Positions 1 through 64,000 of a stretch of 64,000 bases of DNA are shown one piece after another (the stretch's first letter is position 1; every line of letters begins with the position of its first letter). Where the stretch lies: the NCBI GenBank assembly GCA_902774145.1, contig CACYHC010000015.1:1-64000 (forward strand). The letters run 5' to 3'. The notes under the pieces were generated by a model. It did not search any database. It was not told the DNA's origin and saw nothing but the letters and a program-made list of their open reading frames with translations. A program made the position numbers and the translations under genes. This DNA comes from an uncultured Bacteroidia bacterium. GTDB taxonomy: Bacteria > Bacteroidota > Bacteroidia > Bacteroidales > UBA932.

Positions 1-8
1 GCAAAGAC

Positions 9-1238
9 TTACCAGTTCAGAATCTTCTTGAAGTCGTAGTCCTCGGGGTTGGGGACGAGGGCCTTTGCCGCCTCATAGTCCGCCGGGGTGATGTAGTGGC
101 AGATGTTCTTGAAATAACTCTGCGCGATGCCGCCGTCGATGTCCACGCGGCGCGGGGGAATCTTGCCCTCGGCGTTCTGCAGGTCGTGCAGGTAGAGGGG
201 TTTCGCATTGCCGAACGCATCCACATATACCATACAGCCGGTCTCGCCCTTGGCAAAGAGCTCATAGGCGCCCATCGCAAGCTCCGAGCAGTAGCTCAGG
301 TCGTAGGCGACGGGGTCCTGGCAGCGGACGTCGTAACCAATCTCCACGGGACGGGTCTTGACTTTGAGGCCGATCTTCTTGAACTCCTTCTCGAGGATGT
401 CGTTGAAGAGCACCGCCTTGGAAATCTTGCCCAGTTCGGGATGGCCGTGCTCGTCGTAGGTCATATGCACGCCGGTGGCCTTGATGTCCTCGGGCTCAAG
501 GTCGTGGAACACGCCTTCCGCCACCACCACGGTGCCGTAGGGGATGCCCAGCAGCTTGCGCTTGAGAATCGCGGAAACGGTCAGCTTGATGATTTTATCC
601 ACGCTGATAGAGGTCTTGTTGAACATCTCCGGGATGATGGTCATCGGGCAGTGGGTTGCCTCGCCGATACCGAGGGCCAGATGCCCTGCGCTGCGTCCCA
701 TGGCGGAAATCAGCAGCCAGTTGCCGGAGGTGCGGGCGTCCTCATAGACCGTGCGCGCAATGTGCGCACCCTCGTTCTTCGCGGAGTTGAAACCGAAGGT
801 CGGCGCATTGTCCGGAAGGGGAAGGTCGTTGTCGATGGTCTTGGGAACGTGGATGTTGCGAATGGGGTATTTCTTGCTCTCAAGGAACTTGGCGATGCGG
901 TTGGCGGTGGAAGCGGTGTCGTCGCCGCCCACGGTCACCAGCAGTTTGATGTTGTTCTCGGAGAAAAGCGTCAGGTTGAAATTCTTCTCGAAATCCTCGT
1001 CGGTGGGCTTGAACCGGCTCATCTGCAGGTAGCTGCCGCCGCGGTTGAAATACGCGTCCGCCTTGAAGAAATCGATGTCTTCGGTGCGGGGGGACTTGCT
1101 GAAAAGTCCGGAATAACCGCCGTGCAGGCCGATGACGCGATAACCGTGTGCGAGGAACGTCTTGGCAACGGAGCAGACCACGGTGTTCATGCCGGGCGCG
1201 GGACCGCCGCCGCAAAGGATGATGATAGAATCTTTCAT
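9..1238 (-). CDS. pfp: Pyrophosphate-dependent 6-phosphofructokinase
   Basis: A 409-aa PFK-family enzyme for fructose-6-phosphate to fructose-1,6-bisphosphate in cytoplasmic glycolysis. The N-terminal GGGPAPG loop is at about residues 10-16. GGDD (104-107) and PKTIDND (132-138) carry the Asp and Lys that mark pyrophosphate-dependent PFKs; ATP-dependent enzymes have Gly at both places. I therefore infer PPi as phosphoryl donor, which makes the step reversible. The gene is complete. It is divergent from ubiE, with its own -7 box (TAAATTTG on the minus strand, 1267-1274) about 30 nt before the ATG. Confidence 0.93.
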   Translation of the reverse strand: MKDSIIILCGGGPAPGMNTVVCSVAKTFLAHGYRVIGLHGGYSGLFSKSPRTEDIDFFKADAYFNRGGSYLQMSRFKPTDEDFEKNFNLTLFSENNIKLLVTVGGDDTASTANRIAKFLESKKYPIRNIHVPKTIDNDLPLPDNAPTFGFNSAKNEGAHIARTVYEDARTSGNWLLISAMGRSAGHLALGIGEATHCPMTIIPEMFNKTSISVDKIIKLTVSAILKRKLLGIPYGTVVVAEGVFHDLEPEDIKATGVHMTYDEHGHPELGKISKAVLFNDILEKEFKKIGLKVKTRPVEIGYDVRCQDPVAYDLSYCSELAMGAYELFAKGETGCMVYVDAFGNAKPLYLHDLQNAEGKIPPRRVDIDGGIAQSYFKNICHYITPADYEAAKALVPNPEDYDFKKILNW

Positions 1239-1266
1239 AATATACTACTGGTCGTTGTTTGGAGGG

Positions 1267-1294
1267 CAAATTTAGGGAATTCTTTATAACTTTG
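1267..1294. promoter_or_regulatory. Divergent -7 boxes for pfp and ubiE
   Basis: Two matches to the Bacteroidetes -7 consensus TAnnTTTG lie back to back: TAAATTTG on the minus strand (1274-1267) towards pfp and TAACTTTG on the plus strand (1287-1294) towards ubiE. The plus box ends 7 nt before the ubiE ATG at 1302, so that transcript would have almost no leader. Confidence 0.6.
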
Positions 1295-1301
1295 CAATCC
1301 C

Positions 1302-2015
1302 ATGCCGCAAACAGATTACATACGGGGACTTTTCGATACGATCGCGGGGGAGTACGACCTCCTGAACCACCTGCTTTCGCTGGGCGCGGACCGCGGTTGG
1401 CGCCGCAAAGCCCTTCGCGAAATCGTCGAACCGGGCCGTCCGCAGCAAATCCTCGACCTGGCCTGCGGTACCGGCGATTTCAGCATCGCCATCGCCCGCA
1501 AAATGCACCCGGAATCGCAGCTCACGGGCCTCGACCTTTCGGAAGGGATGCTCGCGGTGATGCAGCGGAAACTCGAACGCCGGGGGCTCGACGGCAAGGT
1601 CCGTACAATTTGCGGCGATGCCTGCGCGACCGGCCTTCCGGACGCGGCCTTCGACCGCGTGACCATCGCCTTCGGTATCCGCAATTTCCCCGACCGCGAG
1701 GCGGGCCTGCGCGAAGCCCTGCGCCTGCTGCGTCCCGGCGGCAAAATCGTCATCCTGGAGCTTTCGGTGCCCGAAAACCCCGTCATCGGCTTCCTCTATA
1801 AACTGTATTTCAAGCACGTGCTACCGCTCATCGGCGGCGCCGTTTCCGGCGACTGGAAAGCCTACCGCTACCTGCCCGCTTCGGTGCTCGCGTTTCCGGG
1901 CCGCAAACAATGGATGCAAACGATGCACGCCTGCGGCTTTGCCGACGTGCGGCACCGCGCTTTCAGCCTCGGCATCTGCCGGATGTATGTAGGTACCAAA
2001 CCCTCTGAACCATGA
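1302..2015 (+). CDS. ubiE: Demethylmenaquinone methyltransferase (UbiE/MenG)
   Basis: A 237-aa SAM-dependent methyltransferase that methylates demethylmenaquinone in the last step of menaquinone synthesis. The SAM-binding motif DLACGTGD is at residues 52-59, and the family motif around NFPDREAGLREALRLLRPGG is present. The stop overlaps the menA start in an ATGA, so the two menaquinone genes are translationally coupled. No ubiquinone genes are seen, so the menaquinone role (menG) is the better reading. Confidence 0.93.
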   Translation: MPQTDYIRGLFDTIAGEYDLLNHLLSLGADRGWRRKALREIVEPGRPQQILDLACGTGDFSIAIARKMHPESQLTGLDLSEGMLAVMQRKLERRGLDGKVRTICGDACATGLPDAAFDRVTIAFGIRNFPDREAGLREALRLLRPGGKIVILELSVPENPVIGFLYKLYFKHVLPLIGGAVSGDWKAYRYLPASVLAFPGRKQWMQTMHACGFADVRHRAFSLGICRMYVGTKPSEP

Positions 2016-2920
2016 CCCTTTCCGCCTGTATCCGATCGATGCGCCTGCGTACCCTGCCCCTTTCGCTTTCCGGCGTCGTCGCCGGCATTTTCATCGCCGC
2101 TTCGCAAACGGAACTCAAGCCCCTGACGGTCGTATTTCTGCTGCTGACGACGGTGCTGCTGCAGATTCTGACGAACCTTTCCAACGAGCTCGGCGATACG
2201 CTAAGCGGCACGGACCGCGAAGACCGGAGCGTCGCGCGCTATTCGCTGCAGGACGGGGAAATTACCATCGAGGAGATGAAGCGCCTGATTGCCTCGGTCG
2301 TGGTGCTGACCTGCCTGAGCGGTATGCTGATGATTTGGCTGGCAATGGGTTCTCTCCTGAAACGGGAGGCCCTGTTCCTGCTGGTCCTGGGTGCCCTGGC
2401 GGTGCTTTCGGCGATGCGCTATACCCTGGGACGGCACCCCTACGGCTACCGCGGCCTGGGGGACTTTTATGTCTTTCTGTTCTTCGGGCTGGTGTCGGTC
2501 TGCGGCGGCTACTATGTCTGTACCCTGGATTTCAACCTGATGCCCGCGCTGCTGCCGGCCTGCACCATCGGTTGCTTCAGCGTCGGCGTGCTGAATGTCA
2601 ACAACATCCGTGATATGAAATCGGATGCGGCCACGCGCATGACGATGGCTATCCGGCTCGGCGAGAAATGGGCGCGCGTGTACCAGACCGTTTTGATTTG
2701 CGGCGGCTGGGCGCTGATCATTGTCTACACCCTGCATCACTACACCGGGCCGCTGAATTTCCTCTATGTGCTCACCCTTCCGGCCTATCTGATGCACCTG
2801 AAAGGCACCTGGAAGCGGCGCGACAGCGACCTGGACCCGATGCTTCCGCTGCTGGTGCTCGGGACCTTCGTCTTTTCCCTGTTGTTCGGAACCGGATTGC
2901 TTATTTCCTTCGCTCCTTAA
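2012..2920 (+). CDS. menA: 1,4-dihydroxy-2-naphthoate polyprenyltransferase (MenA)
   Basis: A 302-aa integral membrane UbiA-family prenyltransferase that attaches the polyprenyl tail to 1,4-dihydroxy-2-naphthoate. The first Asp-rich motif runs from N54 to D70 (NELGDTLSGTDRED) and a second lies around NNIRDMKSD. Eight or nine hydrophobic helices are visible. It overlaps ubiE by 4 nt, and its 3' end overlaps the convergent tadA by 20 nt. Confidence 0.93.
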   Translation: MTLSACIRSMRLRTLPLSLSGVVAGIFIAASQTELKPLTVVFLLLTTVLLQILTNLSNELGDTLSGTDREDRSVARYSLQDGEITIEEMKRLIASVVVLTCLSGMLMIWLAMGSLLKREALFLLVLGALAVLSAMRYTLGRHPYGYRGLGDFYVFLFFGLVSVCGGYYVCTLDFNLMPALLPACTIGCFSVGVLNVNNIRDMKSDAATRMTMAIRLGEKWARVYQTVLICGGWALIIVYTLHHYTGPLNFLYVLTLPAYLMHLKGTWKRRDSDLDPMLPLLVLGTFVFSLLFGTGLLISFAP

Positions 2921-3338
2921 AGAAATCGCTCACCAGGGCGGAACATTCCTCCGACAGGGGGCCGGAAAGCACTTCCGTCTTGGGATGCAGCAGCGAGGGG
3001 GTAAAGAGCGAATAGCCGCGCTTGGGGTCTGCGGCGCCATAGACGAGGCGTCCCAGCTGGCTCCAGTGCATCGCCGCCGCGCACATCGGACAGGGTTCTA
3101 CCGTCACATACAGGGTGCATTCCTCCAGGTATTTTCCGCCGATGGCCTCGGTGGCTGCCGTAATGGCAATCATCTCGGCGTGCGCCGTGGCGTCCTGCAG
3201 ACGCTCGGTCATGTTGTGTCCCCGGGCGATGACGCGCCCGCGGCTGACGACGACCGCGCCGATGGGAATTTCCCCTTCTGCGGCGGCGTCACGCGCTTCT
3301 TTCAGCGCTTCCTGCATAAATCTGAGATCGTCGTTCAT
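2901..3338 (-). CDS. tadA: tRNA-specific adenosine deaminase (TadA)
   Basis: A 145-aa zinc deaminase that converts adenosine-34 of tRNA-Arg(ACG) to inosine. The cytidine-deaminase-fold motifs are HAE (residues 53-55) and PCPMC (82-86). The start at 3338 fits the family N-terminus; the open frame extends upstream to 3758 but that part has no family similarity and overlaps the next gene. The ATG overlaps the stop of the upstream MBL hydrolase in an ATGA. Confidence 0.92.
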   Translation of the reverse strand: MNDDLRFMQEALKEARDAAAEGEIPIGAVVVSRGRVIARGHNMTERLQDATAHAEMIAITAATEAIGGKYLEECTLYVTVEPCPMCAAAMHWSQLGRLVYGAADPKRGYSLFTPSLLHPKTEVLSGPLSEECSALVSDFFKERRK

Positions 3339-4138
3339 AGTTCGAACAGGGGAGAGGGAACCTGGCGGGGGAGCGGGACCAGCCGTTTGTCCGGCGACAA
3401 GGAAGGCCGCGAAGTGCTGAACGCCAGTTCCGGCGTGTTGTTGTGGTCGCTGAGATGGCAGAGGAATACGCTGCGCAGACCATCGTGGTCGAAGGCGCGG
3501 ATGGCCTCGGCGCATTCGTCGTTGGAGAGGTGGCCGTGCCCCTGCGAGATGCGTCGTTTCAGGTCCTCCGGATAGGGGCCGTGCGCGAGCATTTCCCGGT
3601 CGTAATTGGACTCGATCACTACGGCGTCCGCCTGGTAACAGAAGGAAAGCGCCTGCAGCGTCATCCGCCCCAGGTCGGTCATCAGCACGAAGCGGAACCC
3701 GTCCAGGAGGATCGCATAGCCGACGGTCTGGGTGGCGTCGTGCGGCAGTTCGAACCAATGCACGCGGATGCGTCCGCCGCAGAAGTCGTTCCAGCCCGGG
3801 GCGAGCACCTTGCCCCAGGGCGCGTACCAGTTCCGGTAAAAGGGACTGCGGGACAGCGCTCCGTGCAGCACTTCCGTCGTCCAGACCGGCTTGCGGAGGT
3901 ATTTGCAGAGGGTGCCGAGCGATCGCACGTGATCCATATGGTCGTGGGTCAGGAGGATCGCGTCGATGTGTTCCGTCCCCAGCCCGGAGGCGGCCAGATG
4001 CTTTTTCAGGCTGCGGGGGCCTACGCCTGCGTCGATGAGCAGGCCTGCGGCGATGCTGCCTTTCTCCTCCTCGATGCCGATGAAGTAGCAGTTCCCGCAG
4101 CTGCCGCTGGAAAAGGACTGGAAACGTATCTTACTCAT
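3335..4138 (-). CDS. MBL-fold metallohydrolase, WalJ/YycJ type
   Basis: A 267-aa metallo-beta-lactamase-fold protein. The zinc motif THDHMDH is visible, after an N-terminal SSGSCGNCYF segment typical of the YycJ/WalJ family, which are 5'-exonuclease-like phosphodiesterases. The start MSKIRFQSFSSGS at 4138 is chosen over 4177 because it matches the family. It overlaps the TPR gene upstream by 8 nt and tadA downstream by 4 nt, so all three minus-strand genes probably form one transcript. The exact substrate is not clear from sequence. Confidence 0.85.
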   Translation of the reverse strand: MSKIRFQSFSSGSCGNCYFIGIEEEKGSIAAGLLIDAGVGPRSLKKHLAASGLGTEHIDAILLTHDHMDHVRSLGTLCKYLRKPVWTTEVLHGALSRSPFYRNWYAPWGKVLAPGWNDFCGGRIRVHWFELPHDATQTVGYAILLDGFRFVLMTDLGRMTLQALSFCYQADAVVIESNYDREMLAHGPYPEDLKRRISQGHGHLSNDECAEAIRAFDHDGLRSVFLCHLSDHNNTPELAFSTSRPSLSPDKRLVPLPRQVPSPLFEL

Positions 4139-6110
4139 CCTTGCAGTATTTGGAGATGACACGGTAGGCCTCGGCAACGCCGAGTTCCCCGGCGCGGGAG
4201 AGGTCGATACAGCCCTTTTCGCGGTCTTTGAGGAAAATCAGCACGAGCCCGCGGTTGTAGTAGGCGTCACCCATTCCGGGGTAGAGTTGCACCGCTTTGT
4301 CGTAACTGGAAACCGCTTCCACCAGTTCCGAGGAGAGGCACTGCAGGTTTCCGAGATTGAAATACAGGTAGGGGAGGTCCGGCAGCAGGGCGATGGCTTC
4401 GCGCAGGTCCGCCACGGCGTCGGAGTAATCGTAATGGTGGATGCGGCTGTCGCTGAGCCGGGCACGGGTGTTCCCCTGGTCGTCCATCGAGATGGTCTGT
4501 ACGTTTTTCTCAATCGAGGCGATAAAGTCGATCATCTCCGCCTTGAGCGTGGCCCGGTTCATCAGGTAAAACGCTTTGTACCAGCGCGAATAGCGGTTGC
4601 GTTCCGTCTCGCTGTCCGCGAGCGCCACGGCCCGGTTGAAGTAGTCGAGCGCCCGGTTGAACTGCTTTTCCCGAATCTGCAGCAAGCCGCGTACAAACGC
4701 GGTGCGGGCGGCGTCGCCCTCTTCGCCGGCGCTGAAAGCGGATGCGGAGGGCAATTCTTCTCCGCCGATGCTCAGGGGAACGCTGCCCTCGGCGAGGAAA
4801 CGGTCCAGCAGGGCGTTTTCGTAGCGGCCGCTGAGGATGTTCGCGTTCTGCGCGGAAGCGTCCGTCCGGATGCGGTAGAGCGGCTTGAGGTTGATGTCGA
4901 CGACCCGGTGCTGGAGCATCTCGTCGTTGAAGTCCTTGCGGGCGAATTCTGCATCGAGCGCCAGCAGGGCGTTGAACTTCGCGCTGGTGTCGGCGAGCGC
5001 CCCGCTGCCGCCCTTTTCGCGGTATTCGCGCACCTTGCGGCGGGCCGTCTCGTAGTCGGCCTTGGACTGCTGCTTGCGCCCCAGCAGGTTGTTGACATAG
5101 GCGCGGTTCATATAGGCCTTGGCGAAGTCCGGATAGAGGTCGATCGCGCTGTCGTAGTCTTCGAGTGCGGCCCGGTAGCGGCCCAGTTCGATGTAGTAGG
5201 CCGCCCGGTTGAAATGGGCGAGCACGTTGTCGGGATTGATGCTGAGCACCCGGTCCATGTCTTCGAGCGCCTTGTCCCATTCGCCCACCTGTGCGTAAAT
5301 CAGGCTGCGGTTGTAGAGCGTCAGGGCGTTGCCGGGTTCCTGGGCGAGGATGGCGTTGAAGTCCGCCATCGCCGCCTTGTAGTCCTTCTTTTCATAGAAG
5401 AGGATGGCGCGGTTGAAGCGGGCGAGGGTGCTGGTGCTGTCCAGGTCGATGGCCTTGTTCATATCCTCCATCGCCGCGGCGGTGTCCCCGCGCATGGCCT
5501 GCAGCGAGCCCCGTCGGATGTAGGATTCGGACTCGAAGCGGTCCAGGGCGACGGCTTTGTTGTAGTCGGTCATCGCCTTGAGCGTGTCGCCGAGGAACAG
5601 GTGGCAGGCTCCGCGGTTCAGGTAGGCGCTTGCGTCCTGCGGCTCCTTGAGAATGAAGCGGTCGAAATCCAGCACGGCGTCGTCGAAGCGGCGTGCCAGG
5701 AAATAGGTGACGCCGCGGCTGTAGTAGAGCCCGCTGAAGCCCGGACGCAGGTTGATGGCCGTTTCGAGGTCGCTCAGGGCGCTGTCATAATCGCCGGAGC
5801 GGCTGTAGGTGATGGCGCGGTAGTGGTAGCCGTTGGTAAAGACGGGGTTAATGCGCACGGAGGTGTTGAAATCCCGCTGCGCGCCCCGGATGTCGCCCAG
5901 ATTGTATTTGGCGATGCCCCGCCAGAAGAAACTCCAGTAATCAGTGGAATCCAGGTGGGTGAGGATGTTGAAATTCTCGATGGCCTTGGCGTACTTGCCC
6001 TCGGACAGGGCGTTGCGGCCCCGCCAGGAAAAGACGTCCTTGTCCCACTGGGAGAAACACAGCGTCCCGGTGAAAAGCAAAAACGATATTGCCAAAAGCG
6101 CTTTTTTCAC
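4131..6110 (-). CDS. Secreted TPR-repeat protein
   Basis: About 659 aa. A signal peptide (KKALLAISFLLFTGTLCFS) is followed by roughly nine consecutive tetratricopeptide repeats (to about residue 350), a less repetitive linker, and two or three more TPRs near the C-terminus. It is likely a periplasmic or outer-membrane-associated scaffold. I chose the GTG at 6110. The longer ATG at 6131 would place a -7 box (TATCTTTG, minus strand 6126-6119) inside the coding sequence, while the GTG gives a standard signal peptide directly after that box. Partners are unknown. Confidence 0.75.
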   Translation of the reverse strand: MKKALLAISFLLFTGTLCFSQWDKDVFSWRGRNALSEGKYAKAIENFNILTHLDSTDYWSFFWRGIAKYNLGDIRGAQRDFNTSVRINPVFTNGYHYRAITYSRSGDYDSALSDLETAINLRPGFSGLYYSRGVTYFLARRFDDAVLDFDRFILKEPQDASAYLNRGACHLFLGDTLKAMTDYNKAVALDRFESESYIRRGSLQAMRGDTAAAMEDMNKAIDLDSTSTLARFNRAILFYEKKDYKAAMADFNAILAQEPGNALTLYNRSLIYAQVGEWDKALEDMDRVLSINPDNVLAHFNRAAYYIELGRYRAALEDYDSAIDLYPDFAKAYMNRAYVNNLLGRKQQSKADYETARRKVREYREKGGSGALADTSAKFNALLALDAEFARKDFNDEMLQHRVVDINLKPLYRIRTDASAQNANILSGRYENALLDRFLAEGSVPLSIGGEELPSASAFSAGEEGDAARTAFVRGLLQIREKQFNRALDYFNRAVALADSETERNRYSRWYKAFYLMNRATLKAEMIDFIASIEKNVQTISMDDQGNTRARLSDSRIHHYDYSDAVADLREAIALLPDLPYLYFNLGNLQCLSSELVEAVSSYDKAVQLYPGMGDAYYNRGLVLIFLKDREKGCIDLSRAGELGVAEAYRVISKYCKDE

Positions 6111-6126
6111 TAATTTTGCAAAGATA
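6111..6126. promoter_or_regulatory. Abutting divergent -7 boxes (TPR / M28 genes)
   Basis: TAATTTTG on the plus strand (6111-6118) and TATCTTTG on the minus strand (6126-6119) lie directly against each other. The plus box serves the M28 homologue (GTG at 6137) and the minus box serves the TPR gene (GTG at 6110). Both fit TAnnTTTG exactly. Confidence 0.55.
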
Positions 6127-6136
6127 AACATTTATC

Positions 6137-7027
6137 GTGCCGATTCTAAAAAAACTCGTCGCAATTTTGCTTCTGTCGCTGCCGGTGCCGCCACTCTTTG
6201 CGCGCGCCGATGCGGAGGCGTCCCTGCGCGAGGATGTGGAAATGCTCTGTTCGGAGGCCTTCGGCGGCCGCAGTTTCCGTAACGGCGGTACCGTGCTTCC
6301 GTCGATGATGCTGGCGCGCCGCTTTGCGGAAGCGGGCCTGTCGGCGCCGCTCGCGGGCCGCTTCCAGTGTTTTCGCGACGAACAGGGGCGCTGCGGCCGC
6401 AATGTCGTCGGCGTCCTGAAGGGGAGAAGCGCGGAGGAAATCGTAATCGGCGCGTACTACGACGGTCTGGGCACCCTCGACGGCCGCCTGTACCCCTGCG
6501 CCGATGCCAATGCGTCCGGGGTGGCGATGCTCCTGCTGCTGGCGCAGCAGCTCGCATCGGGGCCCCGGCCGCCCAAAACCCTGGTGTTCGTGGCCTTTGA
6601 CGCGCACCACGCGGGCTGTGCCGGCGCATCGGCGTTCCTGGCCCTGTGGCCGCGCAACCCGGTCCTGATGTTGAACCTCGACACGGTGGGCAGCGCCCTT
6701 GCCCCGGTCAGGCGGGCGGTGCCCGATTACCTGATCGCCCTGGGCGGGGAGCGCTGGAAAGCCTCCCTGGAGGCCGCCGCCGCACCCCGGGGCCTTACCT
6801 TATATTATGATTATTACGGCAGCCGGGCGTTTACGGAGATGTTTTACCGGGCGAGCGGAGAACAAAAACCTTTTCTGGAGGCCGGCGTTCCCAGCGTGAT
6901 GTTCACTTCGGGCATCACCTTCCACACCAACCGCGTGACGGATGCGCCCTCTACGCTGGATTATCCGCTGCTGCGGCGACGGACGGCCCTCCTCGCGGCC
7001 TGGCTCAAAAACTGGACGGGAAAATGA
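6137..7027 (+). CDS. Peptidase M28-family homologue with altered metal site
   Basis: A 296-aa protein with a signal peptide (about residues 1-22) and an M28 aminopeptidase fold, starting at GTG. The fold motifs are recognisable, but key residues differ. The first zinc His is Tyr107 (AYYDG where AHYDH is usual), and the catalytic/ligand Glu-Glu pair is His157-His158 (FDAHHAG). Asp123 (CADANASG), Asp182 (LNLD) and a C-terminal FHTN His remain. It may be inactive or have a changed function. Its stop overlaps the next gene in an ATGA. Confidence 0.75.
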   Translation: MPILKKLVAILLLSLPVPPLFARADAEASLREDVEMLCSEAFGGRSFRNGGTVLPSMMLARRFAEAGLSAPLAGRFQCFRDEQGRCGRNVVGVLKGRSAEEIVIGAYYDGLGTLDGRLYPCADANASGVAMLLLLAQQLASGPRPPKTLVFVAFDAHHAGCAGASAFLALWPRNPVLMLNLDTVGSALAPVRRAVPDYLIALGGERWKASLEAAAAPRGLTLYYDYYGSRAFTEMFYRASGEQKPFLEAGVPSVMFTSGITFHTNRVTDAPSTLDYPLLRRRTALLAAWLKNWTGK

Positions 7028-7563
7028 AAGACCGTAAACGGCTGAATATCGAACTCGGGCGCATCCGCCCGGAACAGTACCGGGATGTTGCGGCGTCCGG
7101 GCTGGTCCTGGTGCTGGACAACATCCGCAGTGCGCACAACGTAGGGGCTGCTTTCCGTACGGCGGACGCCTTTCACGCGGACAAAATCTGGCTCTGCGGC
7201 ATCTGTGACACGCCGCCCTCGGCGCTGATCCACAAATCGGCGCTCGGCGCGGAAGAGAGCGTGCCCTGGGCACATTGTGCGGATACGCTGGACGCGCTCC
7301 GGCCCTTGCGGGAGGAGGGCTATACCCTGGTGGGGGTGGAACAGACCTGTTCCGCCGTGAGCCTGGAGGCCTTTGTCCCGGAGCCGGGAAAACGCTATGC
7401 CTTTGTCTTCGGAAACGAGGTGGACGGCGTGGCGCAGGAAGTGGTGGACGCCTGTGATTTCTGCGTAGAAATTCCCCAGTTCGGCACCAAGCACTCGCTC
7501 AACGTCTCCGTCTCCATAGGTGTCGTGCTCTGGCACGCGGTCTGCGCTATCTTAAATCGGTAA
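7024..7563 (+). CDS. SpoU/TrmH-family RNA 2'-O-methyltransferase
   Basis: A 179-aa SPOUT methyltransferase. Motif 1 is NVGAAFRTAD, motif 2 is FGNEVDGV, and motif 3 is IPQFGTKHSLNVSVS, which form the knotted SAM site. It lacks the N-terminal substrate domain of TrmH/RlmB and so resembles the short TrmL/TrmH-like class; the target nucleotide cannot be told from sequence. It is coupled by ATGA to the M28 gene and overlaps the convergent lolA by 17 nt. Confidence 0.88.
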   Translation: MKDRKRLNIELGRIRPEQYRDVAASGLVLVLDNIRSAHNVGAAFRTADAFHADKIWLCGICDTPPSALIHKSALGAEESVPWAHCADTLDALRPLREEGYTLVGVEQTCSAVSLEAFVPEPGKRYAFVFGNEVDGVAQEVVDACDFCVEIPQFGTKHSLNVSVSIGVVLWHAVCAILNR

Positions 7564-8062
7564 TCACCCAGTCCGTTCCCGCGGAAGCGGCGTCGAAGCG
7601 GAATTCCGCCGGGTCGTTTTTGGGCGCGGCTTTCCGGATGTCGGAAAGGACAAAGTGCAGGACGCTGCCGTCCTGCGGATTCGGCAGGCTGCCGGAAACC
7701 GAAGAGGCGCCGTACTTGAGGTCTTTAATAGAGGCGAGCAGGCTCTTCGGGTCCTTGAGCAGACTGCCTTCGCTGTCGGCCTTCTCGATATAGACTTCCT
7801 TCTTTTCCGTATCGACGGTATAAATCGCGCTGCCGTCGCAGAGAATCTGCATGCCGCCCCCGTTGATGCGCAGGCAGTTGCCTTCGAGTACGGCGGTGCC
7901 GCAGCCGCTCAGGGGCGTGCTGCCTTCGACGTTGAAGTTGTAAACGGCCGTCACCCTTCCGCTGTCCAGCAGGGATTTCAGGTAGGCCGTCGCGTCGCCC
8001 TGGGCCCGGGCGGCCAGGGAAAGGAGCGCTGCGAACAGCAGAAGGCTAATGTTTGTACGCAT
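7547..8062 (-). CDS. LolA-like outer-membrane lipoprotein carrier
   Basis: A 171-aa secreted protein with signal peptide (cleavage near residue 20). The periplasmic domain has the LolA/LolB-type arrangement of a short helix (YLKSLLDSG) and successive beta strands. LolA carries lipoproteins from the inner to the outer membrane. It overlaps the 3' end of ftsK by 17 nt on the same strand, the usual Bacteroidetes neighbourhood for this family. Assignment rests on fold-level features and context. Confidence 0.75.
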   Translation of the reverse strand: MRTNISLLLFAALLSLAARAQGDATAYLKSLLDSGRVTAVYNFNVEGSTPLSGCGTAVLEGNCLRINGGGMQILCDGSAIYTVDTEKKEVYIEKADSEGSLLKDPKSLLASIKDLKYGASSVSGSLPNPQDGSVLHFVLSDIRKAAPKNDPAEFRFDAASAGTDWVITDLR

Positions 8063-10463
8063 CGAGAATCGCTTGCAGTGAATCCAGGTCCGGGACCAGT
8101 ACCTGCCGGGGTTTCGAACCTTCCTGCGGTCCTACGATGCCCGCGGCTTCCAGCTGGTCCATTACACGGCCTGCCTTTGCATAACCCATGCCTAACTTGC
8201 GCTGGAGGTCCGAAGTGGAGCCGCGCTGCGTGGTGACAATCATCTTTGCCGCTTCCTCGAAGCGGTCGTCCACTTCGCGCATATCGATGGAAACGCCGCC
8301 CGCCTCGCCGCTGCCGTCATTGACTTCCGGCAGGTAGTAAGGCGTATTGTAGCTGCGTCCATAGCCTTTTTGCGCGCCGATGAAGGCCGTAATCTTCTCG
8401 GTCTCCTCGCCGCTGATGAAGGCGCACTGCAGGCGCTCGTTGTCGATACCGGCGGAAAGCAGCATATCTCCGCGGCCGATGAGTTTTTCGGCGCCGGGCG
8501 CGTCCAGGATGGTCTGCGAGTCGATGCGGGAGGCCACGCGGAACGCGATGCGCAACGGGAAGTTCGCCTTGATCTGTCCGGAAATGACGTCCACCGAGGG
8601 GCGCTGGGTGGCGAGGATGACGTGCAGGCCCGCCGCGCGGCCCTTCTGGGCCAGACGGATGATCGAGTTGATGATGCTCCTGCTCGATGCGCGGGCTTCC
8701 GCGGAACCGCCGGCGGACATCGTCAGGTCCGCGAACTCGTCCACGATGGTGACGATGTAGGGGAGGAAGCGGTGTCCTTCGTCGGAACGCAGGTGGTGGG
8801 CCTTGTATTTCTCGTTGTAAAGGGTAATCTTGTTGACGCCCGCCAGGCTCAGGAGCTGGTAGCGTTCATCCATTTCCACGCAGAGGGAACGCAGGACTTT
8901 TTCCGCGTCCTTGGGGTTCTTGACAATGGCCTTGTTGACCTCGTCCGCCTCGGAATTTTCCGGCATTACGGCCAGGTAGTGGTGCAGCAGGTCGCCGTAG
9001 GCGGAGAATTCCACCATCTTCGGGTCGATGAAGACGAACTTCAGCTCGGAGGGGTGCTTGCTGTAGAGCAGGGAAGCCACCAGGACGTTCAGTCCTACGG
9101 ATTTTCCCTGTTTGGTGGCGCCGGCAATCAGCAGGTGCGGCGCTTCCGCCAGGTCGAAGACATTGACTTTCTGTTGAATCGTGTAGCCGATGGCGACGGG
9201 CAATTCCGCCTTGGTCTTGCGGAAGGCGTCGTCATTGAGCATCGACTTGAGCGCCACGGTGGCGGCGTGGTCGTTGGCGACCTCGATGCCCACCGAATCC
9301 GGCAGGGCGATCACGCGCACGCCCTTGGCGTTCATATTCATCGCAATGTCTTCCTGGAGCCGTTTGATATCGGCGATGCGCACGCCAGGCGCGGGATAGA
9401 CCTTATAGAGGGTGACCGTCGGTCCGACGACCGCCTTGACGTCCGAAATCTGAATCTTGTAGTTGGCCAGGGCTGTGCGGATACGGTTGTTGTTGCGGTT
9501 CAGTTCCTCGTCGGAGACTTCCCGGTTGCCGCTGTTGTAACTTTCCAGCAGGTCCAGTCCGGGGAACTTGTACTTGGGCAGGCCGTCCGGCGGGTCCAGC
9601 CGGTTGTCGATGGGCTTGAGAGGTTCGTGGACTTCTTTTTCCAGGTCGTCGGTACGGATGGCCTCGAATGAGCCTTCGGCCGGATCCGCCTGGATTTCCT
9701 CGTCCGCACTTTCGGGTTCGGGCTCCTGTTCCGGCTCGGGTTCAACCTCGGGTTCCGGTTCGGGTTCCGGCTCTTCGTCCTGCGCTTCGGAGAAGGCCTC
9801 ACGGGCCGCCCGGCGCTGTTCGCGCCGCTCGGCGCGCGCCGCTTTGCGCCGCTCCTTCTCCTCGCGCAGCGCCTCCTCTTCCTCCGCGCTGCGGGGTTTG
9901 CCGATGCCGCCCAGCCAGCGGTTGAACGCGTTGCTGCAGAAGAACAGGACACAGGCGACGAGCAGGGCGATTACCACGCCGGTGATGATATCTCCCATCA
10001 GGTGGGTGAACGCCGCCACGACGCTGGCGCCGCAGGCCCCGCCCAGGCCATAGCCCAGGGCCCCGCCCAGACCGGCCAGTTTGCCGGCGTAGGCCAGCAC
10101 AAGGCTGGCTACGAAGGCGCCGGCCAGGGAAACCAGGGCGCTTTTTAGCAGCGAGGGCTCCCATTTTTCCAAGAAGAAACGGCAGAACAGGGAAAGGGGA
10201 ATGACCAGGAGCAGAAAGGCTCCCGGACCGAAGCAGCGGCCGACAAACAGCCAGGCGGCCCACCAGCCGAACTTGCCGGCGGTGTTGTGTACCGCCGCCA
10301 TTTTCTCCCCGCTGTCCAGCAGGCTCATATCCGCCTTCCAGGTAAACAGGTAGGAAAGAAACGCCGTGAATAAAAACAGCGTCAGGGCGCCGAAGCAGAG
10401 TCCGGCGATTTTGCGCGCGGCTTCCCTGCGCTCGTCATCCCAGTTGTCCCAGAAAAATCTCAT
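8046..10463 (-). CDS. ftsK: DNA translocase FtsK/SpoIIIE
   Basis: An 805-aa septal DNA pump for chromosome segregation. The N-terminus has four membrane segments, then a charged linker with a run of Glu-Pro repeats (about residues 225-260). The RecA-like motor has Walker A GATKQGKS near residue 450, and Walker B lies near IVDEFADL. The C-terminal winged-helix gamma domain (RGSTSDLQRKLGMGYAKAGR) reads DNA polarity signals. The 5' end overlaps the DUF4290 gene by 4 nt. Confidence 0.95.
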   Translation of the reverse strand: MRFFWDNWDDERREAARKIAGLCFGALTLFLFTAFLSYLFTWKADMSLLDSGEKMAAVHNTAGKFGWWAAWLFVGRCFGPGAFLLLVIPLSLFCRFFLEKWEPSLLKSALVSLAGAFVASLVLAYAGKLAGLGGALGYGLGGACGASVVAAFTHLMGDIITGVVIALLVACVLFFCSNAFNRWLGGIGKPRSAEEEEALREEKERRKAARAERREQRRAAREAFSEAQDEEPEPEPEPEVEPEPEQEPEPESADEEIQADPAEGSFEAIRTDDLEKEVHEPLKPIDNRLDPPDGLPKYKFPGLDLLESYNSGNREVSDEELNRNNNRIRTALANYKIQISDVKAVVGPTVTLYKVYPAPGVRIADIKRLQEDIAMNMNAKGVRVIALPDSVGIEVANDHAATVALKSMLNDDAFRKTKAELPVAIGYTIQQKVNVFDLAEAPHLLIAGATKQGKSVGLNVLVASLLYSKHPSELKFVFIDPKMVEFSAYGDLLHHYLAVMPENSEADEVNKAIVKNPKDAEKVLRSLCVEMDERYQLLSLAGVNKITLYNEKYKAHHLRSDEGHRFLPYIVTIVDEFADLTMSAGGSAEARASSRSIINSIIRLAQKGRAAGLHVILATQRPSVDVISGQIKANFPLRIAFRVASRIDSQTILDAPGAEKLIGRGDMLLSAGIDNERLQCAFISGEETEKITAFIGAQKGYGRSYNTPYYLPEVNDGSGEAGGVSIDMREVDDRFEEAAKMIVTTQRGSTSDLQRKLGMGYAKAGRVMDQLEAAGIVGPQEGSKPRQVLVPDLDSLQAILDAYKH

Positions 10464-11110
10464 TTCTTGCGGCCCTTGAATTTTTTGCGGGAATCGCGGT
10501 TGCCTTTCCCAAATCCGTTGTTCATCCCCAGGTTGGGACGGGAGAAACTGGCGTCGGCGGCAATCTTGTCCAGGGTCATTCCCTCGGGAACCTTGAGCCG
10601 TCCGCCGGCCAGCTTTTCAATGTCGTTGAATATGGTCTCGTCCGCGACGCTGTCCTTGTTCCAGATCAGGTACTGCTGGCGCATATAGACCGCCAGGGCG
10701 CGGATCAGGCTGGTCTTCACCTCGCCCTCCGGCTCTTCGCAGATCAGGTCGATGATTTTTTCGATGTTGCGTCCGTAATGTGCGGCACGGATGCGCGTGT
10801 CCTTCATCGGAAGGGGAACGGGACGGGTGGTGAACTGGACCTCCTCCGGTGCAGGCCAGGGGGAGTCGATGTCCAGATCCGGACCGGCCATCAGGTAGAG
10901 ATGGTCCCAGAGTTTGTGCTCGAAGCTTTCCTTGTCCTGGCTGTGCGACTGGGCGCAGAGAATGGCCATCGCACGGACAATCGCCGCCGCCTGCGCGCTG
11001 CGTTTTTCGCGGTCTTCGATGTCCTTCAGGCCCTCCGCCATTTCCAGGATATAGCGGCCGTATTCGGGCATCTTGATCGGTTCTTTTTCGGTATTGTAAT
11101 AGAGTTTCAT
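10460..11110 (-). CDS. DUF4290 family protein
   Basis: A 216-aa soluble protein, mostly helical. The start (MKLYYNTEKEPIKMPEYGR) and the Lys/Arg-rich C-terminal tail (about 190-216) match the Bacteroidetes-restricted DUF4290 family. Function is unknown; the basic tail may bind nucleic acid (inference). It is coupled by a 4-nt overlap to ftsK. A TATCTTTG -7 box on the minus strand (11139-11132) lies about 21 nt before the ATG. Confidence 0.8.
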   Translation of the reverse strand: MKLYYNTEKEPIKMPEYGRYILEMAEGLKDIEDREKRSAQAAAIVRAMAILCAQSHSQDKESFEHKLWDHLYLMAGPDLDIDSPWPAPEEVQFTTRPVPLPMKDTRIRAAHYGRNIEKIIDLICEEPEGEVKTSLIRALAVYMRQQYLIWNKDSVADETIFNDIEKLAGGRLKVPEGMTLDKIAADASFSRPNLGMNNGFGKGNRDSRKKFKGRKK

Positions 11111-11131
11111 CGGTCTTTAGGTTGAGAGTGA

Positions 11132-11161
11132 CAAAGATAACGAAAAAAATTCATACATTTG
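11132..11161. promoter_or_regulatory. Divergent -7 boxes (DUF4290 / HPrK-like operon)
   Basis: TATCTTTG on the minus strand (11139-11132) drives DUF4290-ftsK-lolA. TACATTTG on the plus strand (11154-11161) lies 20 nt before the ATG at 11182 and is the only visible promoter for the whole 11182-16177 operon. Confidence 0.55.
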
Positions 11162-11181
11162 TAAGTTAAAAGAAAAATGGA

Positions 11182-12060
11182 ATGACAAAATCGTATCAGG
11201 TCGCAGGACATATTTTCAATCTCTGTCTGCCCGATGATTTTCCGTTCTGGGAGGGGTTGGATGCCTATTCGCCCTTCGAGGTGCCGCCGTGCGACGCGCC
11301 GGTCTTCACGCTCGAAGTCGCGCCGGAACCCGTCAGCGCGGAAGGGAAGGAAAAAGTCTTCGACGCGCCGACCGAAGCGGGAGAAACCGTCATCAAACTA
11401 TACCGGGGGCCGCAGGACTGGGTGTTCGAGATGTCTCCGGACGCCCGTATCCATACGGTGGCCTTACTTTCCGCCGAACCGGATTTCAGTCGCGGAAAGG
11501 TGCATTTCGTGTCGCGCACGCGCCGCTCGGTGCTTTTCGCCATCAACAATTCCCTGATGTTGATCTTCGCTTTCCGTACCGCGGGCCTCGGGACGCTGGA
11601 AATGCACGCGTCGGTCATCATGAACGGCGGACGGGCGTTCCTCTTCCTCGCAAAGAGCGGTACGGGCAAGAGCACGCACAGCCAGCTCTGGCTGAAGAAC
11701 GTTCCGGGCAGCGAACTGCTCAATGACGACAATCCCATCGTCCGCGTCCACGAAGATGGCAGCGTCAAGGTGTACGGCTCTCCGTGGAGCGGCAAAACTC
11801 CCTGTTATAAAAACCTCGTCGCAGATGCCGGGGCCTTCGTGCAAATCCGCCGCTGCGCGGAAAACAAAATCACCCGCCTCTCGGTATTCGAGGCCTATGT
11901 GCTGCTCTATACCTCCTCGTCAGGGCTGAAAACGGACAGCGTCCTGGCGGACGGCCTGCACGCGACGATGGAGAAAATCGCCGTGGGCTGCCCATGTTTC
12001 GTGTTGGACTGCCGTCCCGACGACGAAGCGGCCCTGGTCTGTTCCCAAGCGGTCCTGTAG
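11182..12060 (+). CDS. HPr-kinase/phosphorylase-like P-loop protein
   Basis: A 292-aa protein with an HPrK C-terminal-like domain. His142 sits at the start of the fold (MHASVIMNGG), Walker A is KSGTGKST (158-165), and an acidic NDDN follows at 181-184. This resembles the HprK-like kinases of lasso-peptide and other PqqD-associated clusters, some of which phosphorylate the peptide product. The first ~130 residues are unlike HPrK. It is the first gene of a compressed operon: the peptidase gene begins at the next base. Substrate unknown; a peptide substrate is inferred from neighbours. Confidence 0.7.
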   Translation: MTKSYQVAGHIFNLCLPDDFPFWEGLDAYSPFEVPPCDAPVFTLEVAPEPVSAEGKEKVFDAPTEAGETVIKLYRGPQDWVFEMSPDARIHTVALLSAEPDFSRGKVHFVSRTRRSVLFAINNSLMLIFAFRTAGLGTLEMHASVIMNGGRAFLFLAKSGTGKSTHSQLWLKNVPGSELLNDDNPIVRVHEDGSVKVYGSPWSGKTPCYKNLVADAGAFVQIRRCAENKITRLSVFEAYVLLYTSSSGLKTDSVLADGLHATMEKIAVGCPCFVLDCRPDDEAALVCSQAVL

Positions 12061-12552
12061 ATGAAAACGCCGCAGAAGCTCATATTGCCCAATGCCGACC
12101 TGCTCGGCGAAGTCGTGCGCCTGCTCGGCGAGGGAAAGGAGGTGATCCTTTCCACCAAGGGCGCCAGTATGATGCCGTTCATCCACACCAACCGCGACAG
12201 CGTGCTGCTGGTGCGCCGCGACCGTCCGCAGGTCGGGGACATCGCGCTCGGGGAGATTGCGCCGTCCCGCTATGTCCTGCACCGGATTGCCGCCATCGAC
12301 GGAGAGAAGGTGACCCTGCGCGGCGACGGAAACCTCCGGGGCACGGAGCGCTGCCGCCTGGACCGTATTCACGGGGTCGCCGTGCAGATTATCCGTCCGA
12401 ACGGGAAGGTCATCGACGCGGAGGCCCCGCGGTTCAAAAAGCGTGTGGCGCGCTGGAATGCGCTGCCCGTGAGCGCACGGCACCTTTTCCTGGCGCTGTA
12501 CCGCCGTCTCCTCCGCATTCCCAAAAATGTCAATCAAATGCCAAAACAATAG
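12061..12552 (+). CDS. S24/S26-type signal peptidase-like protein
   Basis: A 163-aa protein with the S26 catalytic Ser motif GASMMP (Ser36) and a His in YVLHRI (His74), where bacterial Lep enzymes have Lys. It therefore looks like the Ser-His (SipW/Sec11-like) type, followed by the RGDGN box at 87-91. No N-terminal membrane anchor is visible; a hydrophobic stretch near 120-135 is weak. In this operon it may cleave a leader peptide, as S24/S26 proteins accompany PqqD-like proteins in several Bacteroidetes loci. It abuts the HPrK-like gene and lies 2 nt before pqqD-like. Confidence 0.7.
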   Translation: MKTPQKLILPNADLLGEVVRLLGEGKEVILSTKGASMMPFIHTNRDSVLLVRRDRPQVGDIALGEIAPSRYVLHRIAAIDGEKVTLRGDGNLRGTERCRLDRIHGVAVQIIRPNGKVIDAEAPRFKKRVARWNALPVSARHLFLALYRRLLRIPKNVNQMPKQ

Positions 12553-12554
12553 GT

Positions 12555-12824
12555 ATGAAAACTGTAGAAGGATTCCGGCTCAGGCCGCTGGGCGCTGAGT
12601 TTATTGTGACCGGCGAAAGCATCAAGCAGGTCAATTTCAACAAGATGATTTCCCTCAACGAGAGCGCCGCCTACCTGTGGCGCGAGGTCGAGGGCCGCGA
12701 CTTCAGCGTGGAAGACCTGGCGGACCTGCTGGTGGCCCGTTACGAAATCGACCGTGAAACCGCCCTGAAAGACTCCGACGCCATCGCGCAGAAGTGGCTG
12801 GAGGCGGGCATCGTCGAAGCTTGA
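12555..12824 (+). CDS. PqqD-family peptide-binding protein
   Basis: An 89-aa stand-alone PqqD-like (RRE) protein. PqqD domains bind the leader of a ribosomally made precursor peptide and present it to modifying enzymes. The family pattern is visible as NESAAYLWREVEG (residues 35-47) followed by a winged-helix region DLADLLVARYEID. The ATG is 2 nt after the peptidase stop. The longer open frame from 11994 is a shadow. No radical-SAM or cyclase partner is adjacent. Confidence 0.78.
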   Translation: MKTVEGFRLRPLGAEFIVTGESIKQVNFNKMISLNESAAYLWREVEGRDFSVEDLADLLVARYEIDRETALKDSDAIAQKWLEAGIVEA

Positions 12825-12828
12825 GCGA

Positions 12829-14496
12829 ATGAGGGACTTCCGTTCCTGCCTGCGGTCCCTGGGGCGTAAGATGCGTCACATCCGGCCGGAACTTACGTTG
12901 AGCGTAAGCATCGGCCTGTTGAACGTGGCGGCGTCCCTGGGCTTTGTCTGGGCGTCGAAGCGGGTGGTGGATATCGCGACCGGCAGTGTCGACGCTTCCT
13001 TCGGGAAGGCCGTCGCGCTGATGGTAGGCATTATGCTCTTCGAAATCCTCCTCCGGACCCTCGAACGCTGGTGGAACGGCTATCTGACCGTCGGCACGCA
13101 GAACCGGATGCGGCAATACCTGTTCGGCCGCATTATGCGCAGCGTCTGGCAAGGGCGCGAAAAAATGCATAGCGGCGATGCCGTCAACCGGCTTGAGGAA
13201 GACATCCGTGTCTGCGTCGATTTCATCTGCTCGACCGTCCCGGAGTGCATCGTGACCCTCGCGCAGCTCATTGCCGCCGCCGCGTTCCTCTTTGTCCTGT
13301 CGCCCTCGCTGGCGTGGATTCTGATCCTGATTATGCCGGTCGCCGTACTGGGCAGCCGGCTCTTTTTCCGCCGGATGCGGCAGATTACCGGACAGATCCG
13401 GGCAGGGGATAGTGCGGTACAGGGCTTTATGCAGGAGATCCTGCAGCACCGTATCCTCATCCGGACGCTTTCCGGAACGGACGGGGTGCTTAAGCGGCTT
13501 GCCGCCCTGCAGGCCTATGTCAAGCAGCGTACGGTCAGCCGTCTGGGCTACGGTGCCGTTTCGCGCCTCTTCATCAGCGCCGGTTTTGCCGCCGGCTATG
13601 CCACGGCCTTTTTCTGGGGCGCCTTCGGACTGAAGGAAGGGACGGTGACCTATGGTATGATGGTCGCTTTCCTGCAGCTGGTGAGCCGTGTGCAACGTCC
13701 GGTGGCCGATATCACCCGGCACATTCCTTCGTTCATCAAGGCGCTTTCCTCGGAAGAACGCCTGATGGAACTCGATGAACTGGAGCAGGAAAACGAAGGG
13801 GAGGGCATCCGCTTTCCCGGTGCGCCGGGCCTGCGCGTCAGCGCCCTGGAATATCGCTATCCCGATGCGGAAAAACCCGTCCTCAAGGGGCTGGACTTCG
13901 ATTTCAAGCCCGGCAGCGTGACCGTCGTCACCGGACCCACCGGGGCGGGGAAGAGCACGCTGACCCGCATCCTGCTGGGGCTGCTGCAGCCCACTTCGGG
14001 CAGTGCCGTCCTCTATCCTGCGGACGGCGACAATACCCTGGAAGCGCCCCTCAGCGCCGATACGCGCTGTAACTTTATGTATGTTCCGCAGGGCAATTCC
14101 CTGATGAGCGGGACGGTGCGCGGCAATCTCCTGCTCGCCGATCCCAAGGCGGACGACGCGCGGCTTGCGGAAGTCCTGCACACCGCGGCGGCGGATTTCG
14201 TCTTTACCTTGCCGAAGGGGCTGGATACACCCTGCGCCGAGATTGGTGCCGGCCTGAGCGAAGGCCAGGCCCAGCGCATCGCCATTGCAAGGGCGCTGCT
14301 CCGTCCCGGCGGCGTGCTGATCCTGGACGAAGCGACCTCCGCGCTGGATGCGGAGACGGAATCCCTTCTCCTGGACCGGCTGGCAGCCCATTGCAAGGGG
14401 AACAAGACGCTCATTTGCGTCACGCACCGCGATGCGGTGTCCCGCCTCGCGGACGCCGAACTTTCTATTCCCGACATTCTCCATACACACGCTTGA
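12829..14496 (+). CDS. ABC exporter, fused membrane and ATPase domains
   Basis: A 555-aa half-transporter of the exporter type. A six-helix membrane domain (about residues 20-310) precedes an ATPase domain with Walker A TGPTGAGKST (near 367), signature LSEGQAQRIA (near 477) and Walker B LILDEATS. There is no N-terminal C39 peptidase, so any leader removal would fall to the S26-like protein. It starts 4 nt after the PqqD-like gene. Cargo is not known; a modified peptide is the contextual guess. Confidence 0.85.
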   Translation: MRDFRSCLRSLGRKMRHIRPELTLSVSIGLLNVAASLGFVWASKRVVDIATGSVDASFGKAVALMVGIMLFEILLRTLERWWNGYLTVGTQNRMRQYLFGRIMRSVWQGREKMHSGDAVNRLEEDIRVCVDFICSTVPECIVTLAQLIAAAAFLFVLSPSLAWILILIMPVAVLGSRLFFRRMRQITGQIRAGDSAVQGFMQEILQHRILIRTLSGTDGVLKRLAALQAYVKQRTVSRLGYGAVSRLFISAGFAAGYATAFFWGAFGLKEGTVTYGMMVAFLQLVSRVQRPVADITRHIPSFIKALSSEERLMELDELEQENEGEGIRFPGAPGLRVSALEYRYPDAEKPVLKGLDFDFKPGSVTVVTGPTGAGKSTLTRILLGLLQPTSGSAVLYPADGDNTLEAPLSADTRCNFMYVPQGNSLMSGTVRGNLLLADPKADDARLAEVLHTAAADFVFTLPKGLDTPCAEIGAGLSEGQAQRIAIARALLRPGGVLILDEATSALDAETESLLLDRLAAHCKGNKTLICVTHRDAVSRLADAELSIPDILHTHA

Positions 14497-14497
14497 G

Positions 14498-16177
14498 ATG
14501 AAGTGGTTGAAAAACGGAATGGCTTCCCGTTTGTGGATCGTCATTGTCCCGGCCATCCTGGTGGAATTGGTCTCCGTCCTTCAGTTCCGGTACCTCCACC
14601 GCCTTGTCGAGCAGGAAAGGGATACCCGTTCGGAGATTATCCTCGGGGCTGTCGCCGAGGAAGTGAGCCACAAGCTGGAGCTGGTGGAGACCACGATGCG
14701 TGAAAATCTCTGGGATGTCCGGCACGGACTGGTTCATCCGGATTCGGTGTACCGGATCATTACCCGGCTCATTGATGACAATTCCATCGTACGGGGCGGC
14801 TGCCTGGCTTTCGTGCCCGGCTGTTTTCCTTCCCGCGCAAAACTGTTCGAACCCTATGTGGCCAAGACGGGGGAGGCATATACCGCGCAGCAGATTGCCG
14901 GCCCGGATCACGATTATACCCAGAATCCCGCCTACATCAAGGTGGTGGAAGACGGTTTGCCGGTCTGGTCCGACCCTTATGTCTATGGAACGGACCCGCC
15001 GCAAAGCCTGACGACCTATTCGGCACCGATTCGGGACCTGTCCGGGAACCTCATTGCCGTCTGTGGCCTGGATGTGGACCTCTCCTGGCTGGGTGACGTC
15101 CTGAATGCCCGGCAGCGTTATCCTTCTTCGTTTTGCGTATTGCTTACGGAAAGCGGCGAACTGGTGGCCGGCCCTCCGCGCAGCCGTGCCGAACCCTCCG
15201 AGGTGGCCCGCGTGGTGGAAATCCTGAACGGGGCGCCGATGGACCGGCGTTTCTGCGCCATTCCCCGGACCTGCCTCAAAAATGAGCCGCACTGGCAGTT
15301 GGCGCAGGTGTATTATCGGGATGAAGTCTTCGCCCCGCTGCGTAAGATGCGCCTGCAGCACCTGGTCCTGATGCTGCTGGGTATGGCGATGCTCATCTGG
15401 ATGATCGAGCGCTATGCGCGCAACGAAAACAAGTTGCACCAGGCCTCACTCGAAAAGGCGCGCCTCTCCGGCGAACTTGCCGTCGCCGCGCAGATTCAGG
15501 CGTCGATGCTTCCCCAGTCCTTCCCCGACGGGGTATTCGGCTCCCTGACGCCGGCCCTCGAGGTGGGCGGCGACCTGTATGACTGTTTCGTGCGGGACGA
15601 GCGGATTTTCTTCTGTATCGGCGATGTCAGCGGAAAGGGCATTCCTGCGGCGATGGTGATGGCCGAGGCGCATTCCCTCTTCCGGCTCGTGGCGGAACGG
15701 GAAGACAGTCCCGCCACCATTCTCCTGCGCCTCAACGAGGCCTTCAACAACAACAACGACACCAACCTTTTCATCACCTTCTTCGCGGGCATCCTGGACA
15801 AAAAGGACGGGACGCTGCGCTATTGCAATGCCGGACACGACTATCCCGTGCTGCTGTCCAAAGGAGGGGTTTCCCTGCTGGAAGCCCGCCCCAACCTTCC
15901 GCTCGGTATTTTCCCGAACGTGCCTTATGAAGACGAAAGTCTGGTGCTCGGAGAGGGGGATGCGCTCTTCCTCTATACGGACGGCTTGACGGAAGCCCGC
16001 AATCCGCAGCGGAAACAATTTACCAAGGAGCGGATGCTGGATGTACTCTCCCGCAGCGCCGGTCTCCCGCCGCAGGAACTGGTGGATACGATGCACGAAG
16101 CCGTCGTCCGTTTTGTGGACGGCGCTCCGCAGAGTGACGATCTCACCCTGCTTTGCCTCAAAGGCGCTATTTCGTAA
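14498..16177 (+). CDS. Cache-sensor SpoIIE/PP2C-type phosphatase
   Basis: A 559-aa membrane signalling phosphatase. TM1 (about 10-30) precedes an extracellular dCache-like domain (30-285, with YTQNPAYIKVVEDG and SAPIRDLSGNLIAVCG), TM2 (near 288-308), then a PP2C domain with EVGGDLYD, GDVSGKGIPAAM, NAGHDYP, YTDGLTEA and SDDLTLL metal-site motifs. It starts 1 nt after the ABC gene, so it belongs to the same operon. It would remove phosphate from a Ser/Thr partner in response to an outside signal. The open frame upstream of 14498 overlaps the ABC gene and is not coding. Confidence 0.85.
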   Translation: MKWLKNGMASRLWIVIVPAILVELVSVLQFRYLHRLVEQERDTRSEIILGAVAEEVSHKLELVETTMRENLWDVRHGLVHPDSVYRIITRLIDDNSIVRGGCLAFVPGCFPSRAKLFEPYVAKTGEAYTAQQIAGPDHDYTQNPAYIKVVEDGLPVWSDPYVYGTDPPQSLTTYSAPIRDLSGNLIAVCGLDVDLSWLGDVLNARQRYPSSFCVLLTESGELVAGPPRSRAEPSEVARVVEILNGAPMDRRFCAIPRTCLKNEPHWQLAQVYYRDEVFAPLRKMRLQHLVLMLLGMAMLIWMIERYARNENKLHQASLEKARLSGELAVAAQIQASMLPQSFPDGVFGSLTPALEVGGDLYDCFVRDERIFFCIGDVSGKGIPAAMVMAEAHSLFRLVAEREDSPATILLRLNEAFNNNNDTNLFITFFAGILDKKDGTLRYCNAGHDYPVLLSKGGVSLLEARPNLPLGIFPNVPYEDESLVLGEGDALFLYTDGLTEARNPQRKQFTKERMLDVLSRSAGLPPQELVDTMHEAVVRFVDGAPQSDDLTLLCLKGAIS

Positions 16178-17768
16178 AATCGAAGCGGATATCGATGGGA
16201 ATCTTTTCGAGTCCCAGACTTAGCCGGTCGGCTTCCAGATTGGCGGGAATGACACTGTAATTACGCTCGAATCCGGCAGCGAAGTCCCCGTTGCCGGTCG
16301 CCTGCGTCTTCAGGACGAGGGCGGTCAGCTCCGTCAGCGCTTCTTCCATTTTCCCGAGGTCCAGGCTGTACTGGTTGGAGGCCTTGCGCTGGTACGCTCC
16401 CCGTTCGCCGAGGAAGTTGTACAGGATGATGGCGCTGCGGCCCAGGGCCGAACCTTCGCCGAAGCGGACGGAACGGAGCAGGGCGGCAAAGAAGGTGGTC
16501 AGCGCGTCCTCCGGGGTAAAGAGGTGATGGATGTCGTAGTGGTTCTGCAGTTTGCAGACCAACAGCACGCCCGCCGCATTGGCCTTGAGCTCTTCAAAAG
16601 TGACGGCGGCGCTTCCCAGGGCCTGCTCGACGCTACCATTGCCGTTGATGGTTTCCTTGACACCCAGGCCGTGCGCCACTTCCCGGAAGACGATGTTCCA
16701 GAAGAAGGCGTCGGCGCTCAGGTGTTCGGTGCATTCGGAAGAGAGCAGCAGTTCGCCGGTAGGGCTGACAATCTTGTTGTATTTGGCGTTGATGACGTTC
16801 TCCAGCAGGAGGGTGCGCGTTCCGCGGTCGCGCTGCACGTCGGGGTCGAAGGGGAGGTTCAGGGCGATGACTTTTACCCCCGCATTGGCCTTGCCGGCAT
16901 AGTACAGGGCGTCATAGGCGAAAATGTCCGAACCGGCGCCTGGCTGGAAGGTCTTCCAGGCGGGTTCGCCGGGCAGGTCCTCCTGCAGCTCGGAAAGGCG
17001 TGACACATACTGCGTCAGCTCGTTCGTACGGGCTTCGTTCTTGAGCAGGACGAAGGCCTCATAGGAACGTTTGGTGCCGAACAACTGGTCATCCGCAGCC
17101 TCGTTGGGCCCGATCACCAGGTCCATCTTGCTGTCGTCCATATCCAGCCAGTCCAGGGCGCTTTGGTAGTAATTGTCGCTCTCGAGCGCCTCCGCCTTGC
17201 TCAGGAGGTATTTCTTTACGCTGGGCTTGATGGTGATGTCCGCAGCGGCGCGCAGGTAGCTGGCGATTTTTCCCAGCCGCTCCCGGAAAGCGTCGTGATA
17301 CCAGACGGCCTGCAGGGACCCGTCTTCGGCGCGGCGGATCATCGTATAGGGACTGTTCTTGTCCGGGTTGTCCCAGGCATCGAATTCCTCCTTGGTCATA
17401 TCCACGGGGTAGAAGCCCGCGCCGGGGAAGCGCTGGATATACCCATCCACGAAAGGACGGCCGTCCAGACGGTCCCAGGGGCCGTAATTGATTTCCGCAT
17501 AGGTCTTCTGTGCGGGGTCGGCGAGGCTGTCCAGCAGGGCCTGCTTGTCGCCGAAGTACTGCTCCCAATAGATGGCGTCGATTTCCTTGGCGGCGAAGCG
17601 GTAGAGGTTCAGGACCTCTTTCCCATTGTCGGAAATGCCGCTCAGGTCCGGTGCCTGGAGGGTGACGAGGGCGTAATCCGCCACTTTGCGGTCCAGTTGG
17701 GACTGAGGCTTGTTGGTGCAGGAAACGGCCGCGAGAAAGAGGGCGGCAAAAAACACGAACTTTTTCAT
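16167..17768 (-). CDS. M49-like (dipeptidyl-peptidase III-related) lipoprotein
   Basis: A 533-aa lipoprotein: MKKFVFFAALFLAAVSC gives a lipobox Cys at 17. The fold matches the Bacteroidetes M49-like zinc hydrolases, but the zinc motif HExxH reads REVAH (Arg362, His366), so the first His ligand is replaced. The downstream Glu region is TFEELKAN (392-397) where EEcKAD is usual. It may be inactive or altered. Start 17768 is chosen by the lipobox; the open frame continuing to 18575 is antisense noise. The 3' end overlaps the convergent phosphatase gene by 11 nt. Confidence 0.75.
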   Translation of the reverse strand: MKKFVFFAALFLAAVSCTNKPQSQLDRKVADYALVTLQAPDLSGISDNGKEVLNLYRFAAKEIDAIYWEQYFGDKQALLDSLADPAQKTYAEINYGPWDRLDGRPFVDGYIQRFPGAGFYPVDMTKEEFDAWDNPDKNSPYTMIRRAEDGSLQAVWYHDAFRERLGKIASYLRAAADITIKPSVKKYLLSKAEALESDNYYQSALDWLDMDDSKMDLVIGPNEAADDQLFGTKRSYEAFVLLKNEARTNELTQYVSRLSELQEDLPGEPAWKTFQPGAGSDIFAYDALYYAGKANAGVKVIALNLPFDPDVQRDRGTRTLLLENVINAKYNKIVSPTGELLLSSECTEHLSADAFFWNIVFREVAHGLGVKETINGNGSVEQALGSAAVTFEELKANAAGVLLVCKLQNHYDIHHLFTPEDALTTFFAALLRSVRFGEGSALGRSAIILYNFLGERGAYQRKASNQYSLDLGKMEEALTELTALVLKTQATGNGDFAAGFERNYSVIPANLEADRLSLGLEKIPIDIRFDFTK

Positions 17769-17770
17769 AT

Positions 17771-19438
17771 TTATAGCATTATCATAATCATAACCTGGGC
17801 GGCCACCACGCGCAGGAACATCGTCAGCGGGTAAACGGTGGCATAATTGACGGCGATGCGTCCGCCGCCGAACATCTGTTCGGAAAAAGCGAGCAGTGCG
17901 GGGTCGGTCGTCCCGCCGGAAAGCAGGCCGCAGATCTTGAAGAAATCCATTTTCAGGAACAAACGCGCGACCAGCGCGACGACGGCCATCGGAATCACGG
18001 TAATCAGGGCGCCGTACAGGACCCAGACATAGCCGCCTCCCGTCAAGCTGGCGACAAAGGTCTTGCCCGCGCCCAGGCCGACGGCGGCCATAAACAGGGA
18101 GATGCCGATTTCCCGGATCATCAGGTTGGCGCTCAGTGCGGTATAGGTGGTAATCCGGAGCTTCGGACCGAAGTGTCCCAGCAGGATGGCGACAATCAGC
18201 GGTCCGCCGGCTAGTCCGAGTTTCAGGGGCTGGGGCATCGACGGGAAACGGATGGGCAGCATCCCGACGAGGATACCCAAGGCGATGCCCGCGAAAATGG
18301 GCAGCAGGTTGGGTTTGTGCAGGGATTCCGGCTCGTTGCCCACCAGTTTGGCGAGCCGCTCGATGCCTTCTTCCGAGCCGACGACTTTCAGGCTGTCGCC
18401 CACTTGCAGGATCAGGTCGGCATCCGCCTGCAGGTCCACGCCCGCGCGCATAATCCGCGTGACGGTGACGCCGTATTTCCGGCGGATATCGAGTTTCCGC
18501 AGGCTTTTTCCCGTGATGGACGGTTGCGTGACGGACAGGCGGCCGGCGACAAGTTTCGTTCCGGGCCGGAGCCATTCCTTCATATCGACGGGGTATTCTT
18601 CTCCGAAGATGATGCTCACCCTGTCCTTGTGCTGTACATCCGTGACGATGAGCAGTTGGTCACCCTCCTGCAGGGGAAGGTCCAGGTCGGGGAAGAATAT
18701 GTCGTCACCGCGTTTCATCCGGGCGATGACCAGGTGTTCCGGGTTTTCGTCGCCCATCAGGTTGTGGAGCGTCTTGCCGAAGAGGGCCGGATTTTCCACT
18801 TTGCAGGCCATCCGGTAGGCGCTGCCTTCGTCTTTCTCGCTGCGGGTGACCCCTTCTTTTTGCGGATCGATGCGGAAAATCGCTTTGGCAAACAGCAGTA
18901 CGCCGATAGCCCCCAGTACGCCGAGCGGATAGGCCACCGCGTACGCCGATGCGATGCCGCCGGCCGCCGCGCTCACTTCTTCCGAAGCCGCAGCCGCATC
19001 CGTCAGGGTCTGCTGCGCGGCACCCAGCCCGGGGGTGTTCGTCACCGCGCCGGACATAATGCCGGTCATAATGCCCAGGTTCTCGCCGCTGATCAGGTGA
19101 ATGAGGTAGGTGGTGGCTACCGCGAGCACCACCAGCCCCGCCGCCATCAGGTTCATCGGCAGGCCGTCCTTGCGGAAGGAGTGGAAAAATCCGGGGCCCA
19201 CCTGCAATCCGATGGCGAAGACGAAGAGAATCAGTCCGAAATCCTTGATGAACCCGAGCATGACGGGATTGATGCGCAATCCGAAGTGCCCGAGCAGGAT
19301 GCCCATAAAGAGAATCCAGGTGCTTCCGATGGAAATGCCCTTGATTTTGAATTTCCCCAGGTACAGGCCCGAGGCGATGACGATGGCCAGGATGAAAATG
19401 GCCCCGGCCGCATCCCTTTGTGTCAACAATGCGAACAT
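17771..19438 (-). CDS. AspT/YidE/YbjL-family transporter
   Basis: A 555-aa inner-membrane transporter with the duplicated AspT/YidE/YbjL membrane domain (about 1-190 and 380-555). Between the halves lie two TrkA-C (RCK_C) ligand-binding domains (about 205-370). Families of this layout include the aspartate:alanine exchanger and predicted dicarboxylate/amino-acid carriers; the substrate here is unknown. The gene overlaps maf by 16 nt, and the M49-like gene starts 2 nt after it. Confidence 0.85.
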   Translation of the reverse strand: MFALLTQRDAAGAIFILAIVIASGLYLGKFKIKGISIGSTWILFMGILLGHFGLRINPVMLGFIKDFGLILFVFAIGLQVGPGFFHSFRKDGLPMNLMAAGLVVLAVATTYLIHLISGENLGIMTGIMSGAVTNTPGLGAAQQTLTDAAAASEEVSAAAGGIASAYAVAYPLGVLGAIGVLLFAKAIFRIDPQKEGVTRSEKDEGSAYRMACKVENPALFGKTLHNLMGDENPEHLVIARMKRGDDIFFPDLDLPLQEGDQLLIVTDVQHKDRVSIIFGEEYPVDMKEWLRPGTKLVAGRLSVTQPSITGKSLRKLDIRRKYGVTVTRIMRAGVDLQADADLILQVGDSLKVVGSEEGIERLAKLVGNEPESLHKPNLLPIFAGIALGILVGMLPIRFPSMPQPLKLGLAGGPLIVAILLGHFGPKLRITTYTALSANLMIREIGISLFMAAVGLGAGKTFVASLTGGGYVWVLYGALITVIPMAVVALVARLFLKMDFFKICGLLSGGTTDPALLAFSEQMFGGGRIAVNYATVYPLTMFLRVVAAQVMIMIML

Positions 19439-20022
19439 ATCAGTGCTTTCCAGAGTTTCTGGGTAGGGAAGCCTACCACATTATTATATGAGCCGTCGAT
19501 GCCCTCGATGGCTACGTGCCCGATCCATTCCTGGATGCCATAGGCACCGGCCTTGTCAAAGGGGTGGCAGTTGTCGGTGTACCAGGCGATTTCTTGCTCG
19601 TTCATCGGGGCGAAGTGCACGAGGGTGCTGTCCGTGAAGACCTGCTCGCCGTCCGCTGTACGCAGGCAGACGGCCGTAATCACCTCGTGGCTGCGGCCCG
19701 ACAGCGCACGCAGCATCCGCAACGCGTCTTCCCGGTCCTTAGGTTTCCCGAAAAGGACGCCTTCTCCGTCGGGCAGGAGCACCACCGTGTCGGCGGTAAT
19801 CAGCAGCTCGTCCGCCTCCAGCGGGCGGTGGAAGCCCAGCGATTTGCCGCGGGCCATCCGTACCGGCACCTCACGCGGTGGCGTCCCTTGCGGGATGCTT
19901 TCTACAAAAGAGGTTTGCGCGTCGACGGTGAAATCCAGCCCCATTGCGCCGAGCAGTTCGCGCCGGCGCGGGGAGTTGCTGCCGAGAATCAGCCGCCAGG
20001 GAAGGTCAAAAGACTTTGGCAT
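19423..20022 (-). CDS. maf: Maf-family nucleotide pyrophosphatase
   Basis: A 199-aa Maf/YhdE-type nucleoside triphosphate pyrophosphatase that cleans up non-canonical or excess (d)TTP/UTP. The signature LILGSNSPRRRELL is at residues 11-24, and the catalytic Asp lies in LITADTVVL. DKAGAYGIQ and EGIDGSYNNVVGFP are also present. It overlaps kdsC by 17 nt and the transporter by 16 nt. Confidence 0.92.
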   Translation of the reverse strand: MPKSFDLPWRLILGSNSPRRRELLGAMGLDFTVDAQTSFVESIPQGTPPREVPVRMARGKSLGFHRPLEADELLITADTVVLLPDGEGVLFGKPKDREDALRMLRALSGRSHEVITAVCLRTADGEQVFTDSTLVHFAPMNEQEIAWYTDNCHPFDKAGAYGIQEWIGHVAIEGIDGSYNNVVGFPTQKLWKALICSHC

Positions 20023-20524
20023 AATCGAATTCCCACTTCCCCTGATAGCGCATCAGGCGCTCGATTTCCGTGCGTACGCAGCGTTTTCCGCCGCCGCAGG
20101 GCGAAATGCGGTCCGCGGCGTCCTTCGCATCCTGTGCGGCATCGGCGGGCGCAATGCCCAGGCCGGCTGCGCGGAGCACCGGAACGTCGGGCAGGTCATC
20201 GCCGATGTACATCACTTCTTCGGGCGAAAGGCCGTTCTTTGCGCAGAAACGCTCGAATATCGCCAGTTTGCCGCGGCAGCCGAGGAAAATGTTTTCCGCC
20301 CGGATGCCCATGACTTCCATCCGGTTGCGAAGGGCTTCCGTATCGCCGCCGGACATAATGGCGACGATGTAGCCCTTCATGTTCGCGATGCGGATGGCCA
20401 GGGCGTCCTTGGCGTCCATTACGCGGAGCAGGTCGCCGTCCGCGAGAGGAATGACGCTGCCGTCGGTGAGCACCCCGTCGATGTCCAGGGCGATGGCCCG
20501 GATCCGGTCAAGACTTGGGTCCAT
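20006..20524 (-). CDS. kdsC: KDO-8-phosphate phosphatase (KdsC-type HAD)
   Basis: A 172-aa cap-less HAD phosphatase, the size of KdsC, which removes phosphate from KDO-8-P for lipopolysaccharide. Motif I is DIDGVLTDG (residues 14-22), motif II is MSGG, the Lys lies in GCRGK, and motif III is YIGDDLPDVP. It overlaps the DUF3467 gene by 17 nt and maf by 17 nt in a compact operon. Confidence 0.9.
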   Translation of the reverse strand: MDPSLDRIRAIALDIDGVLTDGSVIPLADGDLLRVMDAKDALAIRIANMKGYIVAIMSGGDTEALRNRMEVMGIRAENIFLGCRGKLAIFERFCAKNGLSPEEVMYIGDDLPDVPVLRAAGLGIAPADAAQDAKDAADRISPCGGGKRCVRTEIERLMRYQGKWEFDYAKVF

Positions 20525-20825
20525 TGGGGTTCAGGTCGGTGAGGTTGAAGGTGGCGCGGGGGCTTTCCGTGACGATGGGGCCGAACTGGGCCTCGTATTT
20601 GCCGATGTTCTCCGCGAGGGCGTTCAGGAGCCGTTTGGTGTGTTCCGGGGTCATCAGGATGCGGCTGCCGACTTCCGGCTTGGGAAGGCCGGGGAGGACC
20701 GTCGCGAAGTCCAGGATGAATTCGCTGTGGGAGTGGCTGATGATCGCGAGGTTGGAATAGCAGCCGCGCGCGACCTCGGGTTTGAGGTCGATGTTGATCT
20801 GTTTATTGTCTTTATTATTTTCCAT
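20508..20825 (-). CDS. DUF3467 family protein
   Basis: A 105-aa small soluble protein matching DUF3467: YSNLAIISHSHSEFILDFATVLPG followed by SRILMTPEHTKRLLNAL. Members are common in Bacteroidetes and some phages; function unknown. The gene is divergent from valS. A near-consensus -7 box (TAACTTCG, minus strand 20849-20842) lies upstream. Confidence 0.85.
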   Translation of the reverse strand: MENNKDNKQINIDLKPEVARGCYSNLAIISHSHSEFILDFATVLPGLPKPEVGSRILMTPEHTKRLLNALAENIGKYEAQFGPIVTESPRATFNLTDLNPNGPKS

Positions 20826-20863
20826 AATCCGGATATTTGTGCGAAGTTACGAAAAATTCTGAG

Positions 20864-20871
20864 TATATTTG
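20864..20871 (+). promoter_or_regulatory. valS -7 box
   Basis: TATATTTG matches TAnnTTTG and ends 6 nt before the valS ATG at 20878. This argues against the TTG start at 20869, which lies inside the box, and suggests a leaderless or nearly leaderless mRNA. Confidence 0.5.
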
Positions 20872-20877
20872 CAAGAT

Positions 20878-23517
20878 ATGGAACAAACAACAAAATATAA
20901 CCCCTCGGAGGTTGAGAGTAAGTGGTATGCCTATTGGCTGAAAAACAGGTGTTTTCATTCCGAACCCGACAAGCGGGAACCCTATACGATTGTCATTCCG
21001 CCGCCCAATGTAACGGGCATCCTGCACATGGGCCACGTGTTGAACAATACGCTCAATGACGTGCTCATCCGCAAGGCGCGGATGGAAGGCAAGAATGCTT
21101 GCTGGGTGCCGGGAACGGACCACGCCAGTATTGCCACCGAGAACAAGGTGGTGGCCAAGCTCGCCGCGCAGGGGATCAAGAAGGAAGACCTTACGCGCGA
21201 AGAGTTCCTCCAGCACGCCTGGGCCTGGAAGGAAGAGCACGGCGGCATCATCCTGGAGCAGCTCCGCAAGCTCGGCGCTTCCTGCGACTGGGACCGCACC
21301 CGCTTCACGATGGAGCCGGAGCTTTCCAAGGCCGTGATTGCCACCTTCTGTCATTTCTACCGCAAGGGCTGGATCTACCGCGGCGTGCGGATGGTCAACT
21401 GGGACCCTGTGGCCCTGACCGCCATCAGCGACGACGAGGTCATCCACCGCGATACCCAAAGCCACTTCTATCACCTTAAATACTATGTCTCCGACGGCAA
21501 GGGCAATCCTACCGACCAGTATCTGGTGATTGCCACCACGCGTCCCGAGACCATTATGGCCGATGCCGCCATTTGCGTGAATCCCGCCGACGAGCGCCAC
21601 CACTGGCTGCGCGGCAAGAAGGTGCTGATTCCGCTGATTAACCGCGAAATCCCCGTCATCGAAGACGATTACGTGGAGATGGACTTCGGAACCGGCTGCC
21701 TCAAGGTGACGCCGGCGCACGATGCGCACGACTATGAAATCGGCCTGCGCCACAATCTGCCGATCCTCGACATTATCGACGACCACGGCCGCCTGAACGC
21801 CGATGCGCAGATTCTCGTGGGCGAGGACCGCTTCGTCGCCCGCAAAAAAATCGCGAAACTGCTCGAGGAGTCCGGCAACCTGCTCAAGGTAGAGGAGTAT
21901 ACCTCGCCGGTAGGGTATTCCGAACGCACCGATGCGGTCATCGAGCCGAAGCTCTCCGCGCAGTGGTTCCTCAAGATGGACGACCTGGCCGCCCGTGCGC
22001 TGGACGCGGTGGAGTCGGGCCGCATCCATTTCATTCCGGACAAATACCGCAATGTGTATCGCCACTGGATGGAGAATGTGCGCGACTGGTGCATTTCCCG
22101 TCAGCTTTGGTGGGGACAGCGCATTCCCGCGTGGTACCTGCCGGACGGGCAGGTCGTTGTGGCCGAGACCGCCGAAGAAGCGCTGCTCGAAGCGCAGAAA
22201 CTGAATCCTGCGCTTACGGCGGCCGACCTGCATCAGGACGAGGACGTGCTGGATACCTGGTTCTCCAGCTGGCTCTGGCCCATTTCCGTGTTCGACCCGC
22301 AGCAGCCCGGTCATCCGGAGCACAAGGCGAACGCGGACCTTTCCTATTATTATCCCACCAGCGACCTGGTGACCGGCCCGGACATCATCTTCTTCTGGGT
22401 GGCGCGTATGATCATGGCGGGCGACGAGTTCATGCACGACGTGCCGTTCCGCAATGTCTACTTCACCGGTATCGTGCGCGACAAGATCGGTCGCAAGATG
22501 AGCAAGACGCTGGGCAACAGCCCCAACCCGCTGGATTTGATTGAGAAATACGGCGCCGATGCCGTGCGTATCGGCATGCTGCTCTGTTCTTCCGCCGGCA
22601 ACGACATCCTTTACGATGAGGCGCAGATCGAGCAGGGCCGCAATTTCTGCGGCAAGATCTGGAACGCCTGGCGCCTGGTCAGCGGCTGGAACGTCGATGA
22701 AAAGGCGGAGCAGGGCGAAGTTGCCCGCGCGGCCGTCAAGTGGTTCGACAACCTCCTGAGCCGCAGCATCACCGCCGTCGCCGACCATTATGCGAAATTC
22801 CGCATCTCCGATGCGCTGATGACCATTTACAAACTCTTCTGGGACGATTTCTGCTCCTGGTACCTCGAGTTGGTGAAACCCGCTTACGGCGCCGCCATCG
22901 ATCGCGCCACCTTCGACGCGACCGTCGATTTCTTCGCCAAACTGCTGAAACTGATCCATCCGGTGATGCCTTTCATCACGGAGGAACTCTGGCAGGGGAT
23001 GGAGGAGCGCCGCGAGGGCGAATCCATTATGTTCGAGCGTACGCCGGTGGCCGGTCCTGTCGACGAAGCCTACCTTGCCGCTTTTGAGGACATGCGTGCG
23101 CTGGTCGTGAACGTGCGCGGCGTGCGGGCGCAGAAGAACCTGCCGCCCAAGGAAGAGCTTGCGGTTTGCCTGGAAGGCGCTTTCCGCGAAGAACTGCTGC
23201 CGGTGCTGATGAAGGCGGCGAACCTCTCGTCGGTCGAATTTGGCGCGGCGGAGGGTCCCGCGGTCTCCTTCATCGTCGGTACGCTCAAGGCCTCAGTGAA
23301 ACTGGAAGGCCTGGTGGATGCCGGGGAAGAGCGCGCGAAACTGGAAGCCGACCTGGCGCATCAGCGCAAATTCCTCGCCGGTGTGCAGGCGAAACTTTCC
23401 AATGAGAAATTCGTTGGCGGAGCGCCGGCGGCCGTGGTGGAGAACGAACGCAAGAAGGAAGCCGATGCGCTGGCCCGCATCGCCGCGCTGGAGGCGTCGC
23501 TTGCGCAGCTCGCATGA
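20878..23517 (+). CDS. valS: Valyl-tRNA synthetase
   Basis: An 879-aa class I synthetase that charges tRNA-Val. The HIGH-type motif lies in PPPNVTGILHMGH near residue 40. The editing (CP1) domain carries TTRPETIMADAA, KMSKS is in GRKMSKTLGNS near 540, and the C-terminal coiled-coil tRNA-binding arm ends the protein. ATG 20878 is preferred to TTG 20869 because of the promoter box. The stop overlaps the ABC-F start in an ATGA. Confidence 0.97.
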   Translation: MEQTTKYNPSEVESKWYAYWLKNRCFHSEPDKREPYTIVIPPPNVTGILHMGHVLNNTLNDVLIRKARMEGKNACWVPGTDHASIATENKVVAKLAAQGIKKEDLTREEFLQHAWAWKEEHGGIILEQLRKLGASCDWDRTRFTMEPELSKAVIATFCHFYRKGWIYRGVRMVNWDPVALTAISDDEVIHRDTQSHFYHLKYYVSDGKGNPTDQYLVIATTRPETIMADAAICVNPADERHHWLRGKKVLIPLINREIPVIEDDYVEMDFGTGCLKVTPAHDAHDYEIGLRHNLPILDIIDDHGRLNADAQILVGEDRFVARKKIAKLLEESGNLLKVEEYTSPVGYSERTDAVIEPKLSAQWFLKMDDLAARALDAVESGRIHFIPDKYRNVYRHWMENVRDWCISRQLWWGQRIPAWYLPDGQVVVAETAEEALLEAQKLNPALTAADLHQDEDVLDTWFSSWLWPISVFDPQQPGHPEHKANADLSYYYPTSDLVTGPDIIFFWVARMIMAGDEFMHDVPFRNVYFTGIVRDKIGRKMSKTLGNSPNPLDLIEKYGADAVRIGMLLCSSAGNDILYDEAQIEQGRNFCGKIWNAWRLVSGWNVDEKAEQGEVARAAVKWFDNLLSRSITAVADHYAKFRISDALMTIYKLFWDDFCSWYLELVKPAYGAAIDRATFDATVDFFAKLLKLIHPVMPFITEELWQGMEERREGESIMFERTPVAGPVDEAYLAAFEDMRALVVNVRGVRAQKNLPPKEELAVCLEGAFREELLPVLMKAANLSSVEFGAAEGPAVSFIVGTLKASVKLEGLVDAGEERAKLEADLAHQRKFLAGVQAKLSNEKFVGGAPAAVVENERKKEADALARIAALEASLAQLA

Positions 23518-25412
23518 TTTCAATTGACTCCCTGACCGTTGCCTATGGCGGCTTTACGCTGTTGGACGGCGTTTCGTTCCATATCAGCGAGAAAGACAAA
23601 ATCGGCCTGGTGGGGAAGAACGGCGCCGGCAAATCGACGCTGATGAAACTGCTCTGCGGCCTGCAGAGCCCCACTTCCGGACAGATTGACATTCCGCCGG
23701 GCGTGACCGTCGGTTACTTGCCCCAGATCATGGCGCACAACCGTGGCCGCAGCGTGCTGGACGAGACGATGACCGTTTTCTCCGAGACCGCCGACCTGGA
23801 GGCGCGCATCGCCGCCGTGACGCAGGAACTTTCCGAGCGCACGGACTACGAATCGCCGGAATACCTGGCGCTCATCGAGTTGCTATCCGAACTGAACGAC
23901 CGCCTGTCGGTTTCCCACGGGGAGCCGCCGGAGGTGCAGGCGCGCAAGACCCTGCTCGGGCTGGGCTTCAAGGAAGAAGAGTTTTCCCGGCGTACGGAAA
24001 CCCTTTCCCAGGGCTGGAACATGCGCATCGAACTGGCGAAAATCCTGTTGCGCGACCCGGACCTGCTGATGCTGGATGAGCCCACGAACCACCTGGACAT
24101 CGAGTCGATCGAATGGCTGGAAGGCTATCTGAAGGCCCGCAGGGGAGCGCTGCTGCTGGTCTCGCACGACCGCAAGTTCCTGGACAATGTGACCAACCGC
24201 ACGGTGGAAATCCTGCTGGGGCATATCCACGATTACAAGGTGCCCTATTCGCGCTATGTGGAACTGCGCGCCGAGCGGATGAAGCAGCAGGTGGCGGCCT
24301 ACGAGAACCAGCAGCGGATGATCGAGAAGACCGAGGAGTTCATCCAGGCCTTCCGCTACAAGCCCACCAAGAGCAACCAGGTGCAGAGCCGCATCAAGGC
24401 ACTGGAAAAACTGGAGCGCGTGCAGGTGGACGAGACGGACAATGTGACGCTGACGGTCAAGTTTCCGCCTGCGCCGCGCTGCGGGGATGTCGTATTCAAG
24501 GCGACGGGCCTGAGCGCCGGCTACCCGCAGAAAACCGTCTTTACCGGCGCCGATGTGGAAATCCGCCGCGGCGACAAGGTGGCCTTCATCGGCCGGAACG
24601 GCGAGGGCAAGACGACCCTGATGCGCGTCATCACCGGAGAATTGGATCCGCTTGCCGGGGAGGTCTTTCACGGCTACAATGTGGATTTGGGCTATTTTGC
24701 CCAGAACCAGGAGGACGTGCTGGACGGGAAGGATACCGTGTTCGGTACCCTGGACCGCATCGCCGTGGGGGATGTCCGCACGAAACTGCGCGATATCCTG
24801 GCGCAGTTCCTTTTCCGCGGCGAGGATATCGACAAGCGCGTGAGCGTGCTCAGCGGCGGCGAACGCGCCCGGCTGGGCATGGCGAAGTTGATGCTCCAGC
24901 GCTACAACCTGCTCTGTCTGGACGAGCCGACCAACCATATGGACATCAAGTCCAAGGACATCCTCAAAGGGGCGCTCCAATCTTATGACGGGACGCTGAT
25001 TATCGTCTCCCACGACCGGGATTTCCTGGACGGCCTGGTCGATAAACTTTACGAATTCCGCGACGGCCGCGTGCGGGAGTTCCTCGGCACGGTGCAGGAA
25101 TATCTGGAGAAACGCCGGCTGGAATCCCTGCGGGAACTGGAGCGCAGCGCGGCTGCTCCTGTGGCGGAGAAGCCTGCCAAACCCGCGAAGCCGGCCGCTC
25201 CGGCGCCGCCCAAACAGGACCGAAAGACGCGCAACCGCATCTCCTGGCTGGAATGCGAGATTGAAAAACTCGAAACGCGGATGAAGGAAATCGAAACGGT
25301 CCTTTCCGCCCCCGGCCCCGAGGACGACATCATGGACCTCACCCGCGAATACCTCGAATGCAAGCGCGACCTCGACGCCAAAACCGACGAGTGGGGCAGT
25401 TTGAGTCTGTAG
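23514..25412 (+). CDS. ABC-F family ATPase (ribosome-associated)
   Basis: A 632-aa soluble protein with two ABC ATPase domains and no membrane segments. Walker A motifs are KNGAGKST (about 36-43) and RNGEGKTT, the signatures are LSQGWNMRIELAK and LSGGERARLGMAK, and each domain has LDEPTNH. The interdomain linker and a charged coiled-coil C-terminal extension (about 540-630, after an Ala/Pro-rich stretch) are of the Uup/YdiF type. ABC-F proteins act on the ribosome. It is translationally coupled to valS. Confidence 0.9.
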   Translation: MISIDSLTVAYGGFTLLDGVSFHISEKDKIGLVGKNGAGKSTLMKLLCGLQSPTSGQIDIPPGVTVGYLPQIMAHNRGRSVLDETMTVFSETADLEARIAAVTQELSERTDYESPEYLALIELLSELNDRLSVSHGEPPEVQARKTLLGLGFKEEEFSRRTETLSQGWNMRIELAKILLRDPDLLMLDEPTNHLDIESIEWLEGYLKARRGALLLVSHDRKFLDNVTNRTVEILLGHIHDYKVPYSRYVELRAERMKQQVAAYENQQRMIEKTEEFIQAFRYKPTKSNQVQSRIKALEKLERVQVDETDNVTLTVKFPPAPRCGDVVFKATGLSAGYPQKTVFTGADVEIRRGDKVAFIGRNGEGKTTLMRVITGELDPLAGEVFHGYNVDLGYFAQNQEDVLDGKDTVFGTLDRIAVGDVRTKLRDILAQFLFRGEDIDKRVSVLSGGERARLGMAKLMLQRYNLLCLDEPTNHMDIKSKDILKGALQSYDGTLIIVSHDRDFLDGLVDKLYEFRDGRVREFLGTVQEYLEKRRLESLRELERSAAAPVAEKPAKPAKPAAPAPPKQDRKTRNRISWLECEIEKLETRMKEIETVLSAPGPEDDIMDLTREYLECKRDLDAKTDEWGSLSL

Positions 25413-26837
25413 TTACAAGTCCGCCAGGGTAATGACTTTCTGGAAGGCGCCGGCATATTCATTCAGGGATAGCCCCTCTGTCGTAACCAATGTCATATGA
25501 ACCACCTTTCGACGGGGGAGCCTTTCTTGAAGAAGGTTAAGCCGATGTGTCAGTTTCTTGTCGTATTCCTTTGTTACGCGAAATTCCTCATTGTAGAATT
25601 TCATCTCGCAGAGGTTCACGACATTATCCGCCCGGTCGATAATCAAGTCGATTTGCGTTCCTTCCTGTTCGTCGTCTCCCCGGAGCGCCCATTGCGACTC
25701 GATGGAATTTACGCCACTTACTCCCAAAGCGTTCTTGATTTCATCAATATGGTTCAAGCAGAGTTCTTCAAATGCATGGCCCTTCCACGCGTTTAATGTA
25801 GGCGATTTGAGATTATTCGTCCAGAAATGCCTGTCTGTGACTTTCTTCTTGTCCAGAAAATATAACCAGAAACGGCAGAAACTGTCGCAGAGCCGATAGC
25901 GTATGACTTTTTTCTCTCCAAAGGGAGAATATTTTACGATAAAGTTGCTGGCTATGAGGGCATTAAGTTGTTTGGTGAAGTTATTGCCACCAGGATTGCC
26001 TGTCAGTTTCAATAGTTCATCGCGTGTGTATCCGGCGTGTCTGCCTGCAAGGATACTGATAATGCTTTTGTATTCTTCCGGATTGACAAACAGTGAACCG
26101 AACAACAGGTCAAATTCGTCCTCTAATTTAGCGTCCTTGGCAAAAAACAGGCTGTCAATATTCTGCGCCAGCGACCATTCCGGCTCCAACATCCCCAGAT
26201 AATATGGAATTCCCCCCAGTACCATATAGGACTGGGCGATATCATAGAGCGACATTTTTATCCCTGCCGCCTTGTAAAATGCCTTGCATTCCGACAATGT
26301 GAAAGGATGTAGATGAATTTTACGGGTAAGCCGTCCGTATAATCCGCCCTTGCTGTTGATCAGGTTGTCCTCAATCCAGGAGGTGGCGCTTCCACAAACA
26401 ATCAGCAGGATATCATCGCGTTTTGAAGCCCAGCCATTCCAGAAGTTCTCGAAGGCGGAGATGAATCTGGAGCGTGCCGTATCCATCCAGGGAAGTTCAT
26501 CGATAAAAATGACTTTCTTCCCGCCGGTGCCTTGTTTTTCCATCAACTGCTCCAGCAGAAAGAACGCATCCATCCACGATTTAGGGGCGGGGGAGTCTTT
26601 CAGCCCGTATCTCATCAACGTAATGTGGAATGCCTTGAGCTGGTCCTGAAGAAGGTTCTTTTTCTCCCTGTCGTACGGCGACAGGCCGGTATGCCAGAAA
26701 GCAAACTTCCCCTTGAAATGCTCTTTGACCAGGAAGGTCTTTCCTACTCGTCTGCGTCCGTAAATGGCGACAAACTCGGATTTGTCGCTGTGGAATAACT
26801 TGTCAAGTTGTGTTTGCTCGGCTTTTCTCCCTACCAT
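25413..26837 (-). CDS. Archaeal-type AAA ATPase with DUF234 C-terminus
   Basis: A 474-aa ATPase. Walker A is GRRRVGKTFLV (near residues 25-35), with Walker B around KVIFIDELPW and a sensor region in LLIVCGSATSW. The C-terminal half resembles DUF234, a nuclease-like domain (EGTQIDLIIDRADN, then CEMKFYNEEF: an E/D-ExK-like pattern). Codon usage is more AT-rich than the neighbours, suggesting transfer. It begins directly after the ABC-F stop on the opposite strand. Such ATPases occur in many copies in Bacteroidetes; the role is unknown. Confidence 0.8.
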   Translation of the reverse strand: MVGRKAEQTQLDKLFHSDKSEFVAIYGRRRVGKTFLVKEHFKGKFAFWHTGLSPYDREKKNLLQDQLKAFHITLMRYGLKDSPAPKSWMDAFFLLEQLMEKQGTGGKKVIFIDELPWMDTARSRFISAFENFWNGWASKRDDILLIVCGSATSWIEDNLINSKGGLYGRLTRKIHLHPFTLSECKAFYKAAGIKMSLYDIAQSYMVLGGIPYYLGMLEPEWSLAQNIDSLFFAKDAKLEDEFDLLFGSLFVNPEEYKSIISILAGRHAGYTRDELLKLTGNPGGNNFTKQLNALIASNFIVKYSPFGEKKVIRYRLCDSFCRFWLYFLDKKKVTDRHFWTNNLKSPTLNAWKGHAFEELCLNHIDEIKNALGVSGVNSIESQWALRGDDEQEGTQIDLIIDRADNVVNLCEMKFYNEEFRVTKEYDKKLTHRLNLLQERLPRRKVVHMTLVTTEGLSLNEYAGAFQKVITLADL

Positions 26838-26855
26838 AGGTCGTTATGTTTTCTG

Positions 26856-26863
26856 CAAATATA
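26856..26863 (-). promoter_or_regulatory. -7 box of the DUF234-type ATPase gene
   Basis: TATATTTG on the minus strand, 18 nt before the ATG at 26837 and just downstream of the first 38-bp repeat. Confidence 0.5.
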
Positions 26864-26866
26864 GAT

Positions 26867-26904
26867 TTATTTTCCCAAACCCGCAATAATTTGTAAGTTC
26901 TTGG
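26867..26904 (-). repeat. 38-bp direct repeat, copy A
   Basis: On the plus strand this begins TTATTTTCCCAAA and ends TAAGTTCTTGG. It is imperfectly repeated at 26920-26957 in the same orientation, with matching blocks at the start (13 nt), the middle (TAATT) and the end (TAAGTnCTTGG). It lies just upstream of the ATPase promoter. Confidence 0.7.
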
Positions 26905-26919
26905 AGAAATAAACATTCT

Positions 26920-26957
26920 TTATTTTCCCAAAACATGTGTAATTCATAAGTGCTTGG
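26920..26957 (-). repeat. 38-bp direct repeat, copy B
   Basis: Second copy of the element at 26867-26904, separated by 15 bp. It lies between the ATPase promoter and the 3' end of umuC. It could be paired operator sites or the trace of a promoter duplication. Confidence 0.7.
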
Positions 26958-26961
26958 GGCT

Positions 26962-28224
26962 TTAAACCCTGACTTTCGGAAGGTCTTCCCAGCGGGTGGT
27001 GTAGTGGGGGGACTGGTGGTCGCGGGCGGCTTTGACGATGCCGTCGCCCTGGGCGCCGAAGCGGATGGCCCCCGGTCCGAAGGCCTTGGTGATGCTGTCG
27101 ATGGACTGCGAGAGGCGCGATTCCCGCTGCACCGCCCCGTCGTCTTCCCAGAGCGAGCGGACGAAATCGGCTTCCTGAACGATTTTGGTGATGATGACGC
27201 CGGCCCGTTTGTAGCCGAAACCCGGCCGCCAGAGTTTCCGGCAGGTGTCGACGGCGGCAAGGACGAGTGTGCGGTGGTCCGCAGTAGCGTCGATGAACGG
27301 TACACAAATCCCGGCGGAAGTCTGCGGGGCGCTCTCCTTGAAACGGTTGGTCGATGCGAAGACCACCATTTCCAGGGCCAGGGAATGTTGCCTGCGCAGT
27401 TTCTGCACCGCGCTTTCGGCGAAATTGGCCACCTGCTCGCAGAGTTCGGGCATCGCTTCGATTTCGTGCGCGAAGGAGCGCGACACGCAGATGCTCTGCT
27501 TCGGCTCCACCAGGTCTTCGAACTCGATGCAGGGGATGCCCTGCAGTTCCTTCCAGGTGTGGAAGCCGGGCTGGAAAAAGAGCTTTCGCACGGTTGTTTC
27601 GCTCAGTTGTACATAGTCCCAGGCGCTGCGCACGCCCATCTGCTCCATTTTTTTCAGGGACCGGCGGCCGATGCCCCAGACATCGCCGACAGGGAACTTG
27701 CGCAGCACTTTTTCAATGTCCTTGGGACGGTGCAGGTAGCAGCCGCCCTGCAGCTTGGGGTACTGCTTGCAGAGTTTCGAAGCGATTTTCGCGAGCGTCT
27801 TCGTCGGCGCGATGCCTACGGATACGGGAATGGCGGTCCATTTCAGGCAGGTGGCGGAAATGCGCTTGGCGTAGGCGTCGAAGTCGATGTTGTCCATCCC
27901 GCTCAGGTCGAGGAAGGCTTCGTCGATGGAATACTGCTCTACGCTCGGCGCGAAGCTGCGGAGTACTTCCTGCACGCGGCGGGACATATCGCCGTACAGG
28001 GGAAAATTGCCGGAGAATACCGCGACGCCGTTGCGCTCCACGATGTCGCGGATTTTGAAGTAGGGGTCGCCCATTTTGATGCCGAGGGCCTTCGCTTCGT
28101 TGGAACGGGCCACCGCGCAGCCGTCGTTGTTGGACAGTACGATGACCGGCTTCCCGTTCAGTTCCGGACGGAAAACCCGTTCGCAGGACGCGAAAAAGTT
28201 GTTGCAGTCGGCCAGGGCGTACAT
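26962..28224 (-). CDS. umuC: DNA polymerase V catalytic subunit (UmuC-like, Y family)
   Basis: A 420-aa Y-family translesion polymerase. The palm starts with [16 protein letters not shown], in which Asp6 is a metal ligand, and carries [12 protein letters not shown] near residue 100. A helix-hairpin-helix region ([17 protein letters not shown]) and a little-finger domain follow. It begins at the base after the umuD stop, as in the usual umuDC operon, and is probably damage-induced. Confidence 0.93.
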
Positions 28225-28644
28225 CTACGCTTTCTTGATCACCCAGGTGACGACGCCCCAGATCAGGAACTGGTTGTCCGGCCCTACGGGAATGGGCTTG
28301 TAGCGCTTGTTCTTCGCATTGCAGGGCAGCAGGACGGCCCCTTCCGCGCCGATTTCCACGCGTTTGACGGTGTATTCCCCGTCGATGAAGCAGACGGCCT
28401 TGCAGCCGTTGTAGGGGTCCAGCGCACGGTCCACGATGATGATGTCGCCTTCGTCCATATCGGCGTCCACCATCGAAACGCCGTCCACGCGGAAGAAAAA
28501 GGTCGATGCAGAATGCCGGACCAGGAGTTTGACCAGGTCCAGACGCTCGCGTACATCCTCGGCGGGCGAGGGGAAGCCGGCCTTCACTTCCCCCAGGAAG
28601 GAAAATTCTTGAAGTCCGGACTCGGGAATCGGATAGGGTTGCAT
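28225..28644 (-). CDS. umuD: UmuD-like S24 self-cleaving protein
   Basis: A 139-aa S24 (LexA/UmuD) family protein. An Ala22-Gly23 autocleavage site ([10 protein letters not shown]), catalytic Ser57 in GVSM, and Lys94 in TVKRVE are all in place, so RecA-stimulated self-cleavage to UmuD' is expected. ATG 28644 fits the family N-terminus. It is divergent from obgE with a mirror-image promoter. Confidence 0.92.
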
Positions 28645-28648
28645 ATGC

Positions 28649-28679
28649 GCAAAGATAAAAAAAGAATCACTATCTTTGC
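28649..28679. promoter_or_regulatory. Mirror-image divergent promoters of umuDC and obgE
   Basis: GCAAAGATA (28649-28657) and TATCTTTGC (28671-28679) form a perfect 9-bp inverted repeat. Each arm is a TAnnTTTG -7 box pointing outward, and each box ends exactly 5 nt before its ATG (umuD 28644, obgE 28684). Both transcripts would be essentially leaderless. The palindrome could also be an operator. Confidence 0.6.
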
Positions 28680-28683
28680 ATCT

Positions 28684-29676
28684 ATGGCAGAAAGTAACTT
28701 CATAGACTACGTAAAAATATTCTGCGCTTCCGGACACGGGGGAGCGGGGTCGATGCACCTGCACCGCGCGAAGTATATTCCCAAGGGCGGGCCCGACGGG
28801 GGAGACGGCGGGCGCGGCGGCCACGTCATCCTGCGCGTCAATCCGCAGTTCTGGACGCTGATTCACCTGAAATACCGCAAGCATGTCAAGGCGGAGGACG
28901 GGGCGCCCGGCAGCGGCGCGCTCCGCAAGGGGAAGAACGGCGCCGACATTGTCCTGGAGGTGCCCGCCGGAACGGTCGTGAAGAACGCCGAGACCGGGGA
29001 GCAGCTTTTCGAGCTGACGGAAGCGGGCCAGGAGCACATCCTTTGCAGGGGTGGCCGCGGCGGCCTGGGCAACGACAATTTCAAAAGCGCCACCAACCAG
29101 ACGCCGCGTTATGCGCAGCCCGGCGAAGAAGGGGAAGAAGGCTGGTTCGTGCTGGAACTCAAACTGCTGGCGGATGTCGGTCTCGTCGGTTTCCCGAACG
29201 CGGGCAAATCGACGCTGCTTTCGGTGCTGACCGCGGCGAAGCCCAAAATCGCCGATTATGCTTTTACGACGCTGGAACCGAATCTCGGCATCGTGAATTA
29301 CCGCGACGGCCGTTCCTTCGTGATGGCGGACATTCCGGGCATTATCGAGGGCGCGCACGAGGGCAAGGGAATCGGCATCCGCTTTTTACGGCATATCGAG
29401 CGCAATGCGGTGCTGCTGTTCCTGGTGAGCGTGGAAGAAGAAGACATCGCCGCGGCCTATAAAACGCTGCTCGCGGAACTGAAGCAGTACAATCCGGAGC
29501 TGCTGACCAAACAGCGCGTCCTGGCCATTACCAAATGCGATTGCGTCGATGCGGACATCGAGCGCGAAATCGCGCCGCACCTGCCGCGCAAACTTCCGCA
29601 CGTCTTCATCTCTTCCGTCAGCGGTGAAGGCCTGGAACAACTCAAAGACATCCTTTGGAAAGCCCTGCAACAATGA
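28684..29676 (+). CDS. obgE: GTPase ObgE/CgtA
   Basis: A 330-aa Obg GTPase for ribosome assembly and stress control. The Gly-rich Obg fold occupies residues 1-158, and the G domain starts at [11 protein letters not shown] (about 169-179). DIPGIIEGA and the TKCD specificity motif (in ITKCDCVD) are present. There is no C-terminal OCT extension. The ATG at 28684 is chosen; the long upstream open frame is antisense to umuDC. The stop overlaps the PAP2 start in an ATGA. Confidence 0.95.
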
Positions 29677-30272
29677 CTCTGATTGAACATCTCCACTTCG
29701 TGGACCGGGACCTGACCCTGGCCATCAATTCCCTGCACTGCACCCAGACGGATTACCTCTGGCTGCTCTTCTCGAACAAATCCGTCTGGTTCGTGATGTA
29801 CGCGATTGTCGCCTTCTTCCTGTTCCGGCGGCTGGGCTGGCGTCGCGCCTTGCTCTGGATTGTGGCTATTGTATTGATGATTACCTGCTGCGACCAGTTC
29901 TCCAATTTCATCAAGGACCTGGTGGCGCGCTGGCGTCCCTGCAAAGATCCTTATATGCTTAATAATGGGCTCTGGGTGTTGGAAGGCGGCGGCAACTACG
30001 GCTTCTATTCCGCCCACGCAGCCAACACGATGGCCTTTGCGGTGGGGTCCCTGATGGCCTTCCGCTCCGACGGCAGCCGTTGCCGTCCCTATGCGATTTG
30101 GATTTTCAGCTGGGCCTTCCTCGTGGGCATCAGCCGCATTTTCGTCGGCAAACACTTCCTGGGCGACGTGCTGGTGGGCTTCCTCGTCGGCGCTGTTATT
30201 GCGCAACTGATTGGCTTGATGGCGCTTTGGCTGACAAAACGTTTAGTCTTCTTCCGTCCAGCGATACACTGA
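29673..30272 (+). CDS. PAP2-family membrane phosphatase
   Basis: A 199-aa integral membrane phosphatase with five or six membrane helices and the three PAP2 motifs: [13 protein letters not shown] (PSGH position) and [12 protein letters not shown]. Family members dephosphorylate undecaprenyl-PP or lipid phosphates. The ATG at 29673 is coupled to obgE by ATGA. Its 3' end overlaps the convergent lipid kinase gene by 77 bp. Confidence 0.87.
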
Positions 30273-31164
30273 CGGGCAGGCGTCCCTCGATTTCGCCGTC
30301 CACTTCCACGATGTCCCGCGACGCTTCGTCCAGCGGCTCGATGCGCAGTTCCCGGCAGCGGAAACTCAGGGCCAGCGCCGATTCGTAAATCGTTCCGCCG
30401 AAGAGGCGGGGGACTTCCGCCACCAGCTTCGAGAGTTTCGCCTTCGGCACCACCAGTACGTCGATGAGGCCGTCGTCGGGCTCCGCGAGCGGTACCTGGC
30501 GCATACCGCCGCCGCTGTATTTTCCGTTGCCGACGGCAATCGAATAGCATTCTCCACAGAAGCGTTCCTCTCCGTCGCCGGTAACGCGCACGCGGATGGC
30601 CTTGATATGGAAAATCGTGTGCATCAGCGCGTCCAGATAAATCATCTTGCTGCGAAGGCCGGCCTCTTTCTGCCGATTGACCCGTTCGCAGACGTGCGCG
30701 TCGAAGCCGGTGCCCGCGCCGTTCGCCATCCAGCTGTGGCTTCCTTCGCCGCCGAACTCCACGCGGACGACATCCTCGCCGCCCGTCGCCTTGACCGCCA
30801 TCAGCGGGATAACCTTGAAGGCATCGTCGGACAGGCCGAAGGACTTGATCCAGTCGTTCCCGGAGCCGATGGGCGCTACGCCGAGGGTGAATTCCGCCGG
30901 ATCCGCGCCGGTGTCGGCGCAGCCCTCGAGTACGCCGCCCAGGACTTCGTGGATGCTGCCGTCGCCGCCCACCGCGAGCAGTTTCCGCCAGCCGAGCGCG
31001 ACCGCTTCGCGCGCCAGTTCCCGGGCGTGTCCCTTGTGCGCCGTGCGGACGATTTTGTAGCCGATGCCGTGCGCGTCGATCTCCTTCTGCGCTTTTTCCC
31101 AGAGGCCGATGGTCTTGCTCGACCCCGCGTGGGCGTTGGCGATAATGTACCAGTCGCCGCTCAT
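30196..31164 (-). CDS. Diacylglycerol/lipid kinase (DagK/YegS type)
   Basis: A 322-aa soluble lipid kinase with the DAGK catalytic motif GGDGSIHEVL near residue 67 and APIGSGNDWIKSFG downstream. It phosphorylates diacylglycerol or a related lipid. The ATG at 31164 overlaps the LacI-regulator stop in an ATGA, so the pair is cotranscribed. The last 77 nt overlap the convergent PAP2 gene, so a kinase and a phosphatase that may act on the same lipids share antisense 3' ends. Confidence 0.88.
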   Translation of the reverse strand: MSGDWYIIANAHAGSSKTIGLWEKAQKEIDAHGIGYKIVRTAHKGHARELAREAVALGWRKLLAVGGDGSIHEVLGGVLEGCADTGADPAEFTLGVAPIGSGNDWIKSFGLSDDAFKVIPLMAVKATGGEDVVRVEFGGEGSHSWMANGAGTGFDAHVCERVNRQKEAGLRSKMIYLDALMHTIFHIKAIRVRVTGDGEERFCGECYSIAVGNGKYSGGGMRQVPLAEPDDGLIDVLVVPKAKLSKLVAEVPRLFGGTIYESALALSFRCRELRIEPLDEASRDIVEVDGEIEGRLPVSVSLDGRRLNVLSAKAPSSQSVAQ

Positions 31165-32246
31165 GCGATAGGGAAAATGTTGATGCCGCTGCCGAAGGTG
31201 GCGCTGTAGTAGGGGAGGTTTTCCGCCAGGACGATGTCGATGGGGGAGTAGCTGACTTTCTTCACGCCGGGCCGCTTGTAGAGCATATATTCCAGGATGG
31301 CGGTGACCGCCTGGTAGCCTTGGAGTTCCGGGTTCTGGCAAATCAGGGCGGAGATTTCGCGGTTGCGCAGGCATTCCGCATTGCGCTGCGTAAGGTCGAA
31401 CCCGACGACGGAAATATCGCAGATGCCCAGGTTGTTGAGCAATTCCGCGAGCAGATAGGCGCGCGAGTTCTGGAGCGCAATCCCGCCGATGTCCGGATGC
31501 TGCTCAAAGACCCGGGCGAAGGTGTCGTCGTTGCCGGCCAGGACGGAATACTTGCTGGTGAAGGTTTCCCTTCCGGCGCCCCGCTGTGAAAAAAACTCCG
31601 TCCAGCCCTCTTTGCGCCGGGTGGTGTTGACGGGCTCCCGTTTGTTTACCGGATCCGCCTCGAACAGGATAATGCTTTTGCCCGGAGGCGTGATGCGGTG
31701 CAGGATTTCCGCCTGGATGCGGCCGGCGGCGTGGGCGTCGGCGCACAGGAAGGTGAGGGGACGCGTACCGGTGACCTCCGAATCTACCATGACATAGGGG
31801 GTGTGATGCGCGTCCAGTTCCCGGCACAGTTCCCGTGTCTCTTCACTGAAAGACGGGCCGATAATCACGGCGTCCGGCCGGGCGGCCAGGATTTTTTTAT
31901 AGGCGTTCCGGTAGGAACGGATATCGAACTGGTTGTAGTAGAAGGTTTCCAGTTCGACGCTTACGTCGTTGTATTCGTCGATGGCGCGGCGGATGCCTTC
32001 TTCGATGAGCCACCAGTAGTCGCCCTGCGTCGTCTGGGGCATCGTGACGGCAATCTTCAGCTGTTTGAAAAAACCGACGGCCGAATTGTGGATATTGGAA
32101 CGGTAGCCGACCTCCTTGAGGACCTTCTCCACCGCCTCCATATTCTTCTCCGACACCTTGCCCCGGTTGTGGATAATCCGGTCCACTGTGCCCGCGGACA
32201 CGCCGGCCATCTCGGCGATTTGCTTGATACTGAACTTTTTTCCCAT
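31161..32246 (-). CDS. LacI-family transcriptional regulator
   Basis: A 361-aa regulator with an N-terminal HTH (SIKQIAEMAGVSAGTVDRIIHNRG, residues 6-29), a hinge near 50-65, and a periplasmic-binding-protein-like sensor domain (68-361). The ligand is probably a sugar but is not identifiable. The start MGKKFSIKQ at 32246 fits the family. It is divergent from the outer-membrane protein gene at 32351 and cotranscribed with the lipid kinase. Confidence 0.9.
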   Translation of the reverse strand: MGKKFSIKQIAEMAGVSAGTVDRIIHNRGKVSEKNMEAVEKVLKEVGYRSNIHNSAVGFFKQLKIAVTMPQTTQGDYWWLIEEGIRRAIDEYNDVSVELETFYYNQFDIRSYRNAYKKILAARPDAVIIGPSFSEETRELCRELDAHHTPYVMVDSEVTGTRPLTFLCADAHAAGRIQAEILHRITPPGKSIILFEADPVNKREPVNTTRRKEGWTEFFSQRGAGRETFTSKYSVLAGNDDTFARVFEQHPDIGGIALQNSRAYLLAELLNNLGICDISVVGFDLTQRNAECLRNREISALICQNPELQGYQAVTAILEYMLYKRPGVKKVSYSPIDIVLAENLPYYSATFGSGINIFPIA

Positions 32247-32299
32247 TGTACAGGCGGGCGTTCGGGCGCCCGTTCCCGGAGAACAAAGTAAATAAATAA

Positions 32300-32330
32300 T
32301 TGGAAATGTTGCAAGGGTTTTGTAATTTTG
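32300..32330 (+). promoter_or_regulatory. Promoter of outer-membrane protein-dut-murF operon
   Basis: A -33-like TTG (32300-32302) and the -7 box TAATTTTG (32323-32330) are separated by 20 nt, close to the Bacteroidetes spacing. The ATG of the first gene is at 32351. Confidence 0.55.
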
Positions 32331-32350
32331 AAAATCTAAAAACAACGATT

Positions 32351-33157
32351 ATGAAAAAACTGTTCGTCGCCCTGGTCCTTTGTGCTGCAACGGGCGGCAG
32401 TCTCTTCGCCCAGGAACTTCCCCAGGAGCCTCCGCAGGCACCTGTACAGGAAGAAAAAGTCCCCTTCAGTGAAAGGTTTGCCCAGAAGCTGCTTACCGGC
32501 CCGAGCAAGAGCTGGTTTGCCAAGCATTTCTTCATCGGCGCCAAATTCGGCCTTTTCAATGACTGGGCACAGGGTGGGAATATGAATTTTTCTTATATCC
32601 TGCGTCCCTCGTTCGGCTATTATATCAATGACCGCTGGGCCGTCGGACTGAAATTGAAATTTATCGACAGCCGGCTGAAAAGGAGTGAAACCGGCAGCGG
32701 CGCGGTGTCCTTTTTCGACAACCTCAATTACTCCATCGCCACGCTGCTCATGGGAAAAGGGCTCGCCAATAATTTCATGTCCTGGCAGGTGAACGAGTTC
32801 GCCCGTTACCGCGCGACCAAACTCTTCTGGGACAAATTGAACCTCTGGATCGAGTTCAATGTCTACCAGGGAATGAAATGGGAGCGCATGGACAACGGGG
32901 CGCTGGACGGCGCTTCCCGCCAATTCATCTATGGCGCGGGCCTCTATCCGGCCATTACCTACAATATCACGAACAAGTGGATGCTCTACACCTCTTTTGA
33001 GCTCCTTTCGTTCGCCTATGACGGTGCCGTTAAGCCCCAGTTCGATCTGTCTGGTGTCACCACCAGGGTCAATCAAGGGACCTTTACTTTCCAGGCCAAC
33101 CCCCTGTATGCCATTGCCAAAGGCATCGTGAACATCAGCATCGTAAAGAGTTTCTAA
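32351..33157 (+). CDS. Predicted outer-membrane beta-barrel protein
   Basis: A 268-aa secreted protein with a signal peptide (cleaved near FAQ, residue 21), a Pro/Gln-rich stretch, then alternating amphipathic strands ending in Phe (IVKSF), a usual barrel C-terminus. I do not recognise a specific family or function. Its stop and the dut start overlap (TAATG), so it is in one operon with dut and murF. Confidence 0.7.
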
Positions 33158-33591
33158 TGACGGTTAAAGTTGTCAACAGGAGCGGGGGAGCGCTACCTGC
33201 CTATGCGACGGCGCTTTCCGCCGGAATGGACGTGCGGGCTTTTCTGGAAAGTCCCGTCGTGCTGAAGCCCCTGGAGCGGGCGATGATTCCCACGGGCCTC
33301 TACCTGGAGATTCCCGCTGGTTATGAAGTGCAGGTGCGTCCCCGCAGCGGTCTGGCCGCGAAGAAGGGGATTACGGTGCTCAATGCGCCCGGCACCATCG
33401 ACGCGGATTATCGCGGGGAAGTGAAGGTGATTCTGGTCAACCTTTCCGACGAACCTTTTACCGTGGAAAACGGCGAGCGCATTGCCCAGCTGGTGCTTGC
33501 GAGGCACGAGAGCATCGAGTGGGAAAGTGTTGAGGAACTCGCGTCGACGGAGCGCGGCGAGGGGGGATTCGGCAGCACGGGAAGACAGTAG
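33157..33591 (+). CDS. dut: Deoxyuridine 5'-triphosphate nucleotidohydrolase (dUTPase)
   Basis: A 144-aa homotrimeric dUTPase that converts dUTP to dUMP. The family motifs are all present: [20 protein letters not shown], the uracil-binding hairpin [27 protein letters not shown], and the Gly-rich C-terminal lid [10 protein letters not shown]. It overlaps the upstream gene by one base and precedes murF by 3 nt. Confidence 0.96.
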
Positions 33592-33594
33592 CGT

Positions 33595-34899
33595 ATGGAA
33601 CTCTATGACAAGTATTTGGCTTGCGGCGGCGTGGTAGCCACCGATAGCCGTACCCTAAAGGGCGGGGAGTTGTTTTTTGCCCTGAAAGGAGAGAATTTCG
33701 ACGGAAACGCGTATGCGATGAAAGCGCTGGAGGCGGGTGCTGCGTATGCGGTGGTGAATGCGTCGGCTGACCTCCCGGGTGACCCTCGGCTCATCAAGGT
33801 CCCGGACACTTTTGTAGCGTTGCAGGAACTGGCAATCTATCACCGGGAGAATGTGAAGCCCGGCGGAGCGCTGCCCGTTATCGGCCTCACGGGGACCAAC
33901 GGAAAGACCACCACGAAAGAGCTGGTTTCCGCCGTGCTCTCCAAAAAGTTTTGCGTGACGGCCACCAAAGGCAATTTCAACAATGATATCGGCGTGCCCC
34001 TGAGCCTGCTTTCGATTACCCCGGAAACGCAGATTGCGGTCATTGAGATGGGCGCGAACCATCCCGACGACATCGCCAAACTGGTGCGCGTGTCGCGGCC
34101 GGATTACGGGCTGATTACCAATGTCGGCAAGGCGCACCTGCTGGGTTTCGGCTCTTTCGAAGGCGTCAAGGCGGCCAAAGGGGAACTGTATAAGTGGCTC
34201 GCTTCGCGCGACGGTTCGGTCATCTTCCTGAACGCCGACGACCCCGATCTTACGCAGATGGCCCGTGAATGCGCCTGCCACGTCTGGTCCTACGGCATTC
34301 GCTACGAAGGGGTGGAAATCCTGCCCACGGATGCAGAGCATCCTTTCCTGCGGCTCGTGATCGAAGGAACGACGGTGGAAACCTCCCTTGTCGGCGCCTA
34401 TAACGCGACGAATGTCCTTGCGGCAATCGCCGTCGGCCGCTATTTTGGCGTGCCGCTCGCCGATGCCTTTGCGGCGATATCGGCGTACGTGCCTTCGAAC
34501 CAGCGTTCGCAAATGCTTCGTACGCAGCGCAATACCCTTATCGTCGATGCCTACAACGCCAATCCTTCGTCGATGGCGGTAGCGTTGGACAATTTTTTGG
34601 CGATGCGTTCTGCGCGCAAACTTGCCCTGCTCGGCGAAATGCGGGAACTGGGCGAAGCATCGGCGGAAGAGCATTTGAAGCTGGTTCGCCGACTCTCGGA
34701 GGCCGGGGTTGATGCCTGCTTTGTGGGTGAGGAATTTGGCCGGGCGCTGGATGCGGCCGGACTGGACCGTGCCCGCTGGTACCCCGATTCCGTTTCGCTC
34801 GCCGCGGCACTCTCTGGGGATGATTCCCCCTCCGATACCCTCATCCTGGTCAAGGGCTCCCGCGGAACCAAAATGGAGACCGTCATTTCCAGTCTGTAA
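33595..34899 (+). CDS. murF: UDP-MurNAc-tripeptide:D-Ala-D-Ala ligase (MurF)
   Basis: A 434-aa Mur ligase that adds D-Ala-D-Ala to the peptidoglycan precursor. The P-loop GTNGKTTTKE is at residues 100-109. VIEMGANHPDDI and the C-terminal VDAYNANPSSM motif are typical of MurF. It is the last gene of the operon starting at 32351. The first repeat dimer follows 41 bp after its stop. Confidence 0.95.
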   Translation: MELYDKYLACGGVVATDSRTLKGGELFFALKGENFDGNAYAMKALEAGAAYAVVNASADLPGDPRLIKVPDTFVALQELAIYHRENVKPGGALPVIGLTGTNGKTTTKELVSAVLSKKFCVTATKGNFNNDIGVPLSLLSITPETQIAVIEMGANHPDDIAKLVRVSRPDYGLITNVGKAHLLGFGSFEGVKAAKGELYKWLASRDGSVIFLNADDPDLTQMARECACHVWSYGIRYEGVEILPTDAEHPFLRLVIEGTTVETSLVGAYNATNVLAAIAVGRYFGVPLADAFAAISAYVPSNQRSQMLRTQRNTLIVDAYNANPSSMAVALDNFLAMRSARKLALLGEMRELGEASAEEHLKLVRRLSEAGVDACFVGEEFGRALDAAGLDRARWYPDSVSLAAALSGDDSPSDTLILVKGSRGTKMETVISSL

Positions 34900-34940
34900 T
34901 CACGTTGCAATCCCGTCTGGTCAGCCTGCGAGCCCAGGCA

Positions 34941-35041
34941 GGGCACGATTTTTCGAAATTTTGGCCGTTTTTGAGCAAAAATCTGCCCCGGCGGGCACAT
35001 TTTTCCGCAAAATCAAGGGTTTTTGAGCAAAAACCTGCCCC
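34941..35041 (+). repeat. 101-bp REP-like dimer, copy 1
   Basis: Two 49-bp units (34941-34989 and 34993-35041) joined by GGC. Each starts GGGCAC, ends CTGCCCC and contains GTTTTTGAGCAAAAA. Unit 1 can pair GGGCA with TGCCC and GATTTTT with AAAAATC, giving a 12-bp stem with one bulged base. It lies between murF and the RAYT-like gene. It is identical to copy 2 at 100 of 101 positions. Confidence 0.92.
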
Positions 35042-35159
35042 CTATGACAGGACACGCTAAAGTCCATCAGCATATTCCGGATTCAAAAAATGTGAAGACG
35101 GAGTGCAAATAGTCGTTGGAAAATATTTTCAACGGCACATTATGCCCCATCTTTGCATT

Positions 35160-36074
35160 ATGAGAAAATTACGGAAGATTTGTCAAGCGTATCGGGCGCT
35201 CCCCATCGGCTATTATCACTTGTGCACGGATGGGTGGAAAGAGGGGGTATTGTTCAACAACGACCATCAGTATGTCGCCGGCGTGACGAGTATTGCATTG
35301 ATGAAGTTGAAATACAATGTCGAAATTTATGCTTATGTCTTGATGCCCAATCACGTGCATATCATATTATCGGGGACTGGAAGCGATTGTACGGACGCTT
35401 TCAAACTATTGGTTCGCAGATGTTCCCTGATGCGCAAAAAGGCCGGGGCTCCCCCCATCCCGAAAGATTATGGATTCAAATTGATTCCTATTGATACCCC
35501 GGAATCGTTTCGTTCCCATATCCTTTATGTCGCGCGAAACCCATACGAAAAAGGACTGAGCGTTCCTGGCGGATATCTTTGGGGAAGTGACCACCTCTTG
35601 TTTAACCCGCACGGAGAAAGAATCCGGGGAATTAGGGCGGACTCGATAGCAATGAATGAGATTTTGCGTATTGCGGAATGTCCGGACAAACTCCCGGGCC
35701 ACTGGGAAATTCATCCGGAGTTCGGCATTCTGCCCCGGAATTTTGTGAAGACGGACAAAGTGAAGGCGCTGTTCCGTACGCCAAAGAATTTTGTCACAAG
35801 ACTGGTGAAGGACTATGAAACGCTGCTGCATATTTCGTCTGACTTAAAGGATGAGATAATGCTCAGCGATATGGAGATTGACGATATATTCTACCTTCAG
35901 ATTCGAAAGATGTTTCCTGGAAAGACGTTATACAACTTGAGCATCGAAGAAAAATATCGTTTGGCTAAGCATTTAAAAGAACAATTTCCCATTGAACCCG
36001 CTGAACTGGCTGTTCGCCTAAAGCTGAGTGAGCGCACCGTCAACCAGGCCCTTAATGCCAAGGAACACTGGTAG
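35160..36074 (+). CDS. RAYT-like Y1 (HUH) transposase
   Basis: A 304-aa REP-associated tyrosine transposase-like protein of the Y1/IS200 superfamily. The metal-binding HUH motif is H65-V-H67 in YVLMPNHVHIIL, and the candidate nucleophile is Tyr123 in YVARNP. The C-terminal ~80 residues include an HTH-like segment (ELAVRLKLSERTVNQAL) unusual for short IS200 TnpA. RAYTs are single-copy genes that work on nearby hairpin repeats, and such a repeat dimer lies 118 bp upstream. Its base composition is AT-richer than the neighbours. A near -7 box (CATCTTTG, 35148-35155) supports ATG 35160. Confidence 0.85.
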   Translation: MRKLRKICQAYRALPIGYYHLCTDGWKEGVLFNNDHQYVAGVTSIALMKLKYNVEIYAYVLMPNHVHIILSGTGSDCTDAFKLLVRRCSLMRKKAGAPPIPKDYGFKLIPIDTPESFRSHILYVARNPYEKGLSVPGGYLWGSDHLLFNPHGERIRGIRADSIAMNEILRIAECPDKLPGHWEIHPEFGILPRNFVKTDKVKALFRTPKNFVTRLVKDYETLLHISSDLKDEIMLSDMEIDDIFYLQIRKMFPGKTLYNLSIEEKYRLAKHLKEQFPIEPAELAVRLKLSERTVNQALNAKEHW

Positions 36075-36115
36075 CCCCTCCATTGAAATATTTTTTCTAA
36101 CTTCGCGGGAATGGT

Positions 36116-36820
36116 ATGAATCCTCTGATGACAGAAATGCTTTCCCAAGCCGACGCTGTACAGGCAGTCGGTCTTTCTCGCTTCTTCAAAACCGGCCTTG
36201 GACAGTATGGAGAGGGAGACCGGTTTCTGGGAATCAAAGTCCCTGTGACGCGGAAAATCGTTGAACGGCATTGGCGCAATATCGGATTTCACGAATTGGA
36301 AGAATGCCTTGCCAGTGATTATCACGAGATTCGCCTGGCCGGTCTCCTCGCCCTGGTCAGGATTTTTGCTCACGCCCGGACAATCCATGAGCGGAAACGG
36401 GACTGCGTTGCTTTTTATCTGTCACACACAGACCGCATCAATAATTGGGACCTGGTGGATTTATCGTGCTACTCACTGCTGGGAGAATGGCTGCTGGACA
36501 AGGATCGGACTATCCTGTATGATCTGGCCCGTAGCGGGAAAACGATCTGGGAACAGCGTATCGGTATTGTCAGTACGATGGCATTCCTGCGGCACGGTCA
36601 ATGGGAGGATACTTTTTCTATCGCCGACCTCTTGTTGCATCATCCGCACGATTTGATCCAAAAGGCCGTCGGCTGGCTGCTGCGCGAAGCCGGAAAACGA
36701 AACAAGACGGCACTGACCGCCTATCTGCTTCCACGATCTCGTGAAATGCCCCGCACGATGCTCCGTTACGCTATTGAAAAATATCCGGAAGATGAGCGCC
36801 GAAAGTTTCTACAGCGTTGA
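36116..36820 (+). CDS. AlkD-like DNA alkylation repair protein
   Basis: A 234-aa HEAT-like-repeat protein of the AlkC/AlkD DNA glycosylase family. GLGQYGEGDRFLGIKVPVTR, INNWDLVDLS and LIQKAVGWLLREAGKR are hallmark segments; the Asp of NNWDLVD is the expected catalytic residue. It would excise alkylated bases without base flipping. It follows the RAYT gene by 41 bp, shares its AT-richer composition, and ends just before the second repeat dimer. A near -7 box TAACTTCG is at 36098-36105. Confidence 0.9.
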   Translation: MNPLMTEMLSQADAVQAVGLSRFFKTGLGQYGEGDRFLGIKVPVTRKIVERHWRNIGFHELEECLASDYHEIRLAGLLALVRIFAHARTIHERKRDCVAFYLSHTDRINNWDLVDLSCYSLLGEWLLDKDRTILYDLARSGKTIWEQRIGIVSTMAFLRHGQWEDTFSIADLLLHHPHDLIQKAVGWLLREAGKRNKTALTAYLLPRSREMPRTMLRYAIEKYPEDERRKFLQR

Positions 36821-36832
36821 GCTAGGAGCGCA

Positions 36833-36933
36833 GGGCACGATTTTTCGAAATTTTGGCCGTTTTTGAGCAAAAATCTGCCCCGGCGGGCACATTTTTCCGC
36901 AAAATCAAGGGTTTTTGAGCAAAAACCGGCCCC
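36833..36933 (+). repeat. 101-bp REP-like dimer, copy 2
   Basis: Same two-unit structure and orientation as copy 1 (units 36833-36881 and 36885-36933). It differs only by one T-to-G change in the last CTGCCCC. It lies between the 3' ends of alkD-like and adk. Copies 1 and 2 bracket the RAYT-alkD pair as direct repeats. Confidence 0.92.
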
Positions 36934-36947
36934 CTACACAAAAACAG

Positions 36948-37520
36948 TTAGAGCGACGAGACGAGGGCGTCGATGCGGGCGGAGACTTCGGTGACGGAGC
37001 CCTCGCCGGAAATTTCGTGGTAGAGGCCGCGCTCCCGGTAGAACTGGATGAGCGGTTCGGTCTTCTGGTGGTAGGTGCGGATACGGTTGGCGATAATGCT
37101 GTCATCGGCATCGTCAGCGCGGTTCTCCAGCATCGCGCGGTGCTTGATGCGCTGATAAATCAGTTCGTCCGGGATATGCAGCGACAACACGGCGGTTACC
37201 CGTTCGCCCGCTTTCCCCAGCCGTTTTTCCAGGGCTTGCGCCTGCTCCAGGGTACGCGGGAAACCGTCCAGCAGAAAGCCGTCCACGCCCTTTGCGGCAT
37301 CGAAAGTGGAAAAGAGCATATCTTCCACCACCTGGTCAGGCACGAAATTGCCCTTGTCAATGAGTTCCTCTGCAATCTTTCCCAGCGGCGTACCTGCGGC
37401 AATCTCATGGCGGAGCATATCGCCGGTAGAGATGTGCAACAAATTGTATTTCTGAGACATCGGCTCAGCCTGCGTGCCTTTTCCCGCACCGGGAGGGCCA
37501 AATATAATATAGTATTTCAT
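36948..37520 (-). CDS. adk: Adenylate kinase
   Basis: A 190-aa adenylate kinase (ATP + AMP to 2 ADP). The P-loop GPPGAGKGT is at residues 8-16, the AMP-binding region is STGDMLR and GFPRTLEQA, and the Arg-rich catalytic part is NRADDADDSIIANRIRTY. The LID is the short form without a zinc finger. The ATG overlaps the hpt stop in an ATGA. Confidence 0.95.
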   Translation of the reverse strand: MKYYIIFGPPGAGKGTQAEPMSQKYNLLHISTGDMLRHEIAAGTPLGKIAEELIDKGNFVPDQVVEDMLFSTFDAAKGVDGFLLDGFPRTLEQAQALEKRLGKAGERVTAVLSLHIPDELIYQRIKHRAMLENRADDADDSIIANRIRTYHQKTEPLIQFYRERGLYHEISGEGSVTEVSARIDALVSSL

Positions 37521-38062
37521 TGCTGGTCAAGTGCGTAAATGTCCTTGTAATTGCGGCCGATACCGTCGTAATCCAGCCCGAAACCCACGATGAAGCGGTT
37601 GGGAATTTCCATTCCTACATAATCGAGCTTTACATCCTTTTTATAAACCTCGGGTTTGAGCAACATCGTGCAGACCTTATAATCCGCCGCCTTGATTTCT
37701 TTCATATAATCACTCAGCGCGACGATGGTGTTGCCTGTATCGACGATGTCTTCCACCACGATGACCCGCCTGCCGGAAAGGTCCGAGGTCGGCCCCAGCA
37801 GATTGCGGACGACACCCGTCGAAATCGTCCCGGAGTAGGAGGACAACTTCATGGAAACCAACTCGCAGTTGAACTCCAGGCGTTTCATCAGTTCGGCGGT
37901 AAACAGCACCGAGCCGTTGAGAATGCAGAGGATGACGGGAATATCCGTGGAATCCTTGAAATCCGCGTTGATTTTGTCCGCTACGCCGTCAATCGCTTCA
38001 CTGATTCGGTCATAGGGAATAAACAAGCGGAACGTTTTGTCGTAAAGCTTGATTTTATCCAT
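37517..38062 (-). CDS. hpt: Hypoxanthine phosphoribosyltransferase
   Basis: A 181-aa purine-salvage enzyme that uses PRPP to make IMP/GMP. The PRPP loop VVEDIVDTGNT and the C-terminal NRFIVGFGLDYDGIGRN motif fit Hpt. ATG 38062 fits the family. A -7 box TAAATTTG on the minus strand (38093-38086) lies 23 nt before it. It is coupled to adk by a 4-nt overlap. Confidence 0.93.
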   Translation of the reverse strand: MDKIKLYDKTFRLFIPYDRISEAIDGVADKINADFKDSTDIPVILCILNGSVLFTAELMKRLEFNCELVSMKLSSYSGTISTGVVRNLLGPTSDLSGRRVIVVEDIVDTGNTIVALSDYMKEIKAADYKVCTMLLKPEVYKKDVKLDYVGMEIPNRFIVGFGLDYDGIGRNYKDIYALDQQ

Positions 38063-38181
38063 TTCCAACCAACAATTTCGGAGGCCAAATTTACAAAAAA
38101 AACATTCGAAAAATCGTAAAAAAATGTCAATAAAAGATAAAAACGTCATTTTTTTACAAGATTGTATCCGAAATTGCGGCC

Positions 38182-39837
38182 ATGAGACGGTTGATCAGCC
38201 TGATGGAAGCCATTCTACTGCTCACGGGAGCCCTCGGCGAAGAAGAACTGGAAGAGAGTATCGTGGAGCGTTTCGAGCGCTATGTGAGCGCTCCGCTGCA
38301 CCTCAATACGGCGGGGCGGACCCGTCTGCTGGAAAGCAGCCTGCTGAGCGAATACCAGGTTGCCGTGTTGCTTGATCACAGGCAGCGTTCCGGCACAATC
38401 CGTTCGTATACGGAACTGGCGCTGCTGGACGGATTCGGCGAACGGACAGCGGAAGCGCTCCGGTATTTTACGACGCTGGAAGACGAGGTCGTCCGCAGCG
38501 GGACCGTCCGGGGAGAGGCGCTGCTCCGGGGTTCCCTACGGGCGCGTGACGGTACGGTCCAGGGTGCAGGCGGAGCGAAGGTTTACCTGGAACTTCCGGA
38601 GCGTGCCGGTATCTTCTGGGGCTCCCGCTATGCCTACGGCGACAAACGCTTTTCTCCGGGCAGTTTCAGCGCCGAGTACCGCGCCAGGAACGGTCGCTGG
38701 AAATTGCTGGCCGGCGATTATCATGCCCGCTTCGGGCAGGGGCTCTGCTGCTGGAGCGGTTTTTCCCTGAGCGGCTTCGGGACGACGGGCGCCTTCGGAC
38801 GGCAGGCGCAGGGCGTCACGGCCTCCCACTCGTTTTCCGCCGCTTTGCGCGGGGCGGCGGCGAGCGGGGACATCGGGCCGGTCAGCCTGAGCGGCGGCGT
38901 GTTCATCGACGGGCTACGGGAACGGATGGATGGAAAATCCGGCGCAAAAATCGGCCTGGGCTATTGCGCAAATGCCGTTTATCGCTGGCGATGGGGGCAC
39001 GCGGGACTGAGTGCCGCAGGGTTAAGCGGACTTCCCGCGCTCTCGACGGACTGGCGCATCGGCGGACACGGACTGTCCTGGAGTGGAGAAGCCGCGTGGG
39101 ATTTCGCCGGTAAAGATATCGCCGCGTATACGTCCCTGCTCTGGAAGCCGCGCTATGGCCTGGAAGCGGCGATGAACCTTCGTTATTACGGTAAGGAATA
39201 CCGCAGTCCGGCTTCCGGGGCGCCGCGTGCATCCGGCAGTGCCAATCGCGACGAAGCCGGGGGCGCGGTCGCTCTCGGTACGAAGTGGGGTTCAATAAGT
39301 TACGACCTCTGCACAAAGCCATCGACGGGTGGCCTGGGGCACAAGGCCGTACTGACGGCAACGCACGGATGGCTGGTGGGACCGGTGACGCTGAAGCCCG
39401 CGTTACGTGCGGTACTTTCACATCGCAGCTGGAACGGCATCCCCTTGCGGACGGACCTTCGCGGAGATATCGGCGCGTCTTATGGAAAATGGGCGCTGAA
39501 CCTGCGCTACAACACGGTTTTTTGCCGGGAACGATCCTGGCTGGCGTACGCGGAAACGGGATATGACGGAAGTTGGCTGCGCTTTGCCCTTTTCAAAATC
39601 GACAACTGGGACGACCGGATTTACGTTTATGAGCGCGACCTGCGCGGCTCCTTCAGCGTGCCGGCCTACTATGGCCGGGGCTGGAGTCTTTCGCTGAGCA
39701 GCAACCAGACGCTCCGGGGCGGGCGGCTTACCCATAAATTCGGCCTGCGTGCTTCCTATATATATTATTATCCCTCAGGCGCCGGGCGCAGCAGTGTCCT
39801 CGAAGCAAAACTGCAATACAGCATCGCGTTCCGATAA
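38182..39837 (+). CDS. Helix-hairpin-helix / outer-membrane barrel protein
   Basis: A 551-aa protein of the common Bacteroidetes ComEA-type HhH family. The N-terminal part has two HhH-like segments (LHLNTAGRTRLLESSLLSEYQVAVLL and LALLDGFGERTAEALRYF, about 38-95). It is followed by a long Gly/aromatic-rich region of alternating strands, probably an outer-membrane barrel. A short N-terminal hydrophobic stretch may be a signal peptide. Function unknown. The third repeat copy follows 14 bp after its stop. Confidence 0.72.
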   Translation: MRRLISLMEAILLLTGALGEEELEESIVERFERYVSAPLHLNTAGRTRLLESSLLSEYQVAVLLDHRQRSGTIRSYTELALLDGFGERTAEALRYFTTLEDEVVRSGTVRGEALLRGSLRARDGTVQGAGGAKVYLELPERAGIFWGSRYAYGDKRFSPGSFSAEYRARNGRWKLLAGDYHARFGQGLCCWSGFSLSGFGTTGAFGRQAQGVTASHSFSAALRGAAASGDIGPVSLSGGVFIDGLRERMDGKSGAKIGLGYCANAVYRWRWGHAGLSAAGLSGLPALSTDWRIGGHGLSWSGEAAWDFAGKDIAAYTSLLWKPRYGLEAAMNLRYYGKEYRSPASGAPRASGSANRDEAGGAVALGTKWGSISYDLCTKPSTGGLGHKAVLTATHGWLVGPVTLKPALRAVLSHRSWNGIPLRTDLRGDIGASYGKWALNLRYNTVFCRERSWLAYAETGYDGSWLRFALFKIDNWDDRIYVYERDLRGSFSVPAYYGRGWSLSLSSNQTLRGGRLTHKFGLRASYIYYYPSGAGRSSVLEAKLQYSIAFR

Positions 39838-39839
39838 AT

Positions 39840-39968
39840 GATTGCCCAGCCGGGGCAGGTTTTTGCTCAAAAACCCTTGATTTTGCGGAAAAATGTGCCC
39901 GCCGGGGCAGATTTTTGCTCAAAAACGGCCAAAATTTTGAAAAATCGTGCCCCCCTGCGGGGGCAATC
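39840..39968. repeat. Inverted GATTGCCC ends bracketing copy 3
   Basis: GATTGCCC (39840-39847) and GGGCAATC (39961-39968) are perfect 8-bp inverted repeats on either side of the inverted repeat dimer. They lie between the HhH gene and the hydrogenase operon and may help form a terminator, or be element ends. Confidence 0.65.
39852..39952 (-). repeat. 101-bp REP-like dimer, copy 3 (inverted)
   Basis: Reverse-complement copy of the dimers at 34941 and 36833 (units at 39904-39952 and 39852-39900 on the minus strand). It differs from copy 1 by one G-to-A change in unit 1. It lies 3' of the HhH gene. All three copies sit just after gene ends. Confidence 0.92.
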
Positions 39969-40031
39969 TTTTTCGTAGAAAAACCCCGCACATTGTTCGC
40001 ATTTTATGCAGAAAAAGTCCGCGAAAATTCG

Positions 40032-40039
40032 TAAATTTG
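40032..40039 (+). promoter_or_regulatory. -7 box of the hydrogenase operon
   Basis: TAAATTTG, an exact TAnnTTTG match, 31 nt before the ATG at 40071. It is the only promoter seen for the three structural genes. Confidence 0.5.
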
Positions 40040-40070
40040 CAGACTATTATTACTCTAACCGCTATAACGA

Positions 40071-41975
40071 ATGATAATCACATCACCCGATGCTCTTGAG
40101 AGCATTCGACAGGAAGCCGCCAAGTCCCTCTCTATCAGGGAAGGAAGCAACAACGGCAACTCCGCCGAGCCTGCCGGACTGGAAAAGGGGGCGCCGCATC
40201 TGCAGATTCTCTGCTGTGGCGGAACTGGTTGCAAAGCCTCCGAAAGTGCAAAGATCGTCGATAATTTTCGCGAGAGCCTGAAGGCGCACGGCATTGCCGA
40301 CAAGGTGGATGTCGTCGTGCCCGGTTGTTTCGGATTCTGCGAGAAGGGTCCCATCGTCAAGATTATCCCCGACAATACGTTCTACACCTCCGTTCGCCCC
40401 GACGACGTGGAAGAGATTGTCACTTCCCACATCATCGCCGGCAACCGGGTGGAGCGCCTGCTCTATCAGGATCCCGTCACGGGCCAGCACATCAGCGACT
40501 CCCAGCATATGAATTTTTACCGCAAGCAAATGCGCATCGCATTGCGCAACTGCGGTTTCATCAATCCTGAGGATATCCGCGAGTACATCGCCCGCGACGG
40601 CTACAAGGCCCTGGCCGACAGCCTGAAGCGCGACAGCCTCGAGGTGCTCGCCGACATCAAGGCTTCCGGTCTTCGCGGCCGCGGCGGCGCCGGTTTCCCC
40701 ACGGGAATGAAGTGGGAAATCGCCCGCAAGTTCGACGCGCCGGACAAGTATGTCGTCTGCAACGCCGACGAAGGCGACCCGGGGGCCTTTATGGACCGTT
40801 CCATTATGGAAGGCGACCCCAATTCCGTCATCGAGGCGATGATGATTTGCGGCTACTGTATCAATGCGCACAACGGCCTCATTTACATCCGCGCGGAATA
40901 TCCGCTGGCCGTTCACCGGCTGAAGGTGGCCATCGAACAGGCGCGCGAATACGGGCTGCTCGGCAAGAATATCCTCGGTACGGGCTTCGACTTCGACATT
41001 GAAATCCGCTACGGCGCCGGCGCTTTCGTCTGCGGCGAGGAAACCGCGCTGATTCACTCGATGGAAGGGAAGCGCGGCGAGCCCACGCTCAAACCCCCGT
41101 TCCCTGCGGAAGCCGGCTATTTCGGCCATCCGACCAATGTGAATAACGTCGAGACGCTGGCCAACGTGCCGATTATCCTCACGAAGGGCCCGCAGTGGTT
41201 CGCGTCGATTGGTACGGAAAAATCCAAAGGTACGAAGGTCTTCGCCCTTGCCGGAAAAATCAACAATGTCGGCCTCATCGAAGTGCCGATGGGAACGACG
41301 CTCCGCGAAATCATTTATGACATCGGCGGCGGCGTGAAGGGCGGCAAGAATTTCAAGGCCATCCAGACCGGCGGCCCCTCCGGCGGCTGCCTGACCGAAA
41401 AGCATCTGGATATTCCCATCGACTACGAATCCCTCTCTGCAGCGGGTTCCATGATGGGCTCCGGCGGTATGATTGTAATGGATGAAGAGGACTGTATGGT
41501 CTCCGTGGCCAAGTTCTTCCTCGAATTCACGGTAGGCGAGTCCTGCGGAAAGTGTACGCCTTGCCGTATCGGCAACAAGCGGATGCTGGAAATCCTGGAC
41601 CGCATCACCGAAGGAAGGGGAACGGAGGAAGACCTCGAGACCCTGGAAAATCTTGCGAAGACCATCAAGGACACCGCGCTCTGCGGCCTTGGACAGACTT
41701 CGCCGAATCCCGTGCTTTCGACGCTCTCCAATTTCCGCGTAGAGTATGAGGAACATGTACGCGACCATATCTGCCGTGCGCACAAGTGCAAGTCCCTGCT
41801 TACCTATTCGATTGACCCGGCCCTCTGCAAGGGCTGCAGCGCCTGCGCCCGGGGATGCCCCGTCAGCGCCATCGAAGGCGAAGTCCGCAAGCCGTTTGTC
41901 ATCCATTCCGAAAAGTGCATCCGCTGCGGGATGTGTATCTCGCGCTGTAAGTTCGGTGCCATTAACGTTCATTAA
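40071..41975 (+). CDS. hydB: [FeFe]-hydrogenase NuoF-like diaphorase subunit (HydB/HndC)
   Basis: A 634-aa flavin subunit. An N-terminal thioredoxin-like [2Fe-2S] domain (Cys in CCGGTGC and CFGFC) precedes an FMN/NAD(H) Nuo51 domain (GLRGRGGAGFPTG, NADEGDPGAFMDRS, CGEETALIHSMEG). An SLBB region, a [4Fe-4S] motif ESCGKCTPCR, and a C-terminal two-cluster ferredoxin domain (CKGCSACARGC, CIRCGMCISRC) follow. With HydA and the NuoE-like subunit it forms a bifurcating-type hydrogenase coupling NAD(P)H and ferredoxin to H2. The stop overlaps the hydA start (TAATG). Confidence 0.92.
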   Translation: MIITSPDALESIRQEAAKSLSIREGSNNGNSAEPAGLEKGAPHLQILCCGGTGCKASESAKIVDNFRESLKAHGIADKVDVVVPGCFGFCEKGPIVKIIPDNTFYTSVRPDDVEEIVTSHIIAGNRVERLLYQDPVTGQHISDSQHMNFYRKQMRIALRNCGFINPEDIREYIARDGYKALADSLKRDSLEVLADIKASGLRGRGGAGFPTGMKWEIARKFDAPDKYVVCNADEGDPGAFMDRSIMEGDPNSVIEAMMICGYCINAHNGLIYIRAEYPLAVHRLKVAIEQAREYGLLGKNILGTGFDFDIEIRYGAGAFVCGEETALIHSMEGKRGEPTLKPPFPAEAGYFGHPTNVNNVETLANVPIILTKGPQWFASIGTEKSKGTKVFALAGKINNVGLIEVPMGTTLREIIYDIGGGVKGGKNFKAIQTGGPSGGCLTEKHLDIPIDYESLSAAGSMMGSGGMIVMDEEDCMVSVAKFFLEFTVGESCGKCTPCRIGNKRMLEILDRITEGRGTEEDLETLENLAKTIKDTALCGLGQTSPNPVLSTLSNFRVEYEEHVRDHICRAHKCKSLLTYSIDPALCKGCSACARGCPVSAIEGEVRKPFVIHSEKCIRCGMCISRCKFGAINVH

Positions 41976-43747
41976 TGTTGCACGCTATGGAAAATTTGAT
42001 TACCCTTACCATTGATAACAGGCCCGTTAGCGTGCCCAAAGGTACGAACCTCCTGGATGCGGCCGCTTCTATCAGTATTGACATTCCCGCCCTCTGCCAC
42101 ATGGACCTCAAGGGCACCTGCGTCAAGAACGCGCCGGCGTCCTGCCGTCTTTGTGTCGTCGAGGTGGAAGGCCGCCGCAACCTGGCGCCTGCCTGTGCGA
42201 CGATGGTCGCCGAGGGAATGGTCGTCCACACCAATACGGCGCGCGTCATCCGCGCCCGGAAAACTGTTGCGGAGCTCATTCTTTCCGACCATCCCAACGA
42301 CTGTCTGACCTGCCCCAAATGCAGCGACTGCGAACTTCAGCGGCTCGTCAAGCGCTTCAATATCCGCAAGATGACCTACGAGGGAGCCCAGTCCGAACGC
42401 AAACACGAGCAGACCGCCGCCATCACCCGCAATATGGACAAGTGCATCCTTTGCCGCCGATGCGAAACGGTGTGCAACCAGGTGCAGACCGTCGGGGTGC
42501 TGGGGGCCGTCCGTCGCGGTTTCGACTCCACCATCGCGCCGACCTTCGACCGGATGTTCAAGGATACCGACTGTACCTACTGCGGCCAGTGCGTCGCCGT
42601 CTGTCCGACCGGTGCCCTGATGGAGCGGGACAACACCGACCGTCTGCTCGACGACCTTTACGATCCCGAAAAGATTGTCATCGCCCAGCCTGCACCGGCC
42701 GTCCGCGTGGCGCTCGGCGAGGAGTTCGGCTACGAGCCCGGCACCATCGTGACCGGCAAACTGGCCACGTCGCTGCGCTATCTCGGCTTCAATTATGTGT
42801 TTGACACCGATTTCGGCGCGGACCTGACGATTATGGAAGAAGGCGCGGAAATCCTGCACCGTCTCAGGGCATACCTCGGCGGGGACAAGAGCGTCAAACT
42901 GCCGATTATGACCTCCTGCTGTCCTGCTTGGGTCAATTTCTTTGAGCACAACTATCCGGACCTGCTGGAGTATCCCTCTACGGCGAAGTCTCCTGCGCAG
43001 ATGTTCGGCGCCATCGCCAAGACCTACTGGGCGGAAAAGATGGGCATCCCGCGCGAGAAACTCGTCGTCGTGTCCATTATGCCCTGCCTGGCAAAGAAGT
43101 ACGAGTGCGGCCGCGAGGAATTCTCCGTGAACGGCAACCCGGACGTGGATTATTCCCTGTCCACCCGCGAACTCGCGCATTTGCTCAAGCGCGCCAACAT
43201 CGACTTCCGGACCCTTCCGGACAGCGATTTCGACAAGCCGATGGGCGAATCCTCCGGTGCTGCGGCCATCTTCGGCGCGACCGGCGGCGTGATGGAAGCG
43301 GCCCTGCGTACCGTCTATGAGGTGTACACCGGCCAGACGCTTCCGCGCATCGAATTCCGCGACGTCCGCGGCCTGGAAGGCATCAAGGAAGCCACTATCG
43401 ACCTGAACGGTTTCGACCTCAAGGTCTGCGTGGCCCACACCCTCGGCAACGCCCGCATCCTGATGGACAAACTCAGGGCAGGGGAGTTGAATTACCACGT
43501 GGTGGAAGTGATGGCCTGTCCCGGCGGCTGCATCGGCGGTGCCGGACAGCCTTACCACCACGGCAACGTGGAGATTCTCAAGGCGCGTACCCGCGCGATC
43601 TATCGGGAGGATGAGGGCAAACCCGTCCGCAAGAGCCACGGCAACCCCGACATCCAGGAACTTTACAAAGTCTTCCTCGGCGAGCCGCTGGGCGAGCGCT
43701 CTGAAAAACTTCTCCATACCCATTATTTCAACAAATCGTCCAAGTAG
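41975..43747 (+). CDS. hydA: [FeFe] hydrogenase catalytic subunit (HydA/HndD)
   Basis: A 590-aa catalytic subunit. From the N-terminus: a [2Fe-2S] domain, a His-ligated cluster (HPNDCLTCPKCSDC), two [4Fe-4S] clusters (CILCRRCETVC, CTYCGQCVAVC), then the H-cluster domain with L1 TSCCPAW (near residue 312), L2 MPCLAKKYE and L3 EVMACPGGCIGGAGQP. All cysteines are intact. ATG 41975 overlaps the upstream stop; an in-frame ATG at 41987 (MENLITLTIDNRPV) fits homologue N-termini equally well. Maturation needs HydEFG; hydF and hydG are convergent downstream. Confidence 0.95.
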   Translation: MLHAMENLITLTIDNRPVSVPKGTNLLDAAASISIDIPALCHMDLKGTCVKNAPASCRLCVVEVEGRRNLAPACATMVAEGMVVHTNTARVIRARKTVAELILSDHPNDCLTCPKCSDCELQRLVKRFNIRKMTYEGAQSERKHEQTAAITRNMDKCILCRRCETVCNQVQTVGVLGAVRRGFDSTIAPTFDRMFKDTDCTYCGQCVAVCPTGALMERDNTDRLLDDLYDPEKIVIAQPAPAVRVALGEEFGYEPGTIVTGKLATSLRYLGFNYVFDTDFGADLTIMEEGAEILHRLRAYLGGDKSVKLPIMTSCCPAWVNFFEHNYPDLLEYPSTAKSPAQMFGAIAKTYWAEKMGIPREKLVVVSIMPCLAKKYECGREEFSVNGNPDVDYSLSTRELAHLLKRANIDFRTLPDSDFDKPMGESSGAAAIFGATGGVMEAALRTVYEVYTGQTLPRIEFRDVRGLEGIKEATIDLNGFDLKVCVAHTLGNARILMDKLRAGELNYHVVEVMACPGGCIGGAGQPYHHGNVEILKARTRAIYREDEGKPVRKSHGNPDIQELYKVFLGEPLGERSEKLLHTHYFNKSSK

Positions 43748-43749
43748 TT

Positions 43750-44214
43750 ATGAAAGTGTCTTGTGAGGCCCTCCGTCAGGTTGAGGCCATTTGCGAAAAG
43801 TTCAATAATGATCCCGGAGAACTGATTACCATTCTCCACGAAACCCAGAACACCCTCGGTTATCTCCCCGAAGAGGTGCAGGCGGTGATTGCGCGCTGCC
43901 TGGGCATTCCCGCCCAGAAGGTGTATGGCGTGGTGACCTTCTATTCCTTCTTCTCGATGGTGCCGAAGGGGAAATATCCCGTTTCGGTCTGTTTGGGAAC
44001 GGCCTGCTATGTCCGCGGCTCGGACAAAGTGCTGGAAGAGTTCAAGCGTGTGCTCGGCATCGAGGTCGGCGAGGCGACCCCGGACGGCAAGTTCTCGCTG
44101 GACTGCCTGCGCTGCGTGGGCGCCTGCGGCCTGGCGCCGGTGGCCACCATCGGCGAGAGGGTGTACGGAAGGCTCAATCCCTCCGATATCAAGAAGATTA
44201 TCGACGAATACTAG
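43750..44214 (+). CDS. hydC: NuoE-like hydrogenase subunit (HydC/HndA)
   Basis: A 154-aa thioredoxin-fold [2Fe-2S] subunit. The cluster cysteines are in VCLGTACYVRGS and DCLRCVGACGLAP, after the helical GELITILHETQNTLGYLPEEV segment of NuoE proteins. It passes electrons between the flavin subunit and HydA. It begins 2 nt after hydA and overlaps the convergent hydF by 17 bp. The order F-A-E within the operon is less usual than E-F-A. Confidence 0.92.
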   Translation: MKVSCEALRQVEAICEKFNNDPGELITILHETQNTLGYLPEEVQAVIARCLGIPAQKVYGVVTFYSFFSMVPKGKYPVSVCLGTACYVRGSDKVLEEFKRVLGIEVGEATPDGKFSLDCLRCVGACGLAPVATIGERVYGRLNPSDIKKIIDEY

Positions 44215-45274
44215 GGATAGAAACTCGTCCGAGAATACCCTGTAAGGCCGCAATCGCGAGCCCATAATTGGTGATAGGCACTCCCGCGCGGAGTGCCTTT
44301 TCCGTTCTTGCGCGAACCAGCGCGCTGCCGGCTACACAGGCGCCGCAGTGGATGATGAGGTCATAGCCGCCGAGGTCTTCGGGAAAATCGTTTCCCGCGG
44401 CAATCTCCACTTGTAAGTCCGGCACGTTCCTGCGGAGAAGCGCCGGAATTTTTTCCCGGCCGATGTCCTCCGTATTGGGTACGTGGGTGCAGGCCTCCGC
44501 GATGAGGATGCGCGCCCCCGGTTGCAGGCCGTCAATGGCCCTGGCGCCTTCCAGAAACACCTGGATATCGCCTTTGGAAGCAGCCAGGAGGATGGAAAAG
44601 GAGGTGAGGGGACAGTCCGCCGGGATGGCGGCAGCCACCTGCCGGAATACCTGGGAATCGGTGATGACGAGGTCCGGCCTGCGGAGCATTGCCCCTTGAA
44701 CCGATGCCGGCGTGCAGCAGACCGGGATGCAGCCCCGGTCCAGCAATTCCCGAATCAACTGCACCTGGGGGAGGATGAGTCGCCCTTTGGGCGCCTCGCT
44801 GTCCTGCGGCATCACCAGTACAACCGTATCTCCCGGACGCACGAGGTCGCCGGTGAGGTAGCGCTGCGCCTCTGCGGGAAGGGCTTCCCGGATGCGTTTC
44901 AGCAGGATTTCCCGTTCGGGCAGGGAATGCCGCTCCAGCGTCACGACCGGAATTCCGGCGTCCTTGAGCCGCGCTTCCCATTTCACATCTTCCGGATGGG
45001 CGGAAAGCAGCAGCAGGGCGACATCCGTACTTTCCACGACGCCGCGCGTCAGTCGTTCCCGCTCGGCGCCCAGGGCACCTTCATCCCCGTATCCGGCAGT
45101 GTCCACCAGTACGCAGGCGCCGATATCCGGCAGTTCAATGAACTTGCGTACCGGGTCCGTGGTCGTGCCCGGCTTGTCGCTGACCAGGGCGACCTGCTGT
45201 CCGCACAAGGTGTTGACCAGCGTGGATTTTCCGCTGTTCGTCGCCCCGAAAACGCTGATTTGGATTCGTTCCAT
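44198..45274 (-). CDS. hydF: [FeFe]-hydrogenase maturation GTPase HydF
   Basis: A 358-aa scaffold GTPase that carries the diiron precursor to HydA. The G domain starts GATNSGKS (10-17) with DTAGYGDEG as switch II. C-terminal cluster ligands are C262-x-H264 (ACTHVP) and H309-C310-x2-C313 (HCGAC), the HydF signature. It begins 2 nt after hydG, so both are cotranscribed, convergent with the structural genes. Confidence 0.95.
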   Translation of the reverse strand: MERIQISVFGATNSGKSTLVNTLCGQQVALVSDKPGTTTDPVRKFIELPDIGACVLVDTAGYGDEGALGAERERLTRGVVESTDVALLLLSAHPEDVKWEARLKDAGIPVVTLERHSLPEREILLKRIREALPAEAQRYLTGDLVRPGDTVVLVMPQDSEAPKGRLILPQVQLIRELLDRGCIPVCCTPASVQGAMLRRPDLVITDSQVFRQVAAAIPADCPLTSFSILLAASKGDIQVFLEGARAIDGLQPGARILIAEACTHVPNTEDIGREKIPALLRRNVPDLQVEIAAGNDFPEDLGGYDLIIHCGACVAGSALVRARTEKALRAGVPITNYGLAIAALQGILGRVSIPSIRR

Positions 45275-45276
45275 CG

Positions 45277-46692
45277 CTAAAAGCGGAAGTCCCGTTCACC
45301 GGCGGCGATGCGGGAGAGCCGCTCCAGGGTCACTTCACGCACACGGCCCTCGGGAATGTCGCCCAGGGACCGGGCAATCAGGCGTTCACCGGCTTCCCGT
45401 GTCTGCTCCGATGCATAGTCCATCAGGTATTCCTTCAGGGTCATCAGGGCGTTCGGTGTGCAGCAGAGGCTGATTTTTCCGCTCTTGCAGAGGCTCATGA
45501 ACCGGTCGCCCGTCCGTCCTTCCCGGTAACAGGCCGTGCAGAAACTGGGAATATGGTCGTTTTCCAGCAGCCAGCGGACCACTTCGTCCAGGGAACGGGT
45601 GTCGGAAACGTCGAACTGGGCGGTCTCGTCGTGCCGTTCAGCTGTGGTGTAGCCACCTACGCTGGTACGTGAACCGCCGCTGATCTGGGAAATGCCGCAG
45701 TGCAGCAGTTGTTCCCGCATCCGGGCGGATTCGCGCGTGGAAATGATCATTCCGGTGTAGGGGACGGCCACGCGGAGCACAGCCACCAGTTTGCGGAAAA
45801 TTTCATCCGGCAGGGCATCCTTGAAATCTTCGACGGAGATGTCGTCGGCGGGGCAGATGCGCGGGACGCTGATGGTGTGCGGCCCTACGCCGAAGCGGGC
45901 TTCCAGATGCTCTGCGTGCATCAGCAGGGCGGTCAGTTCGTATTTGTAGCCGGACAGGCCGAAGAGTACGCCCACCCCGACATCGTCGCAGCCGCCTTCC
46001 TGTGCGCGGTCCATCGCTTCCGTATGCCAGGCATAATTGCTCTTGGGTCCGGTCGGATGAAGCCGTTCGTACTGTTCCTTGTTGTAGGTCTCCTGGAAGA
46101 GGATATAGGTGCCGATGCCGGCCGCCTTGAGTTTCCGATAGGACTCGACATCCGTCGCGGCGATATTGACGTTGACCCGCCGGATGGAATTGCCGCCTTC
46201 CCGCACGGAATAGATGGTCCGGATGGAATCCAGGATGTATTCGAGCGGGTTGCGGACCGGATCCTCGCCGGCTTCCACGGCCAGACGCTTGTGCCCCATG
46301 CGAATCAGCGCCTGCACCTCGCCGGCAATTTCCTCCTGGGAAAGTTTCCGCCGGGGAATGGTCCGGTTCTTGGCGTGGTAGGGGCAATAGACGCAGCCGT
46401 TGATGCAATAATTGGACAGATACAACGGCGCAAAAAGCACGATGCGGTTGCCGTAGAAGCGGTGTTTGATTTCTTCGGCGAGCGCGAACACCTTCTGCTC
46501 CACCGCAGGGTCGCTGCATTCCATCAGCACGGCCGCTTCGCGGTGGCTGAGGCCTTTGCAGCGGGCGGCTTTTTCCAGAATTTCCTTGATGCGGGAAGCA
46601 TTCCCGCTCTGCAGGTGCGCTTCCTCGAGCGTCTCCAGCACTTCTTCGTGGCAGATGAATTCTTCTGCCTTATGGGATAAAGGATTGTACAT
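45277..46692 (-). CDS. hydG: [FeFe]-hydrogenase maturase HydG (radical SAM tyrosine lyase)
   Basis: A 471-aa radical-SAM enzyme that splits tyrosine into CO and cyanide for the H-cluster. The SAM cluster motif is C96-x3-C100-x2-C103 (CINGCVYC), and the second cluster motif CTAC...C with Cx2Cx22C spacing lies near residues 390-417. It starts 17 bp after the G3E GTPase stop. HydE, the third maturase, is not in the window. Confidence 0.95.
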   Translation of the reverse strand: MYNPLSHKAEEFICHEEVLETLEEAHLQSGNASRIKEILEKAARCKGLSHREAAVLMECSDPAVEQKVFALAEEIKHRFYGNRIVLFAPLYLSNYCINGCVYCPYHAKNRTIPRRKLSQEEIAGEVQALIRMGHKRLAVEAGEDPVRNPLEYILDSIRTIYSVREGGNSIRRVNVNIAATDVESYRKLKAAGIGTYILFQETYNKEQYERLHPTGPKSNYAWHTEAMDRAQEGGCDDVGVGVLFGLSGYKYELTALLMHAEHLEARFGVGPHTISVPRICPADDISVEDFKDALPDEIFRKLVAVLRVAVPYTGMIISTRESARMREQLLHCGISQISGGSRTSVGGYTTAERHDETAQFDVSDTRSLDEVVRWLLENDHIPSFCTACYREGRTGDRFMSLCKSGKISLCCTPNALMTLKEYLMDYASEQTREAGERLIARSLGDIPEGRVREVTLERLSRIAAGERDFRF

Positions 46693-46709
46693 TTGGTTTT
46701 CCTATGTCT

Positions 46710-48695
46710 TCAGCGCCTGAATTCCGTCAGGCAGCGGTCCAGGACCGCGTCGATTGCCGCCGTATCCAGATGCTGTCCGATAAAGACGATTTTCTGCATC
46801 CGGTCCCCATAAACGGGATCCCAGTCCCGGCGGAGCTGGGCGTCGCGCTCCAGCTGGTCCGACAGTTCGTCGGCGGGCATCATCGCATACCAGAGCCCCG
46901 CTTCGCGGACGTGCTTCTGGCGGCCCGCCTGCTCGAAAAGCCAGCACTTGCCGGGTTCGTCGGCGAACCAGCAGAGACCCTTTGCGCGGATGATGCCGGC
47001 CGGCCACTTGCGGAAGACCGCATCGTCGAAAAGGCCGAAATCAAAGGGTTCCCGGCGCGTATAGACATAGGTCTGAATGCCGTATTCGAGCGCTTCGCCC
47101 TCCGGTTCTTCCTCCTCTTCTTCGCCTTCGATGGCCGCAATCCACGCGGCGGATGTCGCGACGGCGTCGAAATCGAACATTCCCGTATAGATAATTTCGT
47201 CGAGGTCGATATCCCCGTAATTGCATTCCAGGATTTTCGCACCGGGATTGATGCCGTGCACAATCGCGCGCAGCCGGCCCAGTTCTTCCGGCGACACCTC
47301 CGCCGCCTTGTTGAGCAGCACGATGTTGCAGAACTCCACCTGCTCGATGAGGAGCCTTTCCAGGTCGTCTTCATCCAGGTCCGGCCGGTTCAGGGCTTCT
47401 CCTGCGCCGAATTCGTCGCGCATACGCAGCGCGTCCACCACTGTCACGATGCAGTCCAGGTAAGGCATGTCGCCCATAACATACTGATCGGCGAAAGAGG
47501 GGAGCGTGCTGATTGTCTGCGCAATCGGGGCGGGCTCGCAAATGCCGCTCGCTTCGATGACGATATAGTCGAATTTCCGCATCGTCGTCAGCTCGGCGAT
47601 CTGGGCAATTAAATCCGATTTGAGCGTGCAGCAGATGCAGCCGTTCTGGAGGGCTACCAGCGAGCTGTCGATCTGGCTCGCGACGCCCCCTTTTTCGATG
47701 AGCGAAGCGTCGATGTTGACCGAGCCTATATCATTGACTATCACCGCAAACTTGATGCCTTTGCGGTTGGCGAGAATCCGATTGAGCAGGGTCGTTTTTC
47801 CGCTGCCCAGATAGCCGGTTAAAAAAAAATCGGCAAAACTTAACACTTCGTCGCGCAGCAGGTAGGAGAGGCTGCGGTCCGTCCCGAAATTGCGGTAAAG
47901 CCCCCACTTGGGCCGCATGCCGGTGGTGCCGGTGCGCCAGAGGGACAGGCCCTTCTCGTCGATGCTGACCAGCGTTTTCCCGTCGCTGATGCGGGTGATG
48001 AGCAGCTTGTAACTGCCGTTGTCGTCGAAGGTGACGGTCTCCTCGACGCTGACCCATTGCCCGAGGAAGGCGCCCAGGTCGGTTTTGGCGAGGTACACGT
48101 TTCCGGAGCCCTGTTCGGTGGGCGGGACGAAGCGGACCTGGAACTGCTGCTTGCCGTTGGAAAGGCTCACGCAGGTAAAGGTGACCGACGGCAGGGAGAT
48201 GTCCGCCGTGCCTTCTTTGTTGTCGAGCCCCTTGAGCTGGTGGACGTGCGCGAATTTATTCGTGGTCTGCATCCCTTCCGGCAGACGGAATTTCCAGCTG
48301 AAATGCATCGTTTCTCCCTTCTGCGCCACCATGTCGGAGGGGGAGTGGGCGTCGGTCTTGATTTCATTGCGCTGACGGTCCCGTACGTTGGCCTTGCCGC
48401 GGTCGTCGTCATTGTCGATGTGCATGTAGAAATCGAATACAAATTTTCCCAGCGCCACGTCAAAGCGCTGGCGGATATGGCGGAACGGAGCCTGCGCGTG
48501 CGCTCCGGATTTGTCCGGAGTCTCATAATTATAGCCGCTGGCGGTAATCAGCGCGTAGGTGCCTTCGTCATTGCCGTCGGCGGCGAGCATCCCGGCGGGG
48601 ACGGACGGGGAAGGGGGTGTGACGGGAACGGTACCTTGTCCGGCCGGCGTGCAGGAAATCAGTCCGCCGAAAAGAAGCGTCAGTATGGGGAACAT
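46710..48695 (-). CDS. In-frame fusion: secreted lyase-like domain + G3E (CobW/YjiA) GTPase
   Basis: A 661-aa open frame joining two complete domains. Residues 1-290: lipoprotein signal (lipobox Cys15), P/S-rich linker and a jelly-roll lyase-like domain (GYNYETPD, DRQRNEIKT, AHVHQLKG, MRPKWGLYR), resembling PL7/PL13/PL20-type lyases; exact family uncertain. Residues ~291-661: a cytosolic G3E GTPase with LTGYLGSGKTT, the metal motif GCICCTL, and NKAAE where NKxD is usual. A secreted and a cytosolic protein should not be one chain. The junction is a nine-base A/T run (47821-47829). Possible causes are fusion, slippage or assembly error. It heads hydG-hydF. Start 48695 is chosen by the lipobox and the -7 box at 48753-48746. 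Confidence 0.75.
   Translation of the reverse strand: MFPILTLLFGGLISCTPAGQGTVPVTPPSPSVPAGMLAADGNDEGTYALITASGYNYETPDKSGAHAQAPFRHIRQRFDVALGKFVFDFYMHIDNDDDRGKANVRDRQRNEIKTDAHSPSDMVAQKGETMHFSWKFRLPEGMQTTNKFAHVHQLKGLDNKEGTADISLPSVTFTCVSLSNGKQQFQVRFVPPTEQGSGNVYLAKTDLGAFLGQWVSVEETVTFDDNGSYKLLITRISDGKTLVSIDEKGLSLWRTGTTGMRPKWGLYRNFGTDRSLSYLLRDEVLSFADFFLTGYLGSGKTTLLNRILANRKGIKFAVIVNDIGSVNIDASLIEKGGVASQIDSSLVALQNGCICCTLKSDLIAQIAELTTMRKFDYIVIEASGICEPAPIAQTISTLPSFADQYVMGDMPYLDCIVTVVDALRMRDEFGAGEALNRPDLDEDDLERLLIEQVEFCNIVLLNKAAEVSPEELGRLRAIVHGINPGAKILECNYGDIDLDEIIYTGMFDFDAVATSAAWIAAIEGEEEEEEPEGEALEYGIQTYVYTRREPFDFGLFDDAVFRKWPAGIIRAKGLCWFADEPGKCWLFEQAGRQKHVREAGLWYAMMPADELSDQLERDAQLRRDWDPVYGDRMQKIVFIGQHLDTAAIDAVLDRCLTEFRR
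47821..47829. other. Nine-A homopolymer at the lyase-GTPase junction
   Basis: On the minus strand this is T9 inside the fused frame. With eight T the lyase would stop at once after SFADFF. With ten T a TTG-CCG-ATT start would read into LTGYLGSGKTT. The tract length therefore decides whether there are one or two proteins. Confidence 0.85.
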
Positions 48696-48711
48696 ATCGG
48701 TAAATATTTTA

Positions 48712-48753
48712 TATATTTGCATGGATGAAATTGGTCCACCAATCGCAAATATA
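48712..48753. promoter_or_regulatory. Face-to-face promoters around a UxuR/ExuR-like operator
   Basis: TATATTTGC (48712-48720, plus) and GCAAATATA (48745-48753; a minus-strand TATATTTGC) are -7 boxes that point towards each other, for the esterase (plus) and the lyase-GTPase (minus). Between them lies the palindrome AAATTGGTCCACCAAT (48728-48743), matching the TTGGTnnACCAA pattern of GntR/FCD uronate regulators such as UxuR/ExuR. A protein bound here would cover both start regions. Confidence 0.65.
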
Positions 48754-48777
48754 CTGATTTTCACATATTATCCCACC

Positions 48778-49764
48778 ATGAAAAGGATTTTTTTACTCGC
48801 CTTGTTGACGCTTGCAGCTGCGTTGCCGCTCGGCGCCCAGCAGGTAACCAACCGCTACGCCATGAAACTCATGCAGAATGAGGACGGCACTTATTCCCTG
48901 CTCAAGGAAAAGAATTACCGGATGATCGAGGGTCTGGACCTGGACGCCATCCCGGACCTCCTCACACCCTATACGCATCAGAACGACAGGCTTACGGGCA
49001 AATTATACAATAAGGTCGAAACCGAGGAAATCGTTTATAAGACGGAAAACGGCCGCGAACTGAAAATCGCCGTTGACAAGGCGCTCGACCCCGCCGGTCC
49101 CGCTCCGGTGATGTTTTTCTGCCACGGCGGCGGCTGGGCCCGCGGAAACTTTGACGCCAGCCGCTCTCTGTCGAAGTATCTCGCGCAGCAGCACGGCATT
49201 ACCGGTGTGCGCATCGAATATTCCCTGGCCGGCCCCGAAGACGTGAATGTCAACGTTTCCCTGCAGGATGTGCTGGACGCGATGGCGTATGTGTCCGCCC
49301 ATGCCGCTGAGCTGGGCGTTGACGTGAAGCGCATGGGGATGCTCGGGACATCGGCCGGCGGCCACCTGGGCGCCTGCGCGGCCATCAGGTTCCCCGATAC
49401 GAAACTGTTCGTGGGCTACAGCGGCATTTATGACCTGACAGCGGCGGCCATCGTCCAGAAAACGAAGGACCCGGTGCGCATCGCCTATTTCTGTGACCGC
49501 GATCCCGACGTCCTGCGCGCCGTCTCTCCGCTGCTGATGCTGCCCAAGCGTACGTCCCTGAAGGCCCTTTTGGTCTGTGGAACCGCCGATATTACCGTAG
49601 AATGCAGCCAGAGCCGCGATTTCGCCGATGCGCTGAAGCGCCGCAAAGGCATCGCGGAACTGCTCTGCTATCCCAATTACGATCACAACCTTTCCTCCAA
49701 GACTTCCGACAAGATGGAGGAAATCTTCTTCAAGACGGTCGATTATATCGTGGAAAATCTCTAA
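48778..49764 (+). CDS. Secreted alpha/beta-hydrolase (esterase-like)
   Basis: A 328-aa secreted hydrolase with signal peptide (MKRIFLLALLTLAAALPLGA). The oxyanion motif is HGGGWARG, the nucleophile elbow is GTSAGGH, and a late Asp and His lie in GTADITVE and NYDHNLS. It resembles BD-FAE/acetyl-esterase-type enzymes; acetyl groups on alginate are a possible substrate given the locus (inference). Its 3' end overlaps the convergent GntR gene by 4 nt. Start 48778 gives the signal peptide; the 48559 extension is a shadow. Confidence 0.82.
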   Translation: MKRIFLLALLTLAAALPLGAQQVTNRYAMKLMQNEDGTYSLLKEKNYRMIEGLDLDAIPDLLTPYTHQNDRLTGKLYNKVETEEIVYKTENGRELKIAVDKALDPAGPAPVMFFCHGGGWARGNFDASRSLSKYLAQQHGITGVRIEYSLAGPEDVNVNVSLQDVLDAMAYVSAHAAELGVDVKRMGMLGTSAGGHLGACAAIRFPDTKLFVGYSGIYDLTAAAIVQKTKDPVRIAYFCDRDPDVLRAVSPLLMLPKRTSLKALLVCGTADITVECSQSRDFADALKRRKGIAELLCYPNYDHNLSSKTSDKMEEIFFKTVDYIVENL

Positions 49765-50477
49765 ATCCCGATTCTGGGAACGTCCGCCAACATTTTTTCG
49801 GCCAGGCGGGTAATGGCTTGAAAATGCTGCTCGATGCACTGCCCGGCTGCATCCGCGTCCTGTGCGCGGATGCAGTCGAGCATTTTTTTATGCTCGAGGT
49901 AAATCTGCTGCGCGGGCATCGCGCAGGCGCTGTAATGGCGGTAATATTTCAGCACTTCGGGCGTAATGGTCAGCAGCAGGGAGGCGATGACCGGATTGTG
50001 TGAGGCCTTGGCTATCGTGAGATGGAAGGCGAGGTCCTTTTCATCGCGCAGCGGCGTTTCCATATTGGCCTGGAAATCCGCAAGGGCGCGCTCAAGGCGC
50101 AGCAGGTCCTCTTCTGTACGCAGCGTGGCGCAGCGCCGGATGGCCTCCTTTTCAAGCAGGACGCGGACGCTGACCAGGGACCTGAAATCGAAGCTGCCCG
50201 CTTCCCGCATTTCCCGGATCTGGTTGCGCAATACGGAAGGGGAGTAGTCGGCGAGCACCGATCCGCTTTGCGGGTAGGTGTGCAGGATGCCGTAAAACTC
50301 CATCCGCTGCAGGGCAAGGCGCACGTTGGAACGGCTGACGCCGAGCATCTCGGCGAGTCTCCGTTCGGACGGGATGCGCTCTCCCGGAATCAGCCTTCCG
50401 GCATCCAGGAGAGTGATCATTCCGTCCAGAATGGCAGCAATATGGTCGTCTTGTTTATGCAGTACCGCTCTGTTCAT
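49761..50477 (-). CDS. GntR-family (FCD) regulator
   Basis: A 238-aa regulator with a winged HTH (SERRLAEMLGVSRSNVRLALQRME, about 42-65) and an FCD ligand domain with His ligands in RDEKDLAFHLTIAKASHN and CIEQHF. FCD regulators often sense uronates or their products. It is the only regulator inside the alginate locus, and the palindrome at 48731-48742 is its best candidate site. A TATCTTTG -7 box on the minus strand (50493-50486) ends 8 nt before its ATG and sits inside a small TACTA...TAGTA palindrome. Confidence 0.88.
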   Translation of the reverse strand: MNRAVLHKQDDHIAAILDGMITLLDAGRLIPGERIPSERRLAEMLGVSRSNVRLALQRMEFYGILHTYPQSGSVLADYSPSVLRNQIREMREAGSFDFRSLVSVRVLLEKEAIRRCATLRTEEDLLRLERALADFQANMETPLRDEKDLAFHLTIAKASHNPVIASLLLTITPEVLKYYRHYSACAMPAQQIYLEHKKMLDCIRAQDADAAGQCIEQHFQAITRLAEKMLADVPRIGI

Positions 50478-50503
50478 ATCTACTACAAAGATAGTAAAAT
50501 TTC

Positions 50504-50582
50504 TAAAAATCCTGCGGCGTTAGGGCGCATTTACCCGGATAGGGTTGCGCAGCAACAAGCGACCGTTGCCGCAGGATTTTTA
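50504..50582. terminator. Large structured inverted repeat, likely bidirectional terminator
   Basis: A perfect 15-bp inverted repeat (50504-50518 and 50568-50582; arm TAAAAATCCTGCGGC) encloses about 49 bp with a second stem (GCGCA/TGCGC and ACCC/GGGT). Both outer ends are A/T runs, so either strand gives a hairpin with a U tail. The lyase remnant's TAA lies in one arm. Confidence 0.65.
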
Positions 50583-51383
50583 ATGTGCCGAAACTGAAAA
50601 ATCGGCGAACCATAACGTTTCGTCCCGGAGTTGGGAGGCCGCAGAGCGACCTTCCCCGAACCAGCGGTAGATTCCCCACTTGGGCCGCATTCCCTGCGCG
50701 CCGCTTCTCCACATGCAGGCGGGGGCGTCCTGGATGTTCACCAGCGTTTTCGCATCCCGGATTCTCCGGATGCTTACGCTGTAGGACCCGGATGCGGAAC
50801 AGACCATACGCTCCGTCACGCTTACCCATTCTCCAAGAAAATCGGAAAGGTTCACTTTCGCAAGGTATTTGAGCGTGCTCCCTTCCGACGACGGGGATAC
50901 GTGGATCACCTGGAACTCCTGGCCGCTTCCTGCCGTCCGGCAGGTAAAGGTGATGAGCGGCTGGCTTATATCCGCCGTGCCCGCGCTGTTGTCCACGCCC
51001 TTTATCTGGTGTACGTGCGTGAAGGCCGTGGTGGTCTTCATCCCTTCCGGCAGCCGGAAGAGCCAGCTGTTTTCCAGCGTCTGCCCCTGCGCGGCGACCA
51101 TTGAGGCCGGGGAGGAGTTGTCGGTTTTCAGTTCATTGCGCTGCCGGTCAATATCCTCGCCCTTGTTGGTATCCGTATCGATGTGGATGTCGAAGGCGAA
51201 GACGTAGCGTCCCAGACTGCCGTCATATTCCTGGCGGATATGCTTGACTGCGGGACTGTGGTCCGCGTCCGGAGTCTCGTAATTATAGCCCTTCGCCCGG
51301 ATGAGGCTGTAGGTGCCCCCGTCGTCACCATTGGCGACGAGGGTACCTTCAGCCGTGGGGTCAACCGAGGGGACCGAAATCCT
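50580..51383 (-). pseudogene. Lyase-like domain without start codon (remnant)
   Basis: About 267 codons homologous to the lyase-like half of the 46710-48695 protein (GYNYETPD, DRQRNELKT, THVHQIKG, MRPKWGIYR, ending FADFSVSAH). It has no signal peptide and no ATG, GTG or TTG before the internal Met at 51101. It begins directly after, and in the same frame as, the TGA of the beta-helix lipoprotein gene. Either a deletion removed its own 5' end, or it was the C-terminal domain of that lipoprotein, cut off by TGA. Readthrough would add it to the lipoprotein. Confidence 0.7.
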
Positions 51384-53318
51384 TCATAGCGGTTGGATTT
51401 GCGGGCCGAATTCCTTGTACTCATCCACAAGGGTGAATGCTCCGGTAGCGGTGTCGAAACTCGCAATCGGATTCATATCGAGCGTGGTGACATTGCTCAG
51501 GCCGCTCTTGTCCTTGGCGTCCGATATGGTCCAACTCTTGCCTCCGGCAAGTGTTCCGTAGCAGTAATTGTCGGAGGCCGTACCCTCATAGTTGGCTTTG
51601 TTGTCGTCGGTAGGCTGTCCGAATTTCAGGAACTTGGCATTGCTGCCAATGTTGGTGCCGTCTGCAACCCATGCGATATTGCCCGTTACTTCGGCGGAAG
51701 AAATGTTCCACGAGCGGAAGTAGCCGTTGGATGCCGCGATATTATAGAACAGGTTGTTGCTCAGGAAGAGCGCCTGGGTGCCTGAATCATCGGTGATGGA
51801 GGCACTGGTGTCGAATATCTGGCTGTTCAGGGCTGTTGCGCTGGAGGTGTAGAACACGTTGTCCGTAAAAGCGAAAAACTCATAGCTTGCAAGGCTTGTT
51901 GCCCCGGAACTGATGGCAATAAGTTTTACCGATGCCGCATCGAACTCGAAACGGTTTCCCGTGAACAAGATATTCTTTACCCCCTTGGCGAGGTAGGAGC
52001 TGTTGGGGGTATAGACGGACCTTGTAATGTTCCGTACATCGCAGCTATAGAAGCTCAGTTCATCCGCGTCAGAGTCGTTGTCTTTCTTGGTGATGAATTG
52101 TCCGCTTGTCATAGCCGCCATATCCACAATGAGGTTGTCGAAGATCAGCGACCCTGATTTCAGCAGGAAGGATTTGCCGCTTGTCCCGGTATATGTGGCT
52201 GGATGTGCGGGGTCGTTGCTGGCAAGAACCACTCTATCCGTAACGGTGACTTCCGAGCTGTTCGTGATGCTCGCGGAGGCTTCCAGGAAGATGACCCCCG
52301 TGATTCCGGTCTTGAAATTCGTGCCCGTTTTAAGCAGCGTCGCATCTCCGTCCGTCGCCTTGTTGTAGGTCATGCCGGCAATGAGGACATCGAATCCGGC
52401 ATTGTACACGGCGTACCGGTCATAAGCGAAGGTGACGTTTGCATCGCTGAAACGTCCCAGGGGATAGAGGGTCTTCCGGGCGATTTGAAGGTCACGGCTT
52501 CCCGTGCGGCTTGCCACCTGGGCATCCTCGGTGATAAGTTTTGCCGTAAAGCCTTCCTGGGAATTGCTCCCCGTATGGCGCACGCTCACATAATAAGTTT
52601 CCCCTTTCACAAAAGCGGAGCCCTTTTCAGCCTTGAGACTCACATCCTTGTAATTCGGGGTCCCGGTACTAACACTGCTGGGACCGGAAGCACCTACGGG
52701 ATTATTAAAAGTCGTCCGTCCAGTCATCGGACGGCTTCCGGAAAATTCCGCATAGACCACATTGTCATAATCCACGCTGAAACTCAGCAGCGCGCCGATC
52801 AGGCGGAAGCGGATGGAAGGATTCGGCGTCTCTCCGGTAATCTCTGCGGAGCCGACCGACACGAGCGCCTCCGGGTCGAAACTTCCTGCGACTGCCGTCT
52901 GCTCCCGGGGAAAATCTATCTCGCATGCACCTGTCTCGACATTGGCACTGATCGCCGCGGAATAGGGATAAATGGCGATAAAGCGGGTGGCACCCTCGCT
53001 CACCGTACCGGAGAAGGAGGTCCGGGCTCCGTCTTCGTCCGCCGTAAATACATTGGGCGTGGAGGACAGGTTGTCATAGACGGCAATCCTGTCGCCCTTC
53101 TTCCATGCAAAAGTGAGTTTTTTGTTTTCGGTATCGACCGTCCCCACCTCCAGTTTTGAAGCGTCCGCGTTTTCCAGTTCTTCGTCCAGACTGATGGTCG
53201 CGTTGAACGTCATGGGGACTTTGGCCGTCTCGGGGCCGTAGGGATTCTCCTTTTCAACGGTCTGGCAGGAAACGAATGCCGCCAGCACCAGGGCTGAGAA
53301 TAAATAAATCTTTTTCAT
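51384..53318 (-). CDS. Fimbrillin-like / beta-helix surface lipoprotein
   Basis: A 644-aa lipoprotein (MKKIYLFSALVLAAFVSC lipobox, Cys18). Residues ~40-310 resemble fimbrillin-like domains (FIAIYPYSAAI, FRLIGALLSFSV). From ~330 the sequence resembles right-handed beta-helix proteins of the DUF4957/DUF5123 type that accompany PL6 lyases (repeats such as LIFDNLIVD and ILFTGNRFEF). It is likely a surface glycan-binding partner of the alginate locus. The TGA at 51384-51386 is followed in frame by a lyase-like domain. Confidence 0.75.
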   Translation of the reverse strand: MKKIYLFSALVLAAFVSCQTVEKENPYGPETAKVPMTFNATISLDEELENADASKLEVGTVDTENKKLTFAWKKGDRIAVYDNLSSTPNVFTADEDGARTSFSGTVSEGATRFIAIYPYSAAISANVETGACEIDFPREQTAVAGSFDPEALVSVGSAEITGETPNPSIRFRLIGALLSFSVDYDNVVYAEFSGSRPMTGRTTFNNPVGASGPSSVSTGTPNYKDVSLKAEKGSAFVKGETYYVSVRHTGSNSQEGFTAKLITEDAQVASRTGSRDLQIARKTLYPLGRFSDANVTFAYDRYAVYNAGFDVLIAGMTYNKATDGDATLLKTGTNFKTGITGVIFLEASASITNSSEVTVTDRVVLASNDPAHPATYTGTSGKSFLLKSGSLIFDNLIVDMAAMTSGQFITKKDNDSDADELSFYSCDVRNITRSVYTPNSSYLAKGVKNILFTGNRFEFDAASVKLIAISSGATSLASYEFFAFTDNVFYTSSATALNSQIFDTSASITDDSGTQALFLSNNLFYNIAASNGYFRSWNISSAEVTGNIAWVADGTNIGSNAKFLKFGQPTDDNKANYEGTASDNYCYGTLAGGKSWTISDAKDKSGLSNVTTLDMNPIASFDTATGAFTLVDEYKEFGPQIQPL

Positions 53319-53331
53319 AGCTGCATTCATT

Positions 53332-53466
53332 TTACCATTCATATTCATCTTCGATGGTCACGTCTTCCACGGCGCTGTTCGTATAGTTGCCGCTCGTACA
53401 GCTGATAGCCTTATTCCCGATAATCAGAGGATTGGCATCAGGACTCTGGTATTCTTTTCTTTTCAT
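53332..53466 (-). CDS. Small hypothetical protein (44 aa)
   Basis: A 44-codon open frame from ATG 53466 to TAA 53332, between the SDR gene (12 bp upstream) and the lipoprotein gene (13 bp downstream) on the same strand. It starts MKRKEYQSPDANPLIIGNK, has one Cys, and ends in an acidic tail with EYEW. No signal peptide or recognised family. Tight operonic spacing supports it; the short length keeps confidence modest. Confidence 0.45.
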   Translation of the reverse strand: MKRKEYQSPDANPLIIGNKAISCTSGNYTNSAVEDVTIEDEYEW

Positions 53467-53478
53467 GTCCGGATGGGA

Positions 53479-54234
53479 TTACGAGAAGAGGACTCCTCCG
53501 TTGATGTCGATGGCGGTGCCGGTAATGTATGAGGATTCTTCGCAGGCGAGGAAGCAGACCAGGTCGGCGACTTCGCGGGCTTCGCCTTCGCGCCGCAGGG
53601 GAGCGGTATTGTGCAGGTTCTGACGGGCTTCGGGTTTGGTAAAGCGGTCGTGGAACGAGGTATTGATCATACCGGGGGCGAGCGCATTCACGCGGATGCC
53701 CTGGGGGCCGAGTTCCTTGGCCATGGAGCGGGTGTGGCACATGACGGCCGCCTTCGCGGTAGCGTACATGGATGCGCCCGGACCGCCGCCGTCGCGTGCA
53801 GCCTGCGACGAGAAGTTGACGATGGAACCGCCTTCGGTCATCATGGGAACGGCCTCGCGGGTGCAGAGGAATACGCTGCGCATATTCACGTCCATCAGGA
53901 AATCATACCATTTCTCGTCCTGCTCGGTGATGAGTTTGCGTCCGACGATGCCGCCCACCACGTTCACCAGCACATGCAGGGTAGGGCCGAATGCTTCGGC
54001 GGCCTTGGCGAAGAGATTCTTCACGTCGGCGGCCTTGGTCATGTCGCCCTGTACGGCGATGGCCTGCCCGCCGTCCTTCTTGATCATTTCGAGGGTTTCC
54101 TTGGCATCGGCTTCATTGTCGAAGTAATTGAGGCATACCTTTGCCCCTTCCAATGCAAGTTTCACAGAGATTGCCCGCCCCAGATCGCGGGCGCCACCGG
54201 TCACGATGGCTACTTTTCCTTCAAGTCTTTTCAT
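53479..54234 (-). CDS. SDR-family reductase, likely DEH reductase
   Basis: A 251-aa short-chain dehydrogenase. The NAD(P) motif is TGGARDLGR (residues 10-18), NVVGG is at the NNAG position, and the catalytic Ser and YATAK (Tyr-x3-Lys) are present. In alginate loci the SDR reduces 4-deoxy-L-erythro-5-hexoseulose uronate (DEH) to KDG; the function here is inferred from that setting. ATG 54234 fits the family start (MKRLEGKVAIVTGG). Confidence 0.85.
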   Translation of the reverse strand: MKRLEGKVAIVTGGARDLGRAISVKLALEGAKVCLNYFDNEADAKETLEMIKKDGGQAIAVQGDMTKAADVKNLFAKAAEAFGPTLHVLVNVVGGIVGRKLITEQDEKWYDFLMDVNMRSVFLCTREAVPMMTEGGSIVNFSSQAARDGGGPGASMYATAKAAVMCHTRSMAKELGPQGIRVNALAPGMINTSFHDRFTKPEARQNLHNTAPLRREGEAREVADLVCFLACEESSYITGTAIDINGGVLFS

Positions 54235-54313
54235 TTTTTTATCTTTAATTGGTTTGGTTGTATCTTGATTTCTGCTAGGTACGCAAATGGCTGAAGCCTC
54301 GGTGCCCGGCGAT

Positions 54314-55621
54314 TTACTGCCGGTCTGCATCATGCTGGATTTTTCCGCCGAAGCAGAACACGCAGATCAGGCTCAGCGGCACGAGGGAGGCCCCCATGAT
54401 GAAGAAGGGCGTCCAGTTGTCTCCCGCCGTCAGCATCGGGATAAAGACCATCGTAAGGATGGTGCCGAGGACGGCGGCCGCACCGCCGAGCCCGGCCAGC
54501 GAGCCGATGCTCTTTCCCGTGTACATGTCACCGGGGAGCGTCTGGATATTGTTGATGGTGAACTGGTAGCCGAAAAGGATGACCGCCATCACGCTCACCG
54601 CCACCATGGGCTCCTGCACGAAGGCCACATAAATCAGCGACGGCAGCAGGATCACCGCACCGATCAGGATGGCAGCCTTGCGGGCGAATCCCACGCTGCG
54701 CCCCTTGTGGATAAAGTGGCTTGAGACCCAGCCTCCGGCAAGCGACCCCAGCGCGGCTCCTACATAGGGAATCCACATGTGGGTTGCCAGTTGTTTGATA
54801 TCCATCCCGTATTTCTGTCCCAGATAGATGGGCAGCCAGGTGACGAACATCCACCAGATGGGATCCAGGAAGAAACGGCCGAGAATCACGGCGTAGCTTT
54901 TGCGGCGGGACAGCAGCTGTCCCCAGCTCAGGCCCTTGTCGTTGCTTACCTTGCATTCGGGCTGGCCGTTGACGATATACTCCTTCTCCTCTTCCGTAAT
55001 CCAGGGATGCTCCTTGGGGCCTTTCTTATTGACCAGCAGCCACGGAACCACCCAGAGGGGAGCAAGCACGCCGATGGCGACAAAGGTCCACTTCCAGCCC
55101 ACGGCGGCATAGATAAGCGCGATGAGGATGGGCGCAAGGATGGCACCGAGGGAGGCTCCTGCATTGAAGAATCCCTGGGCCATGGCCCTCTCTTTCTGCG
55201 GGAACCACTCGGCATTGCTCTTGACGGCTCCGGGCCACGGGCCAGCGACGCCGAGTCCCAGGCCGGCGCGGAATCCGGCGATCGACTTCACGCCTCCGGC
55301 GAAGGAAGTGAGCAGGTCGGAGATACCCCACACAATCGCCGAGATCGTGAATCCCTTGCGCGTACCGATCTTGTCGTACAGTTTTCCGGAGAAAAGCTGC
55401 GACAGGCCGTACGCAACCATGAACACCATATTGATGTCGCGGAAAAGTTTCTTGCTGAGGTCGTTGAACTCGGTTTCGCTCAGCCCTTCGGTGTTGATGA
55501 GCCCCAAATCTTCCACGATTTTGGCCCACATGATGCCGAGGGTGTTGCGGTCCAGGTAGTTAATGATGGTGACGAGCACGATAAGGCCCAGGACCCACCA
55601 TCTCATTCCTTTGATTTTCAT
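54314..55621 (-). CDS. MFS transporter, hexuronate (ACS) type
   Basis: A 435-aa major facilitator with 12 predicted helices. NYLDRNTLG in helix 1 and GVAGPWPGAVKSNAEWFPQKERAMAQG near helix 4-5 are typical of the anion:cation symporter (ACS) hexuronate group. It should import unsaturated uronates or DEH from the periplasm. It starts 4 nt after the kdgF stop. Confidence 0.88.
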   Translation of the reverse strand: MKIKGMRWWVLGLIVLVTIINYLDRNTLGIMWAKIVEDLGLINTEGLSETEFNDLSKKLFRDINMVFMVAYGLSQLFSGKLYDKIGTRKGFTISAIVWGISDLLTSFAGGVKSIAGFRAGLGLGVAGPWPGAVKSNAEWFPQKERAMAQGFFNAGASLGAILAPILIALIYAAVGWKWTFVAIGVLAPLWVVPWLLVNKKGPKEHPWITEEEKEYIVNGQPECKVSNDKGLSWGQLLSRRKSYAVILGRFFLDPIWWMFVTWLPIYLGQKYGMDIKQLATHMWIPYVGAALGSLAGGWVSSHFIHKGRSVGFARKAAILIGAVILLPSLIYVAFVQEPMVAVSVMAVILFGYQFTINNIQTLPGDMYTGKSIGSLAGLGGAAAVLGTILTMVFIPMLTAGDNWTPFFIMGASLVPLSLICVFCFGGKIQHDADRQ

Positions 55622-55625
55622 ACCC

Positions 55626-55970
55626 TTACTTCTTTAGGAAGTCCGCCCGGTGGGGCGAGAAGATATCGATGAGCACGCCTTCCTCGAGGCAGACGCATCC
55701 GTGCAGTTCGTCGGGGGCCACATAATACCCGTCGCCCGCCTTCAGCACTTTCTTCTTGCGTCCGATGGTGAGTTCGAACTTGCCGCTCTCCACATAGGTG
55801 GCCTGGCTGTGATAATGCTCGTGCATCTGGCCTATGGCACCCTTGTCAAAGTGCACCTTGACCACCATCAACTGGCCGTCATAACCCATAATCTGGCGTT
55901 TTACGCCCTCGCCGGCCTTCTCCCAGGGGAGGTTGGCGCCGATCTGAAAAGTTTCGCTTCTCGTCTTCAT
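55626..55970 (-). CDS. kdgF: KdgF-like cupin (uronate ring opening)
   Basis: A 114-aa single-domain cupin. The metal motif is GQMHEHYHSQATYVESGKFE, and the second cupin box is DGYYVAPDELHG. KdgF converts 4,5-unsaturated uronate monomers from alginate or pectin to the linear keto form (DEH/DKI). Its place between PL17 and the MFS transporter fits this job. Confidence 0.88.
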   Translation of the reverse strand: MKTRSETFQIGANLPWEKAGEGVKRQIMGYDGQLMVVKVHFDKGAIGQMHEHYHSQATYVESGKFELTIGRKKKVLKAGDGYYVAPDELHGCVCLEEGVLIDIFSPHRADFLKK

Positions 55971-55979
55971 AATAAAAAG

Positions 55980-58118
55980 TTAATAATTGATTTTCATCGT
56001 ATTTGTCGCGTAATCGACCGTGGCGGTTACGCTGTTTCCTCCCTTGAAGTCATAGCGGACCTTCATGCCGGAAGCGTCGTCGCTCAGGACGGTGACTCCC
56101 GTGCAGGAACGCTCCATGTCGGAGGCCAGTTCCACCTGCAGGTCATAGTGCCCGTGCGTTTCGATGCAGGAGGCGAAGAGGTGGTTCCCGCGCCCCGTTT
56201 CCCGCAACAGGAAGGAGGGCTCGCTGCGCAGGTTGAAGTCCGGGTCGTTCGCGCCGGAGCGCAGCAGGTAAATCTGCGAGTCCATCGTCGTGGCGGTGGT
56301 GATGCTGTAGAGTTTCGTGCCGCAGATCCAGGTGTAGGAAGTGCAGTCCTTGCCGCCCTTCGCTTCGGCTTCCACCCACAGGTGTTTGTATCCGGGGGCG
56401 CTGCCCATCGTCCGCATCGTCTCCATCGCCCGCTGATAGGGAACGGAAAGGCTGACCATGTGCCCGTTGTAGTGGATGGGGTAGTCATAACTGTGGCTGC
56501 CTGCGCTTTCGGCCTTCAGCAGGTCGATGATCAGCGGACCGCTGAGGAAGGGAATCCGGGCGAGGCCCATCCAGCGCTGCATGCGCACGCCCGGCGTGGC
56601 CGCGGTGTCGAGGGCGGCCACATACTGGAACGCCCTGTCGTCGTCCGAATAGGCGAGCAGGACGGGGGAGTAGCGCTCGGAGATGCTGATTTTCCCCTGG
56701 AAATGGGAGGTCTCGTCCACCACCAGCGTATTGTGCGCGACGGTGGTCATCGCGTAACTCTTGTTCTCCCGGGTATAGTGGCCCTTGTTTTTGGCTTCGA
56801 TGTTTAGGAAACGGGATGCGCCATAATCGCTGATGACCTCGTTGCCGCTGTCGTACCAGGCAAAGGTGAGTTTGTCATAATGCCCGTGGCTCAGGCCGTG
56901 CGAAGTGGCCTTGAAAGTAAGGGCATCGTCATCTCCGCAGCGCAGGACGGCAAAGGCGCCGTCATGGCCCTCAGGCCCGTCGGTATATAGTCCACTGCGG
57001 AAAACGGGATCTTTTGCCTGTCCGGCGGCAAGGTCCAACGCGGTACGGAAGCCCGCATCGGAGACGTTGACCTGTTTCTGATAGTCCCGTACGATGCTGA
57101 GCAGATAATCCTTGGAGGGGCAGTTGGCATAGACCACATCCGTGGCGCAAATCAGTTCCTGCGCCCAGTATCCTTTCTGTAGGGCGTCGTTGAAATGGAA
57201 GAATTCTCCGTGATAGGCGAGTTGTACCAGCACATCCATCGCCTTGAAAAGGATGCCGTCGCGGTATTCGAACACTTTCAGTTCCGGACGGTTGTGCTGC
57301 AGGCTCTCGGCAAAGAGCATGAAGGGCCAGATGGCATAGCGCAGATAGTAGGCGCCTTCGGTGAAATAGCCTTCCGGCGAGAAGAGACTGTCCATCTGGC
57401 GGAGGAATCCGCCGCCGGGGCGGCTGCCGTACAGGGCCTTGTCCAAAAGGGCGTCGTCGCCCATCACGATGGCCGCCATGCCCACCGCGGCCTGGGCCCA
57501 GGTGCCGTGATTGTGCATTTTGTTGAAGGTGTCCTCATTGGCGCGGTTTTCCGGCGTGCCTTCCATGATGAAGGAACAGGCGGGGCGGAATACCCCGTTC
57601 TCAATGACCTTGCGCCCGGCCGGCTTGATGGCGTCATAGACGCAGTCGTAAGCCATGGAGAGATGCACCAGCCATACGCTCTCGTTGAGCGTCTGCCAGA
57701 ACAGGCGGCCGCGGACGGGGGAGTTGGTCAGGGGATGCCAGTCCAGGGTGGGGTAGAGCTGCGCGTAGGCAAGCAGCATCTCTTCCACCTTGCGGGCGTA
57801 TTTCTTGTCTCCGCTTACCTGATAGGCAAGCCCGCAATAATACATGTCATAATAATTGCGCTTGTGCGCCTCGTGCGTGTAGCCGCCGCCCCCGTCTTTC
57901 GGGACGGGCATTTCGAGCGGACGCCCAAGGGCGGTCTGCGCCTCCGCCATGACGCGCTCGAGCGAAGCGTCGAAGAGCGGCGCCTTGTCTGCGCGCTTGC
58001 GGATGGCTTTTACGCCGTCCCGGGTAAGGGTCAGCGAGGGATGCTCCACGGATGCCGCAAGGGTGCCGAGACTCAGCGTGCCGAACAGGAGAGTAAGGAT
58101 AAAGTGCTTGATTTTCAT
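55980..58118 (-). CDS. Alginate lyase, PL17 family
   Basis: A 712-aa exolytic oligoalginate lyase with a signal peptide (to about residue 21). An N-terminal alpha-toroid holds NKMHNHGTWAQA and GYFTEGAYYLRYA (catalytic Asn/His and Tyr region). The C-terminal beta-sheet domain carries the zinc-site SHGHYDKLTFAWYD. It would release unsaturated uronate from oligosaccharides in the periplasm. Its ATG shares one base with the stop of the upstream PL6 gene. Confidence 0.92.
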   Translation of the reverse strand: MKIKHFILTLLFGTLSLGTLAASVEHPSLTLTRDGVKAIRKRADKAPLFDASLERVMAEAQTALGRPLEMPVPKDGGGGYTHEAHKRNYYDMYYCGLAYQVSGDKKYARKVEEMLLAYAQLYPTLDWHPLTNSPVRGRLFWQTLNESVWLVHLSMAYDCVYDAIKPAGRKVIENGVFRPACSFIMEGTPENRANEDTFNKMHNHGTWAQAAVGMAAIVMGDDALLDKALYGSRPGGGFLRQMDSLFSPEGYFTEGAYYLRYAIWPFMLFAESLQHNRPELKVFEYRDGILFKAMDVLVQLAYHGEFFHFNDALQKGYWAQELICATDVVYANCPSKDYLLSIVRDYQKQVNVSDAGFRTALDLAAGQAKDPVFRSGLYTDGPEGHDGAFAVLRCGDDDALTFKATSHGLSHGHYDKLTFAWYDSGNEVISDYGASRFLNIEAKNKGHYTRENKSYAMTTVAHNTLVVDETSHFQGKISISERYSPVLLAYSDDDRAFQYVAALDTAATPGVRMQRWMGLARIPFLSGPLIIDLLKAESAGSHSYDYPIHYNGHMVSLSVPYQRAMETMRTMGSAPGYKHLWVEAEAKGGKDCTSYTWICGTKLYSITTATTMDSQIYLLRSGANDPDFNLRSEPSFLLRETGRGNHLFASCIETHGHYDLQVELASDMERSCTGVTVLSDDASGMKVRYDFKGGNSVTATVDYATNTMKINY

Positions 58119-60145
58119 TATCTTCCATTTTTAAGGATGGGGCCGGATTGGAAGAACCGGTTCCCCTTCAATGTAATCTTTTCCCAGGGGGCTTCGTCAA
58201 GCCGTATGCTGTAGCCGCCCCTGCCGCTGGCGTTAAAACGGCAGGAACTGATTTCCAGCACCTGTGCACCGATAATCTGGAGCACGGACCCGCGCACCTT
58301 GTTGCAGCAGTCGTCGAAACTGCAATCCCGGACCGTGACATACGGACCGGCGGTGCTCTCATCGCTTCCGCCGCGCCGGATATTCACCGGAATGCCGAGG
58401 ATCCGTTCGAAGTGACAGCCTTCAATCAGCATATCGTCCGCATTGTATCTGCCTTTGTCCTCCGTTTCAGCGGCAAAGTTGACCGCATCTCCGCTGAGGG
58501 CGCTGAAATGGCAGTTCCGCAGGGTTACGGAGGTGGCAAAGGTCCCTTTCCCGCCCTTTACGGGCACGAATCCGCTTTCTCCGCAGTTGCTGAAACTGCA
58601 ATCCTCGATCGTGAGGCTGTAGGGGCGGATCATCTTGGGCGCGGTGGTCACGATGGCCGATGCCAGGCTGTATCCGGGGAAGGCCTCTCCGCTGAACGAA
58701 AGTCCGCGGAGGACCGGTTCTCCGCCGTCCGCGATGGTAATGAAATTGTCTTTCGAGCGCCCTTTATACACGAATCTGGGCGAGGCGCCGTCGGCCGCGC
58801 GGATTTCCAGGGGCTTGTCGATGACGAGCGCCCTCTCAAGGACATAGAGGCCGTCTTCCAGCAGGAGGGTCGAGCCCGCGGGGGCTTCTTCCACGAGGGT
58901 GGCAAGGGCCCCTGACGGTGATGCGTTCAGGATTTTGCCCGAAGTCCGGTCGGGGGAGGGTGCCCAGTCATACCACTTGGCGCCCCTGCCGGCGGCGAGT
59001 TCTTCCAGGGAGGGTTCCTCCGCGCAGGCCTGCGGGCACACGGTATTGTCCTTCCACAGGGTGCCTGCAGGCGGAAGCGTGCGTTCAAAGTCTTCGCCCG
59101 TATTGAATTCTATGCTTTTGCAGGCGGCGAAGGTATTACCTTCGATAAGGGTGTTCTTTACCTGCATATAGCGGTTGGGGAGGGAGTTCGGCACGCCGTA
59201 CATAAGCGCGAGCGCAGAGAAGAAACGGTCTCCGGCGAGCCCCTGGAAGAGGTTGCCCAGCACCTTCTGGTCTTCGCCCACGATACGGATGCCGCCGGTA
59301 TTGCGCTTCCCGTGTCCGAAGAAACGGTTGCCCTGCGCGACGTTCCGGTCTCCGTGGCGCAGCGCCAGCACGCCCTCGCACTCGTAGAAGTCGTTGCGGG
59401 CGATCAGGTTTTCGGAAGATTTGATTGAAACTACCTCCACCTCGCCGTTGCAGCGCAGGAACAGATTGTCGCAGATACGGCTGCGGGAATTCTGCATGCA
59501 CTGGTGCGATGTGCCGACACGGATCGTCTCGGCGCCGTTGGAACCGTAAACCGGACGGGGGCCGAAGATATTGTGGTCTATGTTGTGGAAGTTCTCGTCG
59601 CATCCGTCATAATTGAGCATGACGATGAGGGTTACGCCGAGATTGAGTTTCCCGAGCAGGGAACAATGGTCCACGCTGTTGAACCTTCCGTAGAGATGTA
59701 CGTAACTGTAGGCGGTCTGGCGCGAGGCCGGGTTGCAGTCGTCCAGCACGCAGTCGTGCATGCGGCAGTGCCGGGCCAGGGAATCCCCGTCGCGGAATTC
59801 GACGATGGCGCCCGAAGATGCGGTGCAGCCCTTGAAGAGCAGTCCGCTCACTTCGAGCCCCGTTCCGCTGATGTGCAGGGAACTTTCCCCGCTGAACTGC
59901 GCTCCTCCGGGTGTGCGGGGCATCACGACGACGGGATTGTCGGCCGTCCCGCGCCCTCTCCATCTCAGATCCAGGTCCGCGTAGTCGCCGTCTTTGAGGA
60001 TAATCGTATCTCCCGGCGACGCGCTCTCCAGGACCTTGCCCGCCCGTTCGGCGGAAACGGGACATTTCCGGTCCGAACATCCGGCCGCCGCCAGCAACAG
60101 GGCCCAGAGGACGCCTGTGCGTATGATAATATGCTTTCTTACCAT
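58118..60145 (-). CDS. PL6-family alginate lyase, two-domain lipoprotein
   Basis: A 675-aa lipoprotein (lipobox AAAGC near residue 23). The N-terminal ~380 residues form a PL6 parallel beta-helix with the catalytic Lys in VVSIKSSENL (near 241) and Arg in LALRHGDRN (near 263). A second beta-helix (about 390-675) gives the full-length two-domain form known from endolytic PL6 enzymes. It probably cuts alginate at the cell surface. It overlaps the next PL6 gene by 7 nt. Confidence 0.9.
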   Translation of the reverse strand: MVRKHIIIRTGVLWALLLAAAGCSDRKCPVSAERAGKVLESASPGDTIILKDGDYADLDLRWRGRGTADNPVVVMPRTPGGAQFSGESSLHISGTGLEVSGLLFKGCTASSGAIVEFRDGDSLARHCRMHDCVLDDCNPASRQTAYSYVHLYGRFNSVDHCSLLGKLNLGVTLIVMLNYDGCDENFHNIDHNIFGPRPVYGSNGAETIRVGTSHQCMQNSRSRICDNLFLRCNGEVEVVSIKSSENLIARNDFYECEGVLALRHGDRNVAQGNRFFGHGKRNTGGIRIVGEDQKVLGNLFQGLAGDRFFSALALMYGVPNSLPNRYMQVKNTLIEGNTFAACKSIEFNTGEDFERTLPPAGTLWKDNTVCPQACAEEPSLEELAAGRGAKWYDWAPSPDRTSGKILNASPSGALATLVEEAPAGSTLLLEDGLYVLERALVIDKPLEIRAADGASPRFVYKGRSKDNFITIADGGEPVLRGLSFSGEAFPGYSLASAIVTTAPKMIRPYSLTIEDCSFSNCGESGFVPVKGGKGTFATSVTLRNCHFSALSGDAVNFAAETEDKGRYNADDMLIEGCHFERILGIPVNIRRGGSDESTAGPYVTVRDCSFDDCCNKVRGSVLQIIGAQVLEISSCRFNASGRGGYSIRLDEAPWEKITLKGNRFFQSGPILKNGR

Positions 60146-61491
60146 TTTGTTCCGGCTTTTTCCCTTACGGCGGCCATGGATTCCGTATCATCCTTCACCT
60201 CCGGCTTCACCGTTGTCTTGTCAAGGCTGACGCCCTTGACGCTGCCTCCCCAGATGGTGTTATTCTCCCAAAAGATGGCGGAGGCGGGGGTGCCTTCCAG
60301 CACCTGGACGGGGATCATATACGATTTGGACGATACAAAAATATTGCCGCTGACTTTCAGATTCTGCGGTGCGCTGTCCTGGGTGGAGCGGGTGCCGTAA
60401 TTGACGAAAAGCCCGTAGCGGCAGTCCACAAAGACGTTGTCCCGGACCGTCGCATCCTTTACCGTCCAGTATCCGTTGAGCGCCGCTTCGCTTTCGCCTT
60501 TCACGACGCACAGGGCGCTTTTATAGTTCGTCCCCGTGAGGTTCAGGAACGTGTTTTTCTCCACGAGGTGGCCTTCGCCGATAATCCGCACTCCGCCGAC
60601 TTCCGTCTTTCCGCCGGAAAGGAAATAATTCCCGCGAACGATGCAGTTGTTCCCGTGACGCAGTGTCAGGGTGCCTTCCCCTTCTTCGAAAAGGTTCCCC
60701 TCATAGAGGTTTCCGCAACTCTTGTTGGAGATGATTTCAGCCAGTTCACCGTTGCAGCGCTGGAAATGGTTGCCGCTCACGGTGCAGCAGGCGTCGGACA
60801 TGGAAAAATCACTGGTCCCGATGCGCAGGGCCTCCTGGCCGTTGCGTGCTTTCCCGGCGTCGTCGTAATGGGTATAGGGGCGCGTGAAATAGTTGTTCCT
60901 GATGATATGGCGGGGGACAATGCCGTCCTCCATCCATACCACCATGAGGCAGCCCATGTTCCGCTTGTCGATGAAGGTGCAGGAGGAAATTTCATTGTGC
61001 TGCCCGTACAGGGAAACCCACTTCGTATCGACGGTGGAGGCTTTGCTGCCGCTCCCGTCGATTTTGCAGTCCGAAATCCTGCAGTGGCTGCTTCCTTTGG
61101 CGAAGGTCAGGACGGAGCCTTTGACCGAGGTGTCGAGCCCCTTGAAGCAAAAGCCCTCCGCGACGAGCCAGCTGCCCTGCAACTGGATGGACGATACGCC
61201 CGTAAAGATGACTTTCCCGGGGGTGCGGGCCTTCAGCGTAACCGGGGCGCCTTCCTTCCCGTTGCAGGTCATTTTGAGCGCTACGGCATCATAGGTGCCG
61301 TCTTCCCAGACGATGACCGTTCCCGGGACCGCCCCGCTCACCGCCTTCTTGAAAGAGGCGGCGTCGCTGACGGAGATGACGCTCTCGCCGGCGGGCAGGG
61401 GACCGGGGGTTGCGGAACCGGCATCCTGGCAGGCCCCCAGAAGGAGACCTGCCAGGACGGCGGCGTATTTGATGGACTGCTGATGCATCAT
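60139..61491 (-). CDS. PL6-family alginate lyase, single domain
   Basis: A 450-aa lipoprotein (lipobox LLLGAC) with one PL6 beta-helix. The catalytic Lys is in IISNKSCGNL (near 256) and the Arg in LTLRHGNNC (near 277). It is shorter than the neighbouring PL6 and probably has a different cleavage preference (G versus MG blocks cannot be told). ATG 61491 overlaps the stop of the upstream surface lipoprotein in an ATGA; a second Met follows at once at 61488. Confidence 0.9.
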   Translation of the reverse strand: MMHQQSIKYAAVLAGLLLGACQDAGSATPGPLPAGESVISVSDAASFKKAVSGAVPGTVIVWEDGTYDAVALKMTCNGKEGAPVTLKARTPGKVIFTGVSSIQLQGSWLVAEGFCFKGLDTSVKGSVLTFAKGSSHCRISDCKIDGSGSKASTVDTKWVSLYGQHNEISSCTFIDKRNMGCLMVVWMEDGIVPRHIIRNNYFTRPYTHYDDAGKARNGQEALRIGTSDFSMSDACCTVSGNHFQRCNGELAEIISNKSCGNLYEGNLFEEGEGTLTLRHGNNCIVRGNYFLSGGKTEVGGVRIIGEGHLVEKNTFLNLTGTNYKSALCVVKGESEAALNGYWTVKDATVRDNVFVDCRYGLFVNYGTRSTQDSAPQNLKVSGNIFVSSKSYMIPVQVLEGTPASAIFWENNTIWGGSVKGVSLDKTTVKPEVKDDTESMAAVREKAGTKW

Positions 61492-63404
61492 TCCCCTGAA
61501 GCCTGGGACCAGTAGAGGTCGATTTCAATATAGCCCTCGCGGCTGGCGAGCGCAAGCCCCGTGGCGGGGTCCGCGCAGGTGATGTCGCGTATATACAGGT
61601 AACCGGAGCGCATGACATCGTCCGCCGAGGTGGTCTTTCCACCCGTGGCTCCCACTTCGTATTTTACATACTGGACGGCGATGACGCTGCCTTTCACCCA
61701 GGTCGAGCCCTCGGCCGTGCCGAAGGCGGGCGCGCTGGTCGAGGCGTTCTGGAAACCTTCCAGGATGTCTTCAAGGCTGCCGGAGGCCACGGCGGTCTTC
61801 AGCTCGCCTTCTCCCATAATCTTCATGTACAGGATGGGCGTGCCGAAGGTGGAAGGCAGGGCGGTGTTGCTGGAGAGGACATGGGTCTTCAGCTGGGAGG
61901 CGGAGTTCGCCGGGTTCTGGAAAGCCAGTTTGTGCGCGCTGGAAGCCGTTGCAAACAGGTAGGGCCGGGCGGCATAGTAGTCGTCCTTGCTGCCGTTGAT
62001 TTTGTTGGACGAGGTCACGGTGTTGCTGCCGCTTGCGGCGGGCGCATCGACGGGGGTGTCGAACCATTCGTCAACCGAGATGACCCGTCCTTCATTGAGC
62101 AGGATGAAGGCGTTCTGGCGGTTATAGTCGGGATAGGTGCTCTTGGAATTGGAGCCGATGCCGATGCGCAGCCCCTTCGTATAATAGAAGGGATGTACCT
62201 TGAGGGTGCCGAAGTCGGCTTTGTTGCCTCCGTTCCAGATGGCGGTGAGCGTTATTTCCCGCGCGGCGGAACCGTCCATGCCTGCGGGAATCACGAAGGC
62301 GGCTTTCACATCGTCGGCGGGGGAACTGAGTTCCACTTCCTTGCCGTCCAGTTCAAATTTCTCGATGCTTGCGAAGTTTTCTCCGCGCACGACGACTTCG
62401 CGGCCGAGATAGAATCCGTCATAACCCTCGTCGGCGGGTGTCGCGGAAACGAATATCGGAGCCGCCGGGCCGATGGGCGTGGTGTCGATGGTGAATCCGG
62501 CGCATACCGAAGCCTGCTGTCCGGGAGTTCCGTACACCGCGATGAGGGCCTTCGTCGCAATGGCGGGGTCCTGCAGGGCGAGTCCGGAAGGAATCTTGGC
62601 CTCGATGGCGGCGGCGCTGGAAGAAACGATGAGAATCTGCTCGTCGCCCCAGAGGAGCGCCTGCACGAGGTCGAGGTTCTGCCCGTTGAAGGTAATTTCA
62701 TCGCCGAGGTGCAGCGCTGCGGTCTGGGTATAGGCCTCGAACACGGGAATCCGGTATTTGAACGTTCCCTCGAAAGGGATTTCGCCGCCGGCCCAGAGGG
62801 CGGTGGCGCCCACTTCGGTGTCCGCTTCCGTCACCGTCATCGCGGGGATGTTGAAACTGAGTGCGTTGCCTGCCTGAGCGGTGAAATCGGAGGCGGGAAT
62901 GTTCACGCTGCCCAGGGATACGGCGGTGATGCAGTCCAGGTTGCGTCCGCTGACGGTAATGCCCGTCCCGGCGGTCCCTTCCTTCGGCTCCCAGCTGCTG
63001 ACGGACGGGTCGGTGACGGGAACGGTGATGAAGTAATCATAAAGGAATACCACCGTTTCCCGGTCCGCGTCATATACGCGGAGTTCCACCAGCTGGGGAT
63101 CGTCCTTTTGGGGAAGCCCCAGATCCGGAACGATGAAACTCAGGGTCTTGAATTCCTGTAATGCGATTTCGGCTTCCGTTTCATTCAGGGTCACCTTGCC
63201 CGCCTTGTCCAGGTTCACGCCCTTCATCGTGACCGTGGTGCCGGTATATGCCCGCACAGTTCCGCTCTCGTTCGTATTGGGACTCAACACCTCCGTGGTG
63301 ACGTTTACGGCAGGGGTATTTTTGATTTCCCGGCCCTGGGGGGTGCAGCATACCGCAAGCAGCAATGCCGCACCGACGGCCTGTATTGAAAATATGCGTT
63401 TCAT
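61488..63404 (-). CDS. IPT/TIG-repeat surface glycan-binding lipoprotein
   Basis: A 638-aa lipoprotein (MKRIFSIQAVGAALLLAVCC). Residues ~35-410 contain about four Ig-like IPT/TIG repeats (for example VKGVNLDKAG-like and VSGRNLDCITAVSLG segments). The C-terminal ~220 residues form a different domain that is also present in the next gene. It is likely a SusE/SGBP-like alginate-binding protein at the cell surface. It begins one base after the stop of the upstream paralogue. Confidence 0.8.
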   Translation of the reverse strand: MKRIFSIQAVGAALLLAVCCTPQGREIKNTPAVNVTTEVLSPNTNESGTVRAYTGTTVTMKGVNLDKAGKVTLNETEAEIALQEFKTLSFIVPDLGLPQKDDPQLVELRVYDADRETVVFLYDYFITVPVTDPSVSSWEPKEGTAGTGITVSGRNLDCITAVSLGSVNIPASDFTAQAGNALSFNIPAMTVTEADTEVGATALWAGGEIPFEGTFKYRIPVFEAYTQTAALHLGDEITFNGQNLDLVQALLWGDEQILIVSSSAAAIEAKIPSGLALQDPAIATKALIAVYGTPGQQASVCAGFTIDTTPIGPAAPIFVSATPADEGYDGFYLGREVVVRGENFASIEKFELDGKEVELSSPADDVKAAFVIPAGMDGSAAREITLTAIWNGGNKADFGTLKVHPFYYTKGLRIGIGSNSKSTYPDYNRQNAFILLNEGRVISVDEWFDTPVDAPAASGSNTVTSSNKINGSKDDYYAARPYLFATASSAHKLAFQNPANSASQLKTHVLSSNTALPSTFGTPILYMKIMGEGELKTAVASGSLEDILEGFQNASTSAPAFGTAEGSTWVKGSVIAVQYVKYEVGATGGKTTSADDVMRSGYLYIRDITCADPATGLALASREGYIEIDLYWSQASGE

Positions 63405-63405
63405 G

Positions 63406-64000
63406 TCAAATCTTGGTATAATCGTAATCATACTTCTGCCAGTAGCAGTTGAAGCTTATCCTGGAGCCGCCGTAGTTGCTGTTGTTATAAACGCCCCAGT
63501 CGATTCCGGTAATGTGGAGTATGCCAAGCCGTTTGATGTTGGCGGCGGGATTACTCTTTATATAACCGTTGTTGCGGTAGTAGGCGACCAGCAGCACCGC
63601 ATCCGGCTTGTAGCCGTCCTCATCGGCCATCTTTTCCGTCTGGTGATCGCACCAGGCACTGGACTTCAGGCCTCCGGCAAAGGAAGATACGGAGATTCCG
63701 GCAATCGTATTCTCTTCCACATTGACAGGGAAGAGCGCTTCGTTGATGTTTTCGATTTCACCGGCCTTTACCTTCGCCACCAGGTCGCGCTCGGCGGCCG
63801 ACGACGCCTCGGGGTTGAGGTAGCGGAACGCCAGGATCGGCGTGCCGGGGAGCGTCGTGTTCCCGCCGGGCACGCGGTAATCATTGGCCGGCGTGCCACT
63901 GAAACTGATGAAGAAATTCTTGAGCTGGCTGTTGGAATTGGCCGGGGAGTTGAGCTGAAGGACATTGCCGCTGACCGCGGAAATGAAGAAGTAGGGGAGT
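63406..64000 (-). CDS. Surface lipoprotein C-terminus (partial, runs off the window)
   Basis: A 3' fragment of about 197 codons, open to the last base. PYFFISAVSG and NSPANSNSQLKNF align with PYLFATASSA and QNPANSASQLKTH in the neighbouring lipoprotein, so the two share a C-terminal domain. It is probably another surface glycan-binding protein. A GTG at 63873 is internal and not the start. Confidence 0.8.
   Translation of the reverse strand, partial: LPYFFISAVSGNVLQLNSPANSNSQLKNFFISFSGTPANDYRVPGGNTTLPGTPILAFRYLNPEASSAAERDLVAKVKAGEIENINEALFPVNVEENTIAGISVSSFAGGLKSSAWCDHQTEKMADEDGYKPDAVLLVAYYRNNGYIKSNPAANIKRLGILHITGIDWGVYNNSNYGGSRISFNCYWQKYDYDYTKI

Follow-up and report, generated by a model that had tools for sequence, protein, structure and literature searches.

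According to the available parts of the description by Nunvar 2010 (PMC2817692), RAYTs are flanked by two inverted REPs, and REPs usually exceed 100 copies per genome. The survey by Quentin 2018 (PMC6006769), in the parts available, describes a Bacteroidetes subclass of TnpAREP, subclass 2.6 (Bertels group 5), with a length of 179 aa and the motif YIH[QN]NP, flanked by atypical, weaker secondary structures that are copied elsewhere in the genome and lack the GT[AG]G tag; subclasses 2.1 and 2.3 are not flanked by REP-like structures. The same text cites an uncharacterised host-benefiting function for the upkeep of RAYTs. On the question of what bacteria gain from RAYTs, the strong physical link between one RAYT clade and a glycosylase gene described below gives a testable partner.

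The locus lies in a stretch of 64,000 nucleotides (the window) of contig CACYHC010000015.1, from an uncultured Bacteroidia bacterium (assembly GCA_902774145.1). A gene for a RAYT-like HUH protein of 304 aa with a C-terminal helix-turn-helix-like end occupies 35160..36074 on the forward strand; the open reading frame (35103-36074) opens with GTG, and the ATG at 35160 is the likelier start, judged by eye from the paralogue. The RAYT-type HUH identity given in the original prediction is upheld by the HUH motif NHVH and by YVARNP, which follows the Y---NP signature of TnpAREP as given in the available text of PMC6006769, with profile scores that stay under their cut-offs: NCBIfam REP_Tyr_transpos matched at E 1.1e-7 with 31.8 bits, short of its cut-off of 80, and Pfam Y1_Tnp reached E 0.009 and a score of 16.6, under its cut-off of 23. 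The Y1_Tnp cut-off is passed by the RAYT of a genus relative (locus L311, score 27). HTH_11 matched the C-terminal end at E 0.14 only, and a single-sequence structure prediction of the protein was poor (pLDDT 46.4, pTM 0.30). The PDB entry 2xm3, named transposase, which we take to be ISDra2 TnpA, gave a weak match (E 0.71) with NHVH weakly aligned to its HVH stretch. The HUH motif and this match are the likeness to the Y1 TnpA of IS200/IS605. Unlike that family, the gene has one other match in its own genome, the two found at E <= 0.001 being paralogues 57% identical to each other, and its flanks are repeat pairs rather than IS ends; several near-identical copies of a whole element, as in IS200/IS605, were not found in this genome.

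Comparison with the REPtron, as the available parts of PMC2817692 and PMC6006769 present it, revealed a shared plan: an HUH protein with Y---NP, an own family of hairpin repeats, copies elsewhere in the genome, and different repeats for different RAYTs of one genome. However, the window repeats are direct, whereas Nunvar 2010 reported an inverted arrangement; they are about 100 nt long with two hairpin units each, no GT[AG]G tag was seen, the copies are few, and a gene is enclosed. With subclass 2.6, as far as the available text of PMC6006769 describes it, the locus shares its Bacteroidetes host and the atypical, weak flanking structures copied elsewhere, whereas its protein has 304 aa, YVARNP and an HTH-like end, and is in length closer to subclasses 2.1 and 2.3.

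The alkD gene (36116..36820, forward strand, 234 aa) runs in the same direction and begins 41 nt past the RAYT stop. Its assignment to the AlkD family, made earlier from the translation, was confirmed by Pfam PF08713 DNA_alkylation (E 1.3e-53) and by the WD(x)VD and GW(L/V)LRE stretches, which align with 3jxz and are the presumed site of the catalytic residues; PDB chains named AlkD matched at E about 1e-4. The product is thus a predicted DNA glycosylase of the AlkD family. The domain and the two stretches are shared with known AlkD, but the gene stands beside a RAYT and its repeats, and it is patchy and roaming in the genus. Both genes had been described as richer in AT than their surroundings. 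The GC contents of RAYT (0.467) and alkD (0.522) are below those of murF (0.592), adk (0.572) and the window (0.590), but the neighbour hpt is also low (0.500), so the statement holds for most neighbours rather than all. We consider the locus a variant of the RAYT/REPtron kind; among the matches listed in the open-licence literature searched, no report joining a RAYT with AlkD was found, and the alkD linkage in the genus described below is absent there.

The two near-identical direct repeats differing at one base that had been noted earlier were recovered, with a length of 107 nt rather than 101 bp. R1 (34938..35044, forward) lies upstream of the RAYT gene and R2 (36830..36936, forward), with 1 mismatch in 107 nt, starts 9 nt past the alkD stop. 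The genome search added a third copy absent from the earlier reading, R3 (39852..39952, reverse strand), which is inverted, lies before a nuoF-like gene and differs from R1 at 1 of 101 positions. Each repeat consists of two palindromes in tandem, one of about 49 nt and one of about 52 nt, that fold weakly, and no GT[AG]G tag was found by eye at the foot of either unit. The predicted 49-nt hairpin is present but weak: its DNA fold has -8.3 kcal/mol and a z of -1.55, and 17 of 200 shuffles folded equally well. A pattern of the 22-nt core (at most 3 mismatches) gave 6 matches in the window and a maximum of 0 across 100 shuffles; therefore, the repeat pattern exceeds chance. The draft genome (2.23 Mb, 76 contigs), in which copy numbers are lower bounds, holds three near-identical copies, all inside 5 kb at the locus, and four weaker matches elsewhere, compared with the more than 100 copies usual for REPs. 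Searching it for the pattern gave 10 sites, 6 of them within R1, R2 and R3. The repeats do not occur by the hundred genome-wide, an outcome that had been named as fatal to the cargo idea, and these copy and pattern counts rule out an abundant unrelated repeat family.

The unit had been read as a simple insertion between murF and adk. The two closest relatives found, both Bacteroidales MAGs (locus L269 in genome G233, and L270, from goat rumen), contain neither RAYT nor alkD nor any copy of the window repeat at this site, but their order is dut-murF-orf38182(-)-hpt(+)-adk(+), with nuoF next in L270. Compared with these, the window block adk(-)-hpt(-)-orf38182(+) at 36948..39837 is reversed and ends exactly at R2 and R3, which are mutually inverted. 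Because the reversal lies exactly between two inverted repeats, the repeats most likely drove this 3-kb inversion, and the simplest account would be inverted-repeat recombination once repeats had become established between murF and orf38182 and between adk and nuoF; the recombining pair may have been R2 x R3 or R1 x R3, which the few flanking bases do not tell apart. The locus is thereby a case of an inverted gene block with a short RAYT-type repeat at either end. By eye, an unrelated palindromic repeat directly follows adk in L269 (about 6570-6665), and the window has a repeat in the same gap.

Among 29 other murF loci, orf38182 lies on the opposite strand beside murF in 3 and adk lies beside murF in 1 (genome G009), while in 25 neither gene falls inside the fetched flank; RAYT or alkD was near murF in none of the 29 within that flank (mostly 1.5 kb). 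In genome G009 (loci L056 and L371) the order is murF-adk(-)-hpt(-)-orf38182(+), as in the window, with 2 nt between the aligned murF and adk ends, and both the unit and the window repeat are absent from the junction in the fetched span. A search for such junctions without the unit had been suggested as a check. They also indicate that the block can lie reversed without a repeat copy. The sites lacking the unit are too diverged from the window for base-exact ends, and no second genomic location of the same RAYT-alkD unit was found. Its absence in L269, L270 and G009, together with the low copy number of the repeats, makes the unit look like a derived insertion. The insertion part of the original prediction thus stands with regard to presence and absence, but not as a simple event between murF and adk, as in L269 and L270 orf38182(-) stands next to murF and adk comes last in the block, which in the window is inverted between R2 and R3.

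Lateral arrival of RAYT and alkD at this site is likely. The window shares 85-94% identity with L269 and L270 in dut, murF, hpt and adk and only 71-77% in orf38182. The genome of L270 contains no match to alkD or the window RAYT. The genome of L269 has an alkD 72% identical and a nearest RAYT 60% identical to the window's, both at other places; 157-nt repeats (98%) flank this RAYT, the gap between it and its 3' repeat contains no ORF of at least 80 aa, and the alkD adjoins a different RAYT. Because orf38182, a resident gene, is itself just 71-77% identical, an alkD at 72% is no proof of lateral origin. A plasmid or phage origin was considered and rejected, with no RAYT match in plasmids and alkD there at most 49.4% identical; the phage collection, searched with alkD, gave one match of 49.8% identity, and the one scan of viral contigs gave no RAYT relative.

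Repeat anatomy was compared over 83 RAYT loci. RAYT similarity supplied 80 of them, 79 from relatives and one being the paralogue in the window's own genome; two more had been retrieved on account of alkD, and the window completes the set. The best pair of repeats was direct with a tight 3' repeat at 33 loci, where this repeat starts at a median of 5 nt past the RAYT stop; it was inverted and tight at 7, direct with a wider gap at 5 and inverted with a wider gap at 2, and no pair was found at 36. The commonest anatomy is therefore a direct repeat-RAYT-repeat without cargo, and cargo is the exception. The clearest cargo variants among the five direct wider-gap loci are the window and the paralogue of its own genome (G000:C14:21826-24191, loci L033 and L131), where 108-nt direct repeats (97%) of another family flank the RAYT and enclose an HNH endonuclease-like gene. 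The repeat family of the paralogue has 19 genome matches including the two flanking copies, some of them near contig starts (C19, C20, C34). RAYT and alkD are enclosed together at three other loci: inside 91-nt inverted repeats (90%) in L311, with a YhfC-like gene inside 101-nt inverted repeats (98%) in L345, and by like repeats (91%) with three direct copies in L316.

Within the genus, alkD is distributed patchily, with a match at E <= 1e-80 in 161 of 400 genomes. A common neighbour no more than two genes away was seen in 52 of 1364 pairs of alkD genes at 65-85% identity, and pairs at least 85% identical had a common neighbour in 8 of 12 cases. In a first control, other genes at 60-85% identity shared a neighbour in 62-100% of pairs, a biased figure, as the fetched loci can be mutually orthologous; with orthologous locus pairs removed, the control gave 5 of 14 at 65-85% identity (3/5 and 2/9). 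The pairs in these comparisons are not independent. The neighbourhood of alkD changes from species to species.

Other loci with a RAYT beside AlkD, whose search had been suggested as a check, were found, strongly in one RAYT clade and weakly in the window's own. Of 80 alkD loci, 7 have a RAYT within 2 kb and 2 have one at 2-9.5 kb (the flank lengths behind this count include four extra loci). In a tree of 90 RAYT sequences, a ten-member clade, here called clade D, contains 7 of the 10 RAYTs that lie near alkD, and the window RAYT falls in another clade; at least 6 changes are needed to explain the alkD-near label. Using a clade-D RAYT as query, at least 21 of 150 among the matches listed, which reach beyond clade D, lay within 2.5 kb of a listed alkD, compared with 0.2 expected; the count is a minimum because only listed alkD rows were tallied. 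Of its top 60 matches, 36 were in genomes with a listed alkD, and at least 20 of these were near it. The window RAYT as query gave 2 of 116 among the matches listed, one being the window itself, with 0.155 expected. Comparison of the two queries therefore places the strong linkage in clade D; in the clade of the window RAYT the linkage with alkD is weak. Proximity of RAYT and alkD recurs in the genus above chance, and the linkage at the genus level is firm. The second pair from the window query is L214, which belongs to a clade of six RAYTs beside recA and is the sole one of the six with alkD in the fetched span, and hence looks like an alkD arriving at a resident RAYT. At one chromosomal site in two species, L311 has RAYT(-)-alkD(+) at 8600-10518 and L317 has alkD(-)-RAYT(+) at 5235-6829, as if the pair had been flipped.

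The original prediction took the locus for a 2-kb unit carrying AlkD as cargo. The apparent derived insertion and the above-chance proximity agree with this, but in the alkD tree the RAYT-linked genes are scattered (of the 80 rows, 6 are linked to clade-D RAYTs and 3 to other RAYTs). As this tree is also poorly resolved, joint movement of RAYT and alkD is not demonstrated, and we regard it as plausible. We propose, with a probability of about 0.5, that the locus is a REPtron-like unit, consisting of a RAYT with private, direct two-hairpin repeats of about 100 nt, that has picked up a roaming alkD. The alkD gene sits between the RAYT and the 3' repeat. In the proposed course of events, RAYT and alkD would both have reached the site laterally, and the RAYT would cut and rejoin single strands and so place copies of the repeat at the ends of genes. 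A circle of repeat, RAYT and alkD, or a repeat-adjacent gene, might then be taken up at a repeat already in place, either through the RAYT or through homologous recombination, leaving direct repeats, and recombination of inverted copies would flip the DNA between them. The alkD gene would thereby travel as a recurrent passenger. Such a direct, gene-enclosing anatomy could let a single-strand transposition machinery carry host genes.

A serious rival, possible though somewhat less than probable, is that RAYT units land, or survive, beside alkD without carrying it, alkD roaming by other means. The site shared by L311 and L317 (c3-c17) also holds alkD without RAYT in L320 and L348, which speaks for such landing, as do the scatter of RAYT-linked genes in the alkD tree and the arrangement of the pairs from the clade-D query, 16 of the 21 linked ones being head-to-head with the RAYT 5' of alkD. 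However, the closest relatives found have neither gene at the window's site, the three other loci hold both genes within like repeats, and L214 suggests the opposite order of arrival, an alkD joining a resident RAYT of the recA clade.

It is unlikely, although worth weighing, that RAYT and AlkD form a functional partnership, as the original prediction had suggested, in which the two proteins would cooperate (e.g. AlkD acting on lesions in exposed single strands) and selection would keep the link. The linkage with one RAYT clade and its preferred divergent arrangement fit a partnership, and other RAYTs of the genus stand beside recA, recJ, recG, radA, uvrA, a UvrB-type gene, mutS and gyrA/parC. 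However, most of the matches listed are without a listed alkD within 2.5 kb (129 of 150 for the clade-D query, 114 of 116 for the window query), and 73 of 80 alkD loci are without a RAYT within 2 kb.

Of these neighbours, recJ, gyrA/parC, recA, recG, radA and uvrA were named by NCBIfam (loci L222, L214/L240, L217, L153 and L221), and the UvrB-type gene and mutS by Pfam, placed by eye at L147 and L164. The six RAYTs beside recA belong to one clade, so this is a clade-level neighbourhood. With one RAYT locus taken per 50% cluster (28 clusters), the 54 nearest genes contained UvrB-type, MutS and UvrA Pfam models, with RadA as a fourth by NCBIfam. No such Pfam model was shown among 54 further-off genes (54 of 70 scanned, with Pfam only and one part with 25 of 27 families), where PHP and Ham1-like models were present. 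This occurrence of DNA-maintenance genes next to RAYTs was noticed after the fact and is no more than suggestive. A broader and doubtful idea would be that the RAYTs of this genus, far from being neutral relics, are kept next to genes of DNA maintenance, including alkD, with which one clade repeatedly forms something close to a module. They would pair functionally with these genes in single-strand DNA processing and repair, with the repeats serving as substrate and as portable recombination points that flip and shuffle gene blocks.

Still less credit goes to passive bracketing, according to which repeats gather at gene ends and enclose any neighbour of a RAYT by chance, alkD being nothing special. 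In L240, one of the wider-gap loci, inverted 93-nt repeats (97%) enclose a RAYT and a recA gene, so that bracketing alone is no proof of cargo, and control ORFs were bracketed in 7 of 359 cases, compared with 6 of 80 alkD loci, a modest difference. The simple form of the cargo claim is weakened at the same point: the repeats do bracket RAYT and alkD, but recA is bracketed as well, and alkD occurs with and without RAYT at one site. Against chance enclosure, the proximity to alkD of the RAYTs in the clade-D list is roughly a hundredfold over the random expectation. An old order murF-RAYT-alkD-adk, lost in relatives, for which nothing but the shared gene orientation of G009 was found, is contradicted by L269, L270 and G009, which are without the unit, by the 29 other murF loci with neither gene in the fetched flank (mostly 1.5 kb), and by repeats that differ by merely one base, and is very improbable.

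A second small gene was seen near alkD in varied contexts (L348 at 10204-10776, L121, L125 and others; cluster c1). It gave no NCBIfam match at E 1e-20, and by eye it resembles a uracil/mismatch DNA glycosylase.
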